In this document: positions 1 to 64,000 of the stretch, one piece after another
Numbering within the stretch: position 1 is the first letter of the stretch
Layout of the letters: the number at the start of each line of letters is the position of its first letter
Virus record (IMG/VR): IMGVR_UViG_3300027706_000269
Span: 27,817 to 91,816 of that record
Direction: 5' to 3' (one strand)
From: a virus
Length of the DNA: 64,000 bases
Made by a program: the position numbers and the translations under genes
Notes under the pieces: generated by a model
Told to the model about the DNA's origin: nothing
The model's input: only the letters and a program-made list of their open reading frames with translations
Database searches by the model: none

Positions 1-2
1 CG

Positions 3-674
3 CCCGGCAACGTCGCCGAGTTGAAGCTCTCCCTCAAGACCGACGTCTTGGAGCACTACGAGAGCCAGACCGGCCAGCGCTCGCTCGACCACCGCATGGT
101 CAAGCAGAAGTCGGCGACCGTGAACCTCACCATCGAGGAGTTCACCAAGGAGAACCTGGCGCTCGCCCTTTACGGCACCCATGTGGTCGGCACGCCGGGA
201 ACCGTCACCGACGAGCCCATCGGCGGGGCCACGCCGACGGTCGGCGACCGCTACTTCCTCGCACACCCGAAGGTCTCTTCGCTGGTGGTGGTCGACTCGG
301 CCGGCACACCCGCCACGCTGACGGCCGGCACCCACTACACGGCCGATCTGGACTTCGGTGCCCTCCAGTTCTTGGATACCACCGGCTTCACCGCGCCTTT
401 CAAGGCGAGCTACGCCTACGGCGTCGCTACCGAGATCGGCATCTTCACGCAGGCGCTGCCCGAGCGGTACCTGCGGCTCGAAGGCGTCAACACCGCCCAG
501 GGCAACGCCAAGGTGCTGGTCGAGCTCTACCGCGTGGCCTTCGACCCGCTCAAGGAGATCTCCTTCATCTCCGACGAGTACAACAAGTTCGAACTGGAAG
601 GCTCGCTGCTGGCCGACAGCACCAAGCCCTTCGACGCGGTGCTCGGCCAGTTCGGCCGCATCGTGCAGCTCTGA
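3..674 (+). CDS. Phage tail tube (major tail) protein, 5'-truncated by window edge
   Basis: The reading frame is open from the window edge, so the N-terminus is missing. The visible part aligns by eye with the complete 250-aa tail tube protein at 50360-51112: both have an 'ELK.SL' strand, 'GQR', 'NLALALYG', a 'LPERWLR/YLR' stretch and a C-terminal '.LGQFGR'. It would form the stacked hexameric rings of a non-contractile tail. It heads a tail operon and is followed 15 bp later by a frameshifting chaperone gene, the lambda V-G-T order. The TTG at 21 is an internal codon, not the start. Confidence 0.85.
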   Translation, partial: PGNVAELKLSLKTDVLEHYESQTGQRSLDHRMVKQKSATVNLTIEEFTKENLALALYGTHVVGTPGTVTDEPIGGATPTVGDRYFLAHPKVSSLVVVDSAGTPATLTAGTHYTADLDFGALQFLDTTGFTAPFKASYAYGVATEIGIFTQALPERYLRLEGVNTAQGNAKVLVELYRVAFDPLKEISFISDEYNKFELEGSLLADSTKPFDAVLGQFGRIVQL

Positions 675-688
675 GGAATGGGTGAGCC

Positions 689-1090
689 ATGAACGATCTG
701 GACACCCTCGTCCCCCAAGGGATCGAACTCGTCATCGACGGCGAGCCCCTGGTCATCAAGCCGCTCAAGGTCGGGCAGTTGCCCGGCTTTCTGCGCGCCA
801 TCTCGCCGGTGATGCAGCAGATCTCGTCCACCGAGATCGACTGGCTGACCCTCTTCGGTGAGCGCGGCGATGACCTTTTGTCCGCCATCGCCATTGCGGT
901 CAACAAGCCCCGGGCATGGGTCGACGAACTGGCCGCCGACGAGGCGATCCTGTTGGCGGCCAAGGTGATCGAGGTGAACGCCGATTTTTTTACTCGGACG
1001 GTGATGCCGAGGCTCGACGGGGTGCTCGCACCGGGCCTGAAGGTGCCCACGACGACGGCGGCGGGTGGTTCGACGTCGTCCAGCACCTGA
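689..1090 (+). CDS. Tail assembly chaperone, short (G-like) product of prophage A
   Basis: This 133-aa acidic protein is the normal-frame product of a two-frame chaperone gene. Lambda gpG-type chaperones coat the tape measure protein while the tail tube assembles. The position fits that role: directly after the tail tube and upstream of DUF6441 and the tape measure gene. The first ~101 residues resemble the product at 51123 (both end the shared part with 'EVNADFF'). After that the proteins diverge into a low-complexity Thr/Ser tail, as expected of the terminated frame. A short AGGA lies upstream of the ATG. Confidence 0.75.
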   Translation: MNDLDTLVPQGIELVIDGEPLVIKPLKVGQLPGFLRAISPVMQQISSTEIDWLTLFGERGDDLLSAIAIAVNKPRAWVDELAADEAILLAAKVIEVNADFFTRTVMPRLDGVLAPGLKVPTTTAAGGSTSSST

Positions 1091-1296
1091 TCAACCACGG
1101 CCACCGACTGCCCGACGTCCTCGACTACACGCTGGCGCAGTTGCGCGGCTTCATGGCGGCCACGACCCGGTCCGACGCCACACGGGACGCCCGACTGTTG
1201 TCGCTGATCGCTATCGGCTCCCGCGGCGACACGCGCCAGCTCGACAAGACCCTCGACCGCCTGACAGACCATGCGCATCTCGATCCGCATCGATAG
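689..1296 (+). CDS. Tail assembly chaperone, -1 frameshift (G-T-like) fusion product of prophage A
   Basis: Ribosomes that slip -1 on the seven-T run at 985-991 leave the 689 frame and continue from 991 to a stop at 1296, giving about 202 residues. The second frame is open across the junction. Its C-terminal half ('HRLPDVLDYTLAQLRGF') matches the corresponding half of the prophage B product ('HTEVMGYTLAQVRGL'), so this part is real protein. In lambda the minor gpGT fusion is needed for tail assembly, with its T part contacting the tube protein. Applying that here is inference from gene order and structure. Confidence 0.75.
985..991 (+). promoter_or_regulatory. Programmed -1 frameshift slippery heptamer (T TTT TTT)
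   Basis: Seven consecutive T residues are in phase as X-XXY-YYZ for the 689 frame: GAT ends at 985, followed by codons TTT (986-988) and TTT (989-991). The same position in the homologous gene of prophage B carries T TTT TTC. Overlapping frames that are both open and both conserved support programmed slippage. No downstream pseudoknot was computed. Confidence 0.75.
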
Positions 1297-1915
1297 CGCC
1301 GCCGGCAACGCACAGTTGCGCCGCTGGGGCGGCGAGTTCCGGACCAAGGTGCAGAGAGCGGTGGAGCGCGCCATGCGCACCGAGGCCACCGAGATCAAGG
1401 ACGACGTGCGTGCCCATGTGGCCGGTCAGATGTCGGTGGTCAGGAAGTCCTTCCTCAAGGGCTTCACCGCCAAGGTGCTGGCCAAGGACCCGAAACGGCT
1501 GCCGGCGCTCTACGTCGGCTCGCGGATTCCGTGGTCGGCCATGCACGAGACCGGTGGACAGATCGCCGGGCGGATGCTGATCCCCTTGCACGGACGGGTC
1601 GGACGCAAGCGCTTCAAGGCGCAAGTGGCCGAACTCATGCGCGGCGGCAACGCCTACTTCATCAAGAACGCCAAGGGGAACATCGTCCTGATGGCCGAGA
1701 ACATCAAGGAGCACGACCGGCCGCTGTCGGGCTTCAAGCGCCGCTACCGCAAGGCCGAAGGCGTCAAGCGGCTGAAGCGCGGCGCCGACATTCCCATCGC
1801 CGTGCTCGTGCCCAAGGTGGTGCTCAAGAAGCGCCTGAACGTTGAGCGCCTGGTGGCGGGCCGGATTCCGCGTCTGTCGGCTGCCGTCGAGCGCGAGATT
1901 AGCGTCGTCGACTGA
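1271..1915 (+). CDS. DUF6441 family phage tail protein
   Basis: A 214-aa basic protein lies between the tail chaperone and the tape measure gene; its start overlaps the end of the frameshift product. It shares clear blocks with the prophage B protein at 51712 ('LPALYVGSRIPW', 'GR.LIPL', 'IPIAVLV'). I place both in the DUF6441 family from memory. The biochemical role is unknown. Its constant place between chaperone and tape measure suggests a tail initiation or minor tail function. The ATG at 1271 is 26 bp inside the preceding frame, so translational coupling is likely. Confidence 0.7.
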   Translation: MRISIRIDSAAGNAQLRRWGGEFRTKVQRAVERAMRTEATEIKDDVRAHVAGQMSVVRKSFLKGFTAKVLAKDPKRLPALYVGSRIPWSAMHETGGQIAGRMLIPLHGRVGRKRFKAQVAELMRGGNAYFIKNAKGNIVLMAENIKEHDRPLSGFKRRYRKAEGVKRLKRGADIPIAVLVPKVVLKKRLNVERLVAGRIPRLSAAVEREISVVD

Positions 1916-1918
1916 CCC

Positions 1919-4900
1919 ATGGCCAAGCGAATCTCCATCCTCGTCGCGCTGGAAGGTGCCGACGAGGGGCTCAAGCGCGCCATCACGTCGGCCGAGCGCA
2001 GCCTCGGCGAACTGTCCAACACGGCCAAGACCAGCGGCGCCAAGGCCGCGTCGGGCATCGCCGAAGTGCGCGCGGGCATGTCCGCCTTCGGCGAGCAGGT
2101 CAACCGGGCCAAGACCCAGTTGCTGGCTTTCCTGACGATCAATTGGGCTGGCGGCAAGGTCCAGGAGATCGTCCAGATCGCTGACGCGTGGAACATGATG
2201 TCCGCGCGCCTGAAGCTGGCCACTGCCGGGCAGCGCGAGTACGTCACTGCGCAGAAGGAACTCTTCGCCATCGCGCAGCGCAGCGGCTTAGCCGTCCAGG
2301 AGACGGCCACGCTGTACGGCAAGCTGCAGCAGGCCGTGCGCATGCTCGGCGGCGAACAGCAGGACGCGCTGTCCATCACCGAGAGCATCTCGCAGGCGCT
2401 GCGGCTGTCGGGCGCGTCCGCCACCGAAGCCCAGTCGTCGCTGCTGCAGTTCGGCCAGGCGCTGGCCTCGGGCGTGCTGCGCGGCGAGGAGTTCAACTCC
2501 GTCGTCGAGAACAGCCCGCGCTTGGCGCAGGCCCTGGCCGATGGCCTGAACGTCCCCATCGGCCGGCTGCGCAAGCTCGCCGAAGAAGGCCGCCTGACCG
2601 CCGACGTGGTGGTCAACGCGCTGATGAGCCAGAAGGACAAGCTGGCCACCGAATACGCGCAGTTGCCGCAGACGGTCAGCCAGAGCTTCGAGCGCCTGCG
2701 CAACGCCTTCGCCCAATGGGTCAGCAAGGTCGACGAGTCCACCGGCTTCACCAAGAAGCTGGCCGAGGCGCTCACATTCCTCGCCAACAACCTCGACACG
2801 GTGATGCAATGGTTGAAACGCATCGCCGAAGTCGGGCTGGCGGTGCTGATCTACCGTCTGATCCCGGCCCTGATCACCGCCTGGCAGACGGCGGGAGCGG
2901 CGGCGGTCACGGCGGCCACCGCCACGTCGGCGGCGTGGGCGACTGCGAACCTGTCTGTGTCGGCAGCGGTGGCCAGCGTCGGCCTGCTCAAGACCGCGTT
3001 CGCGGTCCTGGGCGCCTTCCTCGTCGGCTGGGAGATTGGCACCTGGCTGTCCGAGAAGTTCGAGATCGTGCGCAAGGCCGGCATCTTCATGGTGGAGATG
3101 CTGGTCAAGGGCATCGAGCAGCTGCGCTACCGCTGGGAGGTCTTCGCCGCCATCTTCACCTCGGACACGATTGCCGAGGCCACGAAGCACCACGAGGCTC
3201 GGCTCGCGGAGATGAACCAGATCTTCGCGCAGATGTATGCCGACGCCTCTCGCGGGGCGGAAGCGGTCAAGGGCGCGATGAACACCGCCGCGACCACCGC
3301 CGAGGAGATCGCCAAGCGGCTGGAGGCCGTGCGCCAGGGCACGCAGGAGGCGGTCGGCCGGGGCATCGAGGCGGTGCACACCGCGCTGGAGCGCCTGAAG
3401 ACCCGGCTCGGCGAGGTCGAGCAGGCTGTCGGCAAGGCCAACCAGACGGTCTTTGAGGCCACCGCCAAGATGGCCGAGGCGTACAAGGGCCTCACGTCCA
3501 TCGTCGAGGCCAATCTGCTGCGGCAGATCGAGGCGGTGAAGGCGCGCTACCAGCAAGAGCAGTCGGCGCTGGAGACCACCAAGCAGTCCGAGGCGGCGCT
3601 GATCACCAAGGCGACGCAGCTGCTTACCGAGGCGCTGACCCATCAGACGACGTTGCGCCGGCAGGCGACGACGGACACCCTCAAGCTGATCGATGACGAG
3701 TCACGAGCCCGCGTCGAGGCCGCGCGCCGGCAGGGGCAGACCGAGGAGGAGCGTCGAGCCAACGTCCAGCGCGTCGAGAACGAGATCCTGGCGACCAAGC
3801 GCCAGACGATGACGCAGGCGCTGGCCGATTACCGGCAGCACATCGACGCCCTCAACGCCGAGGCCAACCGGCACCTCGCCGAGATCAAGCGCATCGAGGA
3901 GGAGAAACGCCAGCTCTCGATGACGACGGAGGAGCGCATCCGCGACATCCGCCGTCAGGGCATGACCGAGTTCGAGGCCACCGAGGACCGCAAGCGCCAG
4001 GTCGCCGAGTACCAGGAGAAGGCACGCACGGCGCTGGCCAACGGCGAGTTCGAGCAGGCCCGGCAGCTCGCGCAGAAGGCGATGGACCTCGCCTCGCAGG
4101 TGGCGAGTGCCCAGACCAGCGAGGCCAAGCGCGGCGAGGATGCGCGCAAGGCTTCCGAGCAAGCGGTCACCCAGGTCACCCAGCTCGAGGCGCAGTCACG
4201 AGAGGCGTACCGCAAGCAGGAGTACGCGCAGGCCGAGGCCCTGATGCGTCAGGCCGACCAACTGCGCGCGGAACTGGCGCAGCGGACCAAGGAGGCGGAC
4301 GCCCAGATCGCCCAAGGCAAGGACGGCGTCAACCAGGCCATCCAGCGCATCCGGGAGTCCGAGGAGATCCTCAACCAGACCCTGGACGCCGAGGCCAAGG
4401 CGCACCAGCGCGCCGCGCAGGCGGCGCTTTCGGCGCGCGACGAGATCCAGCGCACGCTCACCGAGACTTCCAACCAGATCGACCAGATCACGGCGAAGCT
4501 CGCCGAAGGGCTCAAGGTCACGCTCGACGCGGACACCTCGCGGTTCGACCAGGCGATTGCCGATCTCGACAAGGCCATCGCCGAGAAGCAGTACCTGCTG
4601 GCGATCCAGGCCGATCTGCAGGAGGCGGAGAAGAAGCTCAAGGAGTACGAGCAGCTGCTCAAGGAGGGCAAGACGCTACCGGTCGATGCCGACGTGTCGA
4701 AGGCCAAGGAGGCGCTCGACAAGCTCAAGGTCTACGCCGACCAGAACTCGCAGTTCGAACTCAAGGTGGCCACGGAGAAGGCGCAGGCGGCCATCACCAA
4801 CGTCGAGGGGATGATCAAGGCACTGGATCGCATCCAGACCGAGTCCCGGCATCAGGTCAGCACCAACGCCGATGCGGCTCGCGCCGAGATCATGAGTCTC

Positions 4901-5971
4901 AACGGGGCCAACACCTCGAGCACGCACACGATCTACGTGCGCAAGGTGGAGACGAACGCCACCGGTGGCCTGGTCGGACGCGGTGTGCGCTGGTTTGCCA
5001 GCGGTGGCTTGGCCGCTGCTTCAACGCCAGGTGGGTCGGTGGCGGCCGCGTTCCCAAGGATGAGCGGCGGTTCCGTCCCCGGCTCGGGCCACCACGACAC
5101 GGTGCCACGCACGCTGGAGGCCGGGGCCTTCGTGATCCGCAAGGCGGCGGTGCAGAAGTACGGCAGCGGCACGCTGGCGCGCCTGGCCAACGGGGTGGCG
5201 CGCTTCGCCGTCGGCGGTCCGGTGCGGGTATTCGGTGGCGGTCGCTCGCCGGCCAACGGCGAGCAGCCCAGCACTCCGAAAAAGAACCGCGAGGCTGCCG
5301 AAGCGCTGAAGATGATCGAGCTCGGCCTGAAGGCAATGAATGAGTACACCGGCTGGCTGGAGTGGAACTACGGCGCCTCGGTCAGTCTGGACATGAAGCG
5401 CAAGACGATGGCGTACTGGGGCGAGATGGCGCAGTCCGACCGCCGCGCCATCGAGGGGTTCATCGACCGCAAGACGCTGACCGGCAACGAGCGCCAGACG
5501 CTGGATCGCATCAAACAGAACTGGCGACAGGCAATGGCGCAGCCTCTGGTCTACGGCAAGGACGTCGAGCGCGAGCTGATCGACTACATGGAGCAGAACC
5601 AGGGCGAGTTCTACCGGCTCGGTGGTATCGCCAAGTCGGACAGCGTGCCCGCCATGCTCACGCCGGGCGAGTACGTGGTGAACAAGGAGGCGGTGGCGCG
5701 CTACGGCGCGGGCTTCTTCGAGGCGGTCAACAGCCTGTCGGTGCCCGCCAAGGCGCTCGCGCAACGCGTGCAGGGCTTCGCCACCGGTGGCCTCGTTCGG
5801 CCTTCGGGTGCGGCACCAGTGCGTCCCGTTCTGCCGCCTGAAGGTGCGCCGTCCCGCACCGTCCGGGTTGAACTGGCTGCAGGCGACCGCAAGGTCACCG
5901 CCTCGGTCGATGCGCGCGACGAGTCGCGCCTGCTGCAACTGCTGGAAGTCGCCCGGGCCCGGGCGGTCTGA
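1919..5971 (+). CDS. Phage tail tape measure protein, 1350 aa
   Basis: This is the longest gene of the prophage A tail operon. Residues ~70-260 match the tape-measure N-domain ('VQETATLYGKLQQA', 'SASQ..LQFGQALASG.LRGEEFNS'). Hydrophobic segments lie near 304-325 and 355-376, followed by a long charged coiled-coil region (~450-1000). The C-terminus has two copies of the 'DSVP..L.PGE.V..K.AV..YG' motif (about 1055-1085 and 1240-1265). Tape measure proteins set tail length and are ejected into the cell envelope. At the usual ~0.15 nm per residue a tail near 200 nm would be expected. The protein is not closely similar to the 899-aa prophage B counterpart. Confidence 0.92.
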   Translation: MAKRISILVALEGADEGLKRAITSAERSLGELSNTAKTSGAKAASGIAEVRAGMSAFGEQVNRAKTQLLAFLTINWAGGKVQEIVQIADAWNMMSARLKLATAGQREYVTAQKELFAIAQRSGLAVQETATLYGKLQQAVRMLGGEQQDALSITESISQALRLSGASATEAQSSLLQFGQALASGVLRGEEFNSVVENSPRLAQALADGLNVPIGRLRKLAEEGRLTADVVVNALMSQKDKLATEYAQLPQTVSQSFERLRNAFAQWVSKVDESTGFTKKLAEALTFLANNLDTVMQWLKRIAEVGLAVLIYRLIPALITAWQTAGAAAVTAATATSAAWATANLSVSAAVASVGLLKTAFAVLGAFLVGWEIGTWLSEKFEIVRKAGIFMVEMLVKGIEQLRYRWEVFAAIFTSDTIAEATKHHEARLAEMNQIFAQMYADASRGAEAVKGAMNTAATTAEEIAKRLEAVRQGTQEAVGRGIEAVHTALERLKTRLGEVEQAVGKANQTVFEATAKMAEAYKGLTSIVEANLLRQIEAVKARYQQEQSALETTKQSEAALITKATQLLTEALTHQTTLRRQATTDTLKLIDDESRARVEAARRQGQTEEERRANVQRVENEILATKRQTMTQALADYRQHIDALNAEANRHLAEIKRIEEEKRQLSMTTEERIRDIRRQGMTEFEATEDRKRQVAEYQEKARTALANGEFEQARQLAQKAMDLASQVASAQTSEAKRGEDARKASEQAVTQVTQLEAQSREAYRKQEYAQAEALMRQADQLRAELAQRTKEADAQIAQGKDGVNQAIQRIRESEEILNQTLDAEAKAHQRAAQAALSARDEIQRTLTETSNQIDQITAKLAEGLKVTLDADTSRFDQAIADLDKAIAEKQYLLAIQADLQEAEKKLKEYEQLLKEGKTLPVDADVSKAKEALDKLKVYADQNSQFELKVATEKAQAAITNVEGMIKALDRIQTESRHQVSTNADAARAEIMSLNGANTSSTHTIYVRKVETNATGGLVGRGVRWFASGGLAAASTPGGSVAAAFPRMSGGSVPGSGHHDTVPRTLEAGAFVIRKAAVQKYGSGTLARLANGVARFAVGGPVRVFGGGRSPANGEQPSTPKKNREAAEALKMIELGLKAMNEYTGWLEWNYGASVSLDMKRKTMAYWGEMAQSDRRAIEGFIDRKTLTGNERQTLDRIKQNWRQAMAQPLVYGKDVERELIDYMEQNQGEFYRLGGIAKSDSVPAMLTPGEYVVNKEAVARYGAGFFEAVNSLSVPAKALAQRVQGFATGGLVRPSGAAPVRPVLPPEGAPSRTVRVELAAGDRKVTASVDARDESRLLQLLEVARARAV

Positions 5972-5982
5972 GTCCCATTCCC

Positions 5983-6390
5983 ATGCAACTGAAGAACCTC
6001 GCGACCGGGGTGGCTCTGCTATTGCCCGACGACTTGCTGTGGACCGACGAGCACGCCTGGACGCCGGCCGTGGCTTCGATGTCCTACCTCGTGACCGGCG
6101 CGCTGCTCGTGCAGTCCGCTGTGCGCCAAGCCGGTCGGCCGATCACGCTGGCCGGTGCCATCGACATGGCCTGGGTGACGCGGGCGACGGTTGCCGCGCT
6201 CTACGAGTGGGCCGCCGTCCCGCTGGGCGTGAGCAGCGGCCGCTTCGAGCTGACGCTGGCCGACAGGCGTGTGTTCGAGGTGGCCTTTCGGCACGGCGAG
6301 ACACCTGTCGAGGCCGAGCCCGTCGCCGGCTTCCCCGCCCGATCCGACGACGACTTCTACCGACTGACCCTGCGATTCCTGGAGCTCTGA
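5983..6390 (+). CDS. Conserved phage tail protein, unknown function (135 aa)
   Basis: A 135-aa protein starts 11 bp after the tape measure gene and ends just before the large 1199-aa gene. It shows alternating hydrophobic strands, no signal peptide and no recognisable catalytic motif. Its place directly after the tape measure gene suggests a minor tail or tail-tip component. I do not recognise the family. Confidence 0.55.
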   Translation: MQLKNLATGVALLLPDDLLWTDEHAWTPAVASMSYLVTGALLVQSAVRQAGRPITLAGAIDMAWVTRATVAALYEWAAVPLGVSSGRFELTLADRRVFEVAFRHGETPVEAEPVAGFPARSDDDFYRLTLRFLEL

Positions 6391-6391
6391 C

Positions 6392-9300
6392 ATGCCGATC
6401 CAATCCGGCGACGTGAAACTGCTGAAGTCCGCCGTGATGGCGGACGTGCCGGAAGGCGGCGGTGCGCCCACCGGAATCACCATCGCTGATGGCGTTTCCA
6501 ACGCCATCTTCCCGGACATCTCCGAACTGGATCGTGCGGGCGGCCGGGTGAACCTGCGCAAGTCCTTCGTCTCGGTGCAGACGGGCGACACCGACACCTA
6601 CTTCGGCGCGAACGTGATCGTCGCCGAGCCGCCTCAGGACCCGCGCGTCAGCGTAACGCTGTTCAGCACGGCCAAGACCTTCGATACCCGCGAGCAGGCG
6701 CAGGTGCGCATCGAGGCCTATCTCAACAAGGGTCCGGAGTGGGCCGGCTATCTGTTCGAGAACCACATCGCCGGCCAGCGCGTGATCCAGTTGTTTCAGC
6801 GCACGACCGACACCGTGCCCAACGTCGGGCAGACGCTGGTGCTGATCGAGAACGAGGGGCTCGGCACGCAGAAGGAGCAGTACGTGCGAGCGACGTCGGT
6901 CTCCGTCGTCGAGCGCACGTTCACCTACAACAACGACCAGGACTACAAGGCCTGCGTCGTCACGGTCAGCATCAGCGACGCGCTGCGGTACGACTTCACT
7001 GGCTCGCCGGCGAGTCGCACGTTCACGCGCATCGGCAGCGCTACCCGCGTGCGCGACACCGTGGTGGCCGACGCCGGTACCTACGTCGGCGTGGTGCCGC
7101 TCACGCAGCCAGCGTCCGTTGGTGACTTCACCATCAAGGGCGCCTCGATTTACACCCAGCTCGTGCCGAGTGCGCAGACCGAGACACCGATCTCGGGCGT
7201 AGCCCCGTATGCCGCTGCGGGTCTACCGGTGCCCGGCGCCGTGGCGGTGAGCTACACGGCAAGTCACGCCTGGACGCCGACCGTGGCGTTCAACCTGCCG
7301 GGCGGCTGCTTGCCGGGATCGCTCTCCATCCAGACGGCTGGCATCACGATCTTCGACGACGCGGGTCTGCTCAAGACGGCGAGCGGAACCATCGGCACCA
7401 TCGACTACGCCAACGGCATCCTGACCCTGAACTCGGGCTCGATGTCGGGCTCCAAGGCCGTCACCTACACCCCGGCTGCCCGCATCCTGCGCGCTCCGCA
7501 AAGCTCCGAGGTTCCGATCACCCCGGAGTCGCGCAGCCAGTCCTACGTCGGTACGGTGTTGCCCGTGCCGCAGCCTGGAACGCTGTCGATCAGCTACATG
7601 GCGCAGGGTCGCTGGTACGTGCTGTCCGACGGCGGCAACGGCTCGCTCAAGGGGCTGGATGCCAGCTACGGTGCTGGAACGATCAATCGCAACACTGGCG
7701 CGTTCGTCGTGACGCTGGGCGCGCTGCCCGACGTCGGTTCCTCGCTCATCCTGACGTGGAACGTCCCGACGCAAGAGACGCAGCAACCTTCGACGGCTCT
7801 CAAGGCGGCCCAGACCCTGACCCTGAATCCACCGGCCGAGAAGGCGGTGCAGCCAGGCACGCTGTCGGTGTCCTGGCAAGAGCACGGCGGAAGCGACGGC
7901 ACCAAGACGGCAACGGCCAACGCGGCTGGAGATCTCTCGGGTGCGGCAACGGGCCGGGTGAACATCGCGGGCAGCCGCGTCGAGTTCGCGCCCAACGTTC
8001 TACCCGCGGTGGGGACGCTGCTCACCGTGAGCTACGTGGCGGGGCCGAAGCAGGAGGACAGCTTCGCCCACCCGTCGCGCAACGGCGCGGGGCAGTTGCC
8101 GGTGACCGCGACGCTCGGCGCCATCGAGCCGGGCTCCCTGGAAGTCGAGTGGAACACCCTGACCGACGAGGCGGTACTCGGGGCGTACACCTTCCAGCAG
8201 TTGCTGGAGATGGGCGTGGCGGTGTCGATCTGGCGTGATCCCATCCAGATCGCACGAGACAACGGTGCTGGCGCGGTCGTGCTCAACGGGGTCAGCATCG
8301 GCACGGTCAACTACGCCACCGGGCAGGTGGCGTTCAACCCCGATGTGACCATCCGGATTCCGCGGCCGAACTACACGGCAGTGGCCATCAACGGCACCGG
8401 ACGCTGGCGCCTGAACTACAGCGGCATGTCGTACGTCGACGCGCCTTCGGTGTACCCGAACGACGAGTCGGGCTTCGTGAAGCTGCGCTACAACAGCCCG
8501 GGCGCGACGAGCACGCTGACCGAGACCTTTGCGTTCGCGCCCTCGTTCAAGCTGGTGCCTGGCGTCAACGCGCAGGTGGTGAGCGGCACCGTGCTGCTCA
8601 CCGTCCCCGGCGCGCAGCCCTGGGGTGACAACGGTCAGGGCACTTTGCGGGAGTTCACGCCCAGCGGCTGGGTGACGCGCGGCTCGATCAACTATCTCTC
8701 CGGCGACGTCACGCTCACCTCGTGGACGGCCGGCACCGATAACGCGATCACGCGCGCCAGCTGCGTGACCACGGTCGGCGAAAACATCTCCAGCGAGTAC
8801 GTGTTCCGGACGGGCGCAGCGCCCCTGCGCCCGGGTTCGCTCTCCGTCCAATTCGCCCGCGCGGTGGGTGGCACGCAGAGTGTGAACGCAGGCATCGACG
8901 GCAAGATCGAGGCGACCGGCGTCTCCGGCACAGTGGACTACGAGAGCGGATTGGTTCGCCTGCGCTTCGGCCGAATGGTGACCGCCGCCGGCAACGAGAG
9001 TCAGCCCTGGTACGCCGCCGAAGGGGTGGGCGCCGACGGCAAGATCTTCAAGCCCGAGCCGGTGGCGGCCTCCAGCGTGCGCTACAGCGCGGTGGCCTAC
9101 AGCTACCTCCCGCTGGACGCGAACCTGCTGGGTATCGACCCGGTGCGCCTGCCGAGCGATGGTCGCGTTCCCATCTTCCGGCCCGGGGGCTTCGCGGTGG
9201 TTGGGCACACCGGGCGCATCACCACATCGGTCAGCAACGGTCAGACCATCAACTGCGCGCGGGTTCGTCTTTCGCGCGTGCGGGTGGTGGGACACGACGG

Positions 9301-9991
9301 CACGGTCATCCACAGCGGCTACACCGCCGACCTCGAGGCCGGCACCGTCACGTTCACCAACGTCACCGGCTACAGCCAGCCGGTGACCATCGAGCACCGC
9401 GTCGAGGACATGGCCGTCGTTCGGGACGTGCAGATCAGCGGCGAGATCAGCTTCACGCGGGCGCTGACGCATGAGTACCCGGTGGCGAGTCCTGGTGACC
9501 CTTCATCCGGGAGTTTCGTCTCCAGCGCTCTGGTTGCCGGTGATCTCTTCGCCCGCGTCAGCCTGGTGTTCGACCAGGCCACTTGGAACGGCGCGTGGTC
9601 GGATGCGCTGGTCGGCAGCGCCGCCACCGCGACCTTCAACAACACGCAGTACCCGATCCAGGTCACCAATCGCGGTGCGCTGACCGAGCGCTGGATCGTG
9701 CGCTTCACCAACAACACCTCGTTCGAGGTGATCGGCGAGAACGTCGGCGTCATCGCCACCGGCAACACCAGCGCTGACTGCGCGCCGAACAACCCGGCGA
9801 CCGGCGTCCCGTACTTCCACCTCCCCGCGCTGGGCTGGGGCAATGGCTGGGCGACCGGCAACGTCCTGCGCTTCAACACCATCGGCGCGCAGTTCCCGGT
9901 GTGGGTGGTGCGCACCGTCCAGCAGGGCCCGGAGAGCGTGCCCGACGACAACTTCACGTTGCTGATCCGCGGCGACGTGGATACCCCCTGA
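6392..9991 (+). CDS. Large modular beta-rich phage tail protein (1199 aa)
   Basis: The 1199-aa product begins one base after the preceding stop. From about residue 270 it contains several degenerate modules of roughly 90-110 residues. Each opens with 'PGSL.V.W/Y' or a variant and contains 'G.I.Y.TG.V.F', followed by a Gly/Thr-rich strand. This resembles stacked Ig-like or fibre domains. Such proteins sit at the distal tail, and an adhesin or side-fibre role is inferred. There are no enzymatic motifs and no stretches of extreme composition. It has no counterpart in prophage B. Confidence 0.6.
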   Translation: MPIQSGDVKLLKSAVMADVPEGGGAPTGITIADGVSNAIFPDISELDRAGGRVNLRKSFVSVQTGDTDTYFGANVIVAEPPQDPRVSVTLFSTAKTFDTREQAQVRIEAYLNKGPEWAGYLFENHIAGQRVIQLFQRTTDTVPNVGQTLVLIENEGLGTQKEQYVRATSVSVVERTFTYNNDQDYKACVVTVSISDALRYDFTGSPASRTFTRIGSATRVRDTVVADAGTYVGVVPLTQPASVGDFTIKGASIYTQLVPSAQTETPISGVAPYAAAGLPVPGAVAVSYTASHAWTPTVAFNLPGGCLPGSLSIQTAGITIFDDAGLLKTASGTIGTIDYANGILTLNSGSMSGSKAVTYTPAARILRAPQSSEVPITPESRSQSYVGTVLPVPQPGTLSISYMAQGRWYVLSDGGNGSLKGLDASYGAGTINRNTGAFVVTLGALPDVGSSLILTWNVPTQETQQPSTALKAAQTLTLNPPAEKAVQPGTLSVSWQEHGGSDGTKTATANAAGDLSGAATGRVNIAGSRVEFAPNVLPAVGTLLTVSYVAGPKQEDSFAHPSRNGAGQLPVTATLGAIEPGSLEVEWNTLTDEAVLGAYTFQQLLEMGVAVSIWRDPIQIARDNGAGAVVLNGVSIGTVNYATGQVAFNPDVTIRIPRPNYTAVAINGTGRWRLNYSGMSYVDAPSVYPNDESGFVKLRYNSPGATSTLTETFAFAPSFKLVPGVNAQVVSGTVLLTVPGAQPWGDNGQGTLREFTPSGWVTRGSINYLSGDVTLTSWTAGTDNAITRASCVTTVGENISSEYVFRTGAAPLRPGSLSVQFARAVGGTQSVNAGIDGKIEATGVSGTVDYESGLVRLRFGRMVTAAGNESQPWYAAEGVGADGKIFKPEPVAASSVRYSAVAYSYLPLDANLLGIDPVRLPSDGRVPIFRPGGFAVVGHTGRITTSVSNGQTINCARVRLSRVRVVGHDGTVIHSGYTADLEAGTVTFTNVTGYSQPVTIEHRVEDMAVVRDVQISGEISFTRALTHEYPVASPGDPSSGSFVSSALVAGDLFARVSLVFDQATWNGAWSDALVGSAATATFNNTQYPIQVTNRGALTERWIVRFTNNTSFEVIGENVGVIATGNTSADCAPNNPATGVPYFHLPALGWGNGWATGNVLRFNTIGAQFPVWVVRTVQQGPESVPDDNFTLLIRGDVDTP

Positions 9992-10014
9992 ACTCGCAGA
10001 CTGGAACTCACGAC

Positions 10015-11286
10015 ATGCCTGATCTCACCGTCAAGTACTTCAACAGCGGGATGACCGGTGCCCCTCAGATCGCCAACAACTGGGGCGATCTGGTGAGCAT
10101 GCTCGACGCCTGCCTGGTCAACGGCTTCGCGCTGAAGGCCATCGACACGCTGACCTCGGTGGGCGGTATCGCCACGGCCACCATCTCCTCCGGACATGCC
10201 TACCGCCCGGATCAGGTCGTGCTGATCGCCGGCGCCGAGCAGCCCGAGTACAACGGGCAGTTCCGCGTCCTCACGACGACCACCACCACCTTCACCTTCG
10301 CGGTGTCGGGCACGCCGGCCTCGCCCGCGACGACCACGTCGAGCCTCAGTGCCAAGGTGGCGCCGCTCGGCTGGGAGAAGCCGTTCGCCGGCACGAACAA
10401 GGCGGCCTACCGGAGCAAGAACCCGCAGTCGCCGCAGAACCTGCTGTTGATCGACAACAGCCTCAAGACGCCGGGCTACACCACGTCCTGGGCGAAATGG
10501 GCCAACGTCGGCATCGTGGAGGACCTCACCGACATCGACACCATCGTCGGTGCCCAAGCTCCCTACGACCCGAACAACCCGACGCAGAACTGGAAGCAAG
10601 CTCAAGCTGGCCAGTGGGGTTGGTACAAGTGGTACCACGCGCGCCAGGCTGGCTACGACAACTCCGGTGACGGAGGCGGCGGCAACCGCAACTGGGTGCT
10701 GATCGGCGACGACCGGATCTTCTACCTGTTCCTTACCCACCAGGCCGGCTACAACTGGTACGGCCGCACGAGCTACTGCTTCGGCGATATCACAAGCTTC
10801 AAGCCCGGCGACAACTACGCCACGGTGCTGGCTGCGGACGACATCTACTGGAGCAACAACAACGCCGGCTACGCGAGCTACCCCGGCCAGAGCAGCGGCT
10901 ACGGCCTTGCCATGTCATTGGACTTCACCGGCAAGGTCCTGCTGCGCAACCACACGCAGTTGGGCAACCCGGTCCGCTTCGGCGTCACCTCCCTCAACAC
11001 CAACAACGGGCAGCAGATCTGCGGTCGCGGGCCGACGCCGTTTCCGAATGGCGCGGACTACAGCCTCTGGCTCTTGCCGACCTACGTGCGTCAGGAGGAC
11101 GGACACATCCGGGGTCTGATGCCCGGGATGCTGTGGATCCCGCAGGACCGCCCCTACAGCGACCAGACCATCGTCGACAACGTGGTCGGCCAGGCTGGCA
11201 AGCGTTTCCTGCTGGTGCGCACGCAATACAGCTCCGAGACCGAGGGTGCGCAGATCGCCTTCGACATCACCGGACCCTGGAGGTGA
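10015..11286 (+). CDS. Phage tail structural protein, unknown family (423 aa)
   Basis: I chose the ATG at 10015 because it follows the stop of the previous gene by 23 bp; the frame extends further upstream but only inside that gene. The 423-aa product is rich in Trp, Tyr, Asn and Gly and is probably beta-structured. A Thr/Ser-rich linker lies near residues 85-115. The middle 'W.KWANVGI' and 'D..I.YLFL' strands suggest a globular receptor-binding or baseplate-like fold. The placement within the tail-tip gene block supports a distal tail component. No catalytic residues are evident. Confidence 0.55.
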   Translation: MPDLTVKYFNSGMTGAPQIANNWGDLVSMLDACLVNGFALKAIDTLTSVGGIATATISSGHAYRPDQVVLIAGAEQPEYNGQFRVLTTTTTTFTFAVSGTPASPATTTSSLSAKVAPLGWEKPFAGTNKAAYRSKNPQSPQNLLLIDNSLKTPGYTTSWAKWANVGIVEDLTDIDTIVGAQAPYDPNNPTQNWKQAQAGQWGWYKWYHARQAGYDNSGDGGGGNRNWVLIGDDRIFYLFLTHQAGYNWYGRTSYCFGDITSFKPGDNYATVLAADDIYWSNNNAGYASYPGQSSGYGLAMSLDFTGKVLLRNHTQLGNPVRFGVTSLNTNNGQQICGRGPTPFPNGADYSLWLLPTYVRQEDGHIRGLMPGMLWIPQDRPYSDQTIVDNVVGQAGKRFLLVRTQYSSETEGAQIAFDITGPWR

Positions 11287-11289
11287 TCG

Positions 11290-12375
11290 ATGAGCTACCC
11301 GCTCAATGACACCTTCGCTACTGCGCCGGCGGCGGGCTACACCACCGTCCTCGGCGGGATGTCCGCCAGCCACAACGCCGCGCAGCAGGCTCTTGACCTC
11401 TCGGCGCCCAGCACGCAATCCATCCTTCGCTTCAACGAAGCGGCGAATGGGGACTTCTGGTTCGAGGCCGACATCGAACTGTTGACCGACCCGAGTGGGC
11501 GCAAGCACGTCGGCCTGTGGATGACCACCGGCAACGCCGCGGAGGGTTACCGCTTTGCGCATCTGGACGGTGCCTGGAGCGTTTCGCGCTGGAGCAGCGG
11601 ATTTGGCGACGGCGCTGCAGTCACCGGAAGCGTCAACGACGGGGCCCGGCCAATAGCCGGCATTGCTGCCACGGCGCCGACGTTCAACGTGGGACAGCGC
11701 CGGACTCTGCGCTGCGAAGTCATCACCGGTGCGCCCGATGCGAGTGGCGTGCCGTGGTCGCGGCTGCTCCAGTTCTCGGCCGGCGGTGTCGTGCTGTTCC
11801 AGGTGGCCGACGCGACGTACCGAGGCAAGCTCGTGCCGGGCGTGTTCCTCTACGGTGCGACCGCCCGCGTTCATGCCATCGCGGGCGACACGCCATCGGG
11901 CCTGCCTGCGTTTCCCGCTGTCGTTGCGGTCAACACGGCAGACGATCTGCAGCCGCTGACGGGCGGCTCGACCTCGGTGCTGTCCAGCCCCGGCGACAGC
12001 ATTGGGGTCAGCGTCGATGCGGAGTTGATGCGCCTGAACAGCCCGGCGTCCGAGCGCTGGGATGACCCGGGCGCCTACGACCGCCACTTCCGAGCGATCC
12101 CGTCCGGTCGCAAGAACATCCACTTCAGCGGTATCGGCGTGATCGCGGGCACGGTCAAGGAGAAGGGCGTCCCCGACCAGCCGCTGGAGCGGCGCGTCCA
12201 ACTCTTCAGCGAGAACACCCGCCTGCTGGTGGCTGAGACCTGGAGCGATGCCAATGGGGACTATCGCTTCGAGGTCATCGATCCGACCCAGCGCTACACG
12301 GTCGTGAGCTACGACCACAAGCACCTGTACCGCGCCGTGATCGCGGACAACCTTCAGCCGCAGTTGATGTCATGA
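11290..12375 (+). CDS. Phage tail protein with lectin-like N-domain and carboxypeptidase-regulatory-like C-domain
   Basis: The 361-aa product has an N-terminal region (about 1-215) with the strand pattern of concanavalin-like lamina domains ('FWFEADIEL', 'LLQFSAGGVVLFQV'). Its C-terminal ~80 residues resemble a transthyretin/carboxypeptidase-regulatory fold ('SGIGVIAGTVKEKG', then 'SDANGDYRFEVID'). That combination occurs in tail proteins facing the host surface. The 355-aa protein at 55055 occupies the equivalent role in prophage B. The last four bases overlap the next gene. Function is inferred from fold-like patterns only. Confidence 0.5.
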   Translation: MSYPLNDTFATAPAAGYTTVLGGMSASHNAAQQALDLSAPSTQSILRFNEAANGDFWFEADIELLTDPSGRKHVGLWMTTGNAAEGYRFAHLDGAWSVSRWSSGFGDGAAVTGSVNDGARPIAGIAATAPTFNVGQRRTLRCEVITGAPDASGVPWSRLLQFSAGGVVLFQVADATYRGKLVPGVFLYGATARVHAIAGDTPSGLPAFPAVVAVNTADDLQPLTGGSTSVLSSPGDSIGVSVDAELMRLNSPASERWDDPGAYDRHFRAIPSGRKNIHFSGIGVIAGTVKEKGVPDQPLERRVQLFSENTRLLVAETWSDANGDYRFEVIDPTQRYTVVSYDHKHLYRAVIADNLQPQLMS

Positions 12376-12767
12376 CCGTCGCCATCACCGTCGAGCACAA
12401 CGAGGCCCGGCTGGCCGGCACGCTGAACTTCCTGGATACCGGCAGCAACCCGGCGCGCCTGCGCATCTACGGGGGTGTGCGCCCGGCCACGCCGGCCACA
12501 ACACCCACCAGCGCGATGCTGGTCGAGATCCGTCTGACCAAGCCCGCGGGCACGATCTCGAACGGGCTTCTGACACTGACGCAGCAGGAAGACGGCCTGA
12601 TCACCGCCAGCGGCGTCGCCACCTGGGCCCGGCTGGTCAATGGCGATGACGTCACGGCGCTCGACCTGGACTGCAGCGGCACTGATGGCAACGGCGATGT
12701 GAAGCTGGCCAGCACCACGCTGTACCTGGGCGGCGACGCCCGCATGGTCTCCGCCATCCTGGGCTGA
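12372..12767 (+). CDS. Small phage tail-region protein (131 aa)
   Basis: The ATG overlaps the stop of the preceding gene (ATGA), indicating translational coupling. The 131-aa product is predicted to be mostly beta, with a Pro/Thr-rich segment ('PATPATTPTSA') near residues 38-50. There is no signal peptide or membrane segment. It is probably a minor structural or assembly factor of the tail tip. No family was recognised. Confidence 0.5.
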   Translation: MTVAITVEHNEARLAGTLNFLDTGSNPARLRIYGGVRPATPATTPTSAMLVEIRLTKPAGTISNGLLTLTQQEDGLITASGVATWARLVNGDDVTALDLDCSGTDGNGDVKLASTTLYLGGDARMVSAILG

Positions 12768-12771
12768 AGTC

Positions 12772-14739
12772 ATGCCAGATCTCGGGTCGCCGCAGGTCCA
12801 TCTGCGGTTCGACCGACCGGCGCCGACCGACGCGGACTTGCTGTTCGGCGCGGACTTCATCGCGCCTCGGAATGACCTGACGGTTCAGGCCGTCCTGCCC
12901 TTACCGGGCGTCGATGTTCGGTTCATCCCGCCCGCGCGGCTTGAACTGCAAGTGCTGTTGCCGGCGCCCACGGTGAGCTCGGTGCTGCTGCGCCCGAGCG
13001 TGCCGTTGAACGTCGGGAGTGGCGAGAGCGCGATCTTGCCTGGGGTCGTGTTCGCCTCCGAGGTGCGTTACTTCTCGTGCGCCCAGCGCCCGACCGTGGG
13101 CCAGACGAAGCCTCTCTGGCAAGTAGCCCAGCGAAAGGAGGACGGGCCGACGCAAGCTCAGCAGGACGCGACTGCCAAGCCATCGGGCTGGGCTGCGCCC
13201 TGGCATCGCGCAAGCTCCCAACCGCAGGGCATCTCGCACCGACTGCCGCCCGTGCTGTCGGCTTCACGCGAACAGCGGCTTGGGCTCCACCAGGACGCCT
13301 CGCCGTTGCGACACGCGACCTGGTTCGGCCACCAGATCGCCACACACATCGAGGCCGTCCGCCTGGCTCTGTTCCAGAACGCGGGCGCTGTCCGTGATGC
13401 CACGCAGTTCCGGCACCAAGACGGCGACCGCAGCAAGCGGGCAAGCCGCTCAGGCGTCTGGCAAGGCGGTCGACGGGTCACGCGCGGCCAAGGCTCGGAC
13501 TTTCAGAGCGCGTGGGCTGACCGTCGAGGCTGGCGAGGTCGCTACCAAGACGCCGTGCCGCCGCCCGCAGGGATCAGCCTGCTGGTGGTGCCCGAGCCTC
13601 CTGCGACGACGCCTTGCTACACGCCGAGCGCGGCCCTGCTGTTCGCCGCGTTGGCCGCGACCGATGGCCACCTGCTGTTCATCTGTGAGAACCACGACAA
13701 CCCGCCTCCCGCCGAGGAGCCGGTGGTCGTTCCCATCCGGAGGCTTTACTTCGTGATCAACAACGTGACCCTGCATCGCGTGCTGGATGGCGCGGAGGTG
13801 CCGGTGTTCAGCCTGTCGCTGTCGCTGGATGCGGCGTCGTGGACCTGGGGTTTCGAGGCGTCGCTGCCGGCGAGTGCCGAGTCGTTGGTCGATCCCGGCG
13901 CCGCATCCGGACCGGTGGAGTTGCTGGCCAGCGTGAACGGCACGACGTTCCGCGTGCTGGCCGAGAACATCAGCCGCGAGCGCATCTTCGGCGACGCCAG
14001 CATCCGCATCTCAGGCCGGGGACGCAACGCCGTACTGGCCGCACCCTATGCGCCGGTGATGACCTTCTCGAACACCGAGGGCTGCACAGCCCGGCAACTG
14101 ATGGACGACGTGCTGACCATCAACGGCGTGCCGCTCGGGTGGTCCGTCGATTGGGGCCTGACCGACTGGAACGTCCCGGCCGGCGCGTTTGCCCACCAGG
14201 GGACGTGGATCGAGGCCCTGGCCGCCATCGCGGGCGCCGCGGGCGGCTACCTGATGCCCCATCCGACCGCGCAGAGCCTGCGAGTCCGACATCGCTACCC
14301 GGTGGCACCCTGGGAGTGGGGCTCCGTCACCCCGGACTTCGTGCTGCCCGTCGACGCGGTGGCCCGCGAGTCCCGGCGATGGCTGGAGAAGCCGGCCTAC
14401 AACCGGGTGTTCGTCTCCGGACAAGGGGTGGGCGTGCTCGGCCAGGTCACGCGCGCCGGCACTGCAGGCGACGTGCTGGCACCGATGGTCGTGGATGCAC
14501 TGATCACCGAGGCGGCCGCCGCGCGCCAGCGCGGCATCGCGGTGCTCGCCGACACCGGCCGGCAAATCGAAGTCAGCCTGCGCCTGCCCGTGCTCGCGGA
14601 GACCGGAATCATCGAACCGGGAGCCTTCGTCGAGTACCAGGACGGCAGCGTGACCCGGCTCGGGCTGGTGCGCGCCACGCAGGTGCAGGCCGGCTTCCCC
14701 GAGGTCTGGCAGACGCTGGGGGTGCAGGCCTATGCATAA
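12772..14739 (+). CDS. Tail hub/tip protein with a Trp-Gln-His-rich repeat linker (655 aa)
   Basis: The first ~95 residues are beta-rich. Residues ~105-260 form a basic linker of degenerate repeats rich in Trp, Gln, His, Arg and Ala, with recurring 'H/Q.DA..R.AT.F.HQ'-like units. The C-terminal ~380 residues resemble a tail hub or baseplate domain ('RRLYFVINNVTL', 'GCTARQLMDDVL', 'AYNRVFVSGQGVGV'), comparable to late-operon proteins annotated as tail proteins in Pseudomonas and Burkholderia phages. The last 8 bases overlap the next gene. The hub role is inferred. Confidence 0.6.
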   Translation: MPDLGSPQVHLRFDRPAPTDADLLFGADFIAPRNDLTVQAVLPLPGVDVRFIPPARLELQVLLPAPTVSSVLLRPSVPLNVGSGESAILPGVVFASEVRYFSCAQRPTVGQTKPLWQVAQRKEDGPTQAQQDATAKPSGWAAPWHRASSQPQGISHRLPPVLSASREQRLGLHQDASPLRHATWFGHQIATHIEAVRLALFQNAGAVRDATQFRHQDGDRSKRASRSGVWQGGRRVTRGQGSDFQSAWADRRGWRGRYQDAVPPPAGISLLVVPEPPATTPCYTPSAALLFAALAATDGHLLFICENHDNPPPAEEPVVVPIRRLYFVINNVTLHRVLDGAEVPVFSLSLSLDAASWTWGFEASLPASAESLVDPGAASGPVELLASVNGTTFRVLAENISRERIFGDASIRISGRGRNAVLAAPYAPVMTFSNTEGCTARQLMDDVLTINGVPLGWSVDWGLTDWNVPAGAFAHQGTWIEALAAIAGAAGGYLMPHPTAQSLRVRHRYPVAPWEWGSVTPDFVLPVDAVARESRRWLEKPAYNRVFVSGQGVGVLGQVTRAGTAGDVLAPMVVDALITEAAAARQRGIAVLADTGRQIEVSLRLPVLAETGIIEPGAFVEYQDGSVTRLGLVRATQVQAGFPEVWQTLGVQAYA

Positions 14740-14953
14740 CGTCTACCAGCAGTTCCGCCAACTGCTGCCCGACGCGCCGCTGCAGGCGGGCACGGTGACC
14801 GAGGTCGCCGTCGGCGTCATCACCGTTCAACTACCGGGTGGCGGTGTCCTGAAGGCGCGCGGCACCGCCAACCTCGGCCAGAAAGTGTTCGTGCGGGACG
14901 GCGTTGTCGAAGCCGTCGCGCCCAGCCTGCCGCTCGAACTCATCGAGGTCTGA
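14732..14953 (+). CDS. Small beta-barrel-like phage protein (73 aa)
   Basis: The 73-aa product overlaps the end of the hub-like gene. It has the pattern of a small OB or SH3-like barrel ('GTVTEVAVGVITVQLPGGG', 'GQKVFVRDG'), as seen in small tail-tip accessory proteins. It closes the tail block; a strong hairpin follows 24 bp later. Function unknown. Confidence 0.55.
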   Translation: MHNVYQQFRQLLPDAPLQAGTVTEVAVGVITVQLPGGGVLKARGTANLGQKVFVRDGVVEAVAPSLPLELIEV

Positions 14954-14976
14954 CCCACCGCTGATTCATCCCTGAG

Positions 14977-15015
14977 GCCCGCCCAGTTGCACACGCGCTG
15001 GGCGGGCTTTGCATT
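14977..15015 (+). terminator. Intrinsic terminator-like hairpin between tail and lysis genes of prophage A
   Basis: The inverted repeat GCCCGCCCAG (14977-14986) / CTGGGCGGGC (14998-15007) is a perfect 10-bp stem with an 11-nt loop, followed by TTTGCATTT. It separates the tail operon from the lysis cassette and may attenuate transcription rather than stop it fully. Confidence 0.65.
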
Positions 15016-15051
15016 TGGCTTCGCCGCAACTTCGTTGACCTGGAGGAAACG

Positions 15052-15360
15052 ATGACCGATCCCATCCCGACCGATCCGCCCGCGCTGGTGGAGAACATGC
15101 TGCTTCTGAGACGCGAGGACTTCGACGACTTGCTCGACCGCGCCGCCGAACGTGGGGCCGAGCGTGTCCTGTCCCATCTCGGCCTGGAAAACGGCAGTGC
15201 CGCCAAGGACATCCGCGAGCTGCGCGATCTGCTGGAAGCCTGGCGCGATGCCCGCCGCACCGCATGGCGAACCGCCGTCAAGGTCATCACCACCGGCATC
15301 CTGGCCGCGCTGTTAGTCGGCGCTGCCATCAAGTTGAAGCTCATGGGAGGTGGCCAATGA
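15052..15360 (+). CDS. DUF6127-like membrane-anchored lysis-cassette protein (prophage A)
   Basis: The 102-aa product has a conserved N-terminal 'ENMLLLRREDFDDLLDRAA' helix, a charged helical middle and one C-terminal membrane segment (about residues 75-97). The topology suggests a tail-anchored protein with a cytoplasmic N-terminus. It is followed by a holin-like gene through an ATGA overlap. A near-identical gene is at 62225 in prophage B. An accessory lysis or holin-modulating role is inferred from neighbours. A GGAGG Shine-Dalgarno sequence lies 8 nt before the ATG. Confidence 0.7.
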   Translation: MTDPIPTDPPALVENMLLLRREDFDDLLDRAAERGAERVLSHLGLENGSAAKDIRELRDLLEAWRDARRTAWRTAVKVITTGILAALLVGAAIKLKLMGGGQ

Positions 15361-15833
15361 TCGAGACCTTGCTCGGCGGCCTCCTGGGAGGAGCCTTCCG
15401 TCTGGCGCCCGAAGTGCTGAAGTGGCTGGACCGCAAGGGCGAGCGCGCCCACGAGCTGGCAATGCAGGACAAGGCGCTGGAGTTCGAGAAGCTGCGCGGC
15501 GCCCAGCGCATGGCCGAGATCGGTGCCGGGGCCGATGCCGCATGGAACGTGGGCGCCCTCGAGACCCTGCGCGAGGCGGTCGCCGCCCAGGGGCAGCGAT
15601 CGGGCGCCCGCTGGGCCGATGCGCTGTCGGCGAGCGTGCGGCCCATCATCACCTACTGGTTCATGGCGCTCTACTGCGCGGCCAAGACCGCGGCGTACGT
15701 GGGCGCCCTCGAGGCCGGTGCGGATTGGATTCTGGCCATCCAGGCGGCCTGGACCGAGGCCGACCAGGCCCTGTGGGCGGGCGTCCTGAACTTCTGGTTC
15801 TTGGGCCGGGTGTTCGAACGGGTGAGAGCATGA
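15357..15833 (+). CDS. Holin-like protein (3-TM holin family type), prophage A
   Basis: The 158-aa product starts at the ATG overlapping the previous stop. It has a hydrophobic Gly-rich N-terminus, an amphipathic basic middle, a clear membrane segment near residues 88-110 and another hydrophobic stretch near 135-150. This resembles the three-TM holins of gene transfer agents and siphophages. It would permeabilise the inner membrane to release the endolysin made by the next gene, with which it overlaps (ATGA). By my count it differs from the prophage B protein at 14 of 158 residues. Confidence 0.7.
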   Translation: MIETLLGGLLGGAFRLAPEVLKWLDRKGERAHELAMQDKALEFEKLRGAQRMAEIGAGADAAWNVGALETLREAVAAQGQRSGARWADALSASVRPIITYWFMALYCAAKTAAYVGALEAGADWILAIQAAWTEADQALWAGVLNFWFLGRVFERVRA

Positions 15834-16312
15834 CGTCGGGGGTGATCGCCGTCCCGCAGGCGGCCATCGAGCTGGCCAAGCGCTTCGAGGGCTTCCACCG
15901 CGTGCCAAAGAACGATCCCGGCCGCGCGCATCCTTACATCTGCCCGGCCGGCTACTGGACCATCGGCTACGGGCATCTGTGCGATCCGAAGCACCCGCCG
16001 ATCACGAAAGGCGAGGCCGAGGCCTACCTCGCCCAGGACCTGAAGGTGGCGCTCGCCGCCACGCTTCGCTACTGCCCGGTGCTGGCTACGGAGCCCGAGA
16101 ACCGACTCGCGGCCATCGTGGACTTCACCTTCAACCTTGGCGCGGGGCGGCTGCAGACATCGACGCTGCGGCGGCGGGTCAATCAGCGGGACTGGGATGC
16201 TTCTGCGCGTGAGCTAAGAAGGTGGGTATACGGCGGAGGTGGGGTGCTGTCGGGGTTGGTAACACGCCGCGAGGCGGAAATCGAACTGCTGAAAGCTGGA
16301 GACTTGGGGTGA
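15830..16312 (+). CDS. Endolysin, T4-type lysozyme (GH24), prophage A
   Basis: This 160-aa muramidase should cleave the N-acetylmuramic acid-N-acetylglucosamine bond of peptidoglycan. The catalytic Glu is in 'KRFEGFH' (E20). The C-x5-T element (C38, T44) precedes 'IGYGH', and 'FTFNLG' is the usual C-terminal lobe motif. There is no signal peptide or SAR membrane segment, so export must depend on the holin. The start overlaps the holin stop. It is the last gene of the prophage A late operon before base composition changes. Confidence 0.88.
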   Translation: MTSGVIAVPQAAIELAKRFEGFHRVPKNDPGRAHPYICPAGYWTIGYGHLCDPKHPPITKGEAEAYLAQDLKVALAATLRYCPVLATEPENRLAAIVDFTFNLGAGRLQTSTLRRRVNQRDWDASARELRRWVYGGGGVLSGLVTRREAEIELLKAGDLG

Positions 16313-16672
16313 CTTCGTTCTGGCTGTCATCTGCCTCAGATCCCTTACTGCCTGCTAGCTCCAGAAGCTCCCTGACGCTACAATCAGAATCCTGAGCGTT
16401 CGGAGAGTAAAAGTGGATCACGAGTTTTCGGGGAAGCTCGTGAACATGACAAAACACTCGGTTCTGTGCGCTTACTGGGCGCCTTAGCTTTAACCGCCAT
16501 CCCGTTCGATGTGGGGTGATTAAAGGATTTCCTAGCGCCTCACCATTTGCCCGCTCCGGCGAAATAGCCATTGGCGAGCTCTCCGCCGCTAAACAGGCGA
16601 TTGGAACGTCAGTCTCATAAATAACCACAAATTAGCCATGGCATCAAATAGCGTAGCAGGAAGGTTCTTCAA
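16313..16672. other. Non-coding AT-richer boundary between lysis cassette and R-M island
   Basis: These 360 bases show a sharp fall in GC relative to the phage genes on the left. I see no convincing gene, terminator or tRNA. A - strand frame of 149 codons crosses it, but it lacks a start signal and runs into the lysozyme gene. The composition step marks a probable junction of acquired DNA. Confidence 0.6.
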
Positions 16673-17629
16673 GTGATGCGACAGATTAAGAGTGCAGATG
16701 CAGTGACGATACTGCATAACGATGCGCCGAAAGTGATCGAAGAGATCAACGATTTCACATCGCAGACGTTCAAGACACGAGGGGGACGCCTAGGCAGTGG
16801 CATGGGTAGCCTGCTCGAAGCCCTGTGGGTCTATTACATGAACAAAACCCTCATGAATGAGGGTGGATTGGCACGGGAATGTGAACTTGCGTGGATGCAA
16901 GATCACGAGCCCTCCGATTTTGCCTGCCTGCAAAGAGGGGCCGAATGGGAGCCTCGGAGTCGACGTGGCGAGTTGTTTCGTATCGAAGCCAAGTCCATGA
17001 ATATTGGCGTAGACGAAGCCAAAGGACACTTCACAAACCTTGCCAAGGAAACGGCAGAGCATGATCAGCTTCTTGTGCTCATCTGGTCATGGACCGAGCT
17101 GGGAAATAATTATTCATGGCCAAGAATTCACGATTACTTCCTTGGCCCTTCGCTGCCGATTATCAGGGCGCGAGATCAGCTTCACCTCGCGCGAGGAGGG
17201 TTGTTCGTTGATAGAAGAGAATGCCCTGATGGGTGTGCGCCAGAAGCATGTACACACGATGGAGAGCCACTAAACGCAGCAAGGAAGCGCGAGCGCCGAT
17301 CAGGTCCGCAGTCATGCAAGCCAGCAAACGTCGAGTATGCTGCCAATTTTGGCGGCCTCGTGCGGATGCTGAAGACCGACAATGATGCTGCGCGTTCGGT
17401 CTTTCGGAGACTGCGGAAGGCCGATGATGTGGTTCATGCCTATATATCCTTCATTCACACGCACTTTCCGTCCGAGGAGATCAACCACTTTAAGAAAGCT
17501 GAATGGCAATCTGTGTTGAAATCCCTTGGGATCAAAGCTAACAATGTGACCGCCGCCGAAGCTAATAAACTGTTGCGGGAGCATGTGCCCGACTACCAAG
17601 ATCACCTGCGGAGATTATTCTATAGTTAG
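16673..17629 (+). CDS. Putative PD-(D/E)xK restriction endonuclease of the R-M island
   Basis: The 318-aa product contains 'FRIEAKSMN', an E-x-K signature (E105, K107), with acidic residues such as D82 upstream. This matches the active-site pattern of PD-(D/E)xK nucleases. It converges on the specificity and methylase genes, overlapping the specificity gene by 4 bp, which suggests the three form one system. It is not an HsdR: it is far too short and has no helicase motifs. GTG (16673) or ATG (16676) could start translation; an AGGAAGG sequence lies upstream. Codon use is AT-richer than in the phage genes. The exact family was not recognised. Confidence 0.6.
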   Translation: MMRQIKSADAVTILHNDAPKVIEEINDFTSQTFKTRGGRLGSGMGSLLEALWVYYMNKTLMNEGGLARECELAWMQDHEPSDFACLQRGAEWEPRSRRGELFRIEAKSMNIGVDEAKGHFTNLAKETAEHDQLLVLIWSWTELGNNYSWPRIHDYFLGPSLPIIRARDQLHLARGGLFVDRRECPDGCAPEACTHDGEPLNAARKRERRSGPQSCKPANVEYAANFGGLVRMLKTDNDAARSVFRRLRKADDVVHAYISFIHTHFPSEEINHFKKAEWQSVLKSLGIKANNVTAAEANKLLREHVPDYQDHLRRLFYS

Positions 17630-18324
17630 GTCGCCACCTCAATTTCGATGACCGGTGTTCCTGACGAGAGCGCAGCCAAGAGTCCTTTAGCCTGTTGTGC
17701 AGGAAGCGTATCCAAGCGCGAACGCAAGGCGATGATCTCTTGATCGATCTGGGCAAGCTGTTCAACCAGTTTTGCTTGCACATCGAGAGGTGGAACGGGA
17801 ACTTCGATGTCGAGTAGATCCCGCGTTGACATGCGCGGCAGAGATGCGCCTACGGTGAACTTGCTTGCAAACTGTGTGACGAATGACGAAGCGAGGATGT
17901 GTCGCAAATAGCGTGAGAGAACAACGTCTTTGCGTGGAGAAAGTACGATGAACTCGCCGGAACACATGCCTTCGGACACCGGGGGGTGTGCCAGATAGAC
18001 TTTGTTTAACTCAGGGCGCAGACGTCCATAGAGAACGTCGCCGACCCGAAACGTCTTCGACCGAGACTTTATCGACGACGCAGGTCGTGGAGAGAATTCC
18101 ACCAACTCTCCGGTCGTCGATCGGACGTTTTCGAGGCCCACGTAGACAATGGGCTCGCTCCCGTACTGCCGGGGGTCGACTGTGGAGCGGCGCTCGTCGG
18201 CCAACTCTTTCAAGGGACGCATCCGGTAAGCAGATTTCCCGGCGAACTTCGTCTCAGTGAAATAAGAAACCGTCCACCGATCAGCCCGAAACAGTTTTGC
18301 ACTTTCGACTACCATCGTCCACAT
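17626..18324 (-). CDS. hsdS: Type I-like specificity subunit with a single target recognition domain
   Basis: The ~232-aa product has one target recognition domain (about 25-180, including 'VGDVLYGRLRPELNKVY' and 'GEFIVLSP') and one conserved helical spacer ('VPVPPLDVQAKLVEQLAQID'). Classical HsdS has two of each, so this is a half-size subunit that could dimerise to read a symmetric site. The ATG at 18324 overlaps the methylase stop (TGATG), and AAGGAGG lies about 9 nt upstream, which favours it over upstream TTG or GTG codons. It would direct the methylase and probably the nuclease encoded opposite. Confidence 0.8.
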   Translation of the reverse strand: MWTMVVESAKLFRADRWTVSYFTETKFAGKSAYRMRPLKELADERRSTVDPRQYGSEPIVYVGLENVRSTTGELVEFSPRPASSIKSRSKTFRVGDVLYGRLRPELNKVYLAHPPVSEGMCSGEFIVLSPRKDVVLSRYLRHILASSFVTQFASKFTVGASLPRMSTRDLLDIEVPVPPLDVQAKLVEQLAQIDQEIIALRSRLDTLPAQQAKGLLAALSSGTPVIEIEVAT

Positions 18325-19940
18325 CACCAACCCTCCTTATCAATGAATGCCTTGAAGCGATCCGCAACCGCATTGAGGTTGCTTTCGCCGCACGTGCGGC
18401 CGCTGGCGTCATAGCCAATGGAATCAACATCGGCCAAAAAGATGTTGTAGTTACGTGTATACGTTTCACTAACCTCGTGCTTTCTGAGAATCAGAACGCT
18501 GGTCTTGATGTTTGCCCCGAAGGGGGAAAACGTCTCGATAGGGAGGCTAATGATTGCGCGAACACGTGCATGTCGTTCAATCCAACTGCGAACTTTCGCG
18601 GTGTTTCGATTGCTCAATACACTATCGGGAAGGACGATGGCGAGGCGCCCTCCGTGGCGAAGTAGCTGGAGGCAACGTTCCAGAGCCACGATTTCTAGCG
18701 AGACTGTTGATCCGCATACTGTTGCAAGCTCAAATGGTCCAAGTTGTGTAAGGCTGTCACGCGGTAGATCTATGCCAAATGGCGGATTGGTCATCACGAG
18801 GTCGAACGTTTCGCGATAAAGGTCTGGGTAATTGGAGAACGGCAAGAGCGAATCGCTGCACCGGATGTTGCTATGCCCGTCGCCATGTAGCCGCATGTCG
18901 GTCATGGCGATTCTGACCATACGATCGCTCTTCTCGATGCCGTGCAGCCGCGTGAAGGCAAACTCGTGGAACAGCTTGTCGGCCTTGGCGTGCATTCGTC
19001 GCACGTAATCGATAGCAGAGGTCAAGAAGTGGCCGGAGCCGCAGAATGGATCAATGATTAGCTCGCGAACGTTTGGCTGCATTACCCTCACGATGAAGTC
19101 GATGACTTCTTTTGGTGTGAAGTACTGCCCCATTCCTGCGCGGATAGCTGGAGCTAGGACGTTTTGGAATGCGCGGCCCTTGATATCTACGGGTGATGCG
19201 GTCAGGTCGTGGTGTTGTAGGAGCTCAACTGCTCGAACGATGGCTGGACTTGATAGAAGCAATGGCTCACGAAAGACGCCACGGGAACGTTCATATGTCG
19301 GTATCTTATTGGAGAAAATTGCTCTGTCTTCATCGATCGCTCGCAGATAGAGCTGACGGATTTCGGCCGCGCATTCTTCGACCGATCTGTAGCGTGAACG
19401 TTGGAATAAGAGTTCGCCCGTCTTAACGCTTTGCTCCTCATCGAAAAGCTTGGCGTAGATTAACTTGCAAATTTCGTCCAGTGCATCGGGTGCGTGAAGT
19501 CCATCGATGTCTCGGAACGCGCTGTGCACTTCAAACAGTACGTTTTCAAGATTGCTTGTAAGGGGTTTGAGAGATTTAGGCTCAAGGCGATAAGCGGATG
19601 CCAGAATGTTTGGTTTCTCGAACGATGCGACGTAGTCGAAGTCGCCCGTGCGGAAACTGCGCCGGATGATCTTTGTGACTTGCCCTGTGGCGTCTAGCTG
19701 AATCCCTATGCTGGCAGTGGGCACGGAAAGGAGACACTTTCGAAGATGCGCGTCGGCATCCGGCGCAGCCCCCTTGGCAACTCCGCAGACTATGTACTTG
19801 GTCCCTCGGTCGTTGTGAACGACATAGACATCGTTGTCTGACTCTTGTGCGTAGCGGGAAATAACGTGGCCGCTGTCGGCTGGCAGCGAGAGCGCCGCAG
19901 CGATGAGTTGTTGAACCGTGGTGAGCAAGGGCCACTCCAT
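18324..19940 (-). CDS. hsdM: N6-adenine DNA methyltransferase, HsdM-like
   Basis: The 538-aa product carries the class gamma methylase order: 'GQYFTP' at 271-276, SAM-binding motif 'DPFCGSG' at 297-303 and catalytic 'NPPFG' at 385-389. The N-terminal ~200 residues are helical, as in HsdM and type IIG enzymes. It would methylate adenine at sites chosen by the downstream specificity subunit. No hsdR follows; a separate nuclease gene converges from the other side. The start is an ATG at 19940. I saw no convincing -35/-10 pair upstream. Its base composition is AT-richer than the flanking prophages, which points to transfer. Confidence 0.88.
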   Translation of the reverse strand: MEWPLLTTVQQLIAAALSLPADSGHVISRYAQESDNDVYVVHNDRGTKYIVCGVAKGAAPDADAHLRKCLLSVPTASIGIQLDATGQVTKIIRRSFRTGDFDYVASFEKPNILASAYRLEPKSLKPLTSNLENVLFEVHSAFRDIDGLHAPDALDEICKLIYAKLFDEEQSVKTGELLFQRSRYRSVEECAAEIRQLYLRAIDEDRAIFSNKIPTYERSRGVFREPLLLSSPAIVRAVELLQHHDLTASPVDIKGRAFQNVLAPAIRAGMGQYFTPKEVIDFIVRVMQPNVRELIIDPFCGSGHFLTSAIDYVRRMHAKADKLFHEFAFTRLHGIEKSDRMVRIAMTDMRLHGDGHSNIRCSDSLLPFSNYPDLYRETFDLVMTNPPFGIDLPRDSLTQLGPFELATVCGSTVSLEIVALERCLQLLRHGGRLAIVLPDSVLSNRNTAKVRSWIERHARVRAIISLPIETFSPFGANIKTSVLILRKHEVSETYTRNYNIFLADVDSIGYDASGRTCGESNLNAVADRFKAFIDKEGW

Positions 19941-20031
19941 GAGACTATACGTCTGAGTGAGTTAGGACATCTTGTCGCATTTTAGCCCATGAGTCCACAG
20001 ACAACACCCCTTTGTGCCGGCCAAGTCATAA

Positions 20032-20214
20032 TCCCCCAACGGCCCGCAGGCGATTGCCAACGTCGAGGTACTGGCCGCGATCGCCGAGCAGACCGGCCGA
20101 CCGGTGCGACTGGTGGCGATCAGCCATGCACAAGCGGTTGCAGGCATGCGCCAAGCCGGGAGGTCTGAGCTCCTCGTACAGGTCATGTCCAACCTCAACC
20201 GCTTCATTCAGTGA
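20032..20214 (+). pseudogene. 3' fragment of an unidentified gene
   Basis: A frame of about 60 codons begins right after an in-frame TAA at 20029 with no start codon and ends at TGA 20212-20214. The encoded stretch has an ordinary globular pattern ('VEVLAAIAEQTGRPVRLVAI', then 'MSNLNRFIQ'). It looks like the C-terminus of a gene whose 5' part was lost when the neighbouring DNA inserted or recombined. The host gene was not recognised. It marks a junction between the AT-rich island and the GC-rich DNA to the right. Confidence 0.4.
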
Positions 20215-20615
20215 GTCCGTGTGCAGCGAGGCTACAGCGCGCTCCCGCAGGTTCGGCGGGAAACGGACATACGCCCTAAACTTTCCGGTCTGGTCCGATG
20301 GATTGCGCAGGGGTTTGGGAAATGAGTTCGAAATCGGTGGTTGTCTGCACCACCAATACCCCAAGGCCAACCGATCTCGGTTGGCCTTTTTTCATGCCCG
20401 CAACGCCAGTATTGGCGCGGTTTCCGGGCGGCGCCTTGCGGACGCGCACGCCGTCTGGGCGCCGTTCCCGCCCCGACAGCGCCTCTCTGTTCTCGGTTTT
20501 TCTCTGCGGCCCGTGGTGGGAACCAGGGGCCACCTCCTTGTCTGACAAGGACTTAGAGACCCCCGGTTGTAGTCAGAAACTGCCTTGCGGCGGCGACCCG
20601 GGCGCGACGAAGCGC
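20215..20615. other. Non-coding junction with hairpins and a 15-bp palindrome
   Basis: No gene is supported here. It holds a 6-bp stem hairpin (20336-20341/20349-20354), a strong + strand terminator (20363-20392) and a perfect 15-bp palindrome CCTTGTCTGACAAGG (20536-20550). It lies between the gene fragment and the recombinase cassette, where the attachment site of a serine integrase could be expected. Confidence 0.5.
20363..20392 (+). terminator. Strong intrinsic terminator
   Basis: AAGGCCAACCG (20363-20373) and CGGTTGGCCTT (20378-20388) form a perfect 11-bp stem with a 4-nt loop, ending in a run of six T (20387-20392). It would stop transcription coming from the gene fragment to its left. 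Confidence 0.85.
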
Positions 20616-20646
20616 AAAAAAGCCGCCCGCAGGCGGGTGCGGCGGC
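20616..20646 (-). terminator. Intrinsic terminator of the recombinase operon
   Basis: Read on the - strand, GCCGCC...GGCGGC (20641-20646/20622-20627) with further internal pairing is followed by six T (20621-20616). It lies just beyond the stop of the last gene of the recombinase cassette. Confidence 0.6.
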
Positions 20647-20652
20647 GTGACA

Positions 20653-21117
20653 TCAGTCAAGCAACCGCACCTGCTCGCGCCAGCCGTAAGGCCAGGGGCG
20701 GCCCAGCACCTTCTCGACGGCGAGGTCGGGCGATCCGATCAGCCGCTCGACCACCTCGGGCGCGAGCAGCGTCAGCCGCATCAGGCGATGCACTTTGGAT
20801 ACATCCAGCCCTTCGGCCTGGGCGATCTCGGCCGCCGACGCCACCCGCCCCTCATGGAGCAGCCGTTGCCAGTGGTGCGCCAGCCCGAGCGCGCGCATCA
20901 ACGCCGTGTCCTTGGCCTCGGTGCGCGCCGGGCCGGCCCACGTCGAGTGAACCTCCACACCTTTCGGTGCGCCGGGCGGCGCGATCACCGCGCGCCGGAT
21001 GCCGCGCTGCACCAGCCGCCAGGGCACGAAGGTTTCCAGTTTCACGCCGCCCGCCGGCGTCGGCAGTTTCTGGGTGACCGGCGCTCCCTCGATGCGTCCC
21101 CGGTGCTTCGTGCTCAC
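20653..21117 (-). CDS. HTH protein of the serine recombinase cassette (distal paralogue)
   Basis: The 154-aa product has an N-terminal 'LETFVPWRLVQRGIRR' block, a 'HHWQRLL' motif and a ParB-like helix-turn-helix ('AEIAQAEGLDVSKVHRLMRL', about residues 96-115). It is a paralogue of the next gene. It begins at a GTG overlapping the upstream stop (GTGA) and is the last gene of a five-gene coupled operon. It probably binds DNA as an accessory to the recombinase; that role is inferred from constant linkage, not from a known assay. Confidence 0.65.
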   Translation of the reverse strand: MSTKHRGRIEGAPVTQKLPTPAGGVKLETFVPWRLVQRGIRRAVIAPPGAPKGVEVHSTWAGPARTEAKDTALMRALGLAHHWQRLLHEGRVASAAEIAQAEGLDVSKVHRLMRLTLLAPEVVERLIGSPDLAVEKVLGRPWPYGWREQVRLLD

Positions 21118-21497
21118 GCTTTCTCCTCGAAGCGCCGCACGATCTCGCGCTGGGCCGCCCAGTCCACCGGCAGCGGGTGGCGCTGGAACCAGATCAGGCT
21201 CATCCGGCGTGGCTGCCGCCCGGCCATCAGCATCTCGACGATGTCGGGCGCGAGCAGCGTCAGGCGCAGCAGCTCGTTGACCACCGAGTGGTGCAGCCCT
21301 TCGGCACGCGCGATGGCCGAGCCGCTGGGCATCGCGCCGCTGTCTAGCAGCCGTTGCCAGTGGAAGGCCCGTGCCATCCCTTCGATGAGCGTGCTGTCGT
21401 GCGCGTCCCGGTCCTCGGCCTGGTGCTGAACCAGCCGGCGCACGCCGCGCCGCCGCAGGGTCAGCGGCACGAAGGTCTCGAGCGTCCCGTCCTTCAT
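21114..21497 (-). CDS. HTH protein of the serine recombinase cassette (proximal paralogue)
   Basis: I set the start at the ATG at 21497 because it overlaps the recombinase stop (ATGA); the longer frame only reads into the recombinase gene. The ~127-aa product shares 'LETFVPLTLRRRGVRRLV', 'FHWQRLLDSG' and an HTH ('AIARAEGLHHSVVNELLRLT') with the downstream gene. The pair probably arose by tandem duplication. A recombination directionality or DNA-binding accessory role is plausible but unproven. Confidence 0.65.
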   Translation of the reverse strand: MKDGTLETFVPLTLRRRGVRRLVQHQAEDRDAHDSTLIEGMARAFHWQRLLDSGAMPSGSAIARAEGLHHSVVNELLRLTLLAPDIVEMLMAGRQPRRMSLIWFQRHPLPVDWAAQREIVRRFEEKA

Positions 21498-22873
21498 GCC
21501 TCGACCTCCAGCAGCTCGGCGCCGATGCTCCTGGGCGCGAACTCGCCGATCAAGGCGTCCCAGCCCAGTTCGCGCCACTTCACCCGGATGCCCTGCATCT
21601 CGTCGGTGTGGACGAGATCGATGCGCTCGATCATCAGGTTGGCGATGCGGTGCTGCTCAACCGGGAAGAGCTGATCCCACACGTCGTTGAGGCGCCCCAT
21701 CGCCATCACGACCGTGGCCTCGTCGATCGGTGCGCCCTGGCGTTGGATGTGGCGCACGACGGCGGCGATGGATTCGGGGCTGGTCAGCACGGTGCGGATC
21801 TGGGCCACGACCGCCGCCTCGATCTCGCGGGCGGGCAGGCGCTCGTAGCTCTTGCCCGGCGCGCCGAAGCGGCTCTCGGACTTGGAGACGTAGTACTGGT
21901 ACTTGCGGCCGTTCTTGCGCGAGTACGTGGGGTACATGCGTTCGCCCGTCGGCGCGTACAGCAGCCCGCGCAGCAGCGCATCGTTGCGCGAGCGGATCTT
22001 GGTGTCCACCGACCGCGCGTGGCTGTCGCGGGCCAGCACCGCGTGAACCTGGTTCCACAGCTGGCGTTCGATGATCGGCTCGTGCACGCCGGGGTACCAC
22101 TGGCCCCGGTTCGACAACTCCCCGAGGTATATGCGGTTGCGCAGCACCTTGTGGATGTACTTCTTGTCGATGCGCGTGCCGGTCCGCACCCGCCCGTCCT
22201 GCGTCGTCCACGCCTTGGTCGTGATGCCCTCGGCGGTCAGGCGCGCTGCGATCTGCGTGGGTGAGCCAATGGTCAACATCTCCTCGAAGATGCGGCGCAC
22301 CACCGCCGCCTCGGCGGGGTTGACCACCAACTGGCGATTGACCACGTCGTAGCCGATGGTGGGCACGCCGCCCATCCACAGCCCCTTCTTCTTGGCCGCG
22401 GCGATCTTGTCGCGGATGCGCTCGCCCGTGACCTCGCGCTCGAACTGGGCGAAGGACAGCAGGATGTTGAGCGTGAGCCGCCCCATCGAGGTCGTGGTGT
22501 TGAACTGCTGCGTGACCGAGACGAAGGACACGCCGTGGCGCTCGAACACCTCGACCATCTTGGAGAAGTCGGCGAGGCTCCTCGTCAGGCGGTCGATCTT
22601 GTAGACCACCACGATGTCGATCAGCCCGCGCTGGATATCGGCCATCAGGCGCTTCAAGGCCGGGCGCTCGGTGTTGCCGCCGGAGTAGCCGGGGTCGTCG
22701 TAGTCGTCGGCCACCGGAATCCATCCCTCGGCGCGCTGGCTGGCGATGAAGGCGTGCCCGGCTTCCTTTTGCGCATCGATGGAGTTGAACTCCTGGTCGA
22801 GCCGCTCGTCCGACGACACCCGGCAGTAGACCGCACAGCGCTTGCGCGCCTTGGTGGAGGCGATTTCCGTCAT
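21494..22873 (-). CDS. Large serine recombinase (probable prophage integrase)
   Basis: The 459-aa enzyme has a resolvase domain (about 10-160) with the nucleophilic serine in 'YCRVSSDE' (S20), 'DRLTRSLADF' and 'GERIRDKI', followed by a recombinase domain (about 180-290) and a long C-terminal region. The zinc-ribbon segment ('LLRGLLYAPTGERMYPT') has no cysteines, so metal binding there is lost or replaced. I chose the ATG at 22873 because it overlaps the DUF2924 stop (TGATG). It is the only integrase-like gene in the window and borders the early region of prophage B, so it is its likely integrase. Confidence 0.85.
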   Translation of the reverse strand: MTEIASTKARKRCAVYCRVSSDERLDQEFNSIDAQKEAGHAFIASQRAEGWIPVADDYDDPGYSGGNTERPALKRLMADIQRGLIDIVVVYKIDRLTRSLADFSKMVEVFERHGVSFVSVTQQFNTTTSMGRLTLNILLSFAQFEREVTGERIRDKIAAAKKKGLWMGGVPTIGYDVVNRQLVVNPAEAAVVRRIFEEMLTIGSPTQIAARLTAEGITTKAWTTQDGRVRTGTRIDKKYIHKVLRNRIYLGELSNRGQWYPGVHEPIIERQLWNQVHAVLARDSHARSVDTKIRSRNDALLRGLLYAPTGERMYPTYSRKNGRKYQYYVSKSESRFGAPGKSYERLPAREIEAAVVAQIRTVLTSPESIAAVVRHIQRQGAPIDEATVVMAMGRLNDVWDQLFPVEQHRIANLMIERIDLVHTDEMQGIRVKWRELGWDALIGEFAPRSIGAELLEVEA

Positions 22874-23316
22874 CAGGCGCCTCCCTTCAGGCCGAAGAAC
22901 AGCGGGCCGCTCCAATGCTGGCCGGTGATGTGCCGCGCCACGGCGGTCAGGCTCTTGAAGCGGCGGCCTTCGTATTCGAAGTGACCATCGGCGTCAACCG
23001 TCACCCGGTGCTCGCGCTCGCCCCATTCGCGTAGCAGCACGGTGCCCGGTGCGAAGTCGAACTTGCGCGGGCGCGCGCGCAGTTTGATCTTGGAGTGCTT
23101 CGCGCCGATGGCCTCAAGGCGCTGGCGCGTTTCGGGTGCGAGTCCGCCGAAGGCTTCTTCCTGCAGCTTGTAGGCGATACGGGATTCGACATGGGTGCGG
23201 TTCGGAAACTCCGGGCGCCGCTCGAAGTACCGATCCCAGAGCACCCAGAGTTCGGCCATCGGCAGGTGACTCAGCTCGGCGATCCGCGCCGCGATGGAAG
23301 CTTGTTTCTCGTTCAT
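22873..23316 (-). CDS. DUF2924 family protein linked to serine recombinase
   Basis: The 147-aa basic product shows the DUF2924 pattern: 'LWDRYFERRPEFPNR', 'ESRIAYKLQEEAFGGL', and a C-terminal 'F.YEGR.FKSLTAVA..ITG' DNA-binding-like element. The family is almost always found next to large serine recombinases. A role in DNA binding or recombination control is inferred from this linkage. It starts at an ATG overlapping the upstream stop (TGATG), with AGGAGA just upstream, and overlaps the recombinase start. Confidence 0.8.
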   Translation of the reverse strand: MNEKQASIAARIAELSHLPMAELWVLWDRYFERRPEFPNRTHVESRIAYKLQEEAFGGLAPETRQRLEAIGAKHSKIKLRARPRKFDFAPGTVLLREWGEREHRVTVDADGHFEYEGRRFKSLTAVARHITGQHWSGPLFFGLKGGA

Positions 23317-23507
23317 CACAACTTCTCCTGTTGAGAGGGGGTTGTATGAACGCGCTGGTCGGGCAAGAAGCCAAGGCGAACCGCGCTCTGTTCCAGCCCG
23401 GAAGACCCGAGGGTACGGACGATGGCGGCCGCAAGGATGGTGGTGATTTCGCCAGCACGGGCGCTGGCGCTCATCTCTGCCGGAGATGCAAGTTCGAGGT
23501 TCTTCAT
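23316..23507 (-). CDS. Small protein heading the recombinase operon (63 aa)
   Basis: The 63-aa product starts at the ATG at 23507; a longer frame exists but lacks a better start. It has a hydrophobic helix ('EITTILAAAIVRTL') and ends in 'LGFLPDQRVHTTP', the translated form of a short sequence repeated upstream of three other genes in this window. Its stop overlaps the DUF2924 start (TGATG). Its position as first gene of the coupled cassette favours a real gene. Function unknown. Confidence 0.5.
   Translation of the reverse strand: MKNLELASPAEMSASARAGEITTILAAAIVRTLGSSGLEQSAVRLGFLPDQRVHTTPSQQEKL
23344..23379 (-). repeat. Dispersed ~35-nt upstream sequence, copy 3
   Basis: Read on the - strand this is CGCCTTGGCTTCTTGCCCGA followed by CCAGCGCGTTCAT, just upstream of the DUF2924 ATG. 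It matches three other copies (40441-40478, 40802-40838, 63479-63511) over the core CTTGGCTT...CAGCGCGTTCAT. Here it is also the 3' end of a 63-aa coding frame. Confidence 0.65.
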
Positions 23508-23611
23508 GACGGCTCCAGGGAATAGAAACCGCCAGGGATGATGTGCGCAGCTTTCCGAAGCGGATCGCAACGCCGATCAATCGGCGCGGCGCGCTGACGC
23601 CTCAACGGCGG

Positions 23612-25867
23612 TCAGACGTCTTCGGTGACTGCTTCGATCGCAGCGCTGCGCGTGTCGCTGTCATCGACGATCACTCGATCGAGTGGGGTCAGCTTCAGCT
23701 GCCACGCCCGCGTGCCTGGGACCTTTTCGAGATAGTCGCGCCAGGGCGAGTGCTTGCCGGTGAAGAGGTTGGCCGGAGACGTGCAGCCCGTGCCGGCCAT
23801 CAGCGCCTTCGTGTTGACGTGGGGCGTTCCTGCGGCCCAGGCCTCCACCAGCCGCTGCAAGACGGCGATCCTTGCTTTGCCCGTGACCCGCCACGGCGCC
23901 TTGCCCGGAAGGTACAGCGTCGCCGCGTGACCATCGGGGGCGACCTTGAGCGTCACCGTCGACCCGCCCATGGCCGCCAGTTGCCCGTGGCGATAGGCCA
24001 CCTTCAGCCGGTCCAGGTCGATGGCGCTGCCGTTGCCCGCATCGGCGAGCACATCCTCGATGGGAATGACGACATTGGTGCCGGCGAATGGCAGCGGCGT
24101 CGAGGTCGTCGTCAACACCACGCCCGCCACCGGGCGCGGACGAAGCCTCAGCGCAGCGTCGACTTTCGCGTACGCGCGCTCGTGGGACATCCTGGAGGCG
24201 AAGTACAGCGCCACGGCATGGCCGTCGATGTCGATCTCGCCAAGGAACACCGGCTCGTCGTCGAAGTGCCGACTGCGGGGTCCTTTCAAGGCCGATCCCA
24301 GCGCCGTGATCAATTCCTCGCGCAACCAGTCCAGCTGCACCTTCCAGCGCCGGGCGAGACGGGCCGGCATGACCACGTCGTTGCCCGTCAGAGGATCGCG
24401 GTAGCGCACGGTGTCGGCATCGGCGCAGCGTTCGAGCACCACCTTCATCGGCTCGCCTTCGTCGACGGGGACCGACAGCTCGGCGATGCGCTCGCCTTCG
24501 ATGAGGATGCCTTCGTCCTGCAGCCGCTCGATGTCGATGCCGAGCTTATGCAGTGCGAAGCCGTCCATCGGGCTGCTGGCGCTCTCCAGAAGCCGGGCCA
24601 CCTGCGCGATCAGGCTCGGATCGTCCCGCCCGCAGCCCGGGTGCAGCGGTTTGCGCACCCCCAGGGCCTCGAGCAGTTGCATCCCGGCGCGGCGCAGGCG
24701 TTGGTCTTTCTCGCCAGCCAGACTGCAGCGACCGGGCTCGGCCAGCACGATGGCCAGCGGGGTGGCCGCCGTCTCCCCCTCGAACACCAGTTCGGCCACC
24801 AGGGTCACACCGAGCAAGGCACCAGGCTGCGCGAAGGGGTGGTTGCCCCAGCGCTCGTCGATCACCTCGTGCAGTTCTGCGCCGCTGTCGATGTGCAGCG
24901 TGACGGCGTCCGTGGCATGCCCAAGCAAAGCCTTGGCTTCGGTCAGATACAGCCGCTCGATGCGGCCCCCGTCGATGCGCGGCTTGGTGTCCTTCAGTGG
25001 CCGCGCAAAGCGCGACAGATCGTAGCGCGAGCGGTCCAGCGGACGGTTCGACAAGGGGGCCTTGAAGCCGTGCCGGGACAGCACGTTGGCCAGCGGCGCA
25101 CGGGTGCCCAGCGTCGGGGCAAAGACTTCGACGAGCCCACGATGAGGCGCGTAGATGAGGGTGGCGTCGCGCGCCGGGAAGTAGAAGAAGCTCTTGCGCT
25201 GGCGGTTGCGCATCTCCACCGCGGCCACCTGATCGCCGGCGAAGCGCACCACGAGGTAGTGCGTCGTCTGGGTCTGGCCTTGCCGGTCCGGCTCCTCCAC
25301 GGCCACGTGGATGACCTCGCAGGGCTCAGCCAGCCGCATCGCCTCGGTGAGTTGCGCTTCCAGCCGGTCCTTGACCGCATCGTTCCACAGGAAGGGCGGC
25401 GCCTCGCCAGGCACGTCGAACGCGTCGTGCAGGCGTTTGAGCCCCTTCAGGTCCTGGGTGTTGACGATGGACTCGGCAGTGTCGAAGAGCTTGATCGAGG
25501 CCTCGCTGTGCGTGCGCATCCACACCGCGCGACCGACCTCGCCGCCTTCTTGCGCACGAAACCGTGCGAGCAGGTCCTCGTCGTAGAGCTGCTCGGCGAC
25601 GGTGGCGAGGATGGCGGCCCCGCGTGCGGTGCTCAGGCGCAGCACCCGCAAGGCTTCGCGCTCGGCCGGATCGCGCCGCTCCTTGCGCAGGTGCTTGATG
25701 TGCTCGATGAGGGCAGCGCTCAGCTCCTTGTCCGCCCGCGTCCAATCAAACCCGCGCTGCAGTCCCAGGCACTCGGGCAGGCCGGCGAACAGCTTGAGGA
25801 CTGAGGCCGGCACGCGCTCGACCAGCTCCAGCAGACAGTGTGCGTTGGTCAGGGTCTTCTTGCCCAT
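23612..25867 (-). CDS. Large protein of unknown function in the PIN/HTH operon (751 aa)
   Basis: The 751-aa product starts at an ATG with GGAGGG 3 nt upstream and follows the PIN gene by 25 bp, so it is co-transcribed with a toxin-antitoxin pair. The N-terminal ~150 residues are helical and charged ('ALIEHIKHLRKERRDPAERE'). The middle is mixed alpha/beta ('THYLVVRFAGDQVAAVEMRN', 'ATLIYAPHRGLVEVF'). The C-terminal third resembles a beta-rich nucleic-acid or protein binding region. No Walker, nuclease or methylase motif was found, and there are no membrane segments. The antisense frame is equally long but Arg/His-rich and unlikely. I do not recognise the family; a third component of the TA or defence locus is possible. 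Confidence 0.6.
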   Translation of the reverse strand: MGKKTLTNAHCLLELVERVPASVLKLFAGLPECLGLQRGFDWTRADKELSAALIEHIKHLRKERRDPAEREALRVLRLSTARGAAILATVAEQLYDEDLLARFRAQEGGEVGRAVWMRTHSEASIKLFDTAESIVNTQDLKGLKRLHDAFDVPGEAPPFLWNDAVKDRLEAQLTEAMRLAEPCEVIHVAVEEPDRQGQTQTTHYLVVRFAGDQVAAVEMRNRQRKSFFYFPARDATLIYAPHRGLVEVFAPTLGTRAPLANVLSRHGFKAPLSNRPLDRSRYDLSRFARPLKDTKPRIDGGRIERLYLTEAKALLGHATDAVTLHIDSGAELHEVIDERWGNHPFAQPGALLGVTLVAELVFEGETAATPLAIVLAEPGRCSLAGEKDQRLRRAGMQLLEALGVRKPLHPGCGRDDPSLIAQVARLLESASSPMDGFALHKLGIDIERLQDEGILIEGERIAELSVPVDEGEPMKVVLERCADADTVRYRDPLTGNDVVMPARLARRWKVQLDWLREELITALGSALKGPRSRHFDDEPVFLGEIDIDGHAVALYFASRMSHERAYAKVDAALRLRPRPVAGVVLTTTSTPLPFAGTNVVIPIEDVLADAGNGSAIDLDRLKVAYRHGQLAAMGGSTVTLKVAPDGHAATLYLPGKAPWRVTGKARIAVLQRLVEAWAAGTPHVNTKALMAGTGCTSPANLFTGKHSPWRDYLEKVPGTRAWQLKLTPLDRVIVDDSDTRSAAIEAVTEDV

Positions 25868-25892
25868 GCTCCCTCCGATACAGCGCGGTGCC

Positions 25893-26465
25893 TCACATGG
25901 CCATGACCCATGGGCGCATCACCGCCACCGATTGCGTCAGCCCCTGCGCCAGCAGGGTGTCCAGGTAGTCGTCCGCCGACTTGGGCGGGTTCTTCAGACT
26001 GCGGCGGTGGCGGGCGACTGCTTCGAGCACGCCGGCCGGGTGCAGATCCAGCAGATCGACGATGAAGTCGTCCGGATGCTGCGCCGCGAGGTTGTAGGGC
26101 TTGAGCGCCTCGGGCGGGAAGTCCTTGAGGTTGAAGGTCACGATGAGGCTGGCGCCGGCGTGGATGGCGGCCGCCACCACATGGCGGTCGCTGGGGTCGG
26201 GCAACTCGATCGAGGCAATCAGGTACTCGAAGCCGGTGACCAGGCAGTCGCGGACGTGGGCGTTCATCAGCCGCCGCGTGCGCTCGAGCTGTTCGACCGA
26301 GAGATCGGGACGGCTGGCCAGCACGTGGCGCATCCACTCGTCGTGAATCATGTCGCTCCAGCGCGCCCGGTACAGGTCCGACAGCGCCAGATGCATCAAC
26401 AGATCGCGCAGGGGCGCGGGATAGAGCACGCAGGCGTCGTAGACGACGGTGAAGTGCGAGCTCAT
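25893..26465 (-). CDS. PIN-domain toxin (VapC/PIN_3-like ribonuclease)
   Basis: The 190-aa product has the PIN acidic set: D10 in 'VVYDACVLYP', E43 in 'HDEWMRH', D93 in 'PSDRHVVAAA' and D115 in 'FNLKDFP'. These residues bind metal in PIN ribonucleases, which cleave tRNA or other RNA when released from their antitoxin. The ATG at 26465 lies 4 bp after the antitoxin stop, the usual antitoxin-first order. The length is longer than classical VapC (~130 aa) because of a C-terminal helical extension (about 130-190). Confidence 0.85.
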   Translation of the reverse strand: MSSHFTVVYDACVLYPAPLRDLLMHLALSDLYRARWSDMIHDEWMRHVLASRPDLSVEQLERTRRLMNAHVRDCLVTGFEYLIASIELPDPSDRHVVAAAIHAGASLIVTFNLKDFPPEALKPYNLAAQHPDDFIVDLLDLHPAGVLEAVARHRRSLKNPPKSADDYLDTLLAQGLTQSVAVMRPWVMAM

Positions 26466-26469
26466 CCGC

Positions 26470-26931
26470 TCAGTACCCCATGCCGAGTTCCTGGGCCTGC
26501 GCGGCCAGTTCGTCGAGGGCCTTGCGGCGCTCGGCATCGATCCGGTGCTTGTAGGCGATCACGTCCTGGTAACGCACCCGACGATGCGTGCCGATCTTGT
26601 GGAACGGGATCTCGCCTTTTTCCAGCAACTGCACGAGGAAGGGCCGCGAGACGTTGAGCAGGTCGGCCGCTTCCTGCGTGGTCAGTTCGGCGTGGATGGG
26701 GATGACGGTGACGGCATTGCCCTGGCCGATCTCGGTCAGCACGTCCAGCAGCAACCGCAGCGCCGTCGTCGGCAGCGTCACTGAGCGCACGGCGCCCTTG
26801 TCGTCGTGGAAGTCGATCTGCTGGGTCTCGGCGCGCGTTTGCAGCACCGTCGAGAGCACGCGCCCGGATTCCCGAGCCAGCGCGACGTCCTCGGCTGAGG
26901 GCAGCACCTTGGGGATGGTGGGGGTCGTCAT
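26470..26931 (-). CDS. HTH-domain antitoxin of the PIN toxin
   Basis: The 153-aa product has an N-terminal helical part and a C-terminal excisionase/MerR-like helix-turn-helix (about 81-135, 'LTTQEAADLLNVSRPFLVQL' and then 'RRVRYQDVIAY'). This architecture is typical of antitoxins paired with PIN_3 toxins. It should bind its own promoter and neutralise the toxin encoded 4 bp downstream. A strong sigma70-type promoter lies 37 bp upstream. Confidence 0.8.
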   Translation of the reverse strand: MTTPTIPKVLPSAEDVALARESGRVLSTVLQTRAETQQIDFHDDKGAVRSVTLPTTALRLLLDVLTEIGQGNAVTVIPIHAELTTQEAADLLNVSRPFLVQLLEKGEIPFHKIGTHRRVRYQDVIAYKHRIDAERRKALDELAAQAQELGMGY

Positions 26932-26967
26932 GGGGCTCTCCTGGTCGGATCGGATGCGATAGGGGTC

Positions 26968-26995
26968 ATTGTAAACGAAACAAACGAAATCGCAA
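26968..26995 (-). promoter_or_regulatory. Sigma70-type promoter of the PIN/HTH operon
   Basis: On the - strand TTGCGA (26995-26990), a 16-bp spacer and TACAAT (26973-26968) form a good promoter 37 bp before the antitoxin ATG. The spacer contains tandem TTTCGTTTG/TTTCGTTTA elements that may be an operator. The surrounding ~100 bases (26960-27050) are notably AT-rich for this DNA. No equally good promoter was seen for the divergent gene. Confidence 0.75.
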
Positions 26996-27130
26996 TAACC
27001 GAAAAGACATTGTTCTAACCATACAAATCAAAGACTTAAGGCGCATGCCTGGCTCGCCACCGGTCGGGCCGCGCCCCGTGATCGCCTAAAAAGCACTCGC
27101 CCAAGCCCAAAGCGCCGGGCAATTCAATGA

Positions 27131-27153
27131 GGGCTCCCAAACAGAAGGAGCCC
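27131..27153 (+). promoter_or_regulatory. Hairpin covering the Shine-Dalgarno sequence of the first early gene
   Basis: GGGCTCC (27131-27137) and GGAGCCC (27147-27153) form a perfect 7-bp stem. The second strand includes most of the AAGGAG ribosome binding site (27145-27150) of the gene starting at 27158. If it folds, initiation would be reduced until the hairpin is opened. Confidence 0.5.
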
Positions 27154-27157
27154 CGCC

Positions 27158-27421
27158 ATGCAGAAACACCCTGCATCTGTTCGATCCACCCGGAACTTCT
27201 ATCCGGCACCACCCGAAGGCACGACGCCGGTCGCGCTCAACGAGTTCGAACTCGCCGCCCGCTGGCGACTGTCCGTCCACACCCTGCGCCGCTGGCGGCA
27301 GGAGCAGCTGGGCCCGGTCTTTTGCAAGCTGGGCGCACGCGTCACCTACCTGATCAGCGACGTCGAGGCCTTCGAGCGGCGCGTCTCGCGCTACTCGACC
27401 TTCGCTCGGGCATACCAGTGA
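27158..27421 (+). CDS. Small HTH protein (excisionase-like), first early gene of prophage B
   Basis: The 87-aa product has a MerR/excisionase-like HTH ('LNEFELAARWRLSVHTLRRW', then 'LGARVTYLISDVEAFERR'). Such proteins bind DNA as excisionases or small regulators. It is divergent from the PIN/HTH operon and opens the + strand early region. Its ribosome binding site lies in a hairpin. Confidence 0.7.
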   Translation: MQKHPASVRSTRNFYPAPPEGTTPVALNEFELAARWRLSVHTLRRWRQEQLGPVFCKLGARVTYLISDVEAFERRVSRYSTFARAYQ

Positions 27422-27431
27422 GGGGGCGGCC

Positions 27432-27911
27432 ATGAGCGACCTCACCCTCTACCCCGCCGACATCGCCGCGATGTCCGTCGGCCAGCTGGCTCAACTCCCG
27501 CCCGCCCAGAAGGCGCAGATCAGCCGCAACCTCGACGAAGCGCTCGCCTGGCTCAAGCAAGCCCGCGCCAAGTTCGACGCTGCGCTGGAGGCCGCCTACG
27601 GCGAGCAGGCCCGTGCTGCCCGCCTCGAGGCGGGCAAGGACTTCGGCGTCGTGCACCTGCAGGACGGTGCGCTGCGCGTGACGGTCGATGTCCCGAAGCG
27701 CGTGTCCTGGGACCAGGCGCAACTGGCGGCGATTGCCCGGCGCATCGCCGCCGCCGGCGAGAAGGTCGAGGACTACCTCGACGTCGAGTACTCCGTCTCG
27801 GAATCGCGCTTCTCCAACTGGCCGCCGGCACTGCGCGCCGGGTTCGAGGCCGCCCGCACCGTCAAGCCCGGCAAGCCCACGTTCCGGCTGGCCCTCGTCT
27901 CGGAGGAGTGA
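27432..27911 (+). CDS. Conserved phage early protein (159 aa)
   Basis: The 159-aa product has a helical N-terminus (about 15-65) and a C-terminal alpha/beta domain with 'VTVDVPKRVSWDQAQL' and 'VEYSVSESRFSNWP'. I have seen this pattern in phage early operons beside recombination genes (possibly DUF7173, from memory). It lies between the HTH gene and the BRO-N antirepressor with only short gaps. Its activity is unknown. Confidence 0.6.
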   Translation: MSDLTLYPADIAAMSVGQLAQLPPAQKAQISRNLDEALAWLKQARAKFDAALEAAYGEQARAARLEAGKDFGVVHLQDGALRVTVDVPKRVSWDQAQLAAIARRIAAAGEKVEDYLDVEYSVSESRFSNWPPALRAGFEAARTVKPGKPTFRLALVSEE

Positions 27912-27914
27912 TCC

Positions 27915-28688
27915 ATGAGCACCGAACTGATCCCGTTTGATTTCGAAGGCCGTCCGGTCCGGGTCGTCACGGATGCCCAAGGCGAACCGTGGTTCGTCGC
28001 GGCGGATGTGTGCGCGGTTCTTGAACTGCCGAACACCACCCGCGCCCTGGCGCGGCTGGACCCTGACGAGCAAGCCCTGATCTCGATTCAGGGCATCTCG
28101 CGCGGCAATGACCAGGTCAACGTCGTCAACGAGCCCGGGCTGTACAGCCTGGTCCTCGGCAGCCGCAAGCGCGAGGCCAAGCGCTTCAAGCGCTGGGTCA
28201 CCCACGAGGTGCTGCCGGCGATCCGCAAGACGGGCAGCTACACGGCGCCAAGTGCACGCCCGACCCTGCCGGCACCCACCCAGGACCGCGTCGCCGCTCT
28301 GCTGCTGATCGGCGAGGCCGTGGCCAAGGTGCCGGGGGTCAAACCCGGCATCGCGATGGCGGCCACGCTCTCCTGCATCCAGGAGAACACGGGCTTGGCG
28401 GTCGAGACGCTGCGCCGCGCCCTTCCTGCCAGGGACACTGCCGCGAACGAGGCGATCTGCTCGCTCAACGCCACCCAGCTCGGCAGGCTGCTCGGCCTGT
28501 CGGCCAAGGCCACCAACCAGCGTCTGGCCACGCACGGCCTGCAGTTGCGCAACGAACGCGACGAGTGGGAACTGACCGAGGCCGGCGAGGCCTGGGCCGA
28601 AGCCATGCCGTACTCGCGCAACGGGCACAGCGGCTACCAGATCCTCTGGAACCCGGCGGTCGCGGAGCGGCTGAAGGAGGTGGCGTGA
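27915..28688 (+). CDS. BRO-N domain antirepressor-like protein
   Basis: The 257-aa product starts with a BRO-N domain (about 1-105: 'VRVVTDAQGEPWFVAADVC', 'NEPGLYSLVLGSRK', 'KRFKRWVTHEVLPAIRKTG'). A C-terminal region with winged-helix features follows ('LNATQLGRLLGLSAKATNQR'). BRO-N proteins bind DNA and often act as antirepressors in temperate phages. No CI-like repressor gene is visible in the window, so its partner is not known. Its stop overlaps the next ATG. Confidence 0.8.
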   Translation: MSTELIPFDFEGRPVRVVTDAQGEPWFVAADVCAVLELPNTTRALARLDPDEQALISIQGISRGNDQVNVVNEPGLYSLVLGSRKREAKRFKRWVTHEVLPAIRKTGSYTAPSARPTLPAPTQDRVAALLLIGEAVAKVPGVKPGIAMAATLSCIQENTGLAVETLRRALPARDTAANEAICSLNATQLGRLLGLSAKATNQRLATHGLQLRNERDEWELTEAGEAWAEAMPYSRNGHSGYQILWNPAVAERLKEVA

Positions 28689-29518
28689 TGGCCCTCCCCA
28701 TCATCACCGCCGACCAGCGGCTGCGCGAGAAGCAGGGCGTGAAGCTCGTGCTTCTAGGCAAGAGCGGCATCGGCAAGACCAGCCAGCTCAAGACGCTGCC
28801 GGAAGGATCGACCCTGTTCGTCGACCTCGAGGCTGGCGACTTGGCCGTCAAGGACTGGCGCGGCGACTGCGTGCGCCCGAGCACCTGGCCGGAGTTCCGC
28901 GATCTCGTGGTGTTCCTCGCCGGCCCGAACCCGGCGCTGCCCGCCGACGCGCCGTTCTCCGAGGCGCACTACCGGCATGTGTGCGAGCGCTACGGCGATC
29001 CCGGTCAACTCGCCAAGTACGACACCTACTTCGTCGACTCGATCACGGTACTCGCGCGCCTGGCGCTCGTCTGGGCCAAGACCCAGCCGCAGGCCTACAG
29101 CGAGCGCAACGGCAAGCCCGACACCCGGGGCGCCTACGGCCTGCTCGGCTCGGAACTCATCGGGGCGCTGACCCACCTGCAGCACGCGCGCGGCAAGCAC
29201 GTGGTGTTCGTGGCCATCCTCGACGAGCGCCTGGACGACTTCAACCGCAAGGTCTTCGTGCCGCAGATCGAGGGCGCCAAGACCGCGGCGGAACTGCCCG
29301 GCATCGTCGATGAAGTCGTGACGCTGGCCGAGATCAAGGCCGAGGACGGATCGTCCTACCGCGCCTTCGTCTGCCACACGGTGAACCCCTACGGCGTCCC
29401 GGCCAAGGACCGCTCCGGCCAGCTCGAGTTGCTGGAGCCGCCGAACCTGCGCGCGCTGATCGACAAGTGCGCCGCCGCCACTCGAATCCCGCCATCCCCC
29501 ACTGCATCCCAGGAGTAA
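28688..29518 (+). CDS. Sak4-like RecA-fold ATPase (single-strand annealing recombinase)
   Basis: The 276-aa product has a Walker A motif 'GKSGIGKTS' (24-32) and a Walker B-like 'YFVDSI' (114-119) in a RecA-type fold, typical of the phage Sak4 group of ATP-dependent annealing recombinases. These act with an SSB partner, and the next gene is a good candidate. The Cas4-like exonuclease two genes on completes a recombination module. The start overlaps the BRO-N stop. Confidence 0.75.
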   Translation: MALPIITADQRLREKQGVKLVLLGKSGIGKTSQLKTLPEGSTLFVDLEAGDLAVKDWRGDCVRPSTWPEFRDLVVFLAGPNPALPADAPFSEAHYRHVCERYGDPGQLAKYDTYFVDSITVLARLALVWAKTQPQAYSERNGKPDTRGAYGLLGSELIGALTHLQHARGKHVVFVAILDERLDDFNRKVFVPQIEGAKTAAELPGIVDEVVTLAEIKAEDGSSYRAFVCHTVNPYGVPAKDRSGQLELLEPPNLRALIDKCAAATRIPPSPTASQE

Positions 29519-29521
29519 GCC

Positions 29522-30148
29522 ATGACCCATTGGTCCGATTTCAACGACGCCGAACAGCAGCAGCACTTCGACCTGATCCCCAAGGGCACGCTCGCCCGCG
29601 TGCGCATGACCCTCAAGCCCGGGGGCTACGACGACCCGGCCCAGGGTTGGACCGGCGGCTACGCCACGCAGAGCTTTGAAACTGGCTCGGTGTATCTGGC
29701 GGCCGAGTTCGTGGTGCTGGAGGGCGAGTACGCCCGGCGCAAGCTGTGGTCGAACATCGGCTTGCACAGCGCGAAGGGCCCGGCCTGGGGCCAGATGGGG
29801 CGCAGCTTCGTGCGCGCCGTGCTCAATTCCGCCCGCAACGTCCATCCGCAGGACATGAGCCCGCAGGCCGCCGCCGCGCGGCGCATCCAGGGCTTCCACG
29901 AGCTCGACGGCATCGAGTTTGCGGCCCGCATCGACGTCGAGAAGGACGGCCGCGGCGAGTTGAAGAACGTCATCCGAAACGCCGTCGAGCCCGACCACCC
30001 GGACTACGCCCGCCTGATGGGGCTGCCGCCGAAGAACCCCGGCAGTGGTTCCACCGGCGCGCCCGCCGCAGCAACCCCGCCGCGCACGACGCCGCCCGTC
30101 AACCCGCAACGCCCCGCCATGCCGGGCAAGCCCGCCTGGGCGCAGTGA
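29522..30148 (+). CDS. Putative ssDNA-binding partner of the Sak4-like ATPase
   Basis: The 208-aa product begins 3 bp after the ATPase gene. Its N-terminal ~150 residues are OB-fold-like ('LIPKGTLARVRMTL', 'YLAAEFVVLEGEYARRKLW', 'IEFAARIDVEKDGRGELKN'). A Pro/Gly/Thr-rich acidic-poor tail follows, as in single-strand DNA-binding proteins. No family name was recalled with certainty. The function is inferred from fold pattern and linkage. Confidence 0.55.
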   Translation: MTHWSDFNDAEQQQHFDLIPKGTLARVRMTLKPGGYDDPAQGWTGGYATQSFETGSVYLAAEFVVLEGEYARRKLWSNIGLHSAKGPAWGQMGRSFVRAVLNSARNVHPQDMSPQAAAARRIQGFHELDGIEFAARIDVEKDGRGELKNVIRNAVEPDHPDYARLMGLPPKNPGSGSTGAPAAATPPRTTPPVNPQRPAMPGKPAWAQ

Positions 30149-30159
30149 GAGGAGGGTCA

Positions 30160-30675
30160 GTGAAGTGTTGGGTCTGCAAACGACAGGCGCGCGGCTACGG
30201 CCACTCGGACCTTCGGCATCCGGTGGGCGACGCCCGGCGCTATCCGATCGACTGGGTGTTCTGCTCGCGGCGTTGCCAGGAGGCGTTTCATGCGCTCTAC
30301 GGTCAGTGGCTGCGGGTGCGGGACGGACGCCCACCCCTCGGGGAGGTCGCGATGATCGACCCGTCTGACGTCGAAATGGCCGCGATGAGGAAGTGCCTCA
30401 AGGCCTTCGGCGCGGCGGCAGAACGCATCGGCTTCGACAAGCCCCTCGGCGCGTACTCCGAGGACGAGGCGCTCCAGGTGATCGACGCCATCGTCACCTG
30501 CTACACGGACGCGATGGTCGAGCACCACGAAGCGACCAAGTACCCGCCGGTGCGGGGCTTGAAAGACCCGGTGTCCGACCCCTTCGCCGACCTCGAGGAC
30601 GATCTGCCGTGGGAGGAGCCGAAGGCTCAAGCGCAGACGGCACGCACGGCAGCACCCAAGGAGGCGCGGCGATGA
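30160..30675 (+). CDS. DUF6511-like zinc-finger phage protein
   Basis: The 171-aa product starts at GTG 30160 with GGAGG 5 nt upstream; this start includes a 'CWVCKRQ' and 'CSRRCQ' four-cysteine zinc-binding element in the first 50 residues that a later start would lose. The middle ('MRKCLKAFGAAAERIGFDKP') is helical. The pattern is that of DUF6511 (recalled). The role is unknown, but the position between the recombinase partner and exonuclease suggests DNA metabolism. Its stop overlaps the next ATG. Confidence 0.65.
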   Translation: MKCWVCKRQARGYGHSDLRHPVGDARRYPIDWVFCSRRCQEAFHALYGQWLRVRDGRPPLGEVAMIDPSDVEMAAMRKCLKAFGAAAERIGFDKPLGAYSEDEALQVIDAIVTCYTDAMVEHHEATKYPPVRGLKDPVSDPFADLEDDLPWEEPKAQAQTARTAAPKEARR

Positions 30676-31418
30676 TGGACTTCAACGCCTCCAAGAGCCT
30701 GTCGGGTCAGGTCACGGCGCTGATCGATGCCGGGATGCAGCAGTCTCGCGCGGCGCAGCCTCGCCGCACGTACCTGGGCGCCTCGCGCCTCGGGGCCGCG
30801 TGCGAGCGCGCGCTGCAATACGAGGTCGCCGACGCCCCGGTCGATCCGGGTCGCGAGACCGACGGTCGCATGCTGCGCGTCTTCGAGCGCGGCCACCTTA
30901 TGGAGGACTGCATGGTCGGATGGCTGCGCGCGGCGGGCTTCGATCTGCGCACGCGCGACGACGCGGGCGAGCAATTCGGCTTCTCGGCGCTGGACGGGCG
31001 CCTGCAGGGCCACGTCGATGGCGTGCTCGTCGCCGGGCCCGACCTCGGCTTTGGGGCCGGCTATCCCGCGCTGTGGGAGAACAAGTGCCTGGGCGCCAAA
31101 TCGTGGCGCGAGTTGGAGAGACATCGCCTCGCGGTCGCCAAGCCCGTCTATGCCGCCCAGGTCGCGCTCTACCAGGCCTATCTCGAACTGCACGCGCACC
31201 CGGCCCTGTTCACGGCGGTAAACGCCGACACCATGGAGATCCACGCCGAGCTGGTGCCGTTCGATGCGGCGTTGGCGCAGCGCATGTCCGACCGGGCGGT
31301 GAAGGTCATCACGGCCACCGAGGCGGGCGAACTGCTGCCGCGCTCGTTCTCCGATCCCACCCATGTCGAGTGCCGGATGTGCCCGTGGCAGGACCGGTGC
31401 TGGAGGGCTGCGGCATGA
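30672..31418 (+). CDS. Cas4/RecB-like exonuclease with probable 4Fe-4S cluster
   Basis: The 248-aa product has the PD-(D/E)xK nuclease core: D116 in 'GHVDGV', E136-x-K138 in 'WENKCL' and the Q163-x3-Y167 motif in 'QVALY'. Four cysteines (C44, C234, C237, C243) sit as in Cas4 and AddB and should hold a 4Fe-4S cluster. It would resect DNA ends and supply single strands to the Sak4-like recombinase. It begins with two ATG codons; the first overlaps the previous stop. Confidence 0.82.
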   Translation: MMDFNASKSLSGQVTALIDAGMQQSRAAQPRRTYLGASRLGAACERALQYEVADAPVDPGRETDGRMLRVFERGHLMEDCMVGWLRAAGFDLRTRDDAGEQFGFSALDGRLQGHVDGVLVAGPDLGFGAGYPALWENKCLGAKSWRELERHRLAVAKPVYAAQVALYQAYLELHAHPALFTAVNADTMEIHAELVPFDAALAQRMSDRAVKVITATEAGELLPRSFSDPTHVECRMCPWQDRCWRAAA

Positions 31419-31669
31419 GGACCCGATCCGTATCGACGACGGGCGCGATTGGCGAGCCCATGATCGACGCCAAGCAAGCCGCGGCCAGCCTGCGCCTGCC
31501 GTACTACTGGTTCGCCGATCCAATGATGCGCGCCAAGCACCGCATCCCGCACTACCTTCTGGGTGGGCTGGTGCGCTACCGGCTGTCGGAACTGCAGGTT
31601 TGGGCCTCGCACCACGCGAGAGCCATGGCCCGCAGCGCGTCGGATGGCAGCGAGGAGGGCGGTGCATGA
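31415..31669 (+). CDS. Small HTH DNA-binding phage protein
   Basis: The 84-aa product is linked on both sides by ATGA overlaps. Its 'MIDAKQAAASLRLPYYWFAD' and 'HYLLGGLVRYRLSELQVWA' elements resemble an excisionase-type winged HTH. It may translate from 31415 or from the internal ATG at 31460. The context between exonuclease and primase suggests a regulator or replication accessory. Confidence 0.6.
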   Translation: MRTRSVSTTGAIGEPMIDAKQAAASLRLPYYWFADPMMRAKHRIPHYLLGGLVRYRLSELQVWASHHARAMARSASDGSEEGGA

Positions 31670-33936
31670 TCGATTTCAACGCTCTCCCGGACCCGCCCGC
31701 CGACGCCGACCCCACCGCGCGCCGCGAGGAGATTCGCGCCGCCCTGCTCGCGAGGCTGGAGTCGGTGCTGTTCACCCTGTTCCCCGCTGGAAAGAAGCGC
31801 CGCGGCAAGTTCTTCATCGGCGACGTGCTCGGCAGCCCGGGCGACAGCCTGGAGGTCGTGCTCGACGGCGACAAGGCGGGACTCTGGACCGACCGTGCCG
31901 AAGGCTCCGGCGGCGATGTGTTCCACCTGATCGGCGCCCACTTCGGCGTGGACGTGCACGGCGACTTCGCCCGCGTCCTCGACCTGGCCGAGGACCTCGT
32001 CGGCCGAGCGCCCACGGCGCCGCCGCGCAAGGCGGCCAAGAAGGCCCCGATCGACGACCTCGGCCCGGCCACCGCCAAGTGGGACTACCTCGACGCACAA
32101 GGGCGCCTCATCGCCGTGGTCTACCGCTACGACCCGCCCGGGCGCAAGAAGGAATTCCGGCCCTGGGACGCCAAACGGCGCAAGATGGCCCCGCCCGAGC
32201 CGCGGCCGCTGTACAACCAGCCGGGGATCCAGGACGCCGCCCAGGTCGTGCTGGTCGAGGGCGAGAAATGCGCCCAGGCCTTGATCGAGCTCGGGATCGT
32301 GGCCACCACCGCGATGCACGGGGCGAATGCGCCCGTGGACAAGACCGATTGGTCGCCGCTGGCGGGCAAGGCCGTCCTCCTCTGGCCCGATCGCGACAAA
32401 CCCGGCTGGGACTATGCGATGGCCGCGGCGCAGGCCGCACTCGCCGCCGGCGCCGCCTCCTGCGACGTGCTGCTGCCGCCCGACGACAAGCCCGAGGGGT
32501 GGGACGCGGCCGACGCCGTCGCCCAAGGCTTCGACGTCGCCGCCTTCATCGCCTCGGGCCCGCGGATGAGCATCAAGCCAGCACTTGGGCAGCCCACGCA
32601 GGAGCCTTCCGTCTGGGCCACCGACGACGCGCTGGCGCTGAGCTTCACCAGCCGCTACAGCGAAGACTGGCGCTACTGCGCCGCCTGGGGCAAGTGGCTG
32701 GTGTGGGACGGCCGGCGCTGGCAGGCGGACGAGACGCTGTTGGTGCACCACCTCATCCGGGCGATCTGCCGCGAGGCCGCCCTCAAGGCCGACTCCCACC
32801 GGCTGGCGGCCAAGCTCGCCGCGAGCAGCACGGTCGGCGGCGTGGAGCGGCTGGCGCGCACCGACCGGCGGCACGCCTCCACCTCGCAGGAGTGGGACGC
32901 GGATCTGTTCGCGCTCAACACGCCGGGCGGCGTGGTCGACCTGCGCACCGGGCGGCTGCGTCCCCACGACCGCGCCGACCGCATGACCAAGCTCGCCACC
33001 GCCACGCCCCGCGGCGACTGCCCCCGCTGGCGGGCGTTCCTGGCCGACGTCACCGGGGGCGATACCGACCTGCAGGCCTACCTGCAGCGCATGGTGGGCT
33101 ATTGCCTCACCGGCTCGACGGCGGCGCATGCGCTGTTCTTCCTCTACGGCACCGGCGCCAACGGCAAGTCGGTGTTCGTGAACACCTTGGCCACGATCCT
33201 CGGCGACTACGCCACCAGCGCGCCGATGGACACCTTCATGGAGGCGCGCGGCGACCGGCATCCGACCGATCTCGCGGGCCTGCGCGGGGCGCGCTTCGTC
33301 TCCTCCATCGAGACCGAGCAGGGCCGGCGCTGGAACGAGTCCAAGGTCAAGGCGATCACCGGCGGCGACAAGGTCTCGGCGCGCTTCATGCGCCAGGACT
33401 TCTTCGAGTACACGCCCCAGTTCAAGCTGGTCATCGCCGGCAACCACAAGCCCGCGATCCGCAACGTGGACGAGGCGATGAAGCGCCGGCTGCACCTGAT
33501 CCCCTTCACCGTGACCATCCCGCCCGAGCGGCGCGACGCCGGGCTCACCGACAAGCTCCTGGCCGAACGCGACGGGATCCTCGCCTGGGCGGTGCAGGGC
33601 TGTCTGGCCTGGCAGCGCGAGGGGCTCCGGCCCCCGGCCAGCGTGGTGTCGGCCACCGCCGAGTACTTCGACGAGGAGGACGCCGTCGGCGACTTCCTGG
33701 ACGAAGAGGCGCAGCGCCACCCGCAGGCCCGCGTGGCCGTGGCCGACGTGTTCCAGCGCTGGCAGGACTGGGCCGGCCGGCGCGGCGAGTACGTGGGCAC
33801 AAGCCGCTGGCTCGCGCAGCAACTGGCCAACCGCGGCTTCGAGCGCACGCGCATCCACGGCGGCGTCAAGGCCCTGGCGGGCCTGTCGCTCAAGCCCAAG
33901 GACTCCGGCGTACGGCTCCCGTACCGCGACGACTGA
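31666..33936 (+). CDS. P4-type primase-helicase (TOPRIM-like plus SF3/D5 helicase)
   Basis: The 756-aa product starts at the ATG overlapping the preceding stop. It has a TOPRIM-like segment ('VVLVEGEKCAQAL', near residue 195; 'LLWPDRDKPGW'), a D5 N-terminal domain and a superfamily 3 helicase with Walker A 'GTGANGKSV' (about 495-503), 'VSSIETEQGRRWNE' and 'FKLVIAGNHKP'. It should prime and unwind the phage origin as P4 alpha does. A perfect inverted repeat starts 8 bp after its stop and may be its binding site. Confidence 0.9.
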   Translation: MIDFNALPDPPADADPTARREEIRAALLARLESVLFTLFPAGKKRRGKFFIGDVLGSPGDSLEVVLDGDKAGLWTDRAEGSGGDVFHLIGAHFGVDVHGDFARVLDLAEDLVGRAPTAPPRKAAKKAPIDDLGPATAKWDYLDAQGRLIAVVYRYDPPGRKKEFRPWDAKRRKMAPPEPRPLYNQPGIQDAAQVVLVEGEKCAQALIELGIVATTAMHGANAPVDKTDWSPLAGKAVLLWPDRDKPGWDYAMAAAQAALAAGAASCDVLLPPDDKPEGWDAADAVAQGFDVAAFIASGPRMSIKPALGQPTQEPSVWATDDALALSFTSRYSEDWRYCAAWGKWLVWDGRRWQADETLLVHHLIRAICREAALKADSHRLAAKLAASSTVGGVERLARTDRRHASTSQEWDADLFALNTPGGVVDLRTGRLRPHDRADRMTKLATATPRGDCPRWRAFLADVTGGDTDLQAYLQRMVGYCLTGSTAAHALFFLYGTGANGKSVFVNTLATILGDYATSAPMDTFMEARGDRHPTDLAGLRGARFVSSIETEQGRRWNESKVKAITGGDKVSARFMRQDFFEYTPQFKLVIAGNHKPAIRNVDEAMKRRLHLIPFTVTIPPERRDAGLTDKLLAERDGILAWAVQGCLAWQREGLRPPASVVSATAEYFDEEDAVGDFLDEEAQRHPQARVAVADVFQRWQDWAGRRGEYVGTSRWLAQQLANRGFERTRIHGGVKALAGLSLKPKDSGVRLPYRDD

Positions 33937-33943
33937 CCACCCA

Positions 33944-34044
33944 CGGTGACCGAAGGTGACTGGCCCAGGGATTGAATCGCTTTACGCGCGTACGCGCGCG
34001 CGGGCGGAAGGGATATTCCCCACGGCGGTCACCTTCGGTCACCG
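33944..34044. repeat. Perfect 17-bp inverted repeat with GGTGAC boxes; candidate replication origin
   Basis: CGGTGACCGAAGGTGAC (33944-33960) is repeated exactly inverted at 34028-34044. Each arm contains two GGTGAC boxes, giving four in symmetric order. The 67-bp spacer contains an alternating purine/pyrimidine CG run and an AT-richer stretch. It directly follows the primase-helicase gene. The satellite phage P4 alpha protein binds GGTGAA-type iterons at its origin (recalled), which makes an origin the leading hypothesis. A large stem-loop regulatory role is the alternative. Confidence 0.55.
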
Positions 34045-34074
34045 GCATGAGAACACGAACGAAGGACTGCAACG

Positions 34075-34551
34075 ATGACAGCAACGATCCTGGCCCTCGA
34101 CCTGGGCACCACCAGCGGTTGGGCGCTGCGCGACCGCACCGGCCGCATCACCAGCGGCAGCCAATCCTTCAAGCCACAGCGATTCGAAGGCGGCGGCATG
34201 CGCTACCTGCGCTTTGGCCGTTGGATTTCTGAAATTCAGACATCGGTTTCTGAACTTCAGTTTTTGTACTTCGAGGAAGTGCGCCGCCACGCCTCCACCG
34301 ATGCCGCGCACGCCTACGGCGGGTTCCTCGCCACGCTCACGGCCTGGTGCGAGCACCACGGCGTCCCCTACCAGGGCGTGCCGGTGGGCACGATCAAGAA
34401 GCACGTCACCGGTAAGGGCAATGCGAGCAAGGACGAGATGATGGCGGCCATGCGCGCGCGCGGCTACCTGCCCACCGACGACAACGAAGCCGACGCCCTG
34501 GCGCTGTTGCACTGGGCCATCCAGCAGCACGACGCGGCGCAGGAGGCGTGA
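34075..34551 (+). CDS. RuvC-like Holliday junction resolvase
   Basis: The 158-aa product has the RNase H-fold signature 'ALDLGTTSGWAL' (D9), a second acidic strand 'LYFEEVRRH' (E67/E68) and the C-terminal 'DDNEADALALL' cluster (D135-D140). These are metal ligands of RuvC-type nucleases. It would resolve branched DNA before packaging. The stretch encoding residues 52-63 uses AT-rich codons unlike the rest of the gene and contains two 11-bp palindromes. Confidence 0.85.
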   Translation: MTATILALDLGTTSGWALRDRTGRITSGSQSFKPQRFEGGGMRYLRFGRWISEIQTSVSELQFLYFEEVRRHASTDAAHAYGGFLATLTAWCEHHGVPYQGVPVGTIKKHVTGKGNASKDEMMAAMRARGYLPTDDNEADALALLHWAIQQHDAAQEA

Positions 34552-34552
34552 G

Positions 34553-34762
34553 ATGGACATCCCGACTCCTCGCTACCGCTGCCCGCTGGGGCGCCTGCAG
34601 CCCGAGCCGATGGACGTGGAGGCCGTCAAACGCCGCGGCTGGCGCGAGCAACGCCTGCTCGTCGTCTGCCTCGACGACGACCGGCTCGACGGGATGGAAC
34701 GCGAGCTGATCCGCCGAATCGGCGAGCGGCTCTACGGTGCACGGGAGGCGCGCCATGGCTGA
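34553..34762 (+). CDS. Small phage protein (69 aa)
   Basis: The 69-aa charged product starts one base after the resolvase stop and overlaps the next gene by 8 bp. It is basic and helical in the second half ('MERELIRRIGERLYG'). No family is recognised. The tight packing within the operon supports coding. Confidence 0.5.
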   Translation: MDIPTPRYRCPLGRLQPEPMDVEAVKRRGWREQRLLVVCLDDDRLDGMERELIRRIGERLYGAREARHG

Positions 34763-35174
34763 GTGGACCGTCGAGCGGGTGGCCGAACGCTTCCGGGAGG
34801 CGGCCATCACCGCCCACCGATTGCCGCCCGTGCGCGTGCAGGGCTACTTCAACACCTGGCCCGCGATCCGGCGCATGCCCTGGGAGACGCTGGGGGCCGA
34901 GCCGACGATCCGGCGCTTCCCGCCCAGCCCCGAGGCCATCGAGCGCATGCTCGAGACCATGCGCTGGGTCTTGTGGCTGGAGGAAGAGGAACGCCACCTG
35001 GTATGGATGCGCGCCGAGCGCCACCGCTGGCGCGAGATCTGCGCCCGCTTCGGCTGCGACCGGACCACCGCCTGGCGGCGGTGGCAGCGGGCGCTCTCGA
35101 TCGTGGCCGACCGTCTGAACGGAGAGCAAGGAACTTCTCGACACATGGTGCCACTAAGTGGCATACTTCGCTAA
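34755..35174 (+). CDS. DUF6362-like phage protein
   Basis: The 139-aa product begins at the ATG 34755, giving an 8-bp overlap with the previous gene. It carries 'PPVRVQGYFNTWPAIRRMP' and a C-terminal HTH-like 'WREICARFGCDRTTAWRRW', as in DUF6362 (recalled). A regulatory or late-gene switch role is possible. Its 3' end contains the palindromic operator and promoter of the following HigBA pair, and its stop overlaps the toxin ATG. Confidence 0.65.
   Translation: MAEWTVERVAERFREAAITAHRLPPVRVQGYFNTWPAIRRMPWETLGAEPTIRRFPPSPEAIERMLETMRWVLWLEEEERHLVWMRAERHRWREICARFGCDRTTAWRRWQRALSIVADRLNGEQGTSRHMVPLSGILR
35138..35167 (+). promoter_or_regulatory. Promoter and 15-bp palindromic operator of the HigBA pair
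   Basis: TGCCACTAAGTGGCA (35149-35163) is a perfect 15-bp palindrome 10 bp before the toxin ATG. It lies between a -35-like TCGACA (35138-35143) and a -10-like CATACT (35162-35167), 18 bp apart. An HTH antitoxin bound here would block the promoter, giving autoregulation. Confidence 0.6.
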
Positions 35175-35557
35175 TGAGAAGAGTCTTCAAGACGCGCCAC
35201 TTCGCTCGTTGGATGCGCAAGACCGAACTGACAGACGCCGGGTTGTGTCAAGCGGTCGAGGAGATGGCCGCGGGCCTCATCGATGCCGACCTGGGCGGTG
35301 GCGTGGTGAAAAAGCGCGTGGGCTTGGCTGGCCGCGGCAAGCGTGGTGGCGCGCGCACCTTGATCGCCACCAACAAGGGCGATCGCTGGTTCTTCGTCTA
35401 CGGCTTCGAGAAAAACGAGCGGGCCAACATCGATGACGAGGAACTGGAAGCGCTGCAGGATCTGGCCGCCGATCTGCTGGCCCGTCCCGCGCGCCAGTTG
35501 GATGAATCCGTTGCCGACGGAACATTGCAGGAGATTTGCCATGACAAACGAGCCTAA
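35174..35557 (+). CDS. higB: HigB/RelE-family toxin (toxin-first pair)
   Basis: The 127-aa product has the pattern of RelE-superfamily toxins of the HigB2/PF06296 type: 'RVFKTRHFARWMRKTELTD', 'GGVVKKRVGLAGRGKRGGAR', then 'RWFFVYGFEKNERANI'. These toxins cleave mRNA at the ribosome. The toxin precedes the antitoxin, as in HigBA, and overlaps it by 17 bp. A palindromic operator precedes it. Confidence 0.8.
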   Translation: MRRVFKTRHFARWMRKTELTDAGLCQAVEEMAAGLIDADLGGGVVKKRVGLAGRGKRGGARTLIATNKGDRWFFVYGFEKNERANIDDEELEALQDLAADLLARPARQLDESVADGTLQEICHDKRA

Positions 35558-35864
35558 GTCCAAGAGCCGCCTGCTCGAAGCCGTTCACGAAACGGCGCGC
35601 GACCTGCATCGCCTGGGCTTCATCGACAAGCGCAAGATGCGCAAGTACGACGCGCTGTGCCTGGAGCCGGTGCATGAATACGACGCTGAGAAAGTGCGCG
35701 CCTTGCGCGAACGCCTGCACTTGAGTCAGGCCGTGCTGGCATCGGTCCTCAACACCAGCGTCTCGACCGTGCGCAAGTGGGAAGTGGGCGACAAGAAGCC
35801 CAGTGGTCCCTCGCAGAAGCTGCTCGACCTCATCGAACGCAAGGGGCTGGAGGCGGTGCTCTGA
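35541..35864 (+). CDS. higA: HigA/XRE-family antitoxin
   Basis: The 107-aa product carries a helix-turn-helix of the Cro/XRE type ('ALRERLHLSQAVLASVLNTS', 'VSTVRKWEVGDKKPSG', about residues 55-90). It starts inside the toxin gene, typical of HigBA. It should neutralise HigB and repress from the palindrome at 35149-35163. Confidence 0.82.
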   Translation: MTNEPKSKSRLLEAVHETARDLHRLGFIDKRKMRKYDALCLEPVHEYDAEKVRALRERLHLSQAVLASVLNTSVSTVRKWEVGDKKPSGPSQKLLDLIERKGLEAVL

Positions 35865-36069
35865 TGGGGTAGCTCTTCCAAACCCATGCGCAACGTTGAT
35901 GAACGCAGGGCGCGCTGACAGACAGTTTCGGACTGGATGCAAATCCGGGGTCGTTCAGGGGTGCAACAAAGCAGGCCGATCAGGGGTAGTATCTCGGCTA
36001 ACTTCTGGACAGCGGTGACGGTCGAGGAAGCCGCCCGGCCATTCACGGGTCCTTCCTGGCGACCCAGCC
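35865..36069. other. Non-coding stretch before the methyltransferase; possible packaging-site neighbourhood
   Basis: No gene is supported here. It contains two short direct TCAGGGGT repeats. Its last ~25 bases carry GGGTCCTTCCTGGCGACCCA (36047-36066), which has an imperfect dyad and resembles sequences I recall near packaging regions of related prophages. No promoter was convincing. Confidence 0.35.
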
Positions 36070-37674
36070 ATGCGGGGGGCGCGAGCGCGGCGCTTCGATA
36101 GCGTCAGGGTGCAAACCGAGGTTTGCAGGGTTTGCGGTTTGCAGCCCTCCAGCCCGAGACCTTCTCCCCGACACCCCCAGCCCGCCCACGGTCCGCCGTC
36201 GGCGGGCTTCTTCGTTTCCGAGGCACCGATTCTGGACACGCTCGCCGTCACGTACCGCAAGGTCGAGACGCTGATCCCCTACGCCCGCAATCCGCGCACG
36301 CACAGCGACGAGCAGATCGCGCGCATCGCCGCCAGCATCGCCGAGTTCGGCTGGACCAACCCGATCCTGGTCGATGGCGAGCACGGTGTGATCGCCGGTC
36401 ACGGCCGGCTGCTGGCCGCACGCAAGCTGGGGCTCGCCGAGGTGCCGGTGATCGAGCTTGCGCACCTGACGCCTGCGCAGAAGCGCGCCTACGTGATCGC
36501 CGACAACCGGCTCGCGCTCGATGCCGGCTGGGACCAGGCGATGTTGGCGCTGGAGTTCGCCGAACTGGCCGACGCCGGCTTCGATCTGGACCTGACCGGC
36601 TTCTCGGCCTCCGAGATCGAAGGCCTGCTCGACGCCATCGAGAAGACGGAACCGTCCGCCGAAGAGGACACGAGCGCTTTGGTCCGCGACCCGGACGAGG
36701 ACGACGTCACACCGCCCGCGGTGGCGGTCACACGCCCCCGCGATCTGTGGCTGATCGGTGAACACCGACTGCTCTGCGCCGACAGCCGCGACGCGGCCGC
36801 CGTCGCGCGCCTCCTCGAGGGCGAGCGGGCGCACCTGCTCTTCACCAGCCCACCGTATGCCAACCAGCGCGACTACACCACCGGCGGCATCGCGGACTGG
36901 GACGCGTTGATGCAGGGCGTGTTCGGCGCTGCCCGCGCGGCACTGCGCGAGGACGCGCAACTCCTGGTCAACCTCGGGCTCGTGCATCGCGACAACGAGT
37001 GGCAGCCGTACTGGGACGGCTGGATCGAGTGGATGCGCACGCAGGGCTTTCGGCGCTTCGGCTGGTACGTGTGGGACCAGTCGGTGACCGTGCCCGGCGA
37101 CTGGGCCGGGCGGCTGGCGCCCCGCCACGAGTTCGTCTTCCACTTCAACCGACGCTCGCGCAAGCCGAACAAGATCGTGCCCTGCAAGTGGGCCGGGCAC
37201 GAGACGCACCTGCGCGCCGACGGATCGTCCACCGCGATGCGCGGCAAGGACGGCAAGGTCGGCGCCTGGAACCATGCCGGACAGCCCACGCAGGCGTTCC
37301 GCATCCCGGACTCGGTCGTCGAGGTGACGCGCCAGCGCGGCCGCATCGGTGAAGGCATCGATCATCCGGCGGTGTTCCCGCTGGGCCTGCCGAAGTTCTT
37401 CATCGAGGCCTACACCGACGCGGGCGAGATCGTCTTCGAGCCGTTCGCGGGCTCGGGCACCACGCTGCTGGCCGGCCAACTCACCGGCCGCCCGGTACGC
37501 GCCATCGAACTCGCTCCAGAGTACGTGGACGTCGCGCTGCGCCGCTGGCTGCAGCACCACCCGGGCACGGTGCCGGTGCTGGAGGGCAGCGGCCGGACCT
37601 TCGACGAGGTGGCGGCCGAACGTACCGTCAGTAGTGGTAGCGCCCCTGGAGGAACTCGACGCGATCGGCCTTGA
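36070..37674 (+). CDS. ParB-domain DNA methyltransferase, SPPY (N4-cytosine type)
   Basis: The 534-codon frame encodes a ParB/Srx-like domain ('ARNPRTHSDEQIARIAASIA', 'VIAGHGRLLAARKLG'), then a beta-class methylase with catalytic 'TSPPYANQRDY' and SAM motif 'FEPFAGSGTT'. SPPY usually indicates m4C. The start is uncertain: the first ~55 codons cover a hairpin and look non-coding, yet no ATG, GTG or TTG lies between the hairpin and the ParB domain. The last 16 residues are read from DNA shared with the antisense yoeB gene. Phage methylases of this kind protect phage DNA from host restriction. Confidence 0.82.
   Translation: MRGARARRFDSVRVQTEVCRVCGLQPSSPRPSPRHPQPAHGPPSAGFFVSEAPILDTLAVTYRKVETLIPYARNPRTHSDEQIARIAASIAEFGWTNPILVDGEHGVIAGHGRLLAARKLGLAEVPVIELAHLTPAQKRAYVIADNRLALDAGWDQAMLALEFAELADAGFDLDLTGFSASEIEGLLDAIEKTEPSAEEDTSALVRDPDEDDVTPPAVAVTRPRDLWLIGEHRLLCADSRDAAAVARLLEGERAHLLFTSPPYANQRDYTTGGIADWDALMQGVFGAARAALREDAQLLVNLGLVHRDNEWQPYWDGWIEWMRTQGFRRFGWYVWDQSVTVPGDWAGRLAPRHEFVFHFNRRSRKPNKIVPCKWAGHETHLRADGSSTAMRGKDGKVGAWNHAGQPTQAFRIPDSVVEVTRQRGRIGEGIDHPAVFPLGLPKFFIEAYTDAGEIVFEPFAGSGTTLLAGQLTGRPVRAIELAPEYVDVALRRWLQHHPGTVPVLEGSGRTFDEVAAERTVSSGSAPGGTRRDRP
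36180..36217 (+). terminator. Terminator-like hairpin inside the 5' part of the methyltransferase frame
   Basis: GCCCGCC (36180-36186) and GGCGGGC (36201-36207), with an inner ACGG/CCGT pairing, are followed by TTCTTCGTTT. It resembles the GGCGGGTTCGTCGTTT hairpins at 48261 and 62181 that precede gene starts. It suggests the true coding start may lie downstream, perhaps at a non-canonical codon. Confidence 0.5.
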
Positions 37675-37900
37675 CCAGATAGACGCAGCGATGCTCCTGG
37701 GTGATGCGTCGCGACCAGACGTCCGGGCCGAGGTATTTCAGCGGCTCGGGTTTGCCGATGCCATCGAAGGGATCGCGCAGCACCGCCTCGACGAGTTCGA
37801 GCAAGCGGCGGGCGGTGCGACGGTCGGTCTCCACCCAATGACGCAGGTCTTCGAGAAATTCCGGATGGCAGACCGCAAGCCGCGAGGCCTCACGCTTCAA
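37628..37900 (-). CDS. yoeB: YoeB-family toxin
   Basis: The 90-aa product shows the YoeB pattern: 'FLEDLRHWVETDRRTARRLL', 'DPFDGIGKPEPLKYLGPDVWSR', then 'RRITQEHRCVYLV' and a C-terminal 'QGRYHY'. These toxins cleave mRNA on the ribosome. Translation probably starts at the TTG at 37900, inside the antitoxin gene (11-bp overlap). The 3' end is antisense to the last 47 bp of the preceding methyltransferase frame. Confidence 0.88.
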   Translation of the reverse strand: MKREASRLAVCHPEFLEDLRHWVETDRRTARRLLELVEAVLRDPFDGIGKPEPLKYLGPDVWSRRITQEHRCVYLVKADRVEFLQGRYHY

Positions 37901-38171
37901 GGTCGGCGTCCTGCTTGAGCTGGGCGAGCGTCGTGGGCTTCAGGCTTGTCGTGCGTGCCCGGTTGAGGGCCGTGAGCAGCCGTTCGGCGTTCTTGGCCGA
38001 GCGCAGCAGGTGCGCCGTTTCCATCAAGCCTTCGAGCTCATCGGCCGCGATCATCGCCACGGCTCCTCCCGAGCGACGGCGCACCACGATGACCTCGCGA
38101 TCGTCCACGGCGCGGTCCATCAGCGCCTTGAGCTGCTCGCGCGCCTGGCTGTAGGTGGTTTCGATGGTCAT
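37890..38171 (-). CDS. yefM: YefM/Phd-family antitoxin
   Basis: The 93-aa product has the Phd/YefM N-domain ('TTYSQAREQLKALMDRAVDD', 'VVRRRSGGAVAMIAADELEG') followed by the toxin-binding tail. I set the start at the ATG at 38171; the longer frame would run into the promoter region. A TACAAT -10-like box lies 29-34 bp upstream on the - strand (38205-38200), without a clear -35. The pair is divergent from the next methyltransferase and sits between two + strand genes. Confidence 0.88.
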   Translation of the reverse strand: MTIETTYSQAREQLKALMDRAVDDREVIVVRRRSGGAVAMIAADELEGLMETAHLLRSAKNAERLLTALNRARTTSLKPTTLAQLKQDADLEA

Positions 38172-38211
38172 GGCGGCACCTCTGGAATTGGACAGAAGTA
38201 TTGTACAGGAA

Positions 38212-39483
38212 ATGAACGCCCACTGGCTGGCCGATCGCATCGAGCTCTGGCCGATCGACAAGCTGCTGCCCTACGTGCGCAATGCCCGCCAGCACTCGGA
38301 CGAGCAGATCGCCCAGATCGCGGCCTCCATCGCGGAGTTCGGCTTCGTCAATCCCATTCTCACCGGCGCCGACGGTGTGCTGGTCGCGGGCCATGGGCGG
38401 CTTGCCGCCGCGCGCAAGCTGGGCCTGCCCACAGTGCCGGTGGTCGTGCTCGATCACCTCACGCCGACCCAGCGCCGCGCCCTGGTGCTCGCGGACAACC
38501 GGCTCGCGGAACTCGCGACCTGGGACGATGCCCTGCTGCGCATCGAACTGGAGGCGCTGCAGGACGATGGCTTCGATCTCGATCTCACCGGATTCGACGC
38601 CGATGCACTGGCAGAACTGCTGGCCGATGAGGAACCACAGATCGAGGGCCGGACGGAGGACGATGCCATCCCGGAGATGCCGGAAGAGCCGGTGTCTCGG
38701 CCGGGCGACGTCTGGCGGCTCGGGCCGCACCGCCTGGTCTGCGGGGACGCGACCACCGCCGAGGCCTATGCGCGCCTGTTTCCGGACGGCGAGCGGGCGG
38801 ACATGGTGTTCACCGATCCGCCCTACAACGTGAACTACGCCAACAGCGCGAAGGACAAGCTGCGCGGCAAACACCGCCCCATCCTCAACGATGCGCTGGG
38901 CGAAGGCTTCTACGATTTCCTCTTTGATGCGCTGGCGCTGATCATGGCGCACACCCGAGGCGCGATCTACGTCGCCATGTCCTCCAGCGAACTGGACACG
39001 CTGCAAGCGGCCTTCCGCGCCGCCGGCGGGCACTGGTCGACCTTCATCATCTGGGCCAAGAACACCTTCACGCTGGGCCGCTCGGACTACCAGCGCCAGT
39101 ACGAGCCGATCCTCTACGGCTGGCCCGAAGGCGCGACGCGCCACTGGTGCGGCGACCGCGACCAGGGCGACGTCTGGCAGATCAAGAAGCCAGCGAAGAA
39201 CGATCTGCACCCGACCATGAAGCCGGTGGATCTGGTCGAGCGGGCCATCCGCAACTCCAGCCGCCCCGGCGACGTGGTGCTCGACCCCTTCGGCGGCTCG
39301 GGCACGACCTTGATCGCCGCTGAGAAGGCCGGGCGCGTGGCGCGGCTGATCGAGCTCGACCCGAAGTATGCGGACGTGATCGTGCGGCGCTGGCAGGACT
39401 GGACGGGCCAGCAAGCCACCCGCGAGGCGGATGGCCTGGCCTTCGATCAGGCGGCGAGCGACTCGTCGGCGATCGCGCAGTGA
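38212..39483 (+). CDS. ParB-domain DNA methyltransferase, DPPY (N6-adenine type)
   Basis: The 423-aa product starts at an ATG with AGGA upstream. It has a ParB-like N-domain ('ARQHSDEQIAQIAASIAEFG', 'VLVAGHGRLAAARKLG') and a beta-class methylase with 'FTDPPYNVNY' and 'LDPFGGSGTT'. DPPY indicates adenine-N6 methylation. It is a distant paralogue of the SPPY enzyme at 36070, and the two are split by a toxin-antitoxin pair. Together they could modify both A and C in phage DNA. Confidence 0.9.
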   Translation: MNAHWLADRIELWPIDKLLPYVRNARQHSDEQIAQIAASIAEFGFVNPILTGADGVLVAGHGRLAAARKLGLPTVPVVVLDHLTPTQRRALVLADNRLAELATWDDALLRIELEALQDDGFDLDLTGFDADALAELLADEEPQIEGRTEDDAIPEMPEEPVSRPGDVWRLGPHRLVCGDATTAEAYARLFPDGERADMVFTDPPYNVNYANSAKDKLRGKHRPILNDALGEGFYDFLFDALALIMAHTRGAIYVAMSSSELDTLQAAFRAAGGHWSTFIIWAKNTFTLGRSDYQRQYEPILYGWPEGATRHWCGDRDQGDVWQIKKPAKNDLHPTMKPVDLVERAIRNSSRPGDVVLDPFGGSGTTLIAAEKAGRVARLIELDPKYADVIVRRWQDWTGQQATREADGLAFDQAASDSSAIAQ

Positions 39484-39539
39484 ATCACGAACCCGGTCAG
39501 ATTGGGCAGCCCGCGCGGGATGTGCTGCCCCATCGCGAC

Positions 39540-40127
39540 TCAGGCAAGCCGGTAGACGCGCTCGCCGCCCGGGGATCTCTCGGAGACGATCGTCAGGCCC
39601 AGTTTCTTCTTCAGCGCCCCGGCCAAGGTGCCGCGCACCGTGTGCGCCTGCCAGCCGGTGCTGTCCATGATCTGGCGGAGGGTGGCGCCTTCGGGACGCT
39701 GCAGCATCGCGATCACCTGCGCCTGCTTGCTGTGGGCGCGGGGGCGGCGCGGCTCGGCGCTGCGATGCGCATCCTGCGCCCAGGCCGATTCGGCGGCGTT
39801 CACCGCCGCCTCCAGGTCGGCCTCGTCGCGCGCCGTCTGCGCCTGCTCGGCCCGGGCGATCACCGCACCGAGTTTCGCAACGAAGGACTGGCGCGGGGCG
39901 GTGCGGGCACCCGGGCGCGGCACGCCCAAGGCCTCGTAGCCTGCGTCGGCAACGACCCAGACCTCGCCCTGGCGGGCGATCAGGGCGCGGTTGGCCAGGC
40001 CGTCGAGCACCTTGCGGCGGGCACCGCCTTGGATGTGCTCGGGGAACCAGTCGATTCGGCCGTCGCTGTGCTCGAGCGCATGGGCCAGGATCGCGTGCTG
40101 GGCGGGGGTCAGGGTGATGGTGCTCAT
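39540..40127 (-). CDS. DUF3489 family winged-helix protein
   Basis: I chose the ATG at 40127 with AGGAG upstream. The 195-aa product has an N-terminal helical domain ('LTPAQHAILAHALEHSDGRI') and a C-terminal DUF3489 winged helix ('SKQAQVIAMLQRPEGATLRQ', 'HTVRGTLAGALKKKLGL'). It probably binds DNA. It is the last of three - strand genes between the methyltransferase and the terminase genes, opposite to the late operon, and may regulate it. Confidence 0.75.
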   Translation of the reverse strand: MSTITLTPAQHAILAHALEHSDGRIDWFPEHIQGGARRKVLDGLANRALIARQGEVWVVADAGYEALGVPRPGARTAPRQSFVAKLGAVIARAEQAQTARDEADLEAAVNAAESAWAQDAHRSAEPRRPRAHSKQAQVIAMLQRPEGATLRQIMDSTGWQAHTVRGTLAGALKKKLGLTIVSERSPGGERVYRLA

Positions 40128-40161
40128 GGTCTGCTCCTGGATAGGGATGGATCGGCGCGAG

Positions 40162-40407
40162 TCAGTCTTCCCAGAGGTGCTCGCCATCGAGGCTGATCCA
40201 CAGGCGCGCATCGCGCGCGGTGGCCATCTCGCGCACCGCCAAGCCGGTTTTGAGGTGGGTGCCGGTCTTGCCGGTGAAGTCGTAACGCTGGCCGTCGTGC
40301 ATCACGGTCGCTGGGCCTTGCTCGTCGAACTCGATTCGGATCAGGCGGGTGCCGAGGGCGTTTCCGTTGGTGTCGGTGACCTGGGGTTGGCGGATGCGCA
40401 GGGTCAT
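40162..40407 (-). CDS. Small protein of the antisense cluster before terminase (81 aa)
   Basis: The 81-aa product starts at an ATG with AAGGAG upstream. It is beta-rich ('TRLIRIEFDEQGPATVMHDG', 'RYDFTGKTGTHLKTGL'). It is followed 34 bp later by the DUF3489 gene. A dispersed ~35-nt sequence lies just upstream. The frame is open through it, so a longer start at 40494 is possible but less likely. Function unknown. Confidence 0.55.
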   Translation of the reverse strand: MTLRIRQPQVTDTNGNALGTRLIRIEFDEQGPATVMHDGQRYDFTGKTGTHLKTGLAVREMATARDARLWISLDGEHLWED

Positions 40408-40440
40408 GGTCTGCTCCTTGGTGCGTGGTGATTGGGTGAG

Positions 40441-40490
40441 GTGATGAACGCGCTGTTCGCGTGAGAAGCCAAGCGTTCTTGCTTGGCTTC
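40441..40490 (-). repeat. Dispersed ~35-nt upstream sequence, copy 1, with adjoining hairpin
   Basis: On the - strand, GAACGCTTGGCTTCTCACGC followed by GAACAGCGCGTTCATCAC (40478-40441) lies upstream of the 81-aa gene. A perfect 10-bp inverted repeat, GAAGCCAAGC (40465-40474) / GCTTGGCTTC (40481-40490), overlaps it. The core matches copies at 23344, 40802 and 63479. Confidence 0.65.
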
Positions 40491-40500
40491 GCATTGCTCG

Positions 40501-40767
40501 TCAGACCTTGCGCAACACCGAGATGCCGGCCTGCGCCAGTTCGAGCGCGGCGGCGTGGAAGGCCATCTCGCCGACCCAGGGCGCAGCCCTTGCGTCGTCA
40601 AACAAGCGGTCGATGACCGGCCGGGCCTTGGCGCGCATCGCGGCGCAGGCGGCTTCGAGCTCGTCGCGGCTGGCGGCGGCCACCTCCTTGCGGCAAGTGC
40701 GCACCAGCACGGTCAGGGCGGCCTCGGCGAGCTTGGTGGCGAGAAGGTCGGGGATGTGGGGGTTCAT
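40501..40767 (-). CDS. Small helical phage protein of the antisense cluster (88 aa)
   Basis: The 88-aa product starts at the ATG at 40767 with AAAGGA upstream. It is all-helical ('LATKLAEAALTVLVRTCRKE', 'LEAACAAMRAKARPVIDRLF'). It is transcribed toward the other two antisense genes and away from the terminase operon, which starts 120 bp to its right. No family is recognised. Confidence 0.55.
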   Translation of the reverse strand: MNPHIPDLLATKLAEAALTVLVRTCRKEVAAASRDELEAACAAMRAKARPVIDRLFDDARAAPWVGEMAFHAAALELAQAGISVLRKV

Positions 40768-40801
40768 CGGGCGTCCTTTCGGTCGGGTGGTTCGGAGTGA
40801 C

Positions 40802-40838
40802 GTGATGAACGCGCTTCTCGCCCGTGAAGCCAAGCGTT
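40802..40838 (-). repeat. Dispersed ~35-nt upstream sequence, copy 2
   Basis: On the - strand, AACGCTTGGCTTCACGGGCG followed by AGAAGCGCGTTCATCAC lies 35 nt upstream of the 88-aa gene. It matches the other copies in core sequence and in its distance to the start codon, although the gene frame relative to the repeat differs. Confidence 0.65.
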
Positions 40839-40887
40839 TTCTGCGGGTGTTGGCCAAGAACTGACGATGACTTGATCGAAGAGGGCC

Positions 40888-41418
40888 ATGGGCATCTCGA
40901 TTCGCGCCTACGCCCGCCACCGTGGGGTATCGGACACCGCCGTGCACAAGGCCATCCGCACCGGGCGCATCACGCCCGAGGCGGACGGCACCATCGACCC
41001 AGACCGGGCCGACCGCGACTGGACCCGGAACTCCGAGCCGCCGAAGGCGGGAACGGGCTCCCGGACCGTGAAGGTGCGGGTGGCGGAGGATCCGGCCCCC
41101 AACCTCGCCACCGGCCTGCCCGCTGGCGGCACCACGCTCGTGCAGGCGCGCACGGTCAACGAGGTGGTCAAGGCGCAGACCAACAAGGTGCGGCTGGCCC
41201 GCCTCAAGGGCGAACTGGTCGATCGCCACCAGGCCATCGCGCATGTGTTCAAGCTCGCCCGTACGGAGCGCGACGCTTGGCTCAACTGGCCGGCGCGGAT
41301 CTCGGCGCAGATGGCGGCCCGGCTCGGCGTGGAGGCTCACACCCTGCACGTGGCCCTGGATGCCGCCGTGCGCGAGCACCTCGCCGAGCTCGGGGAACTC
41401 AAGGTTCGGGTCGATTGA
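40888..41418 (+). CDS. Terminase small subunit, Nu1-like
   Basis: The 176-aa product has an N-terminal HTH ('ISIRAYARHRGVSDTAVHKA') and a C-terminal helical region rich in Ala/Leu ('ARTERDAWLNWPARISAQMA'), as in small terminase subunits. It would recognise the packaging site and deliver phage DNA to the large subunit. It opens the late operon, with its stop overlapping the TerL start (TGATG). Confidence 0.75.
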   Translation: MGISIRAYARHRGVSDTAVHKAIRTGRITPEADGTIDPDRADRDWTRNSEPPKAGTGSRTVKVRVAEDPAPNLATGLPAGGTTLVQARTVNEVVKAQTNKVRLARLKGELVDRHQAIAHVFKLARTERDAWLNWPARISAQMAARLGVEAHTLHVALDAAVREHLAELGELKVRVD

Positions 41419-43379
41419 TGGACGAGTTCGCCTATGAGGGCTGGGACGTCATCGAGCGCGCTTGGCGCGAGGGCCTCACGCCGGACCCGCTGCTCACCGT
41501 CTCCGAATGGGCCGACCGTCACCGGGTGCTGTCGAGCAAGGCCTCGAGCGAGCCGGGGCGCTGGCGCACCGCGCGCACGCCGTATCTGAAGGCGATCATG
41601 GACTGCCTGTCGCCGACCTCGCCCGTCGAGCGCGTGGTGTTCATGAAGGGCGCGCAGGTGGGCGCGACCGAGACCGGCTCGAACTGGATCGGCTACGTGA
41701 TCCACCACGCCCCCGGGCCGATGATGGCGGTGTGGCCCACCGTGGAGATGGCCAAGCGCAACTCCAAGCAGCGCATCGACCCGCTGATCGAGGAGTCGCC
41801 GGTGCTCTGCGAACTCATCGCCCCGGCGAGAAGCCGCGACTCGGGCAACACCGTGCTGATGAAGGAGTTTCGCGGCGGGGTGCTGGTGATGACCGGGGCC
41901 AACTCGGCCGTGGGCCTGCGCTCGATGCCGGTGCGCTACCTGTTCCTCGACGAGGTGGACGCCTACCCGCTGGACGTGGATGGCGAGGGCGATGCGATCA
42001 TTCTCTCCGAAGCCCGCACCCGGACGTTTGCCCGACGCAAGATCCTGCTGGTCTCCACCCCCACCATCGCCGGGGCCTCGATCATCGAGCGCGAGTACGA
42101 GGCGAGCGATCAGCGCCGCTACTTCGTGCCCTGCCCGCATTGCGCGCACCGGCAGTGGCTGCGCTTCGAGCAGCTGCGTTGGGAGCCGGGGCGGCCGCAA
42201 GACGCGGCCTACGTGTGCGAGGCCTGCGAGGAGCCCATCGCCGAGCACCACAAGCCGCGCATGCTCGAACTCGGCCAGTGGCAGGCGCAGGCCGAGAGCC
42301 GCACCGCGGGCTTCCACCTGTCCTCGCTCTACAGCCCCTGGCGCCGCTGGCGCGAGATCGCGGAGTCCTGGGAGAAGGCCACCCGCGCCGAAGGCCGGTC
42401 GGTGGCGATGATCAAGACCTTCAAGAACAACGAGCTCGGCGAGACCTGGGTCGAGGAGGGCGAGGCGCCGGACTGGCAGCGCCTGCTGGAGCGGCGCGAG
42501 GATTACCCGATCGGCACCGTCCCCGCCGGAGGGCTCTTGCTCACCGCCGGCGCCGACGTGCAGAAGGACCGCGTCGAGGTGTCGGTGTGGGCCTTCGGGC
42601 GCGGCAAGGAGTGTTGGCTCGTCGAGCACCGGGTGCTGATGGGGGACACGGCGCGCGAAGCGGTCTGGCAGCGGCTGGCCGACCTGCTCGCCGAGACCTG
42701 GACGCACGAGAGCGGCGCGCAGCTGCCGCTGGCCCGCCTGGCGGTGGACACGGGCTTTGCGACGCAGGAGGCCTACGCCTTCGTGCGCCGGGTGCGCGAC
42801 GGCCGGGTGATGGCGGTCAAGGGCGCGCCCAAAGGGGTGGCGCTGATCGGCACCCCCACCGCGGTCGACGTGACCCAGGGCGGCAAGCGGCTGCGCCGGG
42901 GCGTGAAAGTGTTCTCGGTGGCGGTGGGCATCGCCAAGCGCGAGCTCTACGACCACCTGCGCCTCGCCCCCGAGGTGGCCGAGGACGGCGTGAGGCCGGC
43001 CTACCCTGCCGGCTACGTGCACCTGCCGAAGATCGACGCCGAGTTCCTGCAGCAACTGTGCGCCGAGCAGCTCGTCACCCGGCGTAATCGCCACGGCTTT
43101 GCGGTGCGCGAGTGGCAGAAGATGCGCGAGCGCAACGAGGCCCTCGACTGCTACGTCTACGCCCGCGCCGCGGCCAGTGCCGCGGGGCTGGATCGTTTCG
43201 AGGAACGCCACTGGCGCGAACTGGAGCGGCAACTGGGGCTGCCGCCGCCCGGCGAATCCATGCCGTCGAACGAAATGCCCATCGAACGACCTCCCGAGGC
43301 CACCCATCGCGGTGGCCTCGAGGTTTCTGCAACCCGCCACCCCGGCCGGCGTGTCATCCGCAGCCCCTGGCTGCGCTGA
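41418..43379 (+). CDS. Terminase large subunit, GpA family
   Basis: The 653-aa product matches the lambda gpA group: 'LSSKASSEPGRWRTARTPYL', an ATP-binding 'KGAQVGATET', 'FLDEVDAYP' (Walker B-like) and a zinc-like 'CPHCAHRQ...CEACEEP' element, then the nuclease region ('LTAGADVQKDRVEV', 'LAVDTGF'). It pumps and cuts DNA at the procapsid portal. The C-terminal ~30 residues are low-complexity and contain a 9-bp hairpin in the DNA (43296-43319). The start overlaps the TerS stop. Confidence 0.95.
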   Translation: MDEFAYEGWDVIERAWREGLTPDPLLTVSEWADRHRVLSSKASSEPGRWRTARTPYLKAIMDCLSPTSPVERVVFMKGAQVGATETGSNWIGYVIHHAPGPMMAVWPTVEMAKRNSKQRIDPLIEESPVLCELIAPARSRDSGNTVLMKEFRGGVLVMTGANSAVGLRSMPVRYLFLDEVDAYPLDVDGEGDAIILSEARTRTFARRKILLVSTPTIAGASIIEREYEASDQRRYFVPCPHCAHRQWLRFEQLRWEPGRPQDAAYVCEACEEPIAEHHKPRMLELGQWQAQAESRTAGFHLSSLYSPWRRWREIAESWEKATRAEGRSVAMIKTFKNNELGETWVEEGEAPDWQRLLERREDYPIGTVPAGGLLLTAGADVQKDRVEVSVWAFGRGKECWLVEHRVLMGDTAREAVWQRLADLLAETWTHESGAQLPLARLAVDTGFATQEAYAFVRRVRDGRVMAVKGAPKGVALIGTPTAVDVTQGGKRLRRGVKVFSVAVGIAKRELYDHLRLAPEVAEDGVRPAYPAGYVHLPKIDAEFLQQLCAEQLVTRRNRHGFAVREWQKMRERNEALDCYVYARAAASAAGLDRFEERHWRELERQLGLPPPGESMPSNEMPIERPPEATHRGGLEVSATRHPGRRVIRSPWLR

Positions 43380-43415
43380 TCCCCGCCGGCCGTCCCGAAC
43401 CCCGAAGGAGAACCC

Positions 43416-43907
43416 ATGTCCCTGGCCACCCGCATCGAGAGCCTCGTCATCCGCGTCGCGCAGGAGTTCAACGACGTCCGCGCGAAGGCCGGGAATCTCG
43501 CCAACCTCACCACCACCGACAAGTCCAGCCTGGTGGCGGCCATCAACGAGCTGAAGGCCGCGGTGGTGGCCTCGGGTGCGATCGACGACACCCAGGTCGC
43601 CACCACCAGCACCTACTCGTCGAGCAAGATCGTCACGCTGCTCGACACGCTCAAGGCCGAGATCCTGGGCGGGGCCGATGCCGCCTACGACACGTTGCTG
43701 GAGATCCAGCAGCTGCTGCAGGATGGCACCAGCGGCCTGGATGCCTTGCTCACTGCGGTCAACCACCGCGTGCGCTTCGACGCGGCGCAGTCCCTGACGG
43801 CTGCCGAGCAGGCCCAGGCGCGCAGCAACATCGGCGCCGTGGCCGCCGCCGAGGTGGGCGACACCGACACCGACTTCGTCGCGATCTTCGAAGGGGCCCT
43901 GGTCTGA
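43416..43907 (+). CDS. Tail-fibre-like or collar-like phage structural protein (163 aa)
   Basis: The 163-aa product has 'IESLVIRVAQEFNDVRAKAG', 'LTTTDKSSLVAAINELKAAV' and 'LTAAEQAQARSNIGAV' elements that recur in phage tail fibres and collar proteins. It contains no enzyme motifs. Its place between TerL and gpW is unusual for a fibre gene; a head fibre or neck decoration role is possible. It is coupled to the next gene by a TGATG overlap. Confidence 0.6.
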   Translation: MSLATRIESLVIRVAQEFNDVRAKAGNLANLTTTDKSSLVAAINELKAAVVASGAIDDTQVATTSTYSSSKIVTLLDTLKAEILGGADAAYDTLLEIQQLLQDGTSGLDALLTAVNHRVRFDAAQSLTAAEQAQARSNIGAVAAAEVGDTDTDFVAIFEGALV

Positions 43908-44299
43908 TGAGCCTGGCCTTGCGCCTTGCCGCCCTGGCCAGCCGCATCGGCCTGGAGGTCAAGACCAAGATCGATGTCAGCCATCCGGGGCTGGCCCGTG
44001 CCTGGGTGTGCTTTGGCCATGTCGGCAACCAGATCGTCGTGCGGGCCGCGCACAACGTCGCCTCGGTCACGCGGCTCGCCCCAGGCCGCTACCGCGTGAG
44101 CTTCGCCAGCCCGCTGCCGGACGCGAACTACTGCTGGGTGGGCGTCGCACGCAGCAACACCAACACGGGCACGCAGCGGCTGCTGATCGTGCGCTCGACC
44201 GCCGACGAGAAAACGCCGACGCACGTCGATGTGGGCTGCGCGACCACCGCCGCGTCCTTCGCCGACTCCCCCGAGATCGACCTCGTGGTCTACCGCTGA
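43907..44299 (+). CDS. Small beta-structured phage protein (130 aa)
   Basis: The 130-aa product begins on the stop of the preceding fibre-like gene and ends on the gpW start. It has alternating strands ('GLARAWVCFGHVGNQIVVRA', 'PGRYRVSFASPLPDANYCWV') like the distal domain of a fibre or collar protein. It probably works with the 163-aa protein as a two-part decoration or fibre. Confidence 0.6.
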   Translation: MSLALRLAALASRIGLEVKTKIDVSHPGLARAWVCFGHVGNQIVVRAAHNVASVTRLAPGRYRVSFASPLPDANYCWVGVARSNTNTGTQRLLIVRSTADEKTPTHVDVGCATTAASFADSPEIDLVVYR

Positions 44300-44520
44300 T
44301 GGCCTACACCCAAGCCGACCTCGAGGCCCTGCAAGCCGCACTCGCCAAGGGCGAGAAGCGCGTGAGCTTCGGCGACAAGACGGTCGAGTACCGCAGCGTG
44401 GAGGAACTGCAAGCTGCTATTCGCCAGGTGAAACGCGACCTCTTCGAGCAGGCCGTGGCCACGGGGCTGTGGCCCGGCGCGCCGCGGCAGATCCGCCTTC
44501 ACACGACCAAGGGGACGTGA
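44299..44520 (+). CDS. Head completion/joining protein, gpW-like
   Basis: The 73-aa product has the gpW pattern: 'YTQADLEALQAALAKGEKRV', 'VEYRSVEELQAAIRQVK'. In lambda gpW closes the filled head at the portal before the tail joins. The length and the place directly upstream of the portal gene agree. Both ends overlap neighbours by 1 bp. Confidence 0.85.
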   Translation: MAYTQADLEALQAALAKGEKRVSFGDKTVEYRSVEELQAAIRQVKRDLFEQAVATGLWPGAPRQIRLHTTKGT

Positions 44521-46061
44521 TGGGTTGGCGCACCTCACAAACGCCAGCAAGCTGGCTCAGCACCCTCAAGCGCCGGCTGCTCGGCACCAGCCCCACCTAC
44601 GACGGCGTGGGCGGCGGCCGCAGGGCCGTGGCCTGGCAGGTGGGCAACCCCGGGGCGGTCGCGGCGCTGGCTTTCACGCAGAACGAACTGCGCGCCAAGA
44701 GCCGCGATCTCGCCCGGCGCAACGCCTGGGCGGCCGCGGGCATCGAGGCGTTCGTGGCGAATGCCATCGGCACCGGCATCAAGCCGCAGAGCATGGTGCA
44801 GGACCCGGCCGTGCGCGAGGCCATCCACGCGTTATGGTGGGACTGGGTGGAGGAGGCCGACGCCGCAGGACTCACCGACTTCTACGGCCTGCAGGCGCTC
44901 GCCTGCCGCGCGATGCTCGAAGGCGGCGAGGCGCTGGTGCGCCTGCGCTGGCGCCGTCTCGAGGACGGTCTGCCGGTGGGCCTGCAGCTGCAGGTGCTCG
45001 AGCCGGAACACCTGCCGACGACGCTCGACCGCGACCTGCCCTCGGGCCACGTCATCCGCGCCGGCATCGAGTTCGACCGGCTCGGGCGGCGCGTGGCCTA
45101 TCACCTGACCCGCTCGCATCCGGGCGACGGGAGCCTGGCGCCGATGTCGGGCACGGGCGCCTCCGCGGGAGGTCTCGACACCGTGCGCGTGGGTGCCTCC
45201 GAGGTCATCCACCTGTTCCGCCCGCTGCGCCCGGGGCAGATCCGCGGCGAGCCGTGGCTTGCGCGGGCGCTGGTGAAGCTGCACGAGCTCGACCAGTACG
45301 ACGACGCGGAACTGGTGCGCAAGAAGACCGCGGCGATGTTCGCCGGCTTCATCACGCGGCTCGCCCCCGAGGACACCCTGATGGGCGAAGGGCTGCCGGA
45401 CGCGCAGGGCGCGGCGCTCGCCGGACTGGAACCCGGCACGTTGCAGATCCTGGAGCCGGGCGAGGACATCAAGTTCTCGGCGCCGGCCGACGTGGGCGCG
45501 AGCTACGGCGAGTTCATGCGCCAGCAGTTCCGGGCCGTGGCCGCCGCCATGGGCATCACCTACGAGATGCTCACCGGTGATCTCACCCAGGTGAACTACT
45601 CCAGCATCCGCGCGGGGCTGCTGGAGTTCCGCCGCCGTTGCGAGGCCATCCAGCACGGGGTGATCGTGCACCAGCTGTGCCGCCCGGTGTGGCGGGCCTG
45701 GATGGAGCAGGCCGTGCTCGAAGGGGCGCTGAGCCTGCCCGGCTACGCCCGCCGCCGGCGCGCGTACCAGGCCGCCAAGTGGATCCCGCAGGGCTGGCAG
45801 TGGGTCGATCCCTTGAAGGAGTTCAACGCGCTCAAGCTCGCGATCCGCGCAGGGCTGATGAGCCGCTCGGAGGCGATCTCGGCCTACGGCTACGACGCCG
45901 AGGACATCGACCGCGAGATCGCGGCGGACAACGCCCGCGCCGATGAACTGGGGCTGGTCTTCGACTCGGATCCGCGGCACGACCAGACACCGGCTGCCGC
46001 GCCTCAATCACCGCAGAAGGATGGTTCAGATGCTGATGCCGTAGAGCCTACGAGCGCTTGA
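44520..46061 (+). CDS. Portal protein, lambda gpB family
   Basis: The 513-aa product has portal features: 'NAWAAAGIEAFVANAIGTGI', 'GEALVRLRWRR', 'RGEPWLARALVKLHELDQYD', 'MGITYEMLTGDLTQVNYSSI', 'QWVDPLKE..A...AI..GL'. It forms the dodecameric ring for DNA passage. The start overlaps the gpW stop. Its last ~5 codons lie over the 3' end of an antisense RelE-like gene, so the C-terminus may have been altered by that insertion. Confidence 0.95.
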   Translation: MGWRTSQTPASWLSTLKRRLLGTSPTYDGVGGGRRAVAWQVGNPGAVAALAFTQNELRAKSRDLARRNAWAAAGIEAFVANAIGTGIKPQSMVQDPAVREAIHALWWDWVEEADAAGLTDFYGLQALACRAMLEGGEALVRLRWRRLEDGLPVGLQLQVLEPEHLPTTLDRDLPSGHVIRAGIEFDRLGRRVAYHLTRSHPGDGSLAPMSGTGASAGGLDTVRVGASEVIHLFRPLRPGQIRGEPWLARALVKLHELDQYDDAELVRKKTAAMFAGFITRLAPEDTLMGEGLPDAQGAALAGLEPGTLQILEPGEDIKFSAPADVGASYGEFMRQQFRAVAAAMGITYEMLTGDLTQVNYSSIRAGLLEFRRRCEAIQHGVIVHQLCRPVWRAWMEQAVLEGALSLPGYARRRRAYQAAKWIPQGWQWVDPLKEFNALKLAIRAGLMSRSEAISAYGYDAEDIDREIAADNARADELGLVFDSDPRHDQTPAAAPQSPQKDGSDADAVEPTSA

Positions 46062-46329
46062 GGTCGCGATAGAAGTTCTCGTGCGGGCCAACCGCTTCGA
46101 GATAGATCAAGCGGACTTCGTGATCGACGGTATAGCCCAGCAGGTAGAGCTGATTCTGGCTGCGGAACTTGTAGACGAACAGATCGGCGAGATCACCCTT
46201 CTTGCGTTCCCCGACGTTCGGGTCGGCCGCGATGACTTCGGTGGCGGCATCGACATCGGCCGCGACGTTGTCATGCAGCTTCTTGTAGGCCCGGGCAAAC
46301 CGACGGGTTTGCTTGAGACCGTAGCTCAT
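46048..46329 (-). CDS. RelE/ParE-family toxin inside the late operon
   Basis: The 93-aa product has the RelE pattern: 'LKQTRRFARAYKKLHDNVAA', 'GERKKGDLADLFVYKFRSQN', 'YLLGYTVDHEVRLIYLEAVG'. It would cleave mRNA or poison gyrase, depending on subgroup. It is antisense to the phage late genes, converges with the portal gene (14-bp overlap), and overlaps its antitoxin by 4 bp. Confidence 0.82.
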   Translation of the reverse strand: MSYGLKQTRRFARAYKKLHDNVAADVDAATEVIAADPNVGERKKGDLADLFVYKFRSQNQLYLLGYTVDHEVRLIYLEAVGPHENFYRDLKRS

Positions 46330-46562
46330 GCCTTGCGGCGGGACCGGGGCACGAAGAGGGTCGCGTCCTCACGCGGCTCGGCCATCGACGCCAGCGATTC
46401 GGCGATGAAGCCGACCGGCAGATCGGGGTTGTCCAGCGCGGCCCGGCCGACCTTGGCCCAGTACTCGACTTGGCCGGCGATGGTTCGATGCTCGGCCAGC
46501 GCCTCGGCGCGCGCTTGTTCGTAAAGCTTTTGGTCGATGCGGATGGAAATCGACGTCGTCAT
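46326..46562 (-). CDS. ParD-like antitoxin paired with the RelE-type toxin
   Basis: The 78-aa product has a ParD-like ribbon-helix-helix start ('TSISIRIDQKLYEQARAEAL', 'HRTIAGQVEYWAKVGRAALD'), matching ParD_like antitoxins. It begins under its own strong promoter and palindrome at 46594-46629. It is divergent from the S49 protease gene, and its -35 box lies 4 bp from that gene's ATG. Confidence 0.8.
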   Translation of the reverse strand: MTTSISIRIDQKLYEQARAEALAEHRTIAGQVEYWAKVGRAALDNPDLPVGFIAESLASMAEPREDATLFVPRSRRKA

Positions 46563-46593
46563 GGCGTCACCTGGGTAGGCCCTGCAACGAATT

Positions 46594-46629
46594 TACCACA
46601 ATTGTAGTAGCGTCTCGCAAGGCGTTCAA
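46594..46629 (-). promoter_or_regulatory. Strong promoter and palindromic operator of the RelE/ParD-like pair
   Basis: On the - strand TTGAAC (46629-46624), a 17-bp spacer and TACAAT (46606-46601) form a near-consensus sigma70 promoter. The -10 box is embedded in a 16-bp palindrome with two mismatches (46594-46609, TACCACAATTGTAGTA on the + strand), a likely antitoxin operator. Confidence 0.8.
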
Positions 46630-46633
46630 TCCC

Positions 46634-47857
46634 ATGCTCCCCCACCTCGCCGCCCGCCTGTTCGGGACGCCCTTGCTCGTCCAGCGCGCCAAGCTCGACC
46701 TGATCCTCGCGGTGCTCTCCGAGCGCCTCCATCTCGCCGCGCCGGACGTCGAACTCGCGCCGCCGCTGCCGCGGCCCGCGACCCCCCAGGCGTTTCCGGA
46801 AGCTTCGATCGCCGTCCTGCCGATCCACGGCACCCTGGTCAAGCGCACGCTGGGGCTGGAGGCGGCCTCGGGGCTGACGAGCTACGCCGACATCGGCGCG
46901 CGGCTGGAGGCGGCGCTGGCCGACCCTCTGGTGGCCGGCATCGTGCTCGACATCGACTCGCCCGGCGGCGAGACCGGCGGCTGCTTCGAGCTCGCCCGCC
47001 GCGTGCGTGAGGCGGCCGGCCTCAAGCCGGTCTGGGCCGTGGCCAACGACGCCGCCTTCTCCGCGGCCTACGCGATCGGCTGCGCCGCCGAGCGGCTCTA
47101 CGTCACCGAGACCGGCGGCGTGGGCTCGATCGGCGTGATCGCGCTGCACGTGGACCAATCGGCCAAGGACGCCCAGGACGGCTACCGCTACACGGCGATC
47201 ACCGCGGGCGCGCGCAAGAACGACTACTCGCCGCACGAGCCGCTTCACGACGCCGCGCGCGCGGCGCTGCAGGCCGAGGTAGACCGGCTCCACGGCCTCT
47301 TCGTCGCGCACGTGGCGGCGATGCGCGGCCTCCCTGAGGACGCGGTGCGCGCGACCGAGGCCGCGCTCTTCTTCGGCCCGCAGGCCCTCGAGACGGGGCT
47401 GGCCGACGGGGTGGCCACGCTTGCCGCGGTGCTCGCCGAGTTCGACCGACATCTTTCTGCCGCGCGGCGTCCGTCTTCCCCGCCGCGCCAAGCCCCGACC
47501 GGGAAGGCGACCGTTCTCCGAGGAACCCCCTCCATGACCGACACCCCGCCCGAGACGCTCGGCGTGGATGAAGCCGCCGCCCTGGTGGCCGAGGCCCGCC
47601 GCGAAGTGGCGCAGTCCGCGCAAGCGATCGCGGAACTGTGTCTGATCGCCGGCTGCCCCGAGCGCGCCGCCGAGTTCATCGCGGCCGGCCACACCGAGGC
47701 CGCGGTGCGCCGCACCCTGATCGAAGCGCGCGCTGAGCGCAGCACGGAGTCCGCCGTGCGCTCGACCCATAGCCCCGAGGACTGGGCCGCCCCTGGCGCA
47801 GACCCCGCCGCCTCGCCCGTGGTCGCCGCCGTCAAGAAACTCGTCACCCGGGAGTGA
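46634..47857 (+). CDS. S49-family capsid maturation protease with scaffold domain (gpC-like)
   Basis: The 407-aa product has the SppA/S49 fold with 'DIDSPGGETGG', nucleophile S143 in 'DAAFSAAYAIG', and Lys K195 in 'AGARKNDYSPHE', the Ser-Lys dyad. The C-terminal ~107 residues are helical and charged like a scaffold, and an internal start within the gene would produce them separately. This mirrors lambda C/Nu3. The ATG lies 5 bp from a - strand toxin-antitoxin promoter, so the TA insertion sits right at the gene border. Confidence 0.9.
   Translation: MLPHLAARLFGTPLLVQRAKLDLILAVLSERLHLAAPDVELAPPLPRPATPQAFPEASIAVLPIHGTLVKRTLGLEAASGLTSYADIGARLEAALADPLVAGIVLDIDSPGGETGGCFELARRVREAAGLKPVWAVANDAAFSAAYAIGCAAERLYVTETGGVGSIGVIALHVDQSAKDAQDGYRYTAITAGARKNDYSPHEPLHDAARAALQAEVDRLHGLFVAHVAAMRGLPEDAVRATEAALFFGPQALETGLADGVATLAAVLAEFDRHLSAARRPSSPPRQAPTGKATVLRGTPSMTDTPPETLGVDEAAALVAEARREVAQSAQAIAELCLIAGCPERAAEFIAAGHTEAAVRRTLIEARAERSTESAVRSTHSPEDWAAPGADPAASPVVAAVKKLVTRE
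47534..47857 (+). CDS. Nested capsid scaffold protein (Nu3-like), internal in-frame start
   Basis: An ATG at 47534, in frame with the protease gene, is preceded by GAGGAA (47520-47525) at an 8-nt spacing, an unusually good ribosome binding site for an internal codon. It would give a 107-aa helical acidic protein ('MTDTPPETLGVDEAAALVAE' at its N-terminus). In lambda the scaffold Nu3 is made the same way from inside gene C. No separate scaffold gene is present between protease and gpD. Confidence 0.7.
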   Translation: MTDTPPETLGVDEAAALVAEARREVAQSAQAIAELCLIAGCPERAAEFIAAGHTEAAVRRTLIEARAERSTESAVRSTHSPEDWAAPGADPAASPVVAAVKKLVTRE

Positions 47858-47860
47858 ACC

Positions 47861-48238
47861 ATGCCCACGCTCACCCAAGCCCCCCACCTCGGCGACCTCG
47901 TGAAGTACGAGGCGCCGAACCTGTACTCGCGCGAGCAGGCGACCGTGGCCGCCGGGCAGAACCTACCGCTGGGCGCCGTGGTCGGGCGCGTGACGGCCAC
48001 GGGCAAGCTCAAGGCCCTCGACCCCAGCGCCACCGACGGCACGGAAGTGGCCGCGGGCGTCCTGGGCAACGCGGTCGATGCAACGCTGATCGACCGCGAG
48101 GATGCGATCCTGATCGCTCGCCATGCCATCGTCGCGCGCCACGCGCTCGTCTGGCCCGCGGGGATCACCACCGCGCAGCAGCTCGCTGCGATCGCCCAAC
48201 TCGAAGCGCGCGGCATCGTGGTGCGCGACAGCGCCTGA
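47861..48238 (+). CDS. Head decoration protein, gpD-like
   Basis: The 125-aa product matches gpD-type decoration proteins: 'LVKYEAPNLYSREQATVAAG', 'LPLGAVVGRVTATGKLKALD', 'AAGVLGNAVDAT'. It stabilises the expanded capsid. It begins 3 bp after the protease gene and is followed by a hairpin before the major capsid gene, as in lambda (D then E). Confidence 0.88.
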   Translation: MPTLTQAPHLGDLVKYEAPNLYSREQATVAAGQNLPLGAVVGRVTATGKLKALDPSATDGTEVAAGVLGNAVDATLIDREDAILIARHAIVARHALVWPAGITTAQQLAAIAQLEARGIVVRDSA

Positions 48239-48260
48239 TTCCGCCCCTCCCCACACCTCG

Positions 48261-48292
48261 GACGACCCGCCATTCGGCGGGTTCGTCGTTTC
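48261..48292 (+). terminator. Hairpin upstream of the major capsid gene
   Basis: GACGACCCGCC (48261-48271) pairs with GGCGGGTTCGTC (48276-48287) with one bulged base and an ATTC loop, followed by GTTTC. It lies directly before the GGAG of the major capsid gene and belongs to the same recurring hairpin type as 62181. It may process or stabilise mRNA rather than terminate. Confidence 0.5.
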
Positions 48293-48304
48293 TGGAGTCT
48301 CCCG

Positions 48305-49306
48305 ATGCTCAACCCCTTCGATTCCCCCGGCTTCTCGATGGCGAGCCTGACCGCCGCCATCAACCTGATCCCCAACCGCTACGGGCGGCTGGAAGCCTTG
48401 AACCTGTTTCCGGCCAAGCCCGTGCGCACGCGCCAGGTCGTCATCGAGGAGTACGCCGGGCGCCTGAACCTCTTGCCCACCCGGCCGCCCGGCTCGCCGG
48501 GCACGGTGGGCGAACGCGGCCGGCGCCGGCTGCGTTCCTTCGTCGTCCCGCACATCCCGCACGACGACGTGGTGTTGCCCGAGGAGGTGCAGGGCATCCG
48601 GGCCTTCGGCTCGGAAACCGAGATGGAGGCGGTCGCCGGCGTGCTCGCTCGACATCTCGAGACCATGCGCAACAAGCACGCGATCACCCTCGAGCACCTG
48701 CGCATGGGCGCGCTCAAGGGCCAGATCCTGGACGCCGACGGCAGCATCATCTACGACCTGTTCGACGAGTTCGAGCTCAGTCAGGCCACCATCGCCTTCG
48801 ATCTGGCCAATGCCAACAGCGACGTCAAGGGCCACTGCTACGAGGTGCTGGCGCACATCGAGGAGAACTTGAAGGGCGAGTTCATGACCGGCGTGCACGT
48901 CCTCTGTTCGCCCGAGTTCTTCCGGGCGCTCACCGGCCACAAGTCGGTCAAGGAGGCCTATACCCAGTGGCAACAGGGCGCGATCCTGATCAACGACGTG
49001 CGCGCGGGCTTCGTCTTCGCCGGCATCACCTTCGAGGAGTACCGCGGCCAGGCGACCGATGCCAACGGCAACGCGCGCCGCTTCATCGCCGCGGGCGAGG
49101 CTCACGCCTTCCCGCTGGGGACGGTGGACACCTTCGCCACGTATTTCGCGCCTGCCGACTTCAACGAGACCGTCAACACCTTGGGCCAGCCGCTCTACGC
49201 CAAGCAGGAGCCGCGCAAGTTCGACCGCGGCACCGATCTGCACACCCAGAGCAACCCGCTGCCGATGTGCCACCGGCCCGGCGTGCTGGTGAAGCTCACC
49301 GTCTGA
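48305..49306 (+). CDS. Major capsid protein, gpE-like
   Basis: The 333-aa product has gpE features: 'FSMASLTAAINLIPNRYGRL', 'RQVVIEEYAGRLNLLPTRPP', 'PHIPHDDVVLPEEVQGIRAF', 'HAITLEHLRMGALKGQI', 'GEAHAFPLGTVDTFATYFAP'. It forms the HK97-fold shell. GGAG lies 9 nt upstream of the ATG. It follows gpD through a hairpin, the lambda order. Confidence 0.95.
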   Translation: MLNPFDSPGFSMASLTAAINLIPNRYGRLEALNLFPAKPVRTRQVVIEEYAGRLNLLPTRPPGSPGTVGERGRRRLRSFVVPHIPHDDVVLPEEVQGIRAFGSETEMEAVAGVLARHLETMRNKHAITLEHLRMGALKGQILDADGSIIYDLFDEFELSQATIAFDLANANSDVKGHCYEVLAHIEENLKGEFMTGVHVLCSPEFFRALTGHKSVKEAYTQWQQGAILINDVRAGFVFAGITFEEYRGQATDANGNARRFIAAGEAHAFPLGTVDTFATYFAPADFNETVNTLGQPLYAKQEPRKFDRGTDLHTQSNPLPMCHRPGVLVKLTV

Positions 49307-49318
49307 GGGTCCTGTCCG

Positions 49319-49603
49319 ATGGTCTGTGTGGAGGATCTGTACGACGCCGCCGAGCGCGCGGGACTCTTGACGCCCGTCGTGGTGGGCACCACCACCGTGT
49401 CCTGCGCGTTCCGTGCGCCGGACGAGACGGTGCTCGACGGCCTGGCGCTGGCGCGCGACTTCGAGATCGAATACGCGGCCTCGCGCATCCATCTCGCACC
49501 GGGCGACGTGGTCACCATCGCCGGCGAGTCCTACCGCGTGCGCGAGGTGAGGGCGCTCGGCGACGGCCGCGAGTGCCGGGCCCAGCTTGCGAGGCTGCCA
49601 TGA
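49319..49603 (+). CDS. Head-tail joining protein (gpFII-like)
   Basis: The 94-aa product is a small beta-barrel-like protein ('VGTTTVSCAFRAPDETVLDG', 'IHLAPGDVVTIAGESYRVRE'). This fits the gpFII/gp18 joining family that seals the head to the tail. It lies between capsid and tail terminator genes, with a 4-bp overlap to the next start. Confidence 0.65.
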   Translation: MVCVEDLYDAAERAGLLTPVVVGTTTVSCAFRAPDETVLDGLALARDFEIEYAASRIHLAPGDVVTIAGESYRVREVRALGDGRECRAQLARLP

Positions 49604-50025
49604 ACTCGGTGCGCGAGCGCCTGCTGCGCACCCTCGTCGATCGGCTCACGGCGGCCCTGGCCCCGGCGCCCGTGCTGCGCCAGCCGGCGACACCGCTGCC
49701 CCGCGAGGCCGGCCCTGCGTTGCTCGTCTTCGTCGAGGGTGACGCCCTCATCGCACATGCCAACCGGCTGACGGACCGGGCGCTCACCGTGCGCCTGGTC
49801 GCGCTCGCGCGCGGCATGGACGCCTTCGACGCGGCCGACCGGCTGATCGTCGCCGCTCACGCCGCCGTGCTCGCGGACCCGAACCTGGGCGGCCTGGCGC
49901 TCGCGGTGCGCGAGCTCGACGCCGACTGGGACGCCGACGACCTCGATGCCGGCACGGTGACGCTGCCGGCGCGCTACGAGATCCGCTACCGCACCGCCCT
50001 GACCGACCTCACGACCCCGGGATGA
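49600..50025 (+). CDS. Tail completion/terminator protein (gpU-like)
   Basis: The 141-aa product has 'MNSVRERLLRTLVDRLTAAL' and a helix-strand pattern like gpU/gpZ minor tail proteins that cap the tail tube. Its position, after the joining protein and before the tail tube, agrees. Its stop overlaps the next ATG. Confidence 0.65.
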   Translation: MNSVRERLLRTLVDRLTAALAPAPVLRQPATPLPREAGPALLVFVEGDALIAHANRLTDRALTVRLVALARGMDAFDAADRLIVAAHAAVLADPNLGGLALAVRELDADWDADDLDAGTVTLPARYEIRYRTALTDLTTPG

Positions 50026-50234
50026 CCCCCATGCACATCGAACTGCTCCAACCCCACACCCACGCCGGTCGGCGCCTGCCCGCGGGCGCGCGGCTGGACC
50101 TGCCCGAGGCCAGCGCCCGCTGGCTGATCGCCCAGGGCGTGGCTCGGATCGTCACGCCGGATTCCTTGATCCCACCCCCCAAACCCTCGCGCCGTGACGG
50201 TCCCGCTGTCCCGGCAAGCTCCACGGGAGACTGA
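50022..50234 (+). CDS. Small conserved phage protein (70 aa)
   Basis: The 70-aa product ('MHIELLQPHTHAGRRLPAGA' from the second ATG at 50031; 'ARWLIAQGVA') resembles the small DUF7210-like proteins found before tail tube genes. Start 50022 overlaps the preceding stop (ATGA). The C-terminus is Pro/Ser-rich. Function unknown. Confidence 0.6.
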   Translation: MTPMHIELLQPHTHAGRRLPAGARLDLPEASARWLIAQGVARIVTPDSLIPPPKPSRRDGPAVPASSTGD

Positions 50235-50236
50235 CC

Positions 50237-50359
50237 ATGGCCTACTTCTGGCTTCGGCCGCTTCGCTTAACGCCCGCTACGCGGGCATTAGCCTTCGCCG
50301 CAACGCGCCGACACGGCGCGTTGTCCGGACACATTGCCGATCGCTGAGGAGGGACGGCA
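50237..50359 (+). repeat. 123-bp hairpin-rich insert with a duplicated start of the tail tube gene
   Basis: The sequence around 50237 (ATGGCCTACTTCT) and at 50360 (ATGGCCTATTTCT) is a near-duplicate of the tail tube start. Between them lie two strong hairpins, GCCCGC/GCGGGC (50272-50286) and CAACGCGCC/GGCGCGTTG (50301-50323). The first copy opens a 36-codon frame ending at 50347, just before AGGAGG of the real gene. This looks like insertion of a small non-autonomous repeat with local duplication, not a normal gene. Confidence 0.55.
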
Positions 50360-51112
50360 ATGGCCTATTTCTCTGGACAAGGGCGCGTCTACATCGGCGC
50401 GCGCGACTCGGCAGGCAACCCCGCCGGCCTCACCTTCGTCGGCAACGTGCCGGAACTGAAGGTGTCGCTGTCGGTGGAGACGCTGGAACACCAGGAGGCG
50501 CAGTCCGGCCAGCGCCTGACCGACCTGCAGCTCATCAAGACCAAGAAGGGCGAGTTCGCCTGCACGCTGGAGGAACTCAGCGCCGGCAACCTCGCGCTCG
50601 CCCTCTACGGCCACTCGACCACGGTGGCGCCAGGCACGGTCACGGGCGAGGCGCTGCCCAACCCGGTCACCGCGGGCCACCTCTATCCGCTCGCGCACCA
50701 GAACGTCTCGGCGGTGCAGATCCAGGACGGGAGCAGCCCGCCCAAGACCCTGCCGGCGACGCAGGTCCAGGTGCACGCCCGGCACGGCTCGGTGCTGATC
50801 CTCGACGCCACGACCGGCGGCCCCTATGTCGAGCCCTTCACCGTGGATTACGCCTTTGGTGCCGCGCAGAGCACGGCGATGTTCACCCGGCCGCTGCCCG
50901 AGCGCTGGATCCGTTTCGAGGGCCTCAACACCGCCGACGCCAACCGCGAGGTGGTGATCGACCTCTATCGCGTGGCGATCAACCCGGCCAAGGAGCTTTC
51001 GATCATCACCGACGAACTGCTGAAGTTCGAACTCTCCGGCCAGGTGCTGGCGGACCTCTCCAAGCCCGCCGACGGCGAACTCGGCCAGTTCGGCCGCCTG
51101 GTGCTCTTGTAA
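50360..51112 (+). CDS. Tail tube (major tail) protein of prophage B
   Basis: The 250-aa product has the Gly/Ser-rich N-terminus 'YFSGQGRVYIGARDSAGNPA' and the strands shared with the truncated prophage A gene ('GQRLTDLQLIKTKKGEF', 'NLALALYG', 'RWIRFEGLNTADANREV', 'LGQFGRLVLL'). It polymerises into the tail tube. GAGGAGG upstream of the ATG confirms the start at 50360. Confidence 0.9.
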   Translation: MAYFSGQGRVYIGARDSAGNPAGLTFVGNVPELKVSLSVETLEHQEAQSGQRLTDLQLIKTKKGEFACTLEELSAGNLALALYGHSTTVAPGTVTGEALPNPVTAGHLYPLAHQNVSAVQIQDGSSPPKTLPATQVQVHARHGSVLILDATTGGPYVEPFTVDYAFGAAQSTAMFTRPLPERWIRFEGLNTADANREVVIDLYRVAINPAKELSIITDELLKFELSGQVLADLSKPADGELGQFGRLVLL

Positions 51113-51122
51113 GGGGATGGCG

Positions 51123-51551
51123 ATGACCGATAGCAATACCGACTTCCAGACCTTCCCGCCCGTGCCCCAGGTGGTCACGGTGGCCGGCACCGCGCTGGAA
51201 CTCACGCCGATCCGGCTGGGCGAGTTACCCCGGATCCTCGCCGCGGTGCGGCCCATCGCCGCCGACCTCTCGACCGAGCCGGATTGGCTCGACCTCTTGG
51301 GACGACACGGCGAAGCGGTGCTGGAGCTGCTCGCGCTCGCCACCCGGCGCGAGCGCGCCTGGATCGAGGGGCTGGCGCTCGACGAGGCCGTCACCTTGGC
51401 CTGTGCCGTGTTCGAGGTGAACGCGGATTTTTTCGTGCGGCAGGTGGCGCCGAGCATCGCGCAGGTGGGCGAGCGGCTGGCGCCGATCCTCTCGGCTGGG
51501 ACGATGCCGTCGCCCGGCTCGTCGCCTGCGGCCACCGCCACACCGAGGTGA
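51123..51551 (+). CDS. Tail assembly chaperone, short (G-like) product of prophage B
   Basis: I prefer the ATG at 51123, which has AAGGGG at 51111-51116; the ATG at 51117 would sit too close to it. The short product is ~142 aa, acidic at first, then ends in a Ser/Pro/Ala tail after the frameshift site ('EVNADFF' is the last shared stretch). It is homologous to the prophage A chaperone at 689. It would keep the tape measure protein soluble during tail assembly. Confidence 0.75.
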   Translation: MTDSNTDFQTFPPVPQVVTVAGTALELTPIRLGELPRILAAVRPIAADLSTEPDWLDLLGRHGEAVLELLALATRRERAWIEGLALDEAVTLACAVFEVNADFFVRQVAPSIAQVGERLAPILSAGTMPSPGSSPAATATPR

Positions 51552-51715
51552 TGGGCTACACGCTCGCGCAAGTGCGCGGCTTGCTGGCCGCCCACGGCCG
51601 GCTGGAACGTAGGCAGAACGCCTTGCGGCTGGCCTTGCACGCGGTGGCGGCCCAGGGCGACCGGGCGGCCATCGAGCGGCTGCAGCGCGACTTGTGGGAG
51701 GACATGCAGCCATGA
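51123..51715 (+). CDS. Tail assembly chaperone, -1 frameshift (G-T-like) fusion of prophage B
   Basis: Slippage on T TTT TTC at 51428-51434 moves ribosomes into the frame that ends at 51715, making a ~197-aa product. The T-like half ('HTEVMGYTLAQVRGLLAAHG', 'RRQNALRLALHAVAAQGDRA') is similar to that of prophage A, which shows selection on the second frame. The stop at 51715 overlaps the DUF6441 ATG. Confidence 0.75.
51428..51434 (+). promoter_or_regulatory. Programmed -1 frameshift slippery heptamer (T TTT TTC)
   Basis: GAT TTT TTC in the zero frame supplies an X-XXY-YYZ heptamer at the same codon position as in prophage A, where the sequence is all T. Both P- and A-site tRNAs can re-pair after slipping -1. 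Confidence 0.75.
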
Positions 51716-52353
51716 AACTGACGCTGGCCACCTCCGGACTGCTCGATCCGAGGCGGCTCTCGGCCTGGAGCGCCGAACGCCGACGGGCGATCCATGCCGC
51801 CGTCGCCAAAGGGATGGTCTCGGGCGGCCGCGAGGTGCGCGAGGCCGCCCGCGCCCAGATGCGCAGCGCCTTCCAGATCCGGCGCGCGAGCTTCGTCGCC
51901 TCGCTGCAGGCCAAGGTGTTCGACCGCAAGCCCGATCGCCTGCCCGCGCTGTGGGTGGGCAGCCGCATCCCCTGGCTGGGCATCCACACCCAGGGTGGCA
52001 CGGTCGCGGGCCGGATGCTGATCCCGCTGCTACCGGGACGGATCGGCCCCAAGCGCTTCCGTCAGGTCATCGACGGCCTGATGCGCTCGGGCAATGCCTT
52101 CTTCGTCGAGAAGAACGGCCGCGTGCTGCTGATGGCCGAGAACCTCCGCGAGAACGCCGCGCAGCTCAACCGCTTCAAGCGCGCCGAGCGCGAGCGCCGC
52201 GGCGTCAAGCGCCTGCAGCGCGGCCAGGAGATCCCCATCGCCGTGCTGGTGCGGCGGGTGGATCTGAAGCGCCGGTTCGATCTCGCAGCAGGCGTGCAAG
52301 GCGCCTTGCCCAAGCTCGCTGCCGCGATCGGGCGTGAATTGGACAAACTCTAA
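51712..52353 (+). CDS. DUF6441 family phage tail protein (prophage B)
   Basis: The 213-aa basic product starts at the ATG overlapping the chaperone stop; a GTG 18 nt upstream is less likely. It shares 'LPALWVGSRIPWLGIHTQGG', 'AGRMLIPLL' and 'IPIAVLVRRVDLKRRFD' with the prophage A protein. The role is unknown, but its place between chaperone and tape measure is preserved in both phages. Confidence 0.72.
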   Translation: MKLTLATSGLLDPRRLSAWSAERRRAIHAAVAKGMVSGGREVREAARAQMRSAFQIRRASFVASLQAKVFDRKPDRLPALWVGSRIPWLGIHTQGGTVAGRMLIPLLPGRIGPKRFRQVIDGLMRSGNAFFVEKNGRVLLMAENLRENAAQLNRFKRAERERRGVKRLQRGQEIPIAVLVRRVDLKRRFDLAAGVQGALPKLAAAIGRELDKL

Positions 52354-55052
52354 TGGCAACCGAGCGAGCCCAGATCCTCATCCGCGCCGTCGACGAGACG
52401 CGCGCGGCCTTCGGCTCGATCCAGCGCAACCTCGGCGGCCTGGCCGACGCCGCACGCCGGGTCAACGGCGTGCTGGCCGGGCTCGGCGTGGCCTTGTCGG
52501 CGGCGGGCTTGGCGGCGATGGTCAGGTCGGCGCTGGAGTCGGCCGATGCGCTGAACAAGCTCTCGCAGCGCGTGGGCATCACGGTGGAGGCTCTGTCCAC
52601 CCTGGTGCCGGCGGCGGAACTGTCCGGTGTCTCCGCCCAGACCTTCGAGACCGGGCTCAAGAAGCTCGCCACCACGATGTTCGAGGCGGCCACGGGCTCG
52701 GAGGAGTCCGCCCGGCGCCTCAAAGCGCTGGGCGTGGCGTTCCAGAACCAGGACGGCACGCTGCGCGCGACCGATGCGGTGCTGCTCGATCTGGCCGACC
52801 GTTTCCAGGCCATGCCCGACGGGGCGCAGAAGTCGGCGCTGGCGGTGCAGCTCTTCGGCAAGAGCGGCGCGGAGCTCATCCCCTTCCTGAACCAGGGACG
52901 CGAAGGCATCGCGGCATTGACCGGCGAGATGGAAGCGCTCGGCGTGCAGATCGGCGGCGACACCGCGGCGCAGGCCGAGGTGTTCAACGACTCGCTGGCC
53001 AAGCTGCGGCTGGCTGCGACGAGTCTGGCCAACCGGGTGATCGAGGCCTTCCTGCCGGCCCTGAACGAGATGGCCGGCGGCATGGTCGAGTCGGCCAAGC
53101 AGGGCGGCACGCTGCGCGCGATCCTGGACGGCGTGGTGCTGGTGCTCAAGACCCTGGCGCTGGGTGCCGCCACGGTCGGCAAGGCCTTCGTCGCACTCGG
53201 CGAGGCGATCGGCGCTGGTGTCGCGGCGGCGGTCGAGGCCCTGCGCGGCAACACCGCCGGGGCCAAGGCCATCATCGCCGAACTCAAGGGCAGCCTCGTG
53301 CGGCGTCTGGACGAGTTGGCCGAGTTCCGGGACAGCCTGTTCGACCCCAAGCCCATCGAGGTCCAGGCGCCCAAGGTGCAGGCCGACCCGGCGCTGCTGC
53401 AACGGCTCACGGCTCCGGGCCAGGCCCGCGAGGCCGCCAGCGCCCTGGCGGCCCTGCGCAAGGCGCAGATGGACGCCGAGTTCGCCCTGCTCAAAGACGG
53501 CCTCGAGCGCCAACAGCGCGCGCTCGATCAAGCACTGGAAGACCGGCTGCTGTCGGTGCGCGACTACCACGGCCGCAAGACTGCGCTGGAGCAGCGCGAA
53601 CTCGACGCCGAGATCGCCCGTCGCCGGCTGGCACTCGCAGCTAGCCAAGCCGTCGCGACCAACCCGCGCGCTGCCGAATCGGACCGCCTGCGAGCCAAAG
53701 CGGAGATCGCCAAGCTCGAGGCCGACCTCATCGTCCTCAACGACCGCCGCGCCGACATCGAGGTCGCCAACGCCCGCGCCGCCGCCCGGGCCGAGCGGGA
53801 ACTGGCCGAGGCCCTGGCCCAGGCGCGCGAGGAACTCGCCCAGCTCACCGGCACCGACACGGCGGAAGACCGGCGCGCCGCGATCGAGCGCAGCGTCCGG
53901 GATCTTCGCGCACGCCTGGCGGCCGAGAACGACGCCGCGGGCGTGGCGCTGATCGACCGGCTCATCGACGTGAAGGCCGCCCAGGCCAACCTCGCCCGGC
54001 TGGAACAGGAGTGGCGGCTCGTCACCGAGCGGCTGCGCAATGCCCAGGAGGCGATCCAGATCCAGCAGCAGGCCGGGCTGCTCACCGAAGCCCAGGCCCG
54101 CGAACGGATCGTCGCCTTGCAGCGCGAGTCCGCCGATGAGATGCAGCGCCTGCTGCCCGCGATGCAGCAGGCCGCGCAGGCGATCGGGCCGGAGGCGGTG
54201 AACCGCGTGGCCGCCTGGCGCAACGAACTGGAGCGCACGCGGCTGGTCACCGACGAACTCGCGCCGCTGTGGAACCGCATCGGCGAGGGCTTCGGCAACG
54301 CCCTGCAGGGCATGGTCACCGGCGCGCAAAGCTTCCGCGAGGCGCTGTCGAACCTGTTCCGCCAAGTGGCCGACGCCTTCCTGCAGCAGATGGTGATCCA
54401 GCCCTTCCAGAAGTGGGTGGCGATGCAGGCGCGGATGCTGGCGCTCAAGCTCGGCTTCGTGCAGCAGGAGCAGGCGATCGAGCAAGCGGCGGCCGCCCAG
54501 TCGGTGGCGCAGAAGTCCGCCGAGACCACCGCCAAGGTGTCGATGGACGCGGCCCAGGCCGGCGCGGGCGCGGCGGCCTCGCAGGCATCCATCCCCATCG
54601 CCGGGCCGGCGCTGGCCATCGCCGCGATGGCGGCGATGGTGGCCGCCGTCATGGCCTTGCTGGGCGGGATCAAGAAGTTCGCGGCCGGCGGCTTCGTCAC
54701 GGGTCCCGGCACGGCGACCTCGGATTCGATCCCGGCACGGCTGTCGGCCGGCGAATACGTGGTGCGTGCGGCGGCGGTCCGGCGTGTCGGCGTGGCCTTC
54801 CTCGATGCCCTCAACGGCCTGCACGCCCCGCCGGTGTGGGACGGGCGGCGTCTGGCCCTGGCCGCCGGGGGCCTCGTGCCCCAGGTCCAGGTGCAGCCGG
54901 CCGCACCGCAGGTCAGCCAGGCCGTGCGCATCGTCAACGCCATCGACCCGGGCGTCACCCACGACCACCTGCAGACCCCCGCGGGCGAGCGGGTGATCCT
55001 CAACATCATCGGGCGCAACGCGCGCGCGGTGCGCGCGGCGCTCCAGGGATAG
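52353..55052 (+). CDS. Tail tape measure protein, 899 aa (prophage B)
   Basis: The product begins on the stop of the DUF6441 gene. It has an N-terminal hydrophobic helix (about 40-60), 'QRVGITVEALSTLVPAAELS', a coiled-coil middle (about 370-640), a long hydrophobic segment near 745-772 and the terminal motif 'TSDSIPARLSAGEYVV' (about 789-804). It should give a tail near 135 nm by the usual length rule. It belongs to a different tape measure subgroup than the 1350-aa protein of prophage A. Confidence 0.92.
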   Translation: MATERAQILIRAVDETRAAFGSIQRNLGGLADAARRVNGVLAGLGVALSAAGLAAMVRSALESADALNKLSQRVGITVEALSTLVPAAELSGVSAQTFETGLKKLATTMFEAATGSEESARRLKALGVAFQNQDGTLRATDAVLLDLADRFQAMPDGAQKSALAVQLFGKSGAELIPFLNQGREGIAALTGEMEALGVQIGGDTAAQAEVFNDSLAKLRLAATSLANRVIEAFLPALNEMAGGMVESAKQGGTLRAILDGVVLVLKTLALGAATVGKAFVALGEAIGAGVAAAVEALRGNTAGAKAIIAELKGSLVRRLDELAEFRDSLFDPKPIEVQAPKVQADPALLQRLTAPGQAREAASALAALRKAQMDAEFALLKDGLERQQRALDQALEDRLLSVRDYHGRKTALEQRELDAEIARRRLALAASQAVATNPRAAESDRLRAKAEIAKLEADLIVLNDRRADIEVANARAAARAERELAEALAQAREELAQLTGTDTAEDRRAAIERSVRDLRARLAAENDAAGVALIDRLIDVKAAQANLARLEQEWRLVTERLRNAQEAIQIQQQAGLLTEAQARERIVALQRESADEMQRLLPAMQQAAQAIGPEAVNRVAAWRNELERTRLVTDELAPLWNRIGEGFGNALQGMVTGAQSFREALSNLFRQVADAFLQQMVIQPFQKWVAMQARMLALKLGFVQQEQAIEQAAAAQSVAQKSAETTAKVSMDAAQAGAGAAASQASIPIAGPALAIAAMAAMVAAVMALLGGIKKFAAGGFVTGPGTATSDSIPARLSAGEYVVRAAAVRRVGVAFLDALNGLHAPPVWDGRRLALAAGGLVPQVQVQPAAPQVSQAVRIVNAIDPGVTHDHLQTPAGERVILNIIGRNARAVRAALQG

Positions 55053-55054
55053 CC

Positions 55055-56122
55055 ATGGCCTTGCTCTTCATCGACGGTTTCGATCACTACGACCCACAGG
55101 CACTCGACCCCTTCGGCGATCCGTGGCTCGCGCGCGGCAAGGCGGCGTACCTGTCGCCGCAGGCGCAGCGCATCCAGGGCCGGCGACCCTCGTCCTACGC
55201 CTTGCGTCTGCCGGCAGGTGCCGGCGGCGGCTACGTCAAGAACCTGGAGACCGGGCGCACCAGCCTCATCGTGGGTGCGGCGCTGCGCGTGGCGCCGTTC
55301 GAGAACACCGGCGAGGAGCCGGTGCTGCTCGGCGTGCGCGACACCACCGCGCAGGTGGCGCACCTCGTCAAGATCGGCGAGGACGGGCGCCTGAAGCTCT
55401 ACCGGCGGATGGGATGGGAGGGCGGCTGGGACCAGTTGATCTCGACCTCGGTCATGACGGCGGCCGTGCGGGGGTGGCACTACGTCGAACTGCAGGTCGT
55501 GCAGGGCACGAGCAACGGCACGTTGAACGTGCGCCTCAACGGCGTGCTCGCGATCACCCTGTCGGCGCAGAACACCACCCAGGGCGGCGGGCCGCTGCTC
55601 ACCGCCTTCGCAGGCAGCGTGCCGGGCCAACCCTGCCCGGTCACCGTCGATGTGGACGACCTCTACCTCGCCGACACCTCGGGCACGATCAACAACACCT
55701 TCCTCGGCGACGTGCGGGTCGATGCGCTGAAGCCGCAAGCGTCTGGGGCACTGAACCAATGGACGGTCGAGCCCGCGGGACTGCCCGCTTGGGCTGCGGT
55801 GAGCGACGGCGATGAGACGACGGCGCTGCGCGCGGCCACGGCGGGCCTGCGCCAGACGTTCGACGTCGAGGCGCTGCCCGTGATGACCACCCCGGCGATC
55901 CACGGCGTGCAGGTGACCCTGCTCGCGCGCAAGACGGATGCGGGCAGCGGCCGCGTGCGTGGGCTCGTGGCGAGCGGTGCGCAGACCGCCGTGAGCACCG
56001 ACATCAATCTGCAAGAGCAACTGGCCTGGCACACGGCGCTGTTCGAGCGCAACCCGAACGGCAACGTCCAGTGGACGGAAGGCGCCTTCAACGCCGCCGA
56101 GTTCGGGCTGGAGTCGGCATGA
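55055..56122 (+). CDS. Tail protein with lectin-like pattern (355 aa)
   Basis: I set the start at ATG 55055, just after the tape measure stop. The 355-aa product begins 'ALLFIDGFDHYDPQALD' and has jelly-roll strands ('VKIGEDGRLKLYRR', 'WHYVELQVVQGTSNGTLNVR', 'VTVDVDDLYLADTSG'), typical of concanavalin-like phage tail proteins. It may contact the cell surface. Its stop overlaps the next start. Confidence 0.6.
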   Translation: MALLFIDGFDHYDPQALDPFGDPWLARGKAAYLSPQAQRIQGRRPSSYALRLPAGAGGGYVKNLETGRTSLIVGAALRVAPFENTGEEPVLLGVRDTTAQVAHLVKIGEDGRLKLYRRMGWEGGWDQLISTSVMTAAVRGWHYVELQVVQGTSNGTLNVRLNGVLAITLSAQNTTQGGGPLLTAFAGSVPGQPCPVTVDVDDLYLADTSGTINNTFLGDVRVDALKPQASGALNQWTVEPAGLPAWAAVSDGDETTALRAATAGLRQTFDVEALPVMTTPAIHGVQVTLLARKTDAGSGRVRGLVASGAQTAVSTDINLQEQLAWHTALFERNPNGNVQWTEGAFNAAEFGLESA

Positions 56123-57678
56123 CGGATCGGGTCCTGCCTGAGGTGGTGGCCGAGGTCGGTGGCCAACCCACGCCGGGGGTGAGCGTTGTCGAGCAACGGG
56201 CCGAGGCAATCTCGCGCGCGGCCTTCGGGGCGCTGGCCGCCACGGCGCTGGCCGAGACCTCGGCCCAGCCGCTGCCGGCCCCCCATCTCTCGACGCTGTG
56301 GGCCGAGACGCTGGCGGAGCACGCGCCGCCGCTGCACGCACCCGCCTTGCTCGTCGAGGTGTTGCGCCGCGACACCGCCGCGGCGGCGATCGTCGCCACC
56401 GCGATGGACGCCTTCGGCGAGACGCCCTGGCCCGAGGCCCAGCGCGGTGTGTTCGCCTTCCGTCACGACTGGGCCGAGCCCCTGGTCGAGCGCCTGCAAT
56501 GGGCCACCGGCGTGGTGCGGCTCGCCTCGGGCAACGAGGCGCGGCAGGGGCTGCGGCGCGTGCCGCGGCGCTTCCTGACCTACCACGTGGGCCACGGGCG
56601 CGCGAGCGACGCGCTGGCGGCCGAATGGCTGGCCGACCATCTGGGCCGGCTCGCGTGGTGGCCGCTGCCGCAGCACGTGGTGAGGCTGACCTCGGCGGCG
56701 GACACCGGCGCGCGGCTGCTTCCGGTGACGCCGGTGGATGAGGCGGACTTTGCGCCGGCCGCAGCCAAGCTGCGCCTGGAGGAGGACGGCCTGCACTGGC
56801 CTGCGGATCGTCGCTTCGCGCTGCTGATGGCCCCGGACGGCTGGCAGGTGCTGGCGCTCGCCGAGGTGGAGCCCGAGCGGCTCTGGCTCACCGAGCCGCT
56901 GGCGCGGGCGGTCCCCGCGGGCGCGACCGTCCTACCCCTGGTCGAGGGCCTCGCGGTGGAGCCGGCCGAGTTCGCGCAGTGGGTGCCCGGTATCGTCGCG
57001 GGCAGCGTCACCGCGCAGGTCGCCTTCGCGCCGCTGCCCGACGAAGGGCTGCTCGACGATCCCTGGCTCGACGGCCTGCCCGTCTGGCCCGACGGCAACT
57101 GGCGCGACGACCCTTCCGTCACGGCGCAGGGCGTGGTCACCCGGCAGGACGTCTCGCCGGCCGACCCCTGGGTCCGCCGTGACGACCCGTGGCCGACGAC
57201 GAGCTTCCAGCGGCGGTTTCTGGCTGCCGGGCGTGAAGACATCGCCCGCTGGCGCGCGCGGCTGTACCGCGCCCAGGGGCGGCTCGGTGCCTGTTGGCTG
57301 CCCGACGGTCTGGCGCCGGTGCTGCGCGTGACGCGTGAGGCTGATGGAGAAGACGGCTTCCTGCGCGTCACAGGTGAGGACCTCTCGGCCTTCTGGCACC
57401 GCCCGGCCGGTGCGCTGATCGTGCATCCCGACGGCCAGCGCCAGCACGTGCTCACCGCCACCTGCCATCACGACGGCGGCGGCGTGCTGGTGCTGTGCTC
57501 CGGGCTCGAAGCCCCCGTCCCGGCCGGCAGCCGCGTCCTGCGTCTTTCGCGCTGCCGGCTCGACCACGACGCGGTGGAGCTCCACTGGCACACCCCCGAG
57601 CTGGTCGAGATGCCCCTGACCCTGCGCCGGCTGCCCGAGCCGCGCGGCAACGATCTCATCACGTACACCCCGTCCTGA
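56119..57678 (+). CDS. Tail protein, unknown family (519 aa)
   Basis: The 519-aa product begins at the ATG overlapping the preceding stop. It contains many Trp and Pro residues and domains separated by acidic linkers ('RFLTYHVGHGRASDALAAEW', 'DDPWLDGLPVWPDGNWRDDP'). It lies between the lectin-like and BR0599 proteins in the tail-tip block, where a large minor tail protein is expected. No enzyme motif is seen. Confidence 0.55.
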   Translation: MTDRVLPEVVAEVGGQPTPGVSVVEQRAEAISRAAFGALAATALAETSAQPLPAPHLSTLWAETLAEHAPPLHAPALLVEVLRRDTAAAAIVATAMDAFGETPWPEAQRGVFAFRHDWAEPLVERLQWATGVVRLASGNEARQGLRRVPRRFLTYHVGHGRASDALAAEWLADHLGRLAWWPLPQHVVRLTSAADTGARLLPVTPVDEADFAPAAAKLRLEEDGLHWPADRRFALLMAPDGWQVLALAEVEPERLWLTEPLARAVPAGATVLPLVEGLAVEPAEFAQWVPGIVAGSVTAQVAFAPLPDEGLLDDPWLDGLPVWPDGNWRDDPSVTAQGVVTRQDVSPADPWVRRDDPWPTTSFQRRFLAAGREDIARWRARLYRAQGRLGACWLPDGLAPVLRVTREADGEDGFLRVTGEDLSAFWHRPAGALIVHPDGQRQHVLTATCHHDGGGVLVLCSGLEAPVPAGSRVLRLSRCRLDHDAVELHWHTPELVEMPLTLRRLPEPRGNDLITYTPS

Positions 57679-57680
57679 CC

Positions 57681-58466
57681 ATGAGCGAGAGCCCCCTGTT
57701 CGAGGTCGAGCTCTACGCCTTCGAGGGCACGAGCGGCAGCTTCCGGCTCACCCCGCACGAGTTCGACGTGGAGATCGGCGGCCAGCGCTACGAGCGCTGC
57801 CCCCTCGAGCGCAGCGCGCTCGCGCTCGGGGCCGAGGCGGCCAAGTCGGCGCTGGAGTTGAAGCTGCCACCCGACCACGCGCTCGTGCGGCATCTGCTGC
57901 AGGCGACCCTCACCGGCGAGGCGACCGCGGTGCGGCTACGGATCGCCCGACGTGACGCCTGGGGCGATGCCTGGTGGCTTTCCGGCACGCGCTGGATGGG
58001 CCGCGTGCTCGGGGTGGAGGTGGCCGATGACTCTGCGCGCATCCGCTGCGAGTCCGCCCAGGTGAGCTTGAAGCGCATTGGTCTCAGGCGGCTCTACAGC
58101 CGCGCCTGCTCGCACGTGCTGTATTCGGCCGCGTGCGGGGCGACGCCGATCTCGGCCACCGCCGAAGTGATCCGCTCCGAAGGCCGCCAGGTGGAACTGG
58201 CGAGCCTCCCGCCCGAGGTGGCCGGCATGCTCGCCGGCGGCTGGTTGCAGACGCCGGCAGGCGCGCGCCACATGATCGTCAGCGAATCATATGCGGGCGT
58301 GGAACTGCTCTATCCGGTGGGGCTTGCGCCGCAGACGCCGGTCGAGCTCGTGGCCGGCTGCGATCACAGCATGCCCACCTGCGCCGCGCGCTTCGACAAC
58401 CTCGCCAACTACGGCGGCTTCCCCTTCATTCCGACGAAGAACCCGTTCTCGACGGGCGTCTTCTGA
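57681..58466 (+). CDS. Phage BR0599/DUF2163-like tail hub protein
   Basis: The 261-aa product has a hub-type N-domain and the conserved C-terminal 'AGCDHSMPTCAARFDNLANY' followed by GGFPFIPTKNPF, diagnostic of the Phage_BR0599 family. In gene transfer agents and siphophages this family forms the tail hub above the host specificity protein. The cysteines (residues ~236 and 243) may form an iron-sulfur or disulfide site. The ATG is at 57681. Confidence 0.85.
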   Translation: MSESPLFEVELYAFEGTSGSFRLTPHEFDVEIGGQRYERCPLERSALALGAEAAKSALELKLPPDHALVRHLLQATLTGEATAVRLRIARRDAWGDAWWLSGTRWMGRVLGVEVADDSARIRCESAQVSLKRIGLRRLYSRACSHVLYSAACGATPISATAEVIRSEGRQVELASLPPEVAGMLAGGWLQTPAGARHMIVSESYAGVELLYPVGLAPQTPVELVAGCDHSMPTCAARFDNLANYGGFPFIPTKNPFSTGVF

Positions 58467-58483
58467 AACCCGCAGGACCTCCC

Positions 58484-58711
58484 ATGTGGTACCTGGTCGT
58501 CATCGTCGTGGCGGCGCTGGTCTCCGTCGCCCTCGCGCCCAAACCGCCCACCCCGAAACCCGCCGAACTCTCCGACCTCGACGCGCCCACGGCCGAGGAG
58601 GGCCGACCGATCCCGGTCGTCTTCGGCGCGGTGCTGCTGCGCGGGGCGAACGTCGTGTGGTACGGGGATCTTTCGGCCGAACCGATCAAGAAGAAGGGCG
58701 GCAAGAAATGA
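58484..58711 (+). CDS. Small tail-tip accessory protein with N-terminal hydrophobic helix (75 aa)
   Basis: The 75-aa product has one N-terminal hydrophobic helix ('WYLVVIVVAALVSVALA') followed by a Pro-rich and acidic linker and 'EEGRPIPVVFGAVLLRGANV'. Such proteins sit between the BR0599 and J-like genes and may belong to the tail assembly machinery (lambda gpI/K region). It overlaps the next gene by 4 bp. Confidence 0.6.
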   Translation: MWYLVVIVVAALVSVALAPKPPTPKPAELSDLDAPTAEEGRPIPVVFGAVLLRGANVVWYGDLSAEPIKKKGGKK

Positions 58712-58917
58712 GCAAGGACGTGACCGTCACCATCGCCCACGTGCGCGCCGCAGGCCTGTGCGTGCACGGCACGCGCACCTGGTTCGCGCGCCAAGGCCTG
58801 GACTTCCGTGACTTCCTCGCCCGGGGGCTGCCCGCCTCCGTGCTGCTGGCCACCGGCGACGCGATGGCCGCACGCGTGGTCGAGGTCGCGCAGGCCTGCC
58901 ATGAGGAGCCGCGCTGA
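58708..58917 (+). CDS. Small phage tail-region protein (69 aa)
   Basis: The 69-aa product has 'VTVTIAHVRAAGLCVHGTRT' and 'GLDFRDFLARGLPASVLLAT'. It is coupled to both neighbours (ATGA overlap before, 1-bp overlap after). Its place directly before the tail-tip gene is typical of a small conserved siphophage protein. Function unknown. Confidence 0.6.
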   Translation: MSKDVTVTIAHVRAAGLCVHGTRTWFARQGLDFRDFLARGLPASVLLATGDAMAARVVEVAQACHEEPR

Positions 58918-61190
58918 TGGGCGGCCGCCGCAAGAAGCAGACCGTCGGCTACCGCTACCGCATCGGCATGCACCTGGTGCTGTGCCAGGGGCCGGTGGAT
59001 GCGGTGCAGGAGATCCAGGTCGGCGATCGCAGCGCCTGGGGCGATGCGAGCCGCGCGCCGCTGGCGAGCGGCCATGGGCTGGGGCGGCTCTCGATCCACA
59101 AGCCCACGCTCTTCGGCGGCGACGAACGCGAAGGCGGCGTGGTGGGTGAGGTGGATGTGCTCAGCGGCGATGCGACGCAAGGCCGCAACGACTACCTGAT
59201 GAGCCGCCTGGGCGCGGCCATCCCGGCGTTTCGCGGGGTGCTGTCGCTGGTGGCGCGCAAGATCCTGTTCGCCGCGAACAACCCCTACCTCAAGCCTTGG
59301 GCGGTGCGGGTGCGGCGCTTCACGGCGGGCTGGCACGGCGAACCCTGGATGCCCTGGAACGCCGAGGTGCGGACCTGGGATGCCGACACCGGCACCTCTC
59401 TCACCGTCGGCATGAACCCGGCCCACATCCTGGTGCAGTGCCTCACCGACCCGCACTGGGGCATGGGCTATCCGCCATCCACCCTCGGCGCAAGCTTCTG
59501 GAACGCGGCCTGGGCGCTCGAAGCCGAAGGCTTCGGCCTGAACCTGGTCTGGACGCGCCAGCAGCCGATCGAGGCATTCATCGCCCAGGTGCTCGACCAC
59601 GTCGGCGGCATCCTCTACCTCGACCCCGAACGGGGCCGCTTCGAGCTCAAGCTCCTGCGCGACGATTACTGGATCGAGGGCCTGCCGCTCCTGGGCCCCG
59701 ACGAGATCGTGCGCGTGGAACGCTTCGAGCGCGCGCAGTGGGGGGAACTGCCCAACGAGATCACCGTGGTCTACACCGACTGGGCGACGGCCAAGGAGTC
59801 CACCGTCACGGTGGAGAACCTCGCCGCGATCCAACTGCAAGGCGGGGTGATCAACCAGCGGCGCGACTATCCGGGCGTGAACTTTGGTCCGCTGGCCGCA
59901 CGGCTCGCGCTGCGCGACCTGCGCGCACTCGGCTCGCCCCTGGCGCGCATGAGCTTGACCATCGTCCCCGGCGCCCTGGAGCGTCCGCCCCTGCCGGGAG
60001 ACGTGTTCCTGCTGCATTGGCCACGCCTTGGCATCGAGCGCATGGTGGTGCGCGTCACCGGCATCGACACCGGCACGCTGGGCGCCACCGAATGGCGCAT
60101 CGAGGCCGTGGAGGACGTCTTCGGCATGAACGACACGGTGCTGTCTCCCCCGCCGCCACCGGTCGAGGAGCCGCCCCTCGTGCCCATGTCGCCGGCCCTG
60201 GTGCTGGCCGTCGAGGTGCCGTACTGGGAACTCGCGCGGCGCCTGAGCCGGGCCGATCTCGCCACCCTCACCGACACCGACACCTACGTGGGAGCCCTGG
60301 CCTGCGCGGGCGGCACGGGGCAGTTGAACTGGCAGCTCGCCACCGGGCCCACGGGCGGTGAGCTCGAGGCGGTGGCCCCGGAGGACTACGCGCCTTTGCT
60401 CACGCTCGGCCAGGCGCTGCCGGCCACCGAAGCCGATGCGCTGGCCGTGCCGGTGACGGCGCTGGCCCAGCCCGAGCGCCTGGCGGTCGGCGACTACGCC
60501 TACCTGGTCGATGCGCTTGGTGCGATCCGCGAGGCCGTGGCGATCCTCGCCTTCGATGCCGCCGCGGGCACGGTGGATCTCGCCCGCGGAGTGCTCGACA
60601 CCACGCCACAGATGCATCCGGTCGGCACCCGGCTGGTGGGCGTGGGCGAGTGGCTGGCCGCCGAGACCACCGAGCGCGCGCCGGGCGAGTCGGTCTTCGT
60701 CGCCGCCATCCCGCGCACGGCCAGCGACGATGGCGATGCGGTGCTGGCCGCCAACGGCGCGCCCCTCGTGCTCGCGGGGCGCCAGGCGAGGCCGTACCCA
60801 CCGGGGCGAGTGCGGCTCAACGGCCAGCGCGAGCCAGCCGTGGTCGCCGGCGACCTGATCCTGACCTGGGCACACCGCGACCGCACCCTCCAGACCGCCT
60901 ACCTCGTGCGGCAGGACGAGGGCGACATCGGCCCCGAGCCGGGCACGACCTACACCGTGCGCATCAGAGACCGCAACGGCACCCTCGTGCGCAGCGAGAC
61001 CGGCCTCACCGGCCACGCCTGGACCTGGGACGTGGCGAGTAGCGCGACGGACGCCGGCGTCGCAGGCGACCGCGTCACCGTCGAGATCGAGGCCGAACGC
61101 GACGGGCTCGTGAGTTGGCAGGCGCAGGTGCGCACCGTCGAGCGCGCGGGCTACGGCCTGCGCTGGGGGCAGTACTGGGGCAGGGTGTGA
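58917..61190 (+). CDS. Host specificity/tail tip protein (gpJ/phage tail-3-like)
   Basis: The 757-aa product has the tail-tip signature 'YRIGMHLVLCQGPVDAVQEI' at its start, 'MPWNAEVRTWDADTGTSL', 'MNPAHILVQCLTDPHWGMGY' and a long beta-rich C-terminus with a Pro-rich hinge (about residues 410-425). These proteins form the tail tip and adsorb to the receptor. It ends one base before the glycosyltransferase-like start. Confidence 0.85.
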   Translation: MGGRRKKQTVGYRYRIGMHLVLCQGPVDAVQEIQVGDRSAWGDASRAPLASGHGLGRLSIHKPTLFGGDEREGGVVGEVDVLSGDATQGRNDYLMSRLGAAIPAFRGVLSLVARKILFAANNPYLKPWAVRVRRFTAGWHGEPWMPWNAEVRTWDADTGTSLTVGMNPAHILVQCLTDPHWGMGYPPSTLGASFWNAAWALEAEGFGLNLVWTRQQPIEAFIAQVLDHVGGILYLDPERGRFELKLLRDDYWIEGLPLLGPDEIVRVERFERAQWGELPNEITVVYTDWATAKESTVTVENLAAIQLQGGVINQRRDYPGVNFGPLAARLALRDLRALGSPLARMSLTIVPGALERPPLPGDVFLLHWPRLGIERMVVRVTGIDTGTLGATEWRIEAVEDVFGMNDTVLSPPPPPVEEPPLVPMSPALVLAVEVPYWELARRLSRADLATLTDTDTYVGALACAGGTGQLNWQLATGPTGGELEAVAPEDYAPLLTLGQALPATEADALAVPVTALAQPERLAVGDYAYLVDALGAIREAVAILAFDAAAGTVDLARGVLDTTPQMHPVGTRLVGVGEWLAAETTERAPGESVFVAAIPRTASDDGDAVLAANGAPLVLAGRQARPYPPGRVRLNGQREPAVVAGDLILTWAHRDRTLQTAYLVRQDEGDIGPEPGTTYTVRIRDRNGTLVRSETGLTGHAWTWDVASSATDAGVAGDRVTVEIEAERDGLVSWQAQVRTVERAGYGLRWGQYWGRV

Positions 61191-61801
61191 TGGAGACCAC
61201 CCTCGACCTGCACCCGCAGCCGCGCATCGACGTGCACTTGCTCACCCTCGACGAGCCCCAACACTGGCGCGAGGAATGTCTGGCGAGCCTCGTCGGCGCG
61301 CCGATCCGCCTGCATCTGCTGCCAGGCATCCCGGGGCGTGTGGGGCAGGCCCGCGCGGCAGGCTTCGCGCGAGGGGCCTTGCCGCTCGTGTCCTTCGTCG
61401 ATCCCGACGACCGCTATGAGGCTGCGGCCTTCGCGGCCCTGGCCGATGCGCTCGATGCCTACCCGCAGGCGGTGCTGGCCTACACCGACGAGGCCCTGAT
61501 CGACGAGCACGGCGACAGCCTCGGCGTGCGGCGACTGGCCTACAGCGCCTTGCAACACGCCCACTCGGCCAGCCACGTCCACGGCCTGATCGTGATGCGC
61601 CGAAGCGCCGTCGAGCCGGTGCTGACACGCATCGCCGATCTCGACGCCGGCACCGACTGGCTGCTCACCCGCCTCGTGGCCCGGCAGGGCAGCGTGTTGC
61701 ACCTGCCCCTCGTCGGCCGCCACTGGCGGCAGCACCCGAACCAACACCACCGCCGCGCTCTGCCTGACCGGCGGGCGATGACCCACCTTGAGAGGAGTTG
61801 A
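61190..61801 (+). CDS. Glycosyltransferase family 2-like protein within the tail module
   Basis: The 203-aa product has a GT-A-type nucleotide-sugar binding pattern: 'PLVSFVDPDDRYEAAAF' (D71-D74 as DxDD) and 'AVLAYTDEALIDEHGDS'. It is shorter than usual for GT2 (~230-300 aa) and lacks membrane segments. Its ATG overlaps the tail-tip stop, so it is made with the late proteins. It could glycosylate a tail fibre or modify the host surface. The substrate cannot be read from sequence. Confidence 0.65.
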   Translation: METTLDLHPQPRIDVHLLTLDEPQHWREECLASLVGAPIRLHLLPGIPGRVGQARAAGFARGALPLVSFVDPDDRYEAAAFAALADALDAYPQAVLAYTDEALIDEHGDSLGVRRLAYSALQHAHSASHVHGLIVMRRSAVEPVLTRIADLDAGTDWLLTRLVARQGSVLHLPLVGRHWRQHPNQHHRRALPDRRAMTHLERS

Positions 61802-61805
61802 ACCC

Positions 61806-62156
61806 ATGCCACAGACCGATCCGAACCTGGGCCTCGTCTACGGCTGGACGCTGGGCGAATCCGGCTGGCACACCGGGATGGACGCGAACCTGAAGCGCCT
61901 GGGCGCCATCGTGGGCCTGTCGGTGACGAGCCGCACCACGACCACGCCGCCCGCTAGTCCCACCGAGGGCGATCGCTACATCGTGTCGGCCGGTGCCACC
62001 GGCGCCTGGGCCGGCAGGACCGACCAGATTGCAGTGTGGGTCAATGGTGCCTGGGAGTACCACGCCCCGAAGGTCGGCTGGCTGGCCTTTATTGCCGCCG
62101 AGGACAGGCTCGCCGTCTACAAGGCCGTCGGCTGGAGCGCCGGCATTTCCGTCTGA
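61806..62156 (+). CDS. DUF2793 family tail protein
   Basis: The 116-aa product carries the DUF2793 pattern ('LGLVYGWTLGESGWHTGMDA', 'SPTEGDRYIVSAGATGAWAG', 'GWLAFIAAEDRLAVYKAVGW'). Proteins of this family are tail fibre or tip accessory proteins with a C-terminal beta-trefoil-like fold. I chose ATG 61806 with GAGAGG upstream over the longer frame starting at 61788. Confidence 0.8.
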   Translation: MPQTDPNLGLVYGWTLGESGWHTGMDANLKRLGAIVGLSVTSRTTTTPPASPTEGDRYIVSAGATGAWAGRTDQIAVWVNGAWEYHAPKVGWLAFIAAEDRLAVYKAVGWSAGISV

Positions 62157-62180
62157 ACCCTTACCCCGATCCGTCATCCC

Positions 62181-62215
62181 CGAACCCGCCCGCGTGGCGG
62201 GTTCGTCGTTTTTGG
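62181..62215 (+). terminator. Intrinsic terminator-like hairpin before the lysis cassette of prophage B
   Basis: CGAACCCGCC (62181-62190) and GGCGGGTTCG (62196-62205) make a perfect 10-bp stem with a 5-nt loop, followed by TCGTTTTT. It is the same kind of hairpin as at 48261 and precedes the GGAG of the next gene. Confidence 0.65.
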
Positions 62216-62224
62216 AGACCGCCC

Positions 62225-62527
62225 ATGACTGAACCGACCCAAGCTCCCGCCCTCGTCGAGAACATGCTGCTCCTGCGCCGCGAGGACTTCGAAGACCTGC
62301 TCGACCGCGCCGCCGAACGCGGGGCCGAGCGGGTGCTCGCGCACCTCGGCCTCGAGAATGGCCACGCAGCAAGGGACATCCGCGAACTGCGCGATCTGCT
62401 CGAAGCCTGGCGCGACGCGCGCCGCACGGCATGGCAGACCACCATCAAGGTGGCCACGACCGCCATCCTCGCCGCCCTGCTGGTCGGGGGCGCCCTCAAG
62501 CTGAAGCTGATGGGAGGTGGCCAATGA
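62225..62527 (+). CDS. DUF6127-like membrane-anchored lysis-cassette protein (prophage B)
   Basis: The 100-aa product shares 'ENMLLLRREDFEDLLDRAAE' and the C-terminal membrane helix with the protein at 15052. It starts at ATG 62225. The role in lysis is inferred from fixed linkage to the holin-like and lysozyme genes in both prophages. Confidence 0.7.
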   Translation: MTEPTQAPALVENMLLLRREDFEDLLDRAAERGAERVLAHLGLENGHAARDIRELRDLLEAWRDARRTAWQTTIKVATTAILAALLVGGALKLKLMGGGQ

Positions 62528-63000
62528 TCGAGACCCTGCTCGGTGGGCTGCTGGGCGGGGCCTTCCGCCTCGCGCCGGAGATCCTCAAGTGGCTCGACCG
62601 CAAGGGCGAGCGCAGTCACGAACTCGCCATGCAGGACAAGGCCTTGGAGTTCGAGAAACTGCGCGGGGCAAGCCGCATGGCCGAGATCGGCGCGAGTGCA
62701 GATGCGGCGTGGAATACCGGGGCCATCGAGGCCTTGCGCGAGGCCGTGGCCGCCCAGGGACAGCGATCGGGCGCGCGCTGGGCCGATGCGCTCTCAAGCA
62801 GCGTGCGGCCCGTCATCACCTACTGGTTCATGGCGCTGTACTGCGCGGCCAAGACTGCCGCCTTCGTGGGCGCCGTCGAGGCCGGGGCGGACTGGATCCC
62901 GGCGATCCAGGCGGCCTGGACCGAGGCCGACCAGGCCCTGTGGGCCGGGGTGCTGAACTTCTGGTTCCTCGGCCGCGTGTTCGACCGGGTGCGGCCGTGA
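62524..63000 (+). CDS. Holin-like protein (prophage B)
   Basis: The 158-aa product starts at the ATG overlapping the preceding stop and has the same hydrophobic segments as the prophage A copy (N-terminal, ~88-110, ~135-150). It should release the endolysin encoded next. The gene ends with TGA overlapping the GTG start of the lysozyme. Confidence 0.7.
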   Translation: MIETLLGGLLGGAFRLAPEILKWLDRKGERSHELAMQDKALEFEKLRGASRMAEIGASADAAWNTGAIEALREAVAAQGQRSGARWADALSSSVRPVITYWFMALYCAAKTAAFVGAVEAGADWIPAIQAAWTEADQALWAGVLNFWFLGRVFDRVRP

Positions 63001-63461
63001 TTGCGGTACCCCAAGCGGCCATCGAGCTGGCCAAACGCTTCGAGGGCTTCCACCGCGTGCCCAAGCACGATCCCAACCGCGCCTATCCGTACATCTGTCC
63101 GGCCGGCTATCCGACGATCGGCTATGGTCACCTCTGCGATCCGAAGCACCCGCCGATCACGGAAGGCGAGGCCGAGGCCTACCTCGCCCAGGATCTGAGG
63201 GTGGCGCTCGCCGCCACGTTGCGCTACTGCCCTGTACTGGCAATCGAGCCGGAAGGGCGGCTCGCGGCCATCGTGGACTTCACCTTCAACCTCGGCGCCG
63301 GGCGGCTGCAGACATCGACGTTGCGGCGGCGGGTCAATCAACGGGATTGGATCGCAGCAGCAACGGAACTGCGCCGATGGATCTACGGCGGCGGAAAGGT
63401 ACTCCCGGGCTTGGTAGCGCGCCGAGCTGCCGAAGCCACCTGGCTGCTCGGCAACACCTGA
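62997..63461 (+). CDS. Endolysin, T4-type lysozyme (GH24), prophage B
   Basis: The 154-aa product starts at a GTG overlapping the holin stop (GTGA). It contains 'RFEGFHRVP' with the catalytic Glu, the C-x5-T element before 'IGYGHL' and 'FTFNLGAGRLQ'. It is nearly identical to the prophage A enzyme apart from the last ~30 residues. It has no secretion signal. Confidence 0.88.
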   Translation: MIAVPQAAIELAKRFEGFHRVPKHDPNRAYPYICPAGYPTIGYGHLCDPKHPPITEGEAEAYLAQDLRVALAATLRYCPVLAIEPEGRLAAIVDFTFNLGAGRLQTSTLRRRVNQRDWIAAATELRRWIYGGGKVLPGLVARRAAEATWLLGNT

Positions 63462-63478
63462 TGCAAGGCAGGTCAGAC

Positions 63479-63511
63479 GCGCTTGGCTTTTCGCCGGAAC
63501 AGCGCGTTCAT
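63479..63511 (+). repeat. Dispersed ~35-nt upstream sequence, copy 4
   Basis: GCGCTTGGCTTTTCGCCGGA followed by ACAGCGCGTTCAT matches the three other copies, here on the + strand and 28 nt before the ATG of the next gene. It stands between the lysozyme gene and a gene of unknown function at 63540. Confidence 0.65.
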
Positions 63512-63539
63512 GTCATCCCATCGATCCCGGAGCGATTCT

Positions 63540-63830
63540 ATGACCCCCCGATTCAGGAAAGCCATCATCGACGACGTCACCGCAGCGAACATCGACGACA
63601 AGCTGCAGAGCAGCCTGCTCGAATTCTTTGAGTATGCCATGAAGTCAGTCGCGCCCACGCTGGTGAGAGAGGCACGATTCGACACCACCGACTTCGCCAC
63701 GTCTCGTCAACGCGGATGCGAGGGCTTCGCCATGCTCATCAGCCGCGCCCGCGCCGATTCGAGAGACTCCTGGTTCGGCGCGTTCCAGCGTGGTGACCAG
63801 CGGCTCGACGTGGTCGGGCACCTCGAGTAG
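63540..63830 (+). CDS. Small protein of unknown function at the right end (96 aa)
   Basis: The 96-aa product starts at ATG 63540 with GGAG 8 nt upstream, following a copy of the dispersed repeat. The first ~55 residues look like a normal helical protein ('IDDKLQSSLLEFFEYAMKSV'). The rest overlaps an antisense frame. Either the gene is short and the last part is read-through, or an indel has altered its end. No family is recognised. Confidence 0.45.
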   Translation: MTPRFRKAIIDDVTAANIDDKLQSSLLEFFEYAMKSVAPTLVREARFDTTDFATSRQRGCEGFAMLISRARADSRDSWFGAFQRGDQRLDVVGHLE

Positions 63831-64000
63831 CGCGGGCAGACAGTCGCCGTGGGCAGATCCCAGTCCGCCGCGCGCGTCTCGCCGGTCTGGTAGAACTGCT
63901 TGACGAGCTTCACGAAGCCGAGGAAGTCCTTGTTCTCGGTCGCCAGACGATTGGCCATGTCCCAATCGATCTCGTCCCGCTCGCGCGCCGGAATCAACAC
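63707..64000 (-). CDS. Partial protein entering from the right edge, possibly frameshifted
   Basis: The - strand frame begins beyond the window. The visible start ('IDWDMANRLATENKDFLGFV', 'KLVKQFYQTGETRAADWDLP') looks like ordinary coding sequence. After that the frame turns Ser/Arg/Pro-rich, while another - strand frame continues with normal composition ('LPALLEVPDHVEPLVTTLER'). A frameshift near 63840-63850 would join them. It cannot be settled without the sequence to the right. Confidence 0.4.
   Translation of the reverse strand: MLIPARERDEIDWDMANRLATENKDFLGFVKLVKQFYQTGETRAADWDLPTATVCPRYSRCPTTSSRWSPRWNAPNQESLESARARLMSMAKPSHPR

Follow-up and report, generated by a model that had tools for sequence, protein, structure and literature searches.

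A repeated element before unrelated genes

The stretch of viral DNA analysed here (the window; 64,000 nucleotides, bases 27817-91816 of a 91,816-base viral record) carries four copies of an asymmetric element, each standing shortly before a gene (Table 1). Behind copy 1 lie a DUF2924 gene and a large serine recombinase; behind copy 2, an 81-aa gene and then a DUF3489 gene; and behind copies 3 and 4, an 88-aa and a 96-aa gene, respectively. Copies 2 and 3, with their genes and DUF3489, run in the opposite direction to the terminase, and copy 4 with the 96-aa gene is found beyond the tail genes; relatives of the 96-aa gene also stand behind the element in other phages. The record appears to contain a tandem of two related phage units of lambda type, separated by about 48.5 kb. 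Two adjacent genes at 36070-39483 of the window each combine a ParB N-terminal domain with a DNA methylase, both genes being conserved throughout this phage family.

Table 1 Copies of the element in the window and the genes behind them
Feature	Position	Strand	Evidence and remarks
Element copy 1, CTTGGCTTCTTGCCCGACCAGCGCGTTCAT	23346..23375	-	Exact match; ATG at 23316
DUF2924 gene behind copy 1	22873..23316	-	PF11149, E 8.6e-50
Large serine recombinase behind DUF2924	21494..22885	-	PF00239, PF07508; PHROG integrase
Element copy 2, CTTGGCTTCTCACGCGAACAGCGCGTTCAT	40444..40473	-	Exact match; predicted transcription start ~40437; ATG at 40407
81-aa gene behind copy 2	40162..40407	-	Open frame; matches no family
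DUF3489 gene behind 81-aa gene	39540..40127	-	PF11994, E 2.1e-31; candidate reader of the element
Element copy 3, CTTGGCTTCACGGGCGAGAAGCGCGTTCAT	40805..40834	-	Exact match; predicted transcription start ~40798; ATG at 40767
88-aa gene behind copy 3	40501..40767	-	phrog_36268, unknown function
Element copy 4, CTTGGCTTTTCGCCGGAACAGCGCGTTCAT	63482..63511	+	Exact match; ATG at 63540
96-aa gene behind copy 4	63540..63830	+	Open frame; matches no family

The preliminary description of this DNA had reported a common core at four sites shortly before the ATG of unrelated genes, and these observations were borne out. The core, CTTGGCTT-N11-AGCGCGTTCAT, is present at all four sites with no mismatches and identical spacing, against 0.01 expected in shuffled sequence. 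Its CAT end precedes the ATG by 29, 36, 37 and 28 nt in copies 1-4, respectively, and the four downstream genes are unrelated to one another. The whole record holds eight exact copies of the core, four of them outside the window, and a backwards control gave none. Pattern scans for the core retrieved at least 119 stretches from IMG/VR and at least 118 from GTDB genomes; those among the matches listed are mainly beta- and gamma-proteobacterial prophages, kin of Acidithiobacillus phage AcaML1. Because these scans pick exact letters, conservation at the core letters is partly by construction, and loci chosen by the DUF3489 protein rather than by the letters of the element served as the unbiased test of conservation. 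Matches with two mismatches in whole bacterial genomes were left out of the counts; some of them are chance, since the backwards control also yields a few.

For the 447 copies that have an open frame downstream, the start codon mostly lies 29-37 nt 3' of the motif, and the genes that follow fall into many unrelated clusters. Nearly every strong match in 14 phage records precedes a gene. The genes led by the element comprise the integration operon, DUF3489, DUF6900 and several small genes of unknown function, with a small HTH gene in one subgroup. On one fragment (G029; L282 6250-19861) the element precedes a defence cluster composed of DUF499, DarT/DarG, a DUF1156 methylase, a PLD helicase and GmrSD, the first small gene of which begins, by inspection, ~170 nt from the element.

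The preliminary description had offered a leader peptide, an RNA regulatory element or a small mobile repeat as possible explanations. Its underlying idea, that the genes share a regulatory element linked to their starts, is retained here, and none of the three specific forms is. A leader of either kind would fit the position of the element directly before start codons and the apparent conservation of an LGF..EQRVH reading frame. The letters of this frame are indeed present, without the coding constraint that had been read into them: stops occur at the chance rate (0.040 versus 0.041 expected), the frame has no fixed phase to the gene, the distance from motif to ATG covering all three frames, about half of the copies have no upstream start codon, and several codons never vary synonymously, yet H is replaced by T, N or Y. 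The leader peptide was rejected for this absence of coding constraint. No Rfam family was matched in the window and no covarying structure was found in an alignment of 113 diverse copies, a few of which are chance matches in coding DNA; on these two results a structured RNA was rejected as well, and transcription probably starts downstream of the motif. Taken together, a leader peptide or structured RNA leader is very improbable. The mobile repeat was discarded because the copies have only the core in common and keep a single orientation and a fixed distance to the starts of unrelated genes.

Promoter-like anatomy

Copies were aligned on the motif with weighting for redundancy. The aligned copies read TTGGCT, 17 bp, then GTTCAT, with a predicted transcription start seven bases further. 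TTGGCT agrees with TTGACA at four of six positions, and the variants TTGACT and TTGATT exist. The spacer, fixed at 17 bp in all copies by the search pattern, lies within the 16-18 bp range. GTTCAT agrees with TATAAT at three of six positions and has T at -11, and a scan with the sigma-70 consensus called no promoter at the element. A conserved block spans approximately -21 to -7 and thereby overlaps the -10 hexamer.

Two further features involve letters that played no part in the selection of copies. The predicted start is flanked by C or T on its 5' side in 98% of copies and on its 3' side in 95% (YRY), with a purine at the predicted +1 in only 76% and C in two of the four window copies. Upstream, A/T content rises from a background near 0.37 to maxima at -41, -52 and -63, with values of 0.84, 0.40 and 0.50, respectively, in the DUF2924 class, 0.87, 0.55 and 0.63 in the DUF3489 class, and 0.66, 0.82 and 0.73 in the 122-aa class; between the peaks the values are lower in nearly all gene classes. 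A/T phasing at these positions is expected where the C-terminal domain of the RNA polymerase alpha subunit binds DNA (UP elements). The element thus resembles a sigma-70 promoter with an UP element in its TTG-type -35, 17-bp spacer, invariant T at -7, phased A/T tracts at alpha-subunit positions and YRY start, and differs from one in its GTTCAT -10 (T for A at -11) and in the strictly conserved GC-rich block ahead of it.

A variant located near DUF3489 genes that are without the main form is composed of TTGATT, the same 17-bp spacer and GAAGCGTTCAT; an exact search of IMG/VR for it returned no match. Two candidate features were dropped. An upstream inverted repeat, GAAGCCAAGC..GCTTGGCTTC, formed with the -35 block (40464-40492 in the window), occurs in only ~12% of weighted copies, mainly before DUF3489-type genes; a GAAC..GTTC hairpin inside the motif was abandoned because the DUF2924 class breaks it.

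Judged by its sequence anatomy, the element is very probably a promoter, the poor sigma-70 fit of its -10 being the weakest part of this assignment. Host RNA polymerase would most likely bind TTGGCT as the -35, the non-consensus GTTCAT as the -10 and the A/T-rich, UP-like region. Transcription would then begin ~7 nt past GTTCAT, leaving a 5' leader of ~23-31 nt. The one-element-per-gene layout of the variable arrays, together with the element before the recombinase operon, could also be taken to mean that the element is a recombinase site at which single-gene cassettes of the array are shuffled. We give this idea hardly any weight, since the element is asymmetric, always lies upstream at promoter distance, is accompanied by UP-like and start signals, and is also found singly away from arrays.

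Base -15 and the candidate reader

In other phages these gene families are preceded, at unchanged distances, by a second form of the element in which AGAGCG replaces AGCGCG. The two forms, or dialects, differ at base -15 and are rarely mixed: contigs of the C type contain 131 extra C copies and no A, and contigs of the A type contain 16 A and one C (Fisher p 2e-21, run on 17 A and one C, which 16 A and one C alters little). Within one prophage, the site before DUF2924 and those in the array agree in 16 of 16 pairs (12 C-C and four A-A; p 5e-4), although most pairs are separated by 14-18 kb and one by 6 kb, and the sole mismatched pair in the table links two different prophages on one contig. 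Such change in concert at distant sites points to a regulator encoded by the phage as the probable reader of the -21 to -7 block. An assembled genome labelled as an alphaproteobacterial MAG (G059) has prophages of both dialects, with six DUF3489 loci divided between them (L396, L402, L405, L407, L408 and L409); unless this MAG is a mixture, the host does not set the letter at -15. On the pattern of these letters, a reader encoded by the phage appears the simplest account of the dialects, and we hold it to be rather likely.

Candidates for the reader were considered in the light of linkage and fold. DUF3489 is present in 28 of the 30 element-bearing viral records; one of the two others has a DUF3489-like gene cut by the contig end behind the element, and the other is a 30.6-kb fragment. 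Conversely, all 80 IMG/VR loci chosen solely by DUF3489 protein patterns carry the element on the same strand with at most two mismatches, 71 of them exactly, and the reversed control gave none. The link is looser in whole genomes, where 26 of the 30 element-bearing genomes contain DUF3489. In the remaining four the element precedes DUF2924, and in one of them also a 96-aa-type gene; two of these (L149 and L185) have DUF2924-recombinase genes with an intact element adjoining smpB. Such DUF2924 loci in genomes without DUF3489 are probably remnants. At some DUF3489 or DUF2924 loci no element can be recognised.

The structural model of DUF3489 shows confident N- and C-terminal winged-helix domains (mean pLDDT 82.8), and the closest solved structures are winged-helix regulators, with weak matches (best E 0.04). 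When 188 DUF3489 proteins are placed on a tree, the dialects cluster strongly, with at least five changes; this clustering could stem from plain co-inheritance. The one literature passage at hand that touches DUF2924/DUF3489 concerns fold assignment. Linkage and fold make DUF3489 the leading candidate for the reader. Its role as sole reader is weakened by the genomes that have the element and DUF2924 without DUF3489, so we propose it tentatively, DUF2924 or other proteins being possible readers as well.

Regulatory interpretation and relation to known systems

Two conserved -35/-10 blocks at fixed spacing, with a -10 unlike TATAAT, could be what an alternative sigma factor, encoded by phage or host, recognises without any separate regulator. 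Conservation from -21 into the spacer exceeds the usual contacts of sigma, no sigma factor was found in the subset of AcaML1 proteins scanned (20 early and array proteins), and a host sigma is disfavoured by the two dialects in one assembled genome; we consider this explanation unlikely. The -21 to -7 block may instead be the operator of a phage repressor, overlapping an otherwise ordinary promoter; the genes would be shut off in the lysogen and switched on by induction, a scheme like that of the stoperators of mycobacteriophages. Cluster A mycobacteriophages have many stoperators, asymmetric oriented sites with a phage-encoded reader and phage-specific spelling, which bind repressor, halt transcription and are scattered between genes. 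The element is like them in its many asymmetric oriented sites, phage-specific spelling and putative phage reader, and unlike them in that each copy lies at the start of a gene with the complete geometry of a promoter. A repressor would account for the overlap of the block with the -10, for many sites in a single orientation, and for dialects in which repressor and sites change together. A poor -10 suits activation more than repression, and one copy precedes a cluster of defence genes, which would have to be expressed in the lysogen to be of any use. This possibility, to which we assign a minority share, is a variant of the explanation that we prefer, with the sign of regulation fixed.

The preferred explanation, which we consider likely overall, is that the element is a prophage-borne promoter/operator with a phage-encoded reader. 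Separate copies would lead the DUF2924-recombinase operon, the small-gene array to which DUF3489 belongs, and various cargo genes, and because the element stands separately before each, these genes would be tied into one regulon. In the best reading, the regulon defined by this portable prophage promoter/operator takes in genes for integration, small cargo genes and, in some cases, genes for defence. Since defence genes help a prophage only if they are expressed in the lysogen, at least some copies would be active in lysogeny. A more specific and more doubtful proposal is that DUF3489, with its two winged helices, directs host RNA polymerase to promoters that contain its own binding block at the -10, and that -15 and the reader have switched together repeatedly, with the dialects coexisting in one cell.

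The nearest known concept is that of the start-associated repeats SAS and ESAS of cluster K mycobacteriophages, short repeats found in one orientation before many unrelated gene starts; ESAS contain putative promoters and vary in consensus by subcluster (PMC3203893, PMC11373665). SAS, which the former paper contrasts with stoperators, are separated from the start codon by 3-9 bp, and ESAS include an inverted repeat of 17 bp (PMC3203893, PMC11373665). The present element is likewise an oriented repeat before unrelated gene starts with a subgroup-specific consensus. It differs in sequence and hosts, lacks symmetry and leaves 29-37 nt between its end and the start codon; it has neither the 13-bp GGGATAGGAGCCC close to the start codon nor a 17-bp inverted repeat.

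The closest described relative is the Acidithiobacillus caldus prophage AcaML1 (JX507079), which has four exact copies and the same gene order, the copies preceding DUF2924, a DUF6900-like gene and two other array genes. Neither record JX507079 nor the literature searched on AcaML1 contains a description of the element. In AcaML1, gp33 (L248 22018-22479), annotated as terminase small subunit, overlaps the element-led DUF6900-like gene on the opposite strand, and one of the two annotations is probably wrong. The attB of AcaML1 is given as 'srrA' in one paper, perhaps for ssrA. No description of the element was found in the literature searched, most subscription papers lying outside it; the element may thus be a new addition to the repeated promoter/operator families of phages, one with dialects and broad hosts.

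With the element, a single signature can be used to search for the coordinated genes of a prophage family that is widespread and little described, covering its integration genes, many small proteins of unknown function and, in some cases, anti-phage defence genes. The dialects offer a natural experiment on the joint change of a regulator and its scattered sites, and through them DUF3489, a family that has been without a function, gains one that can be tested.
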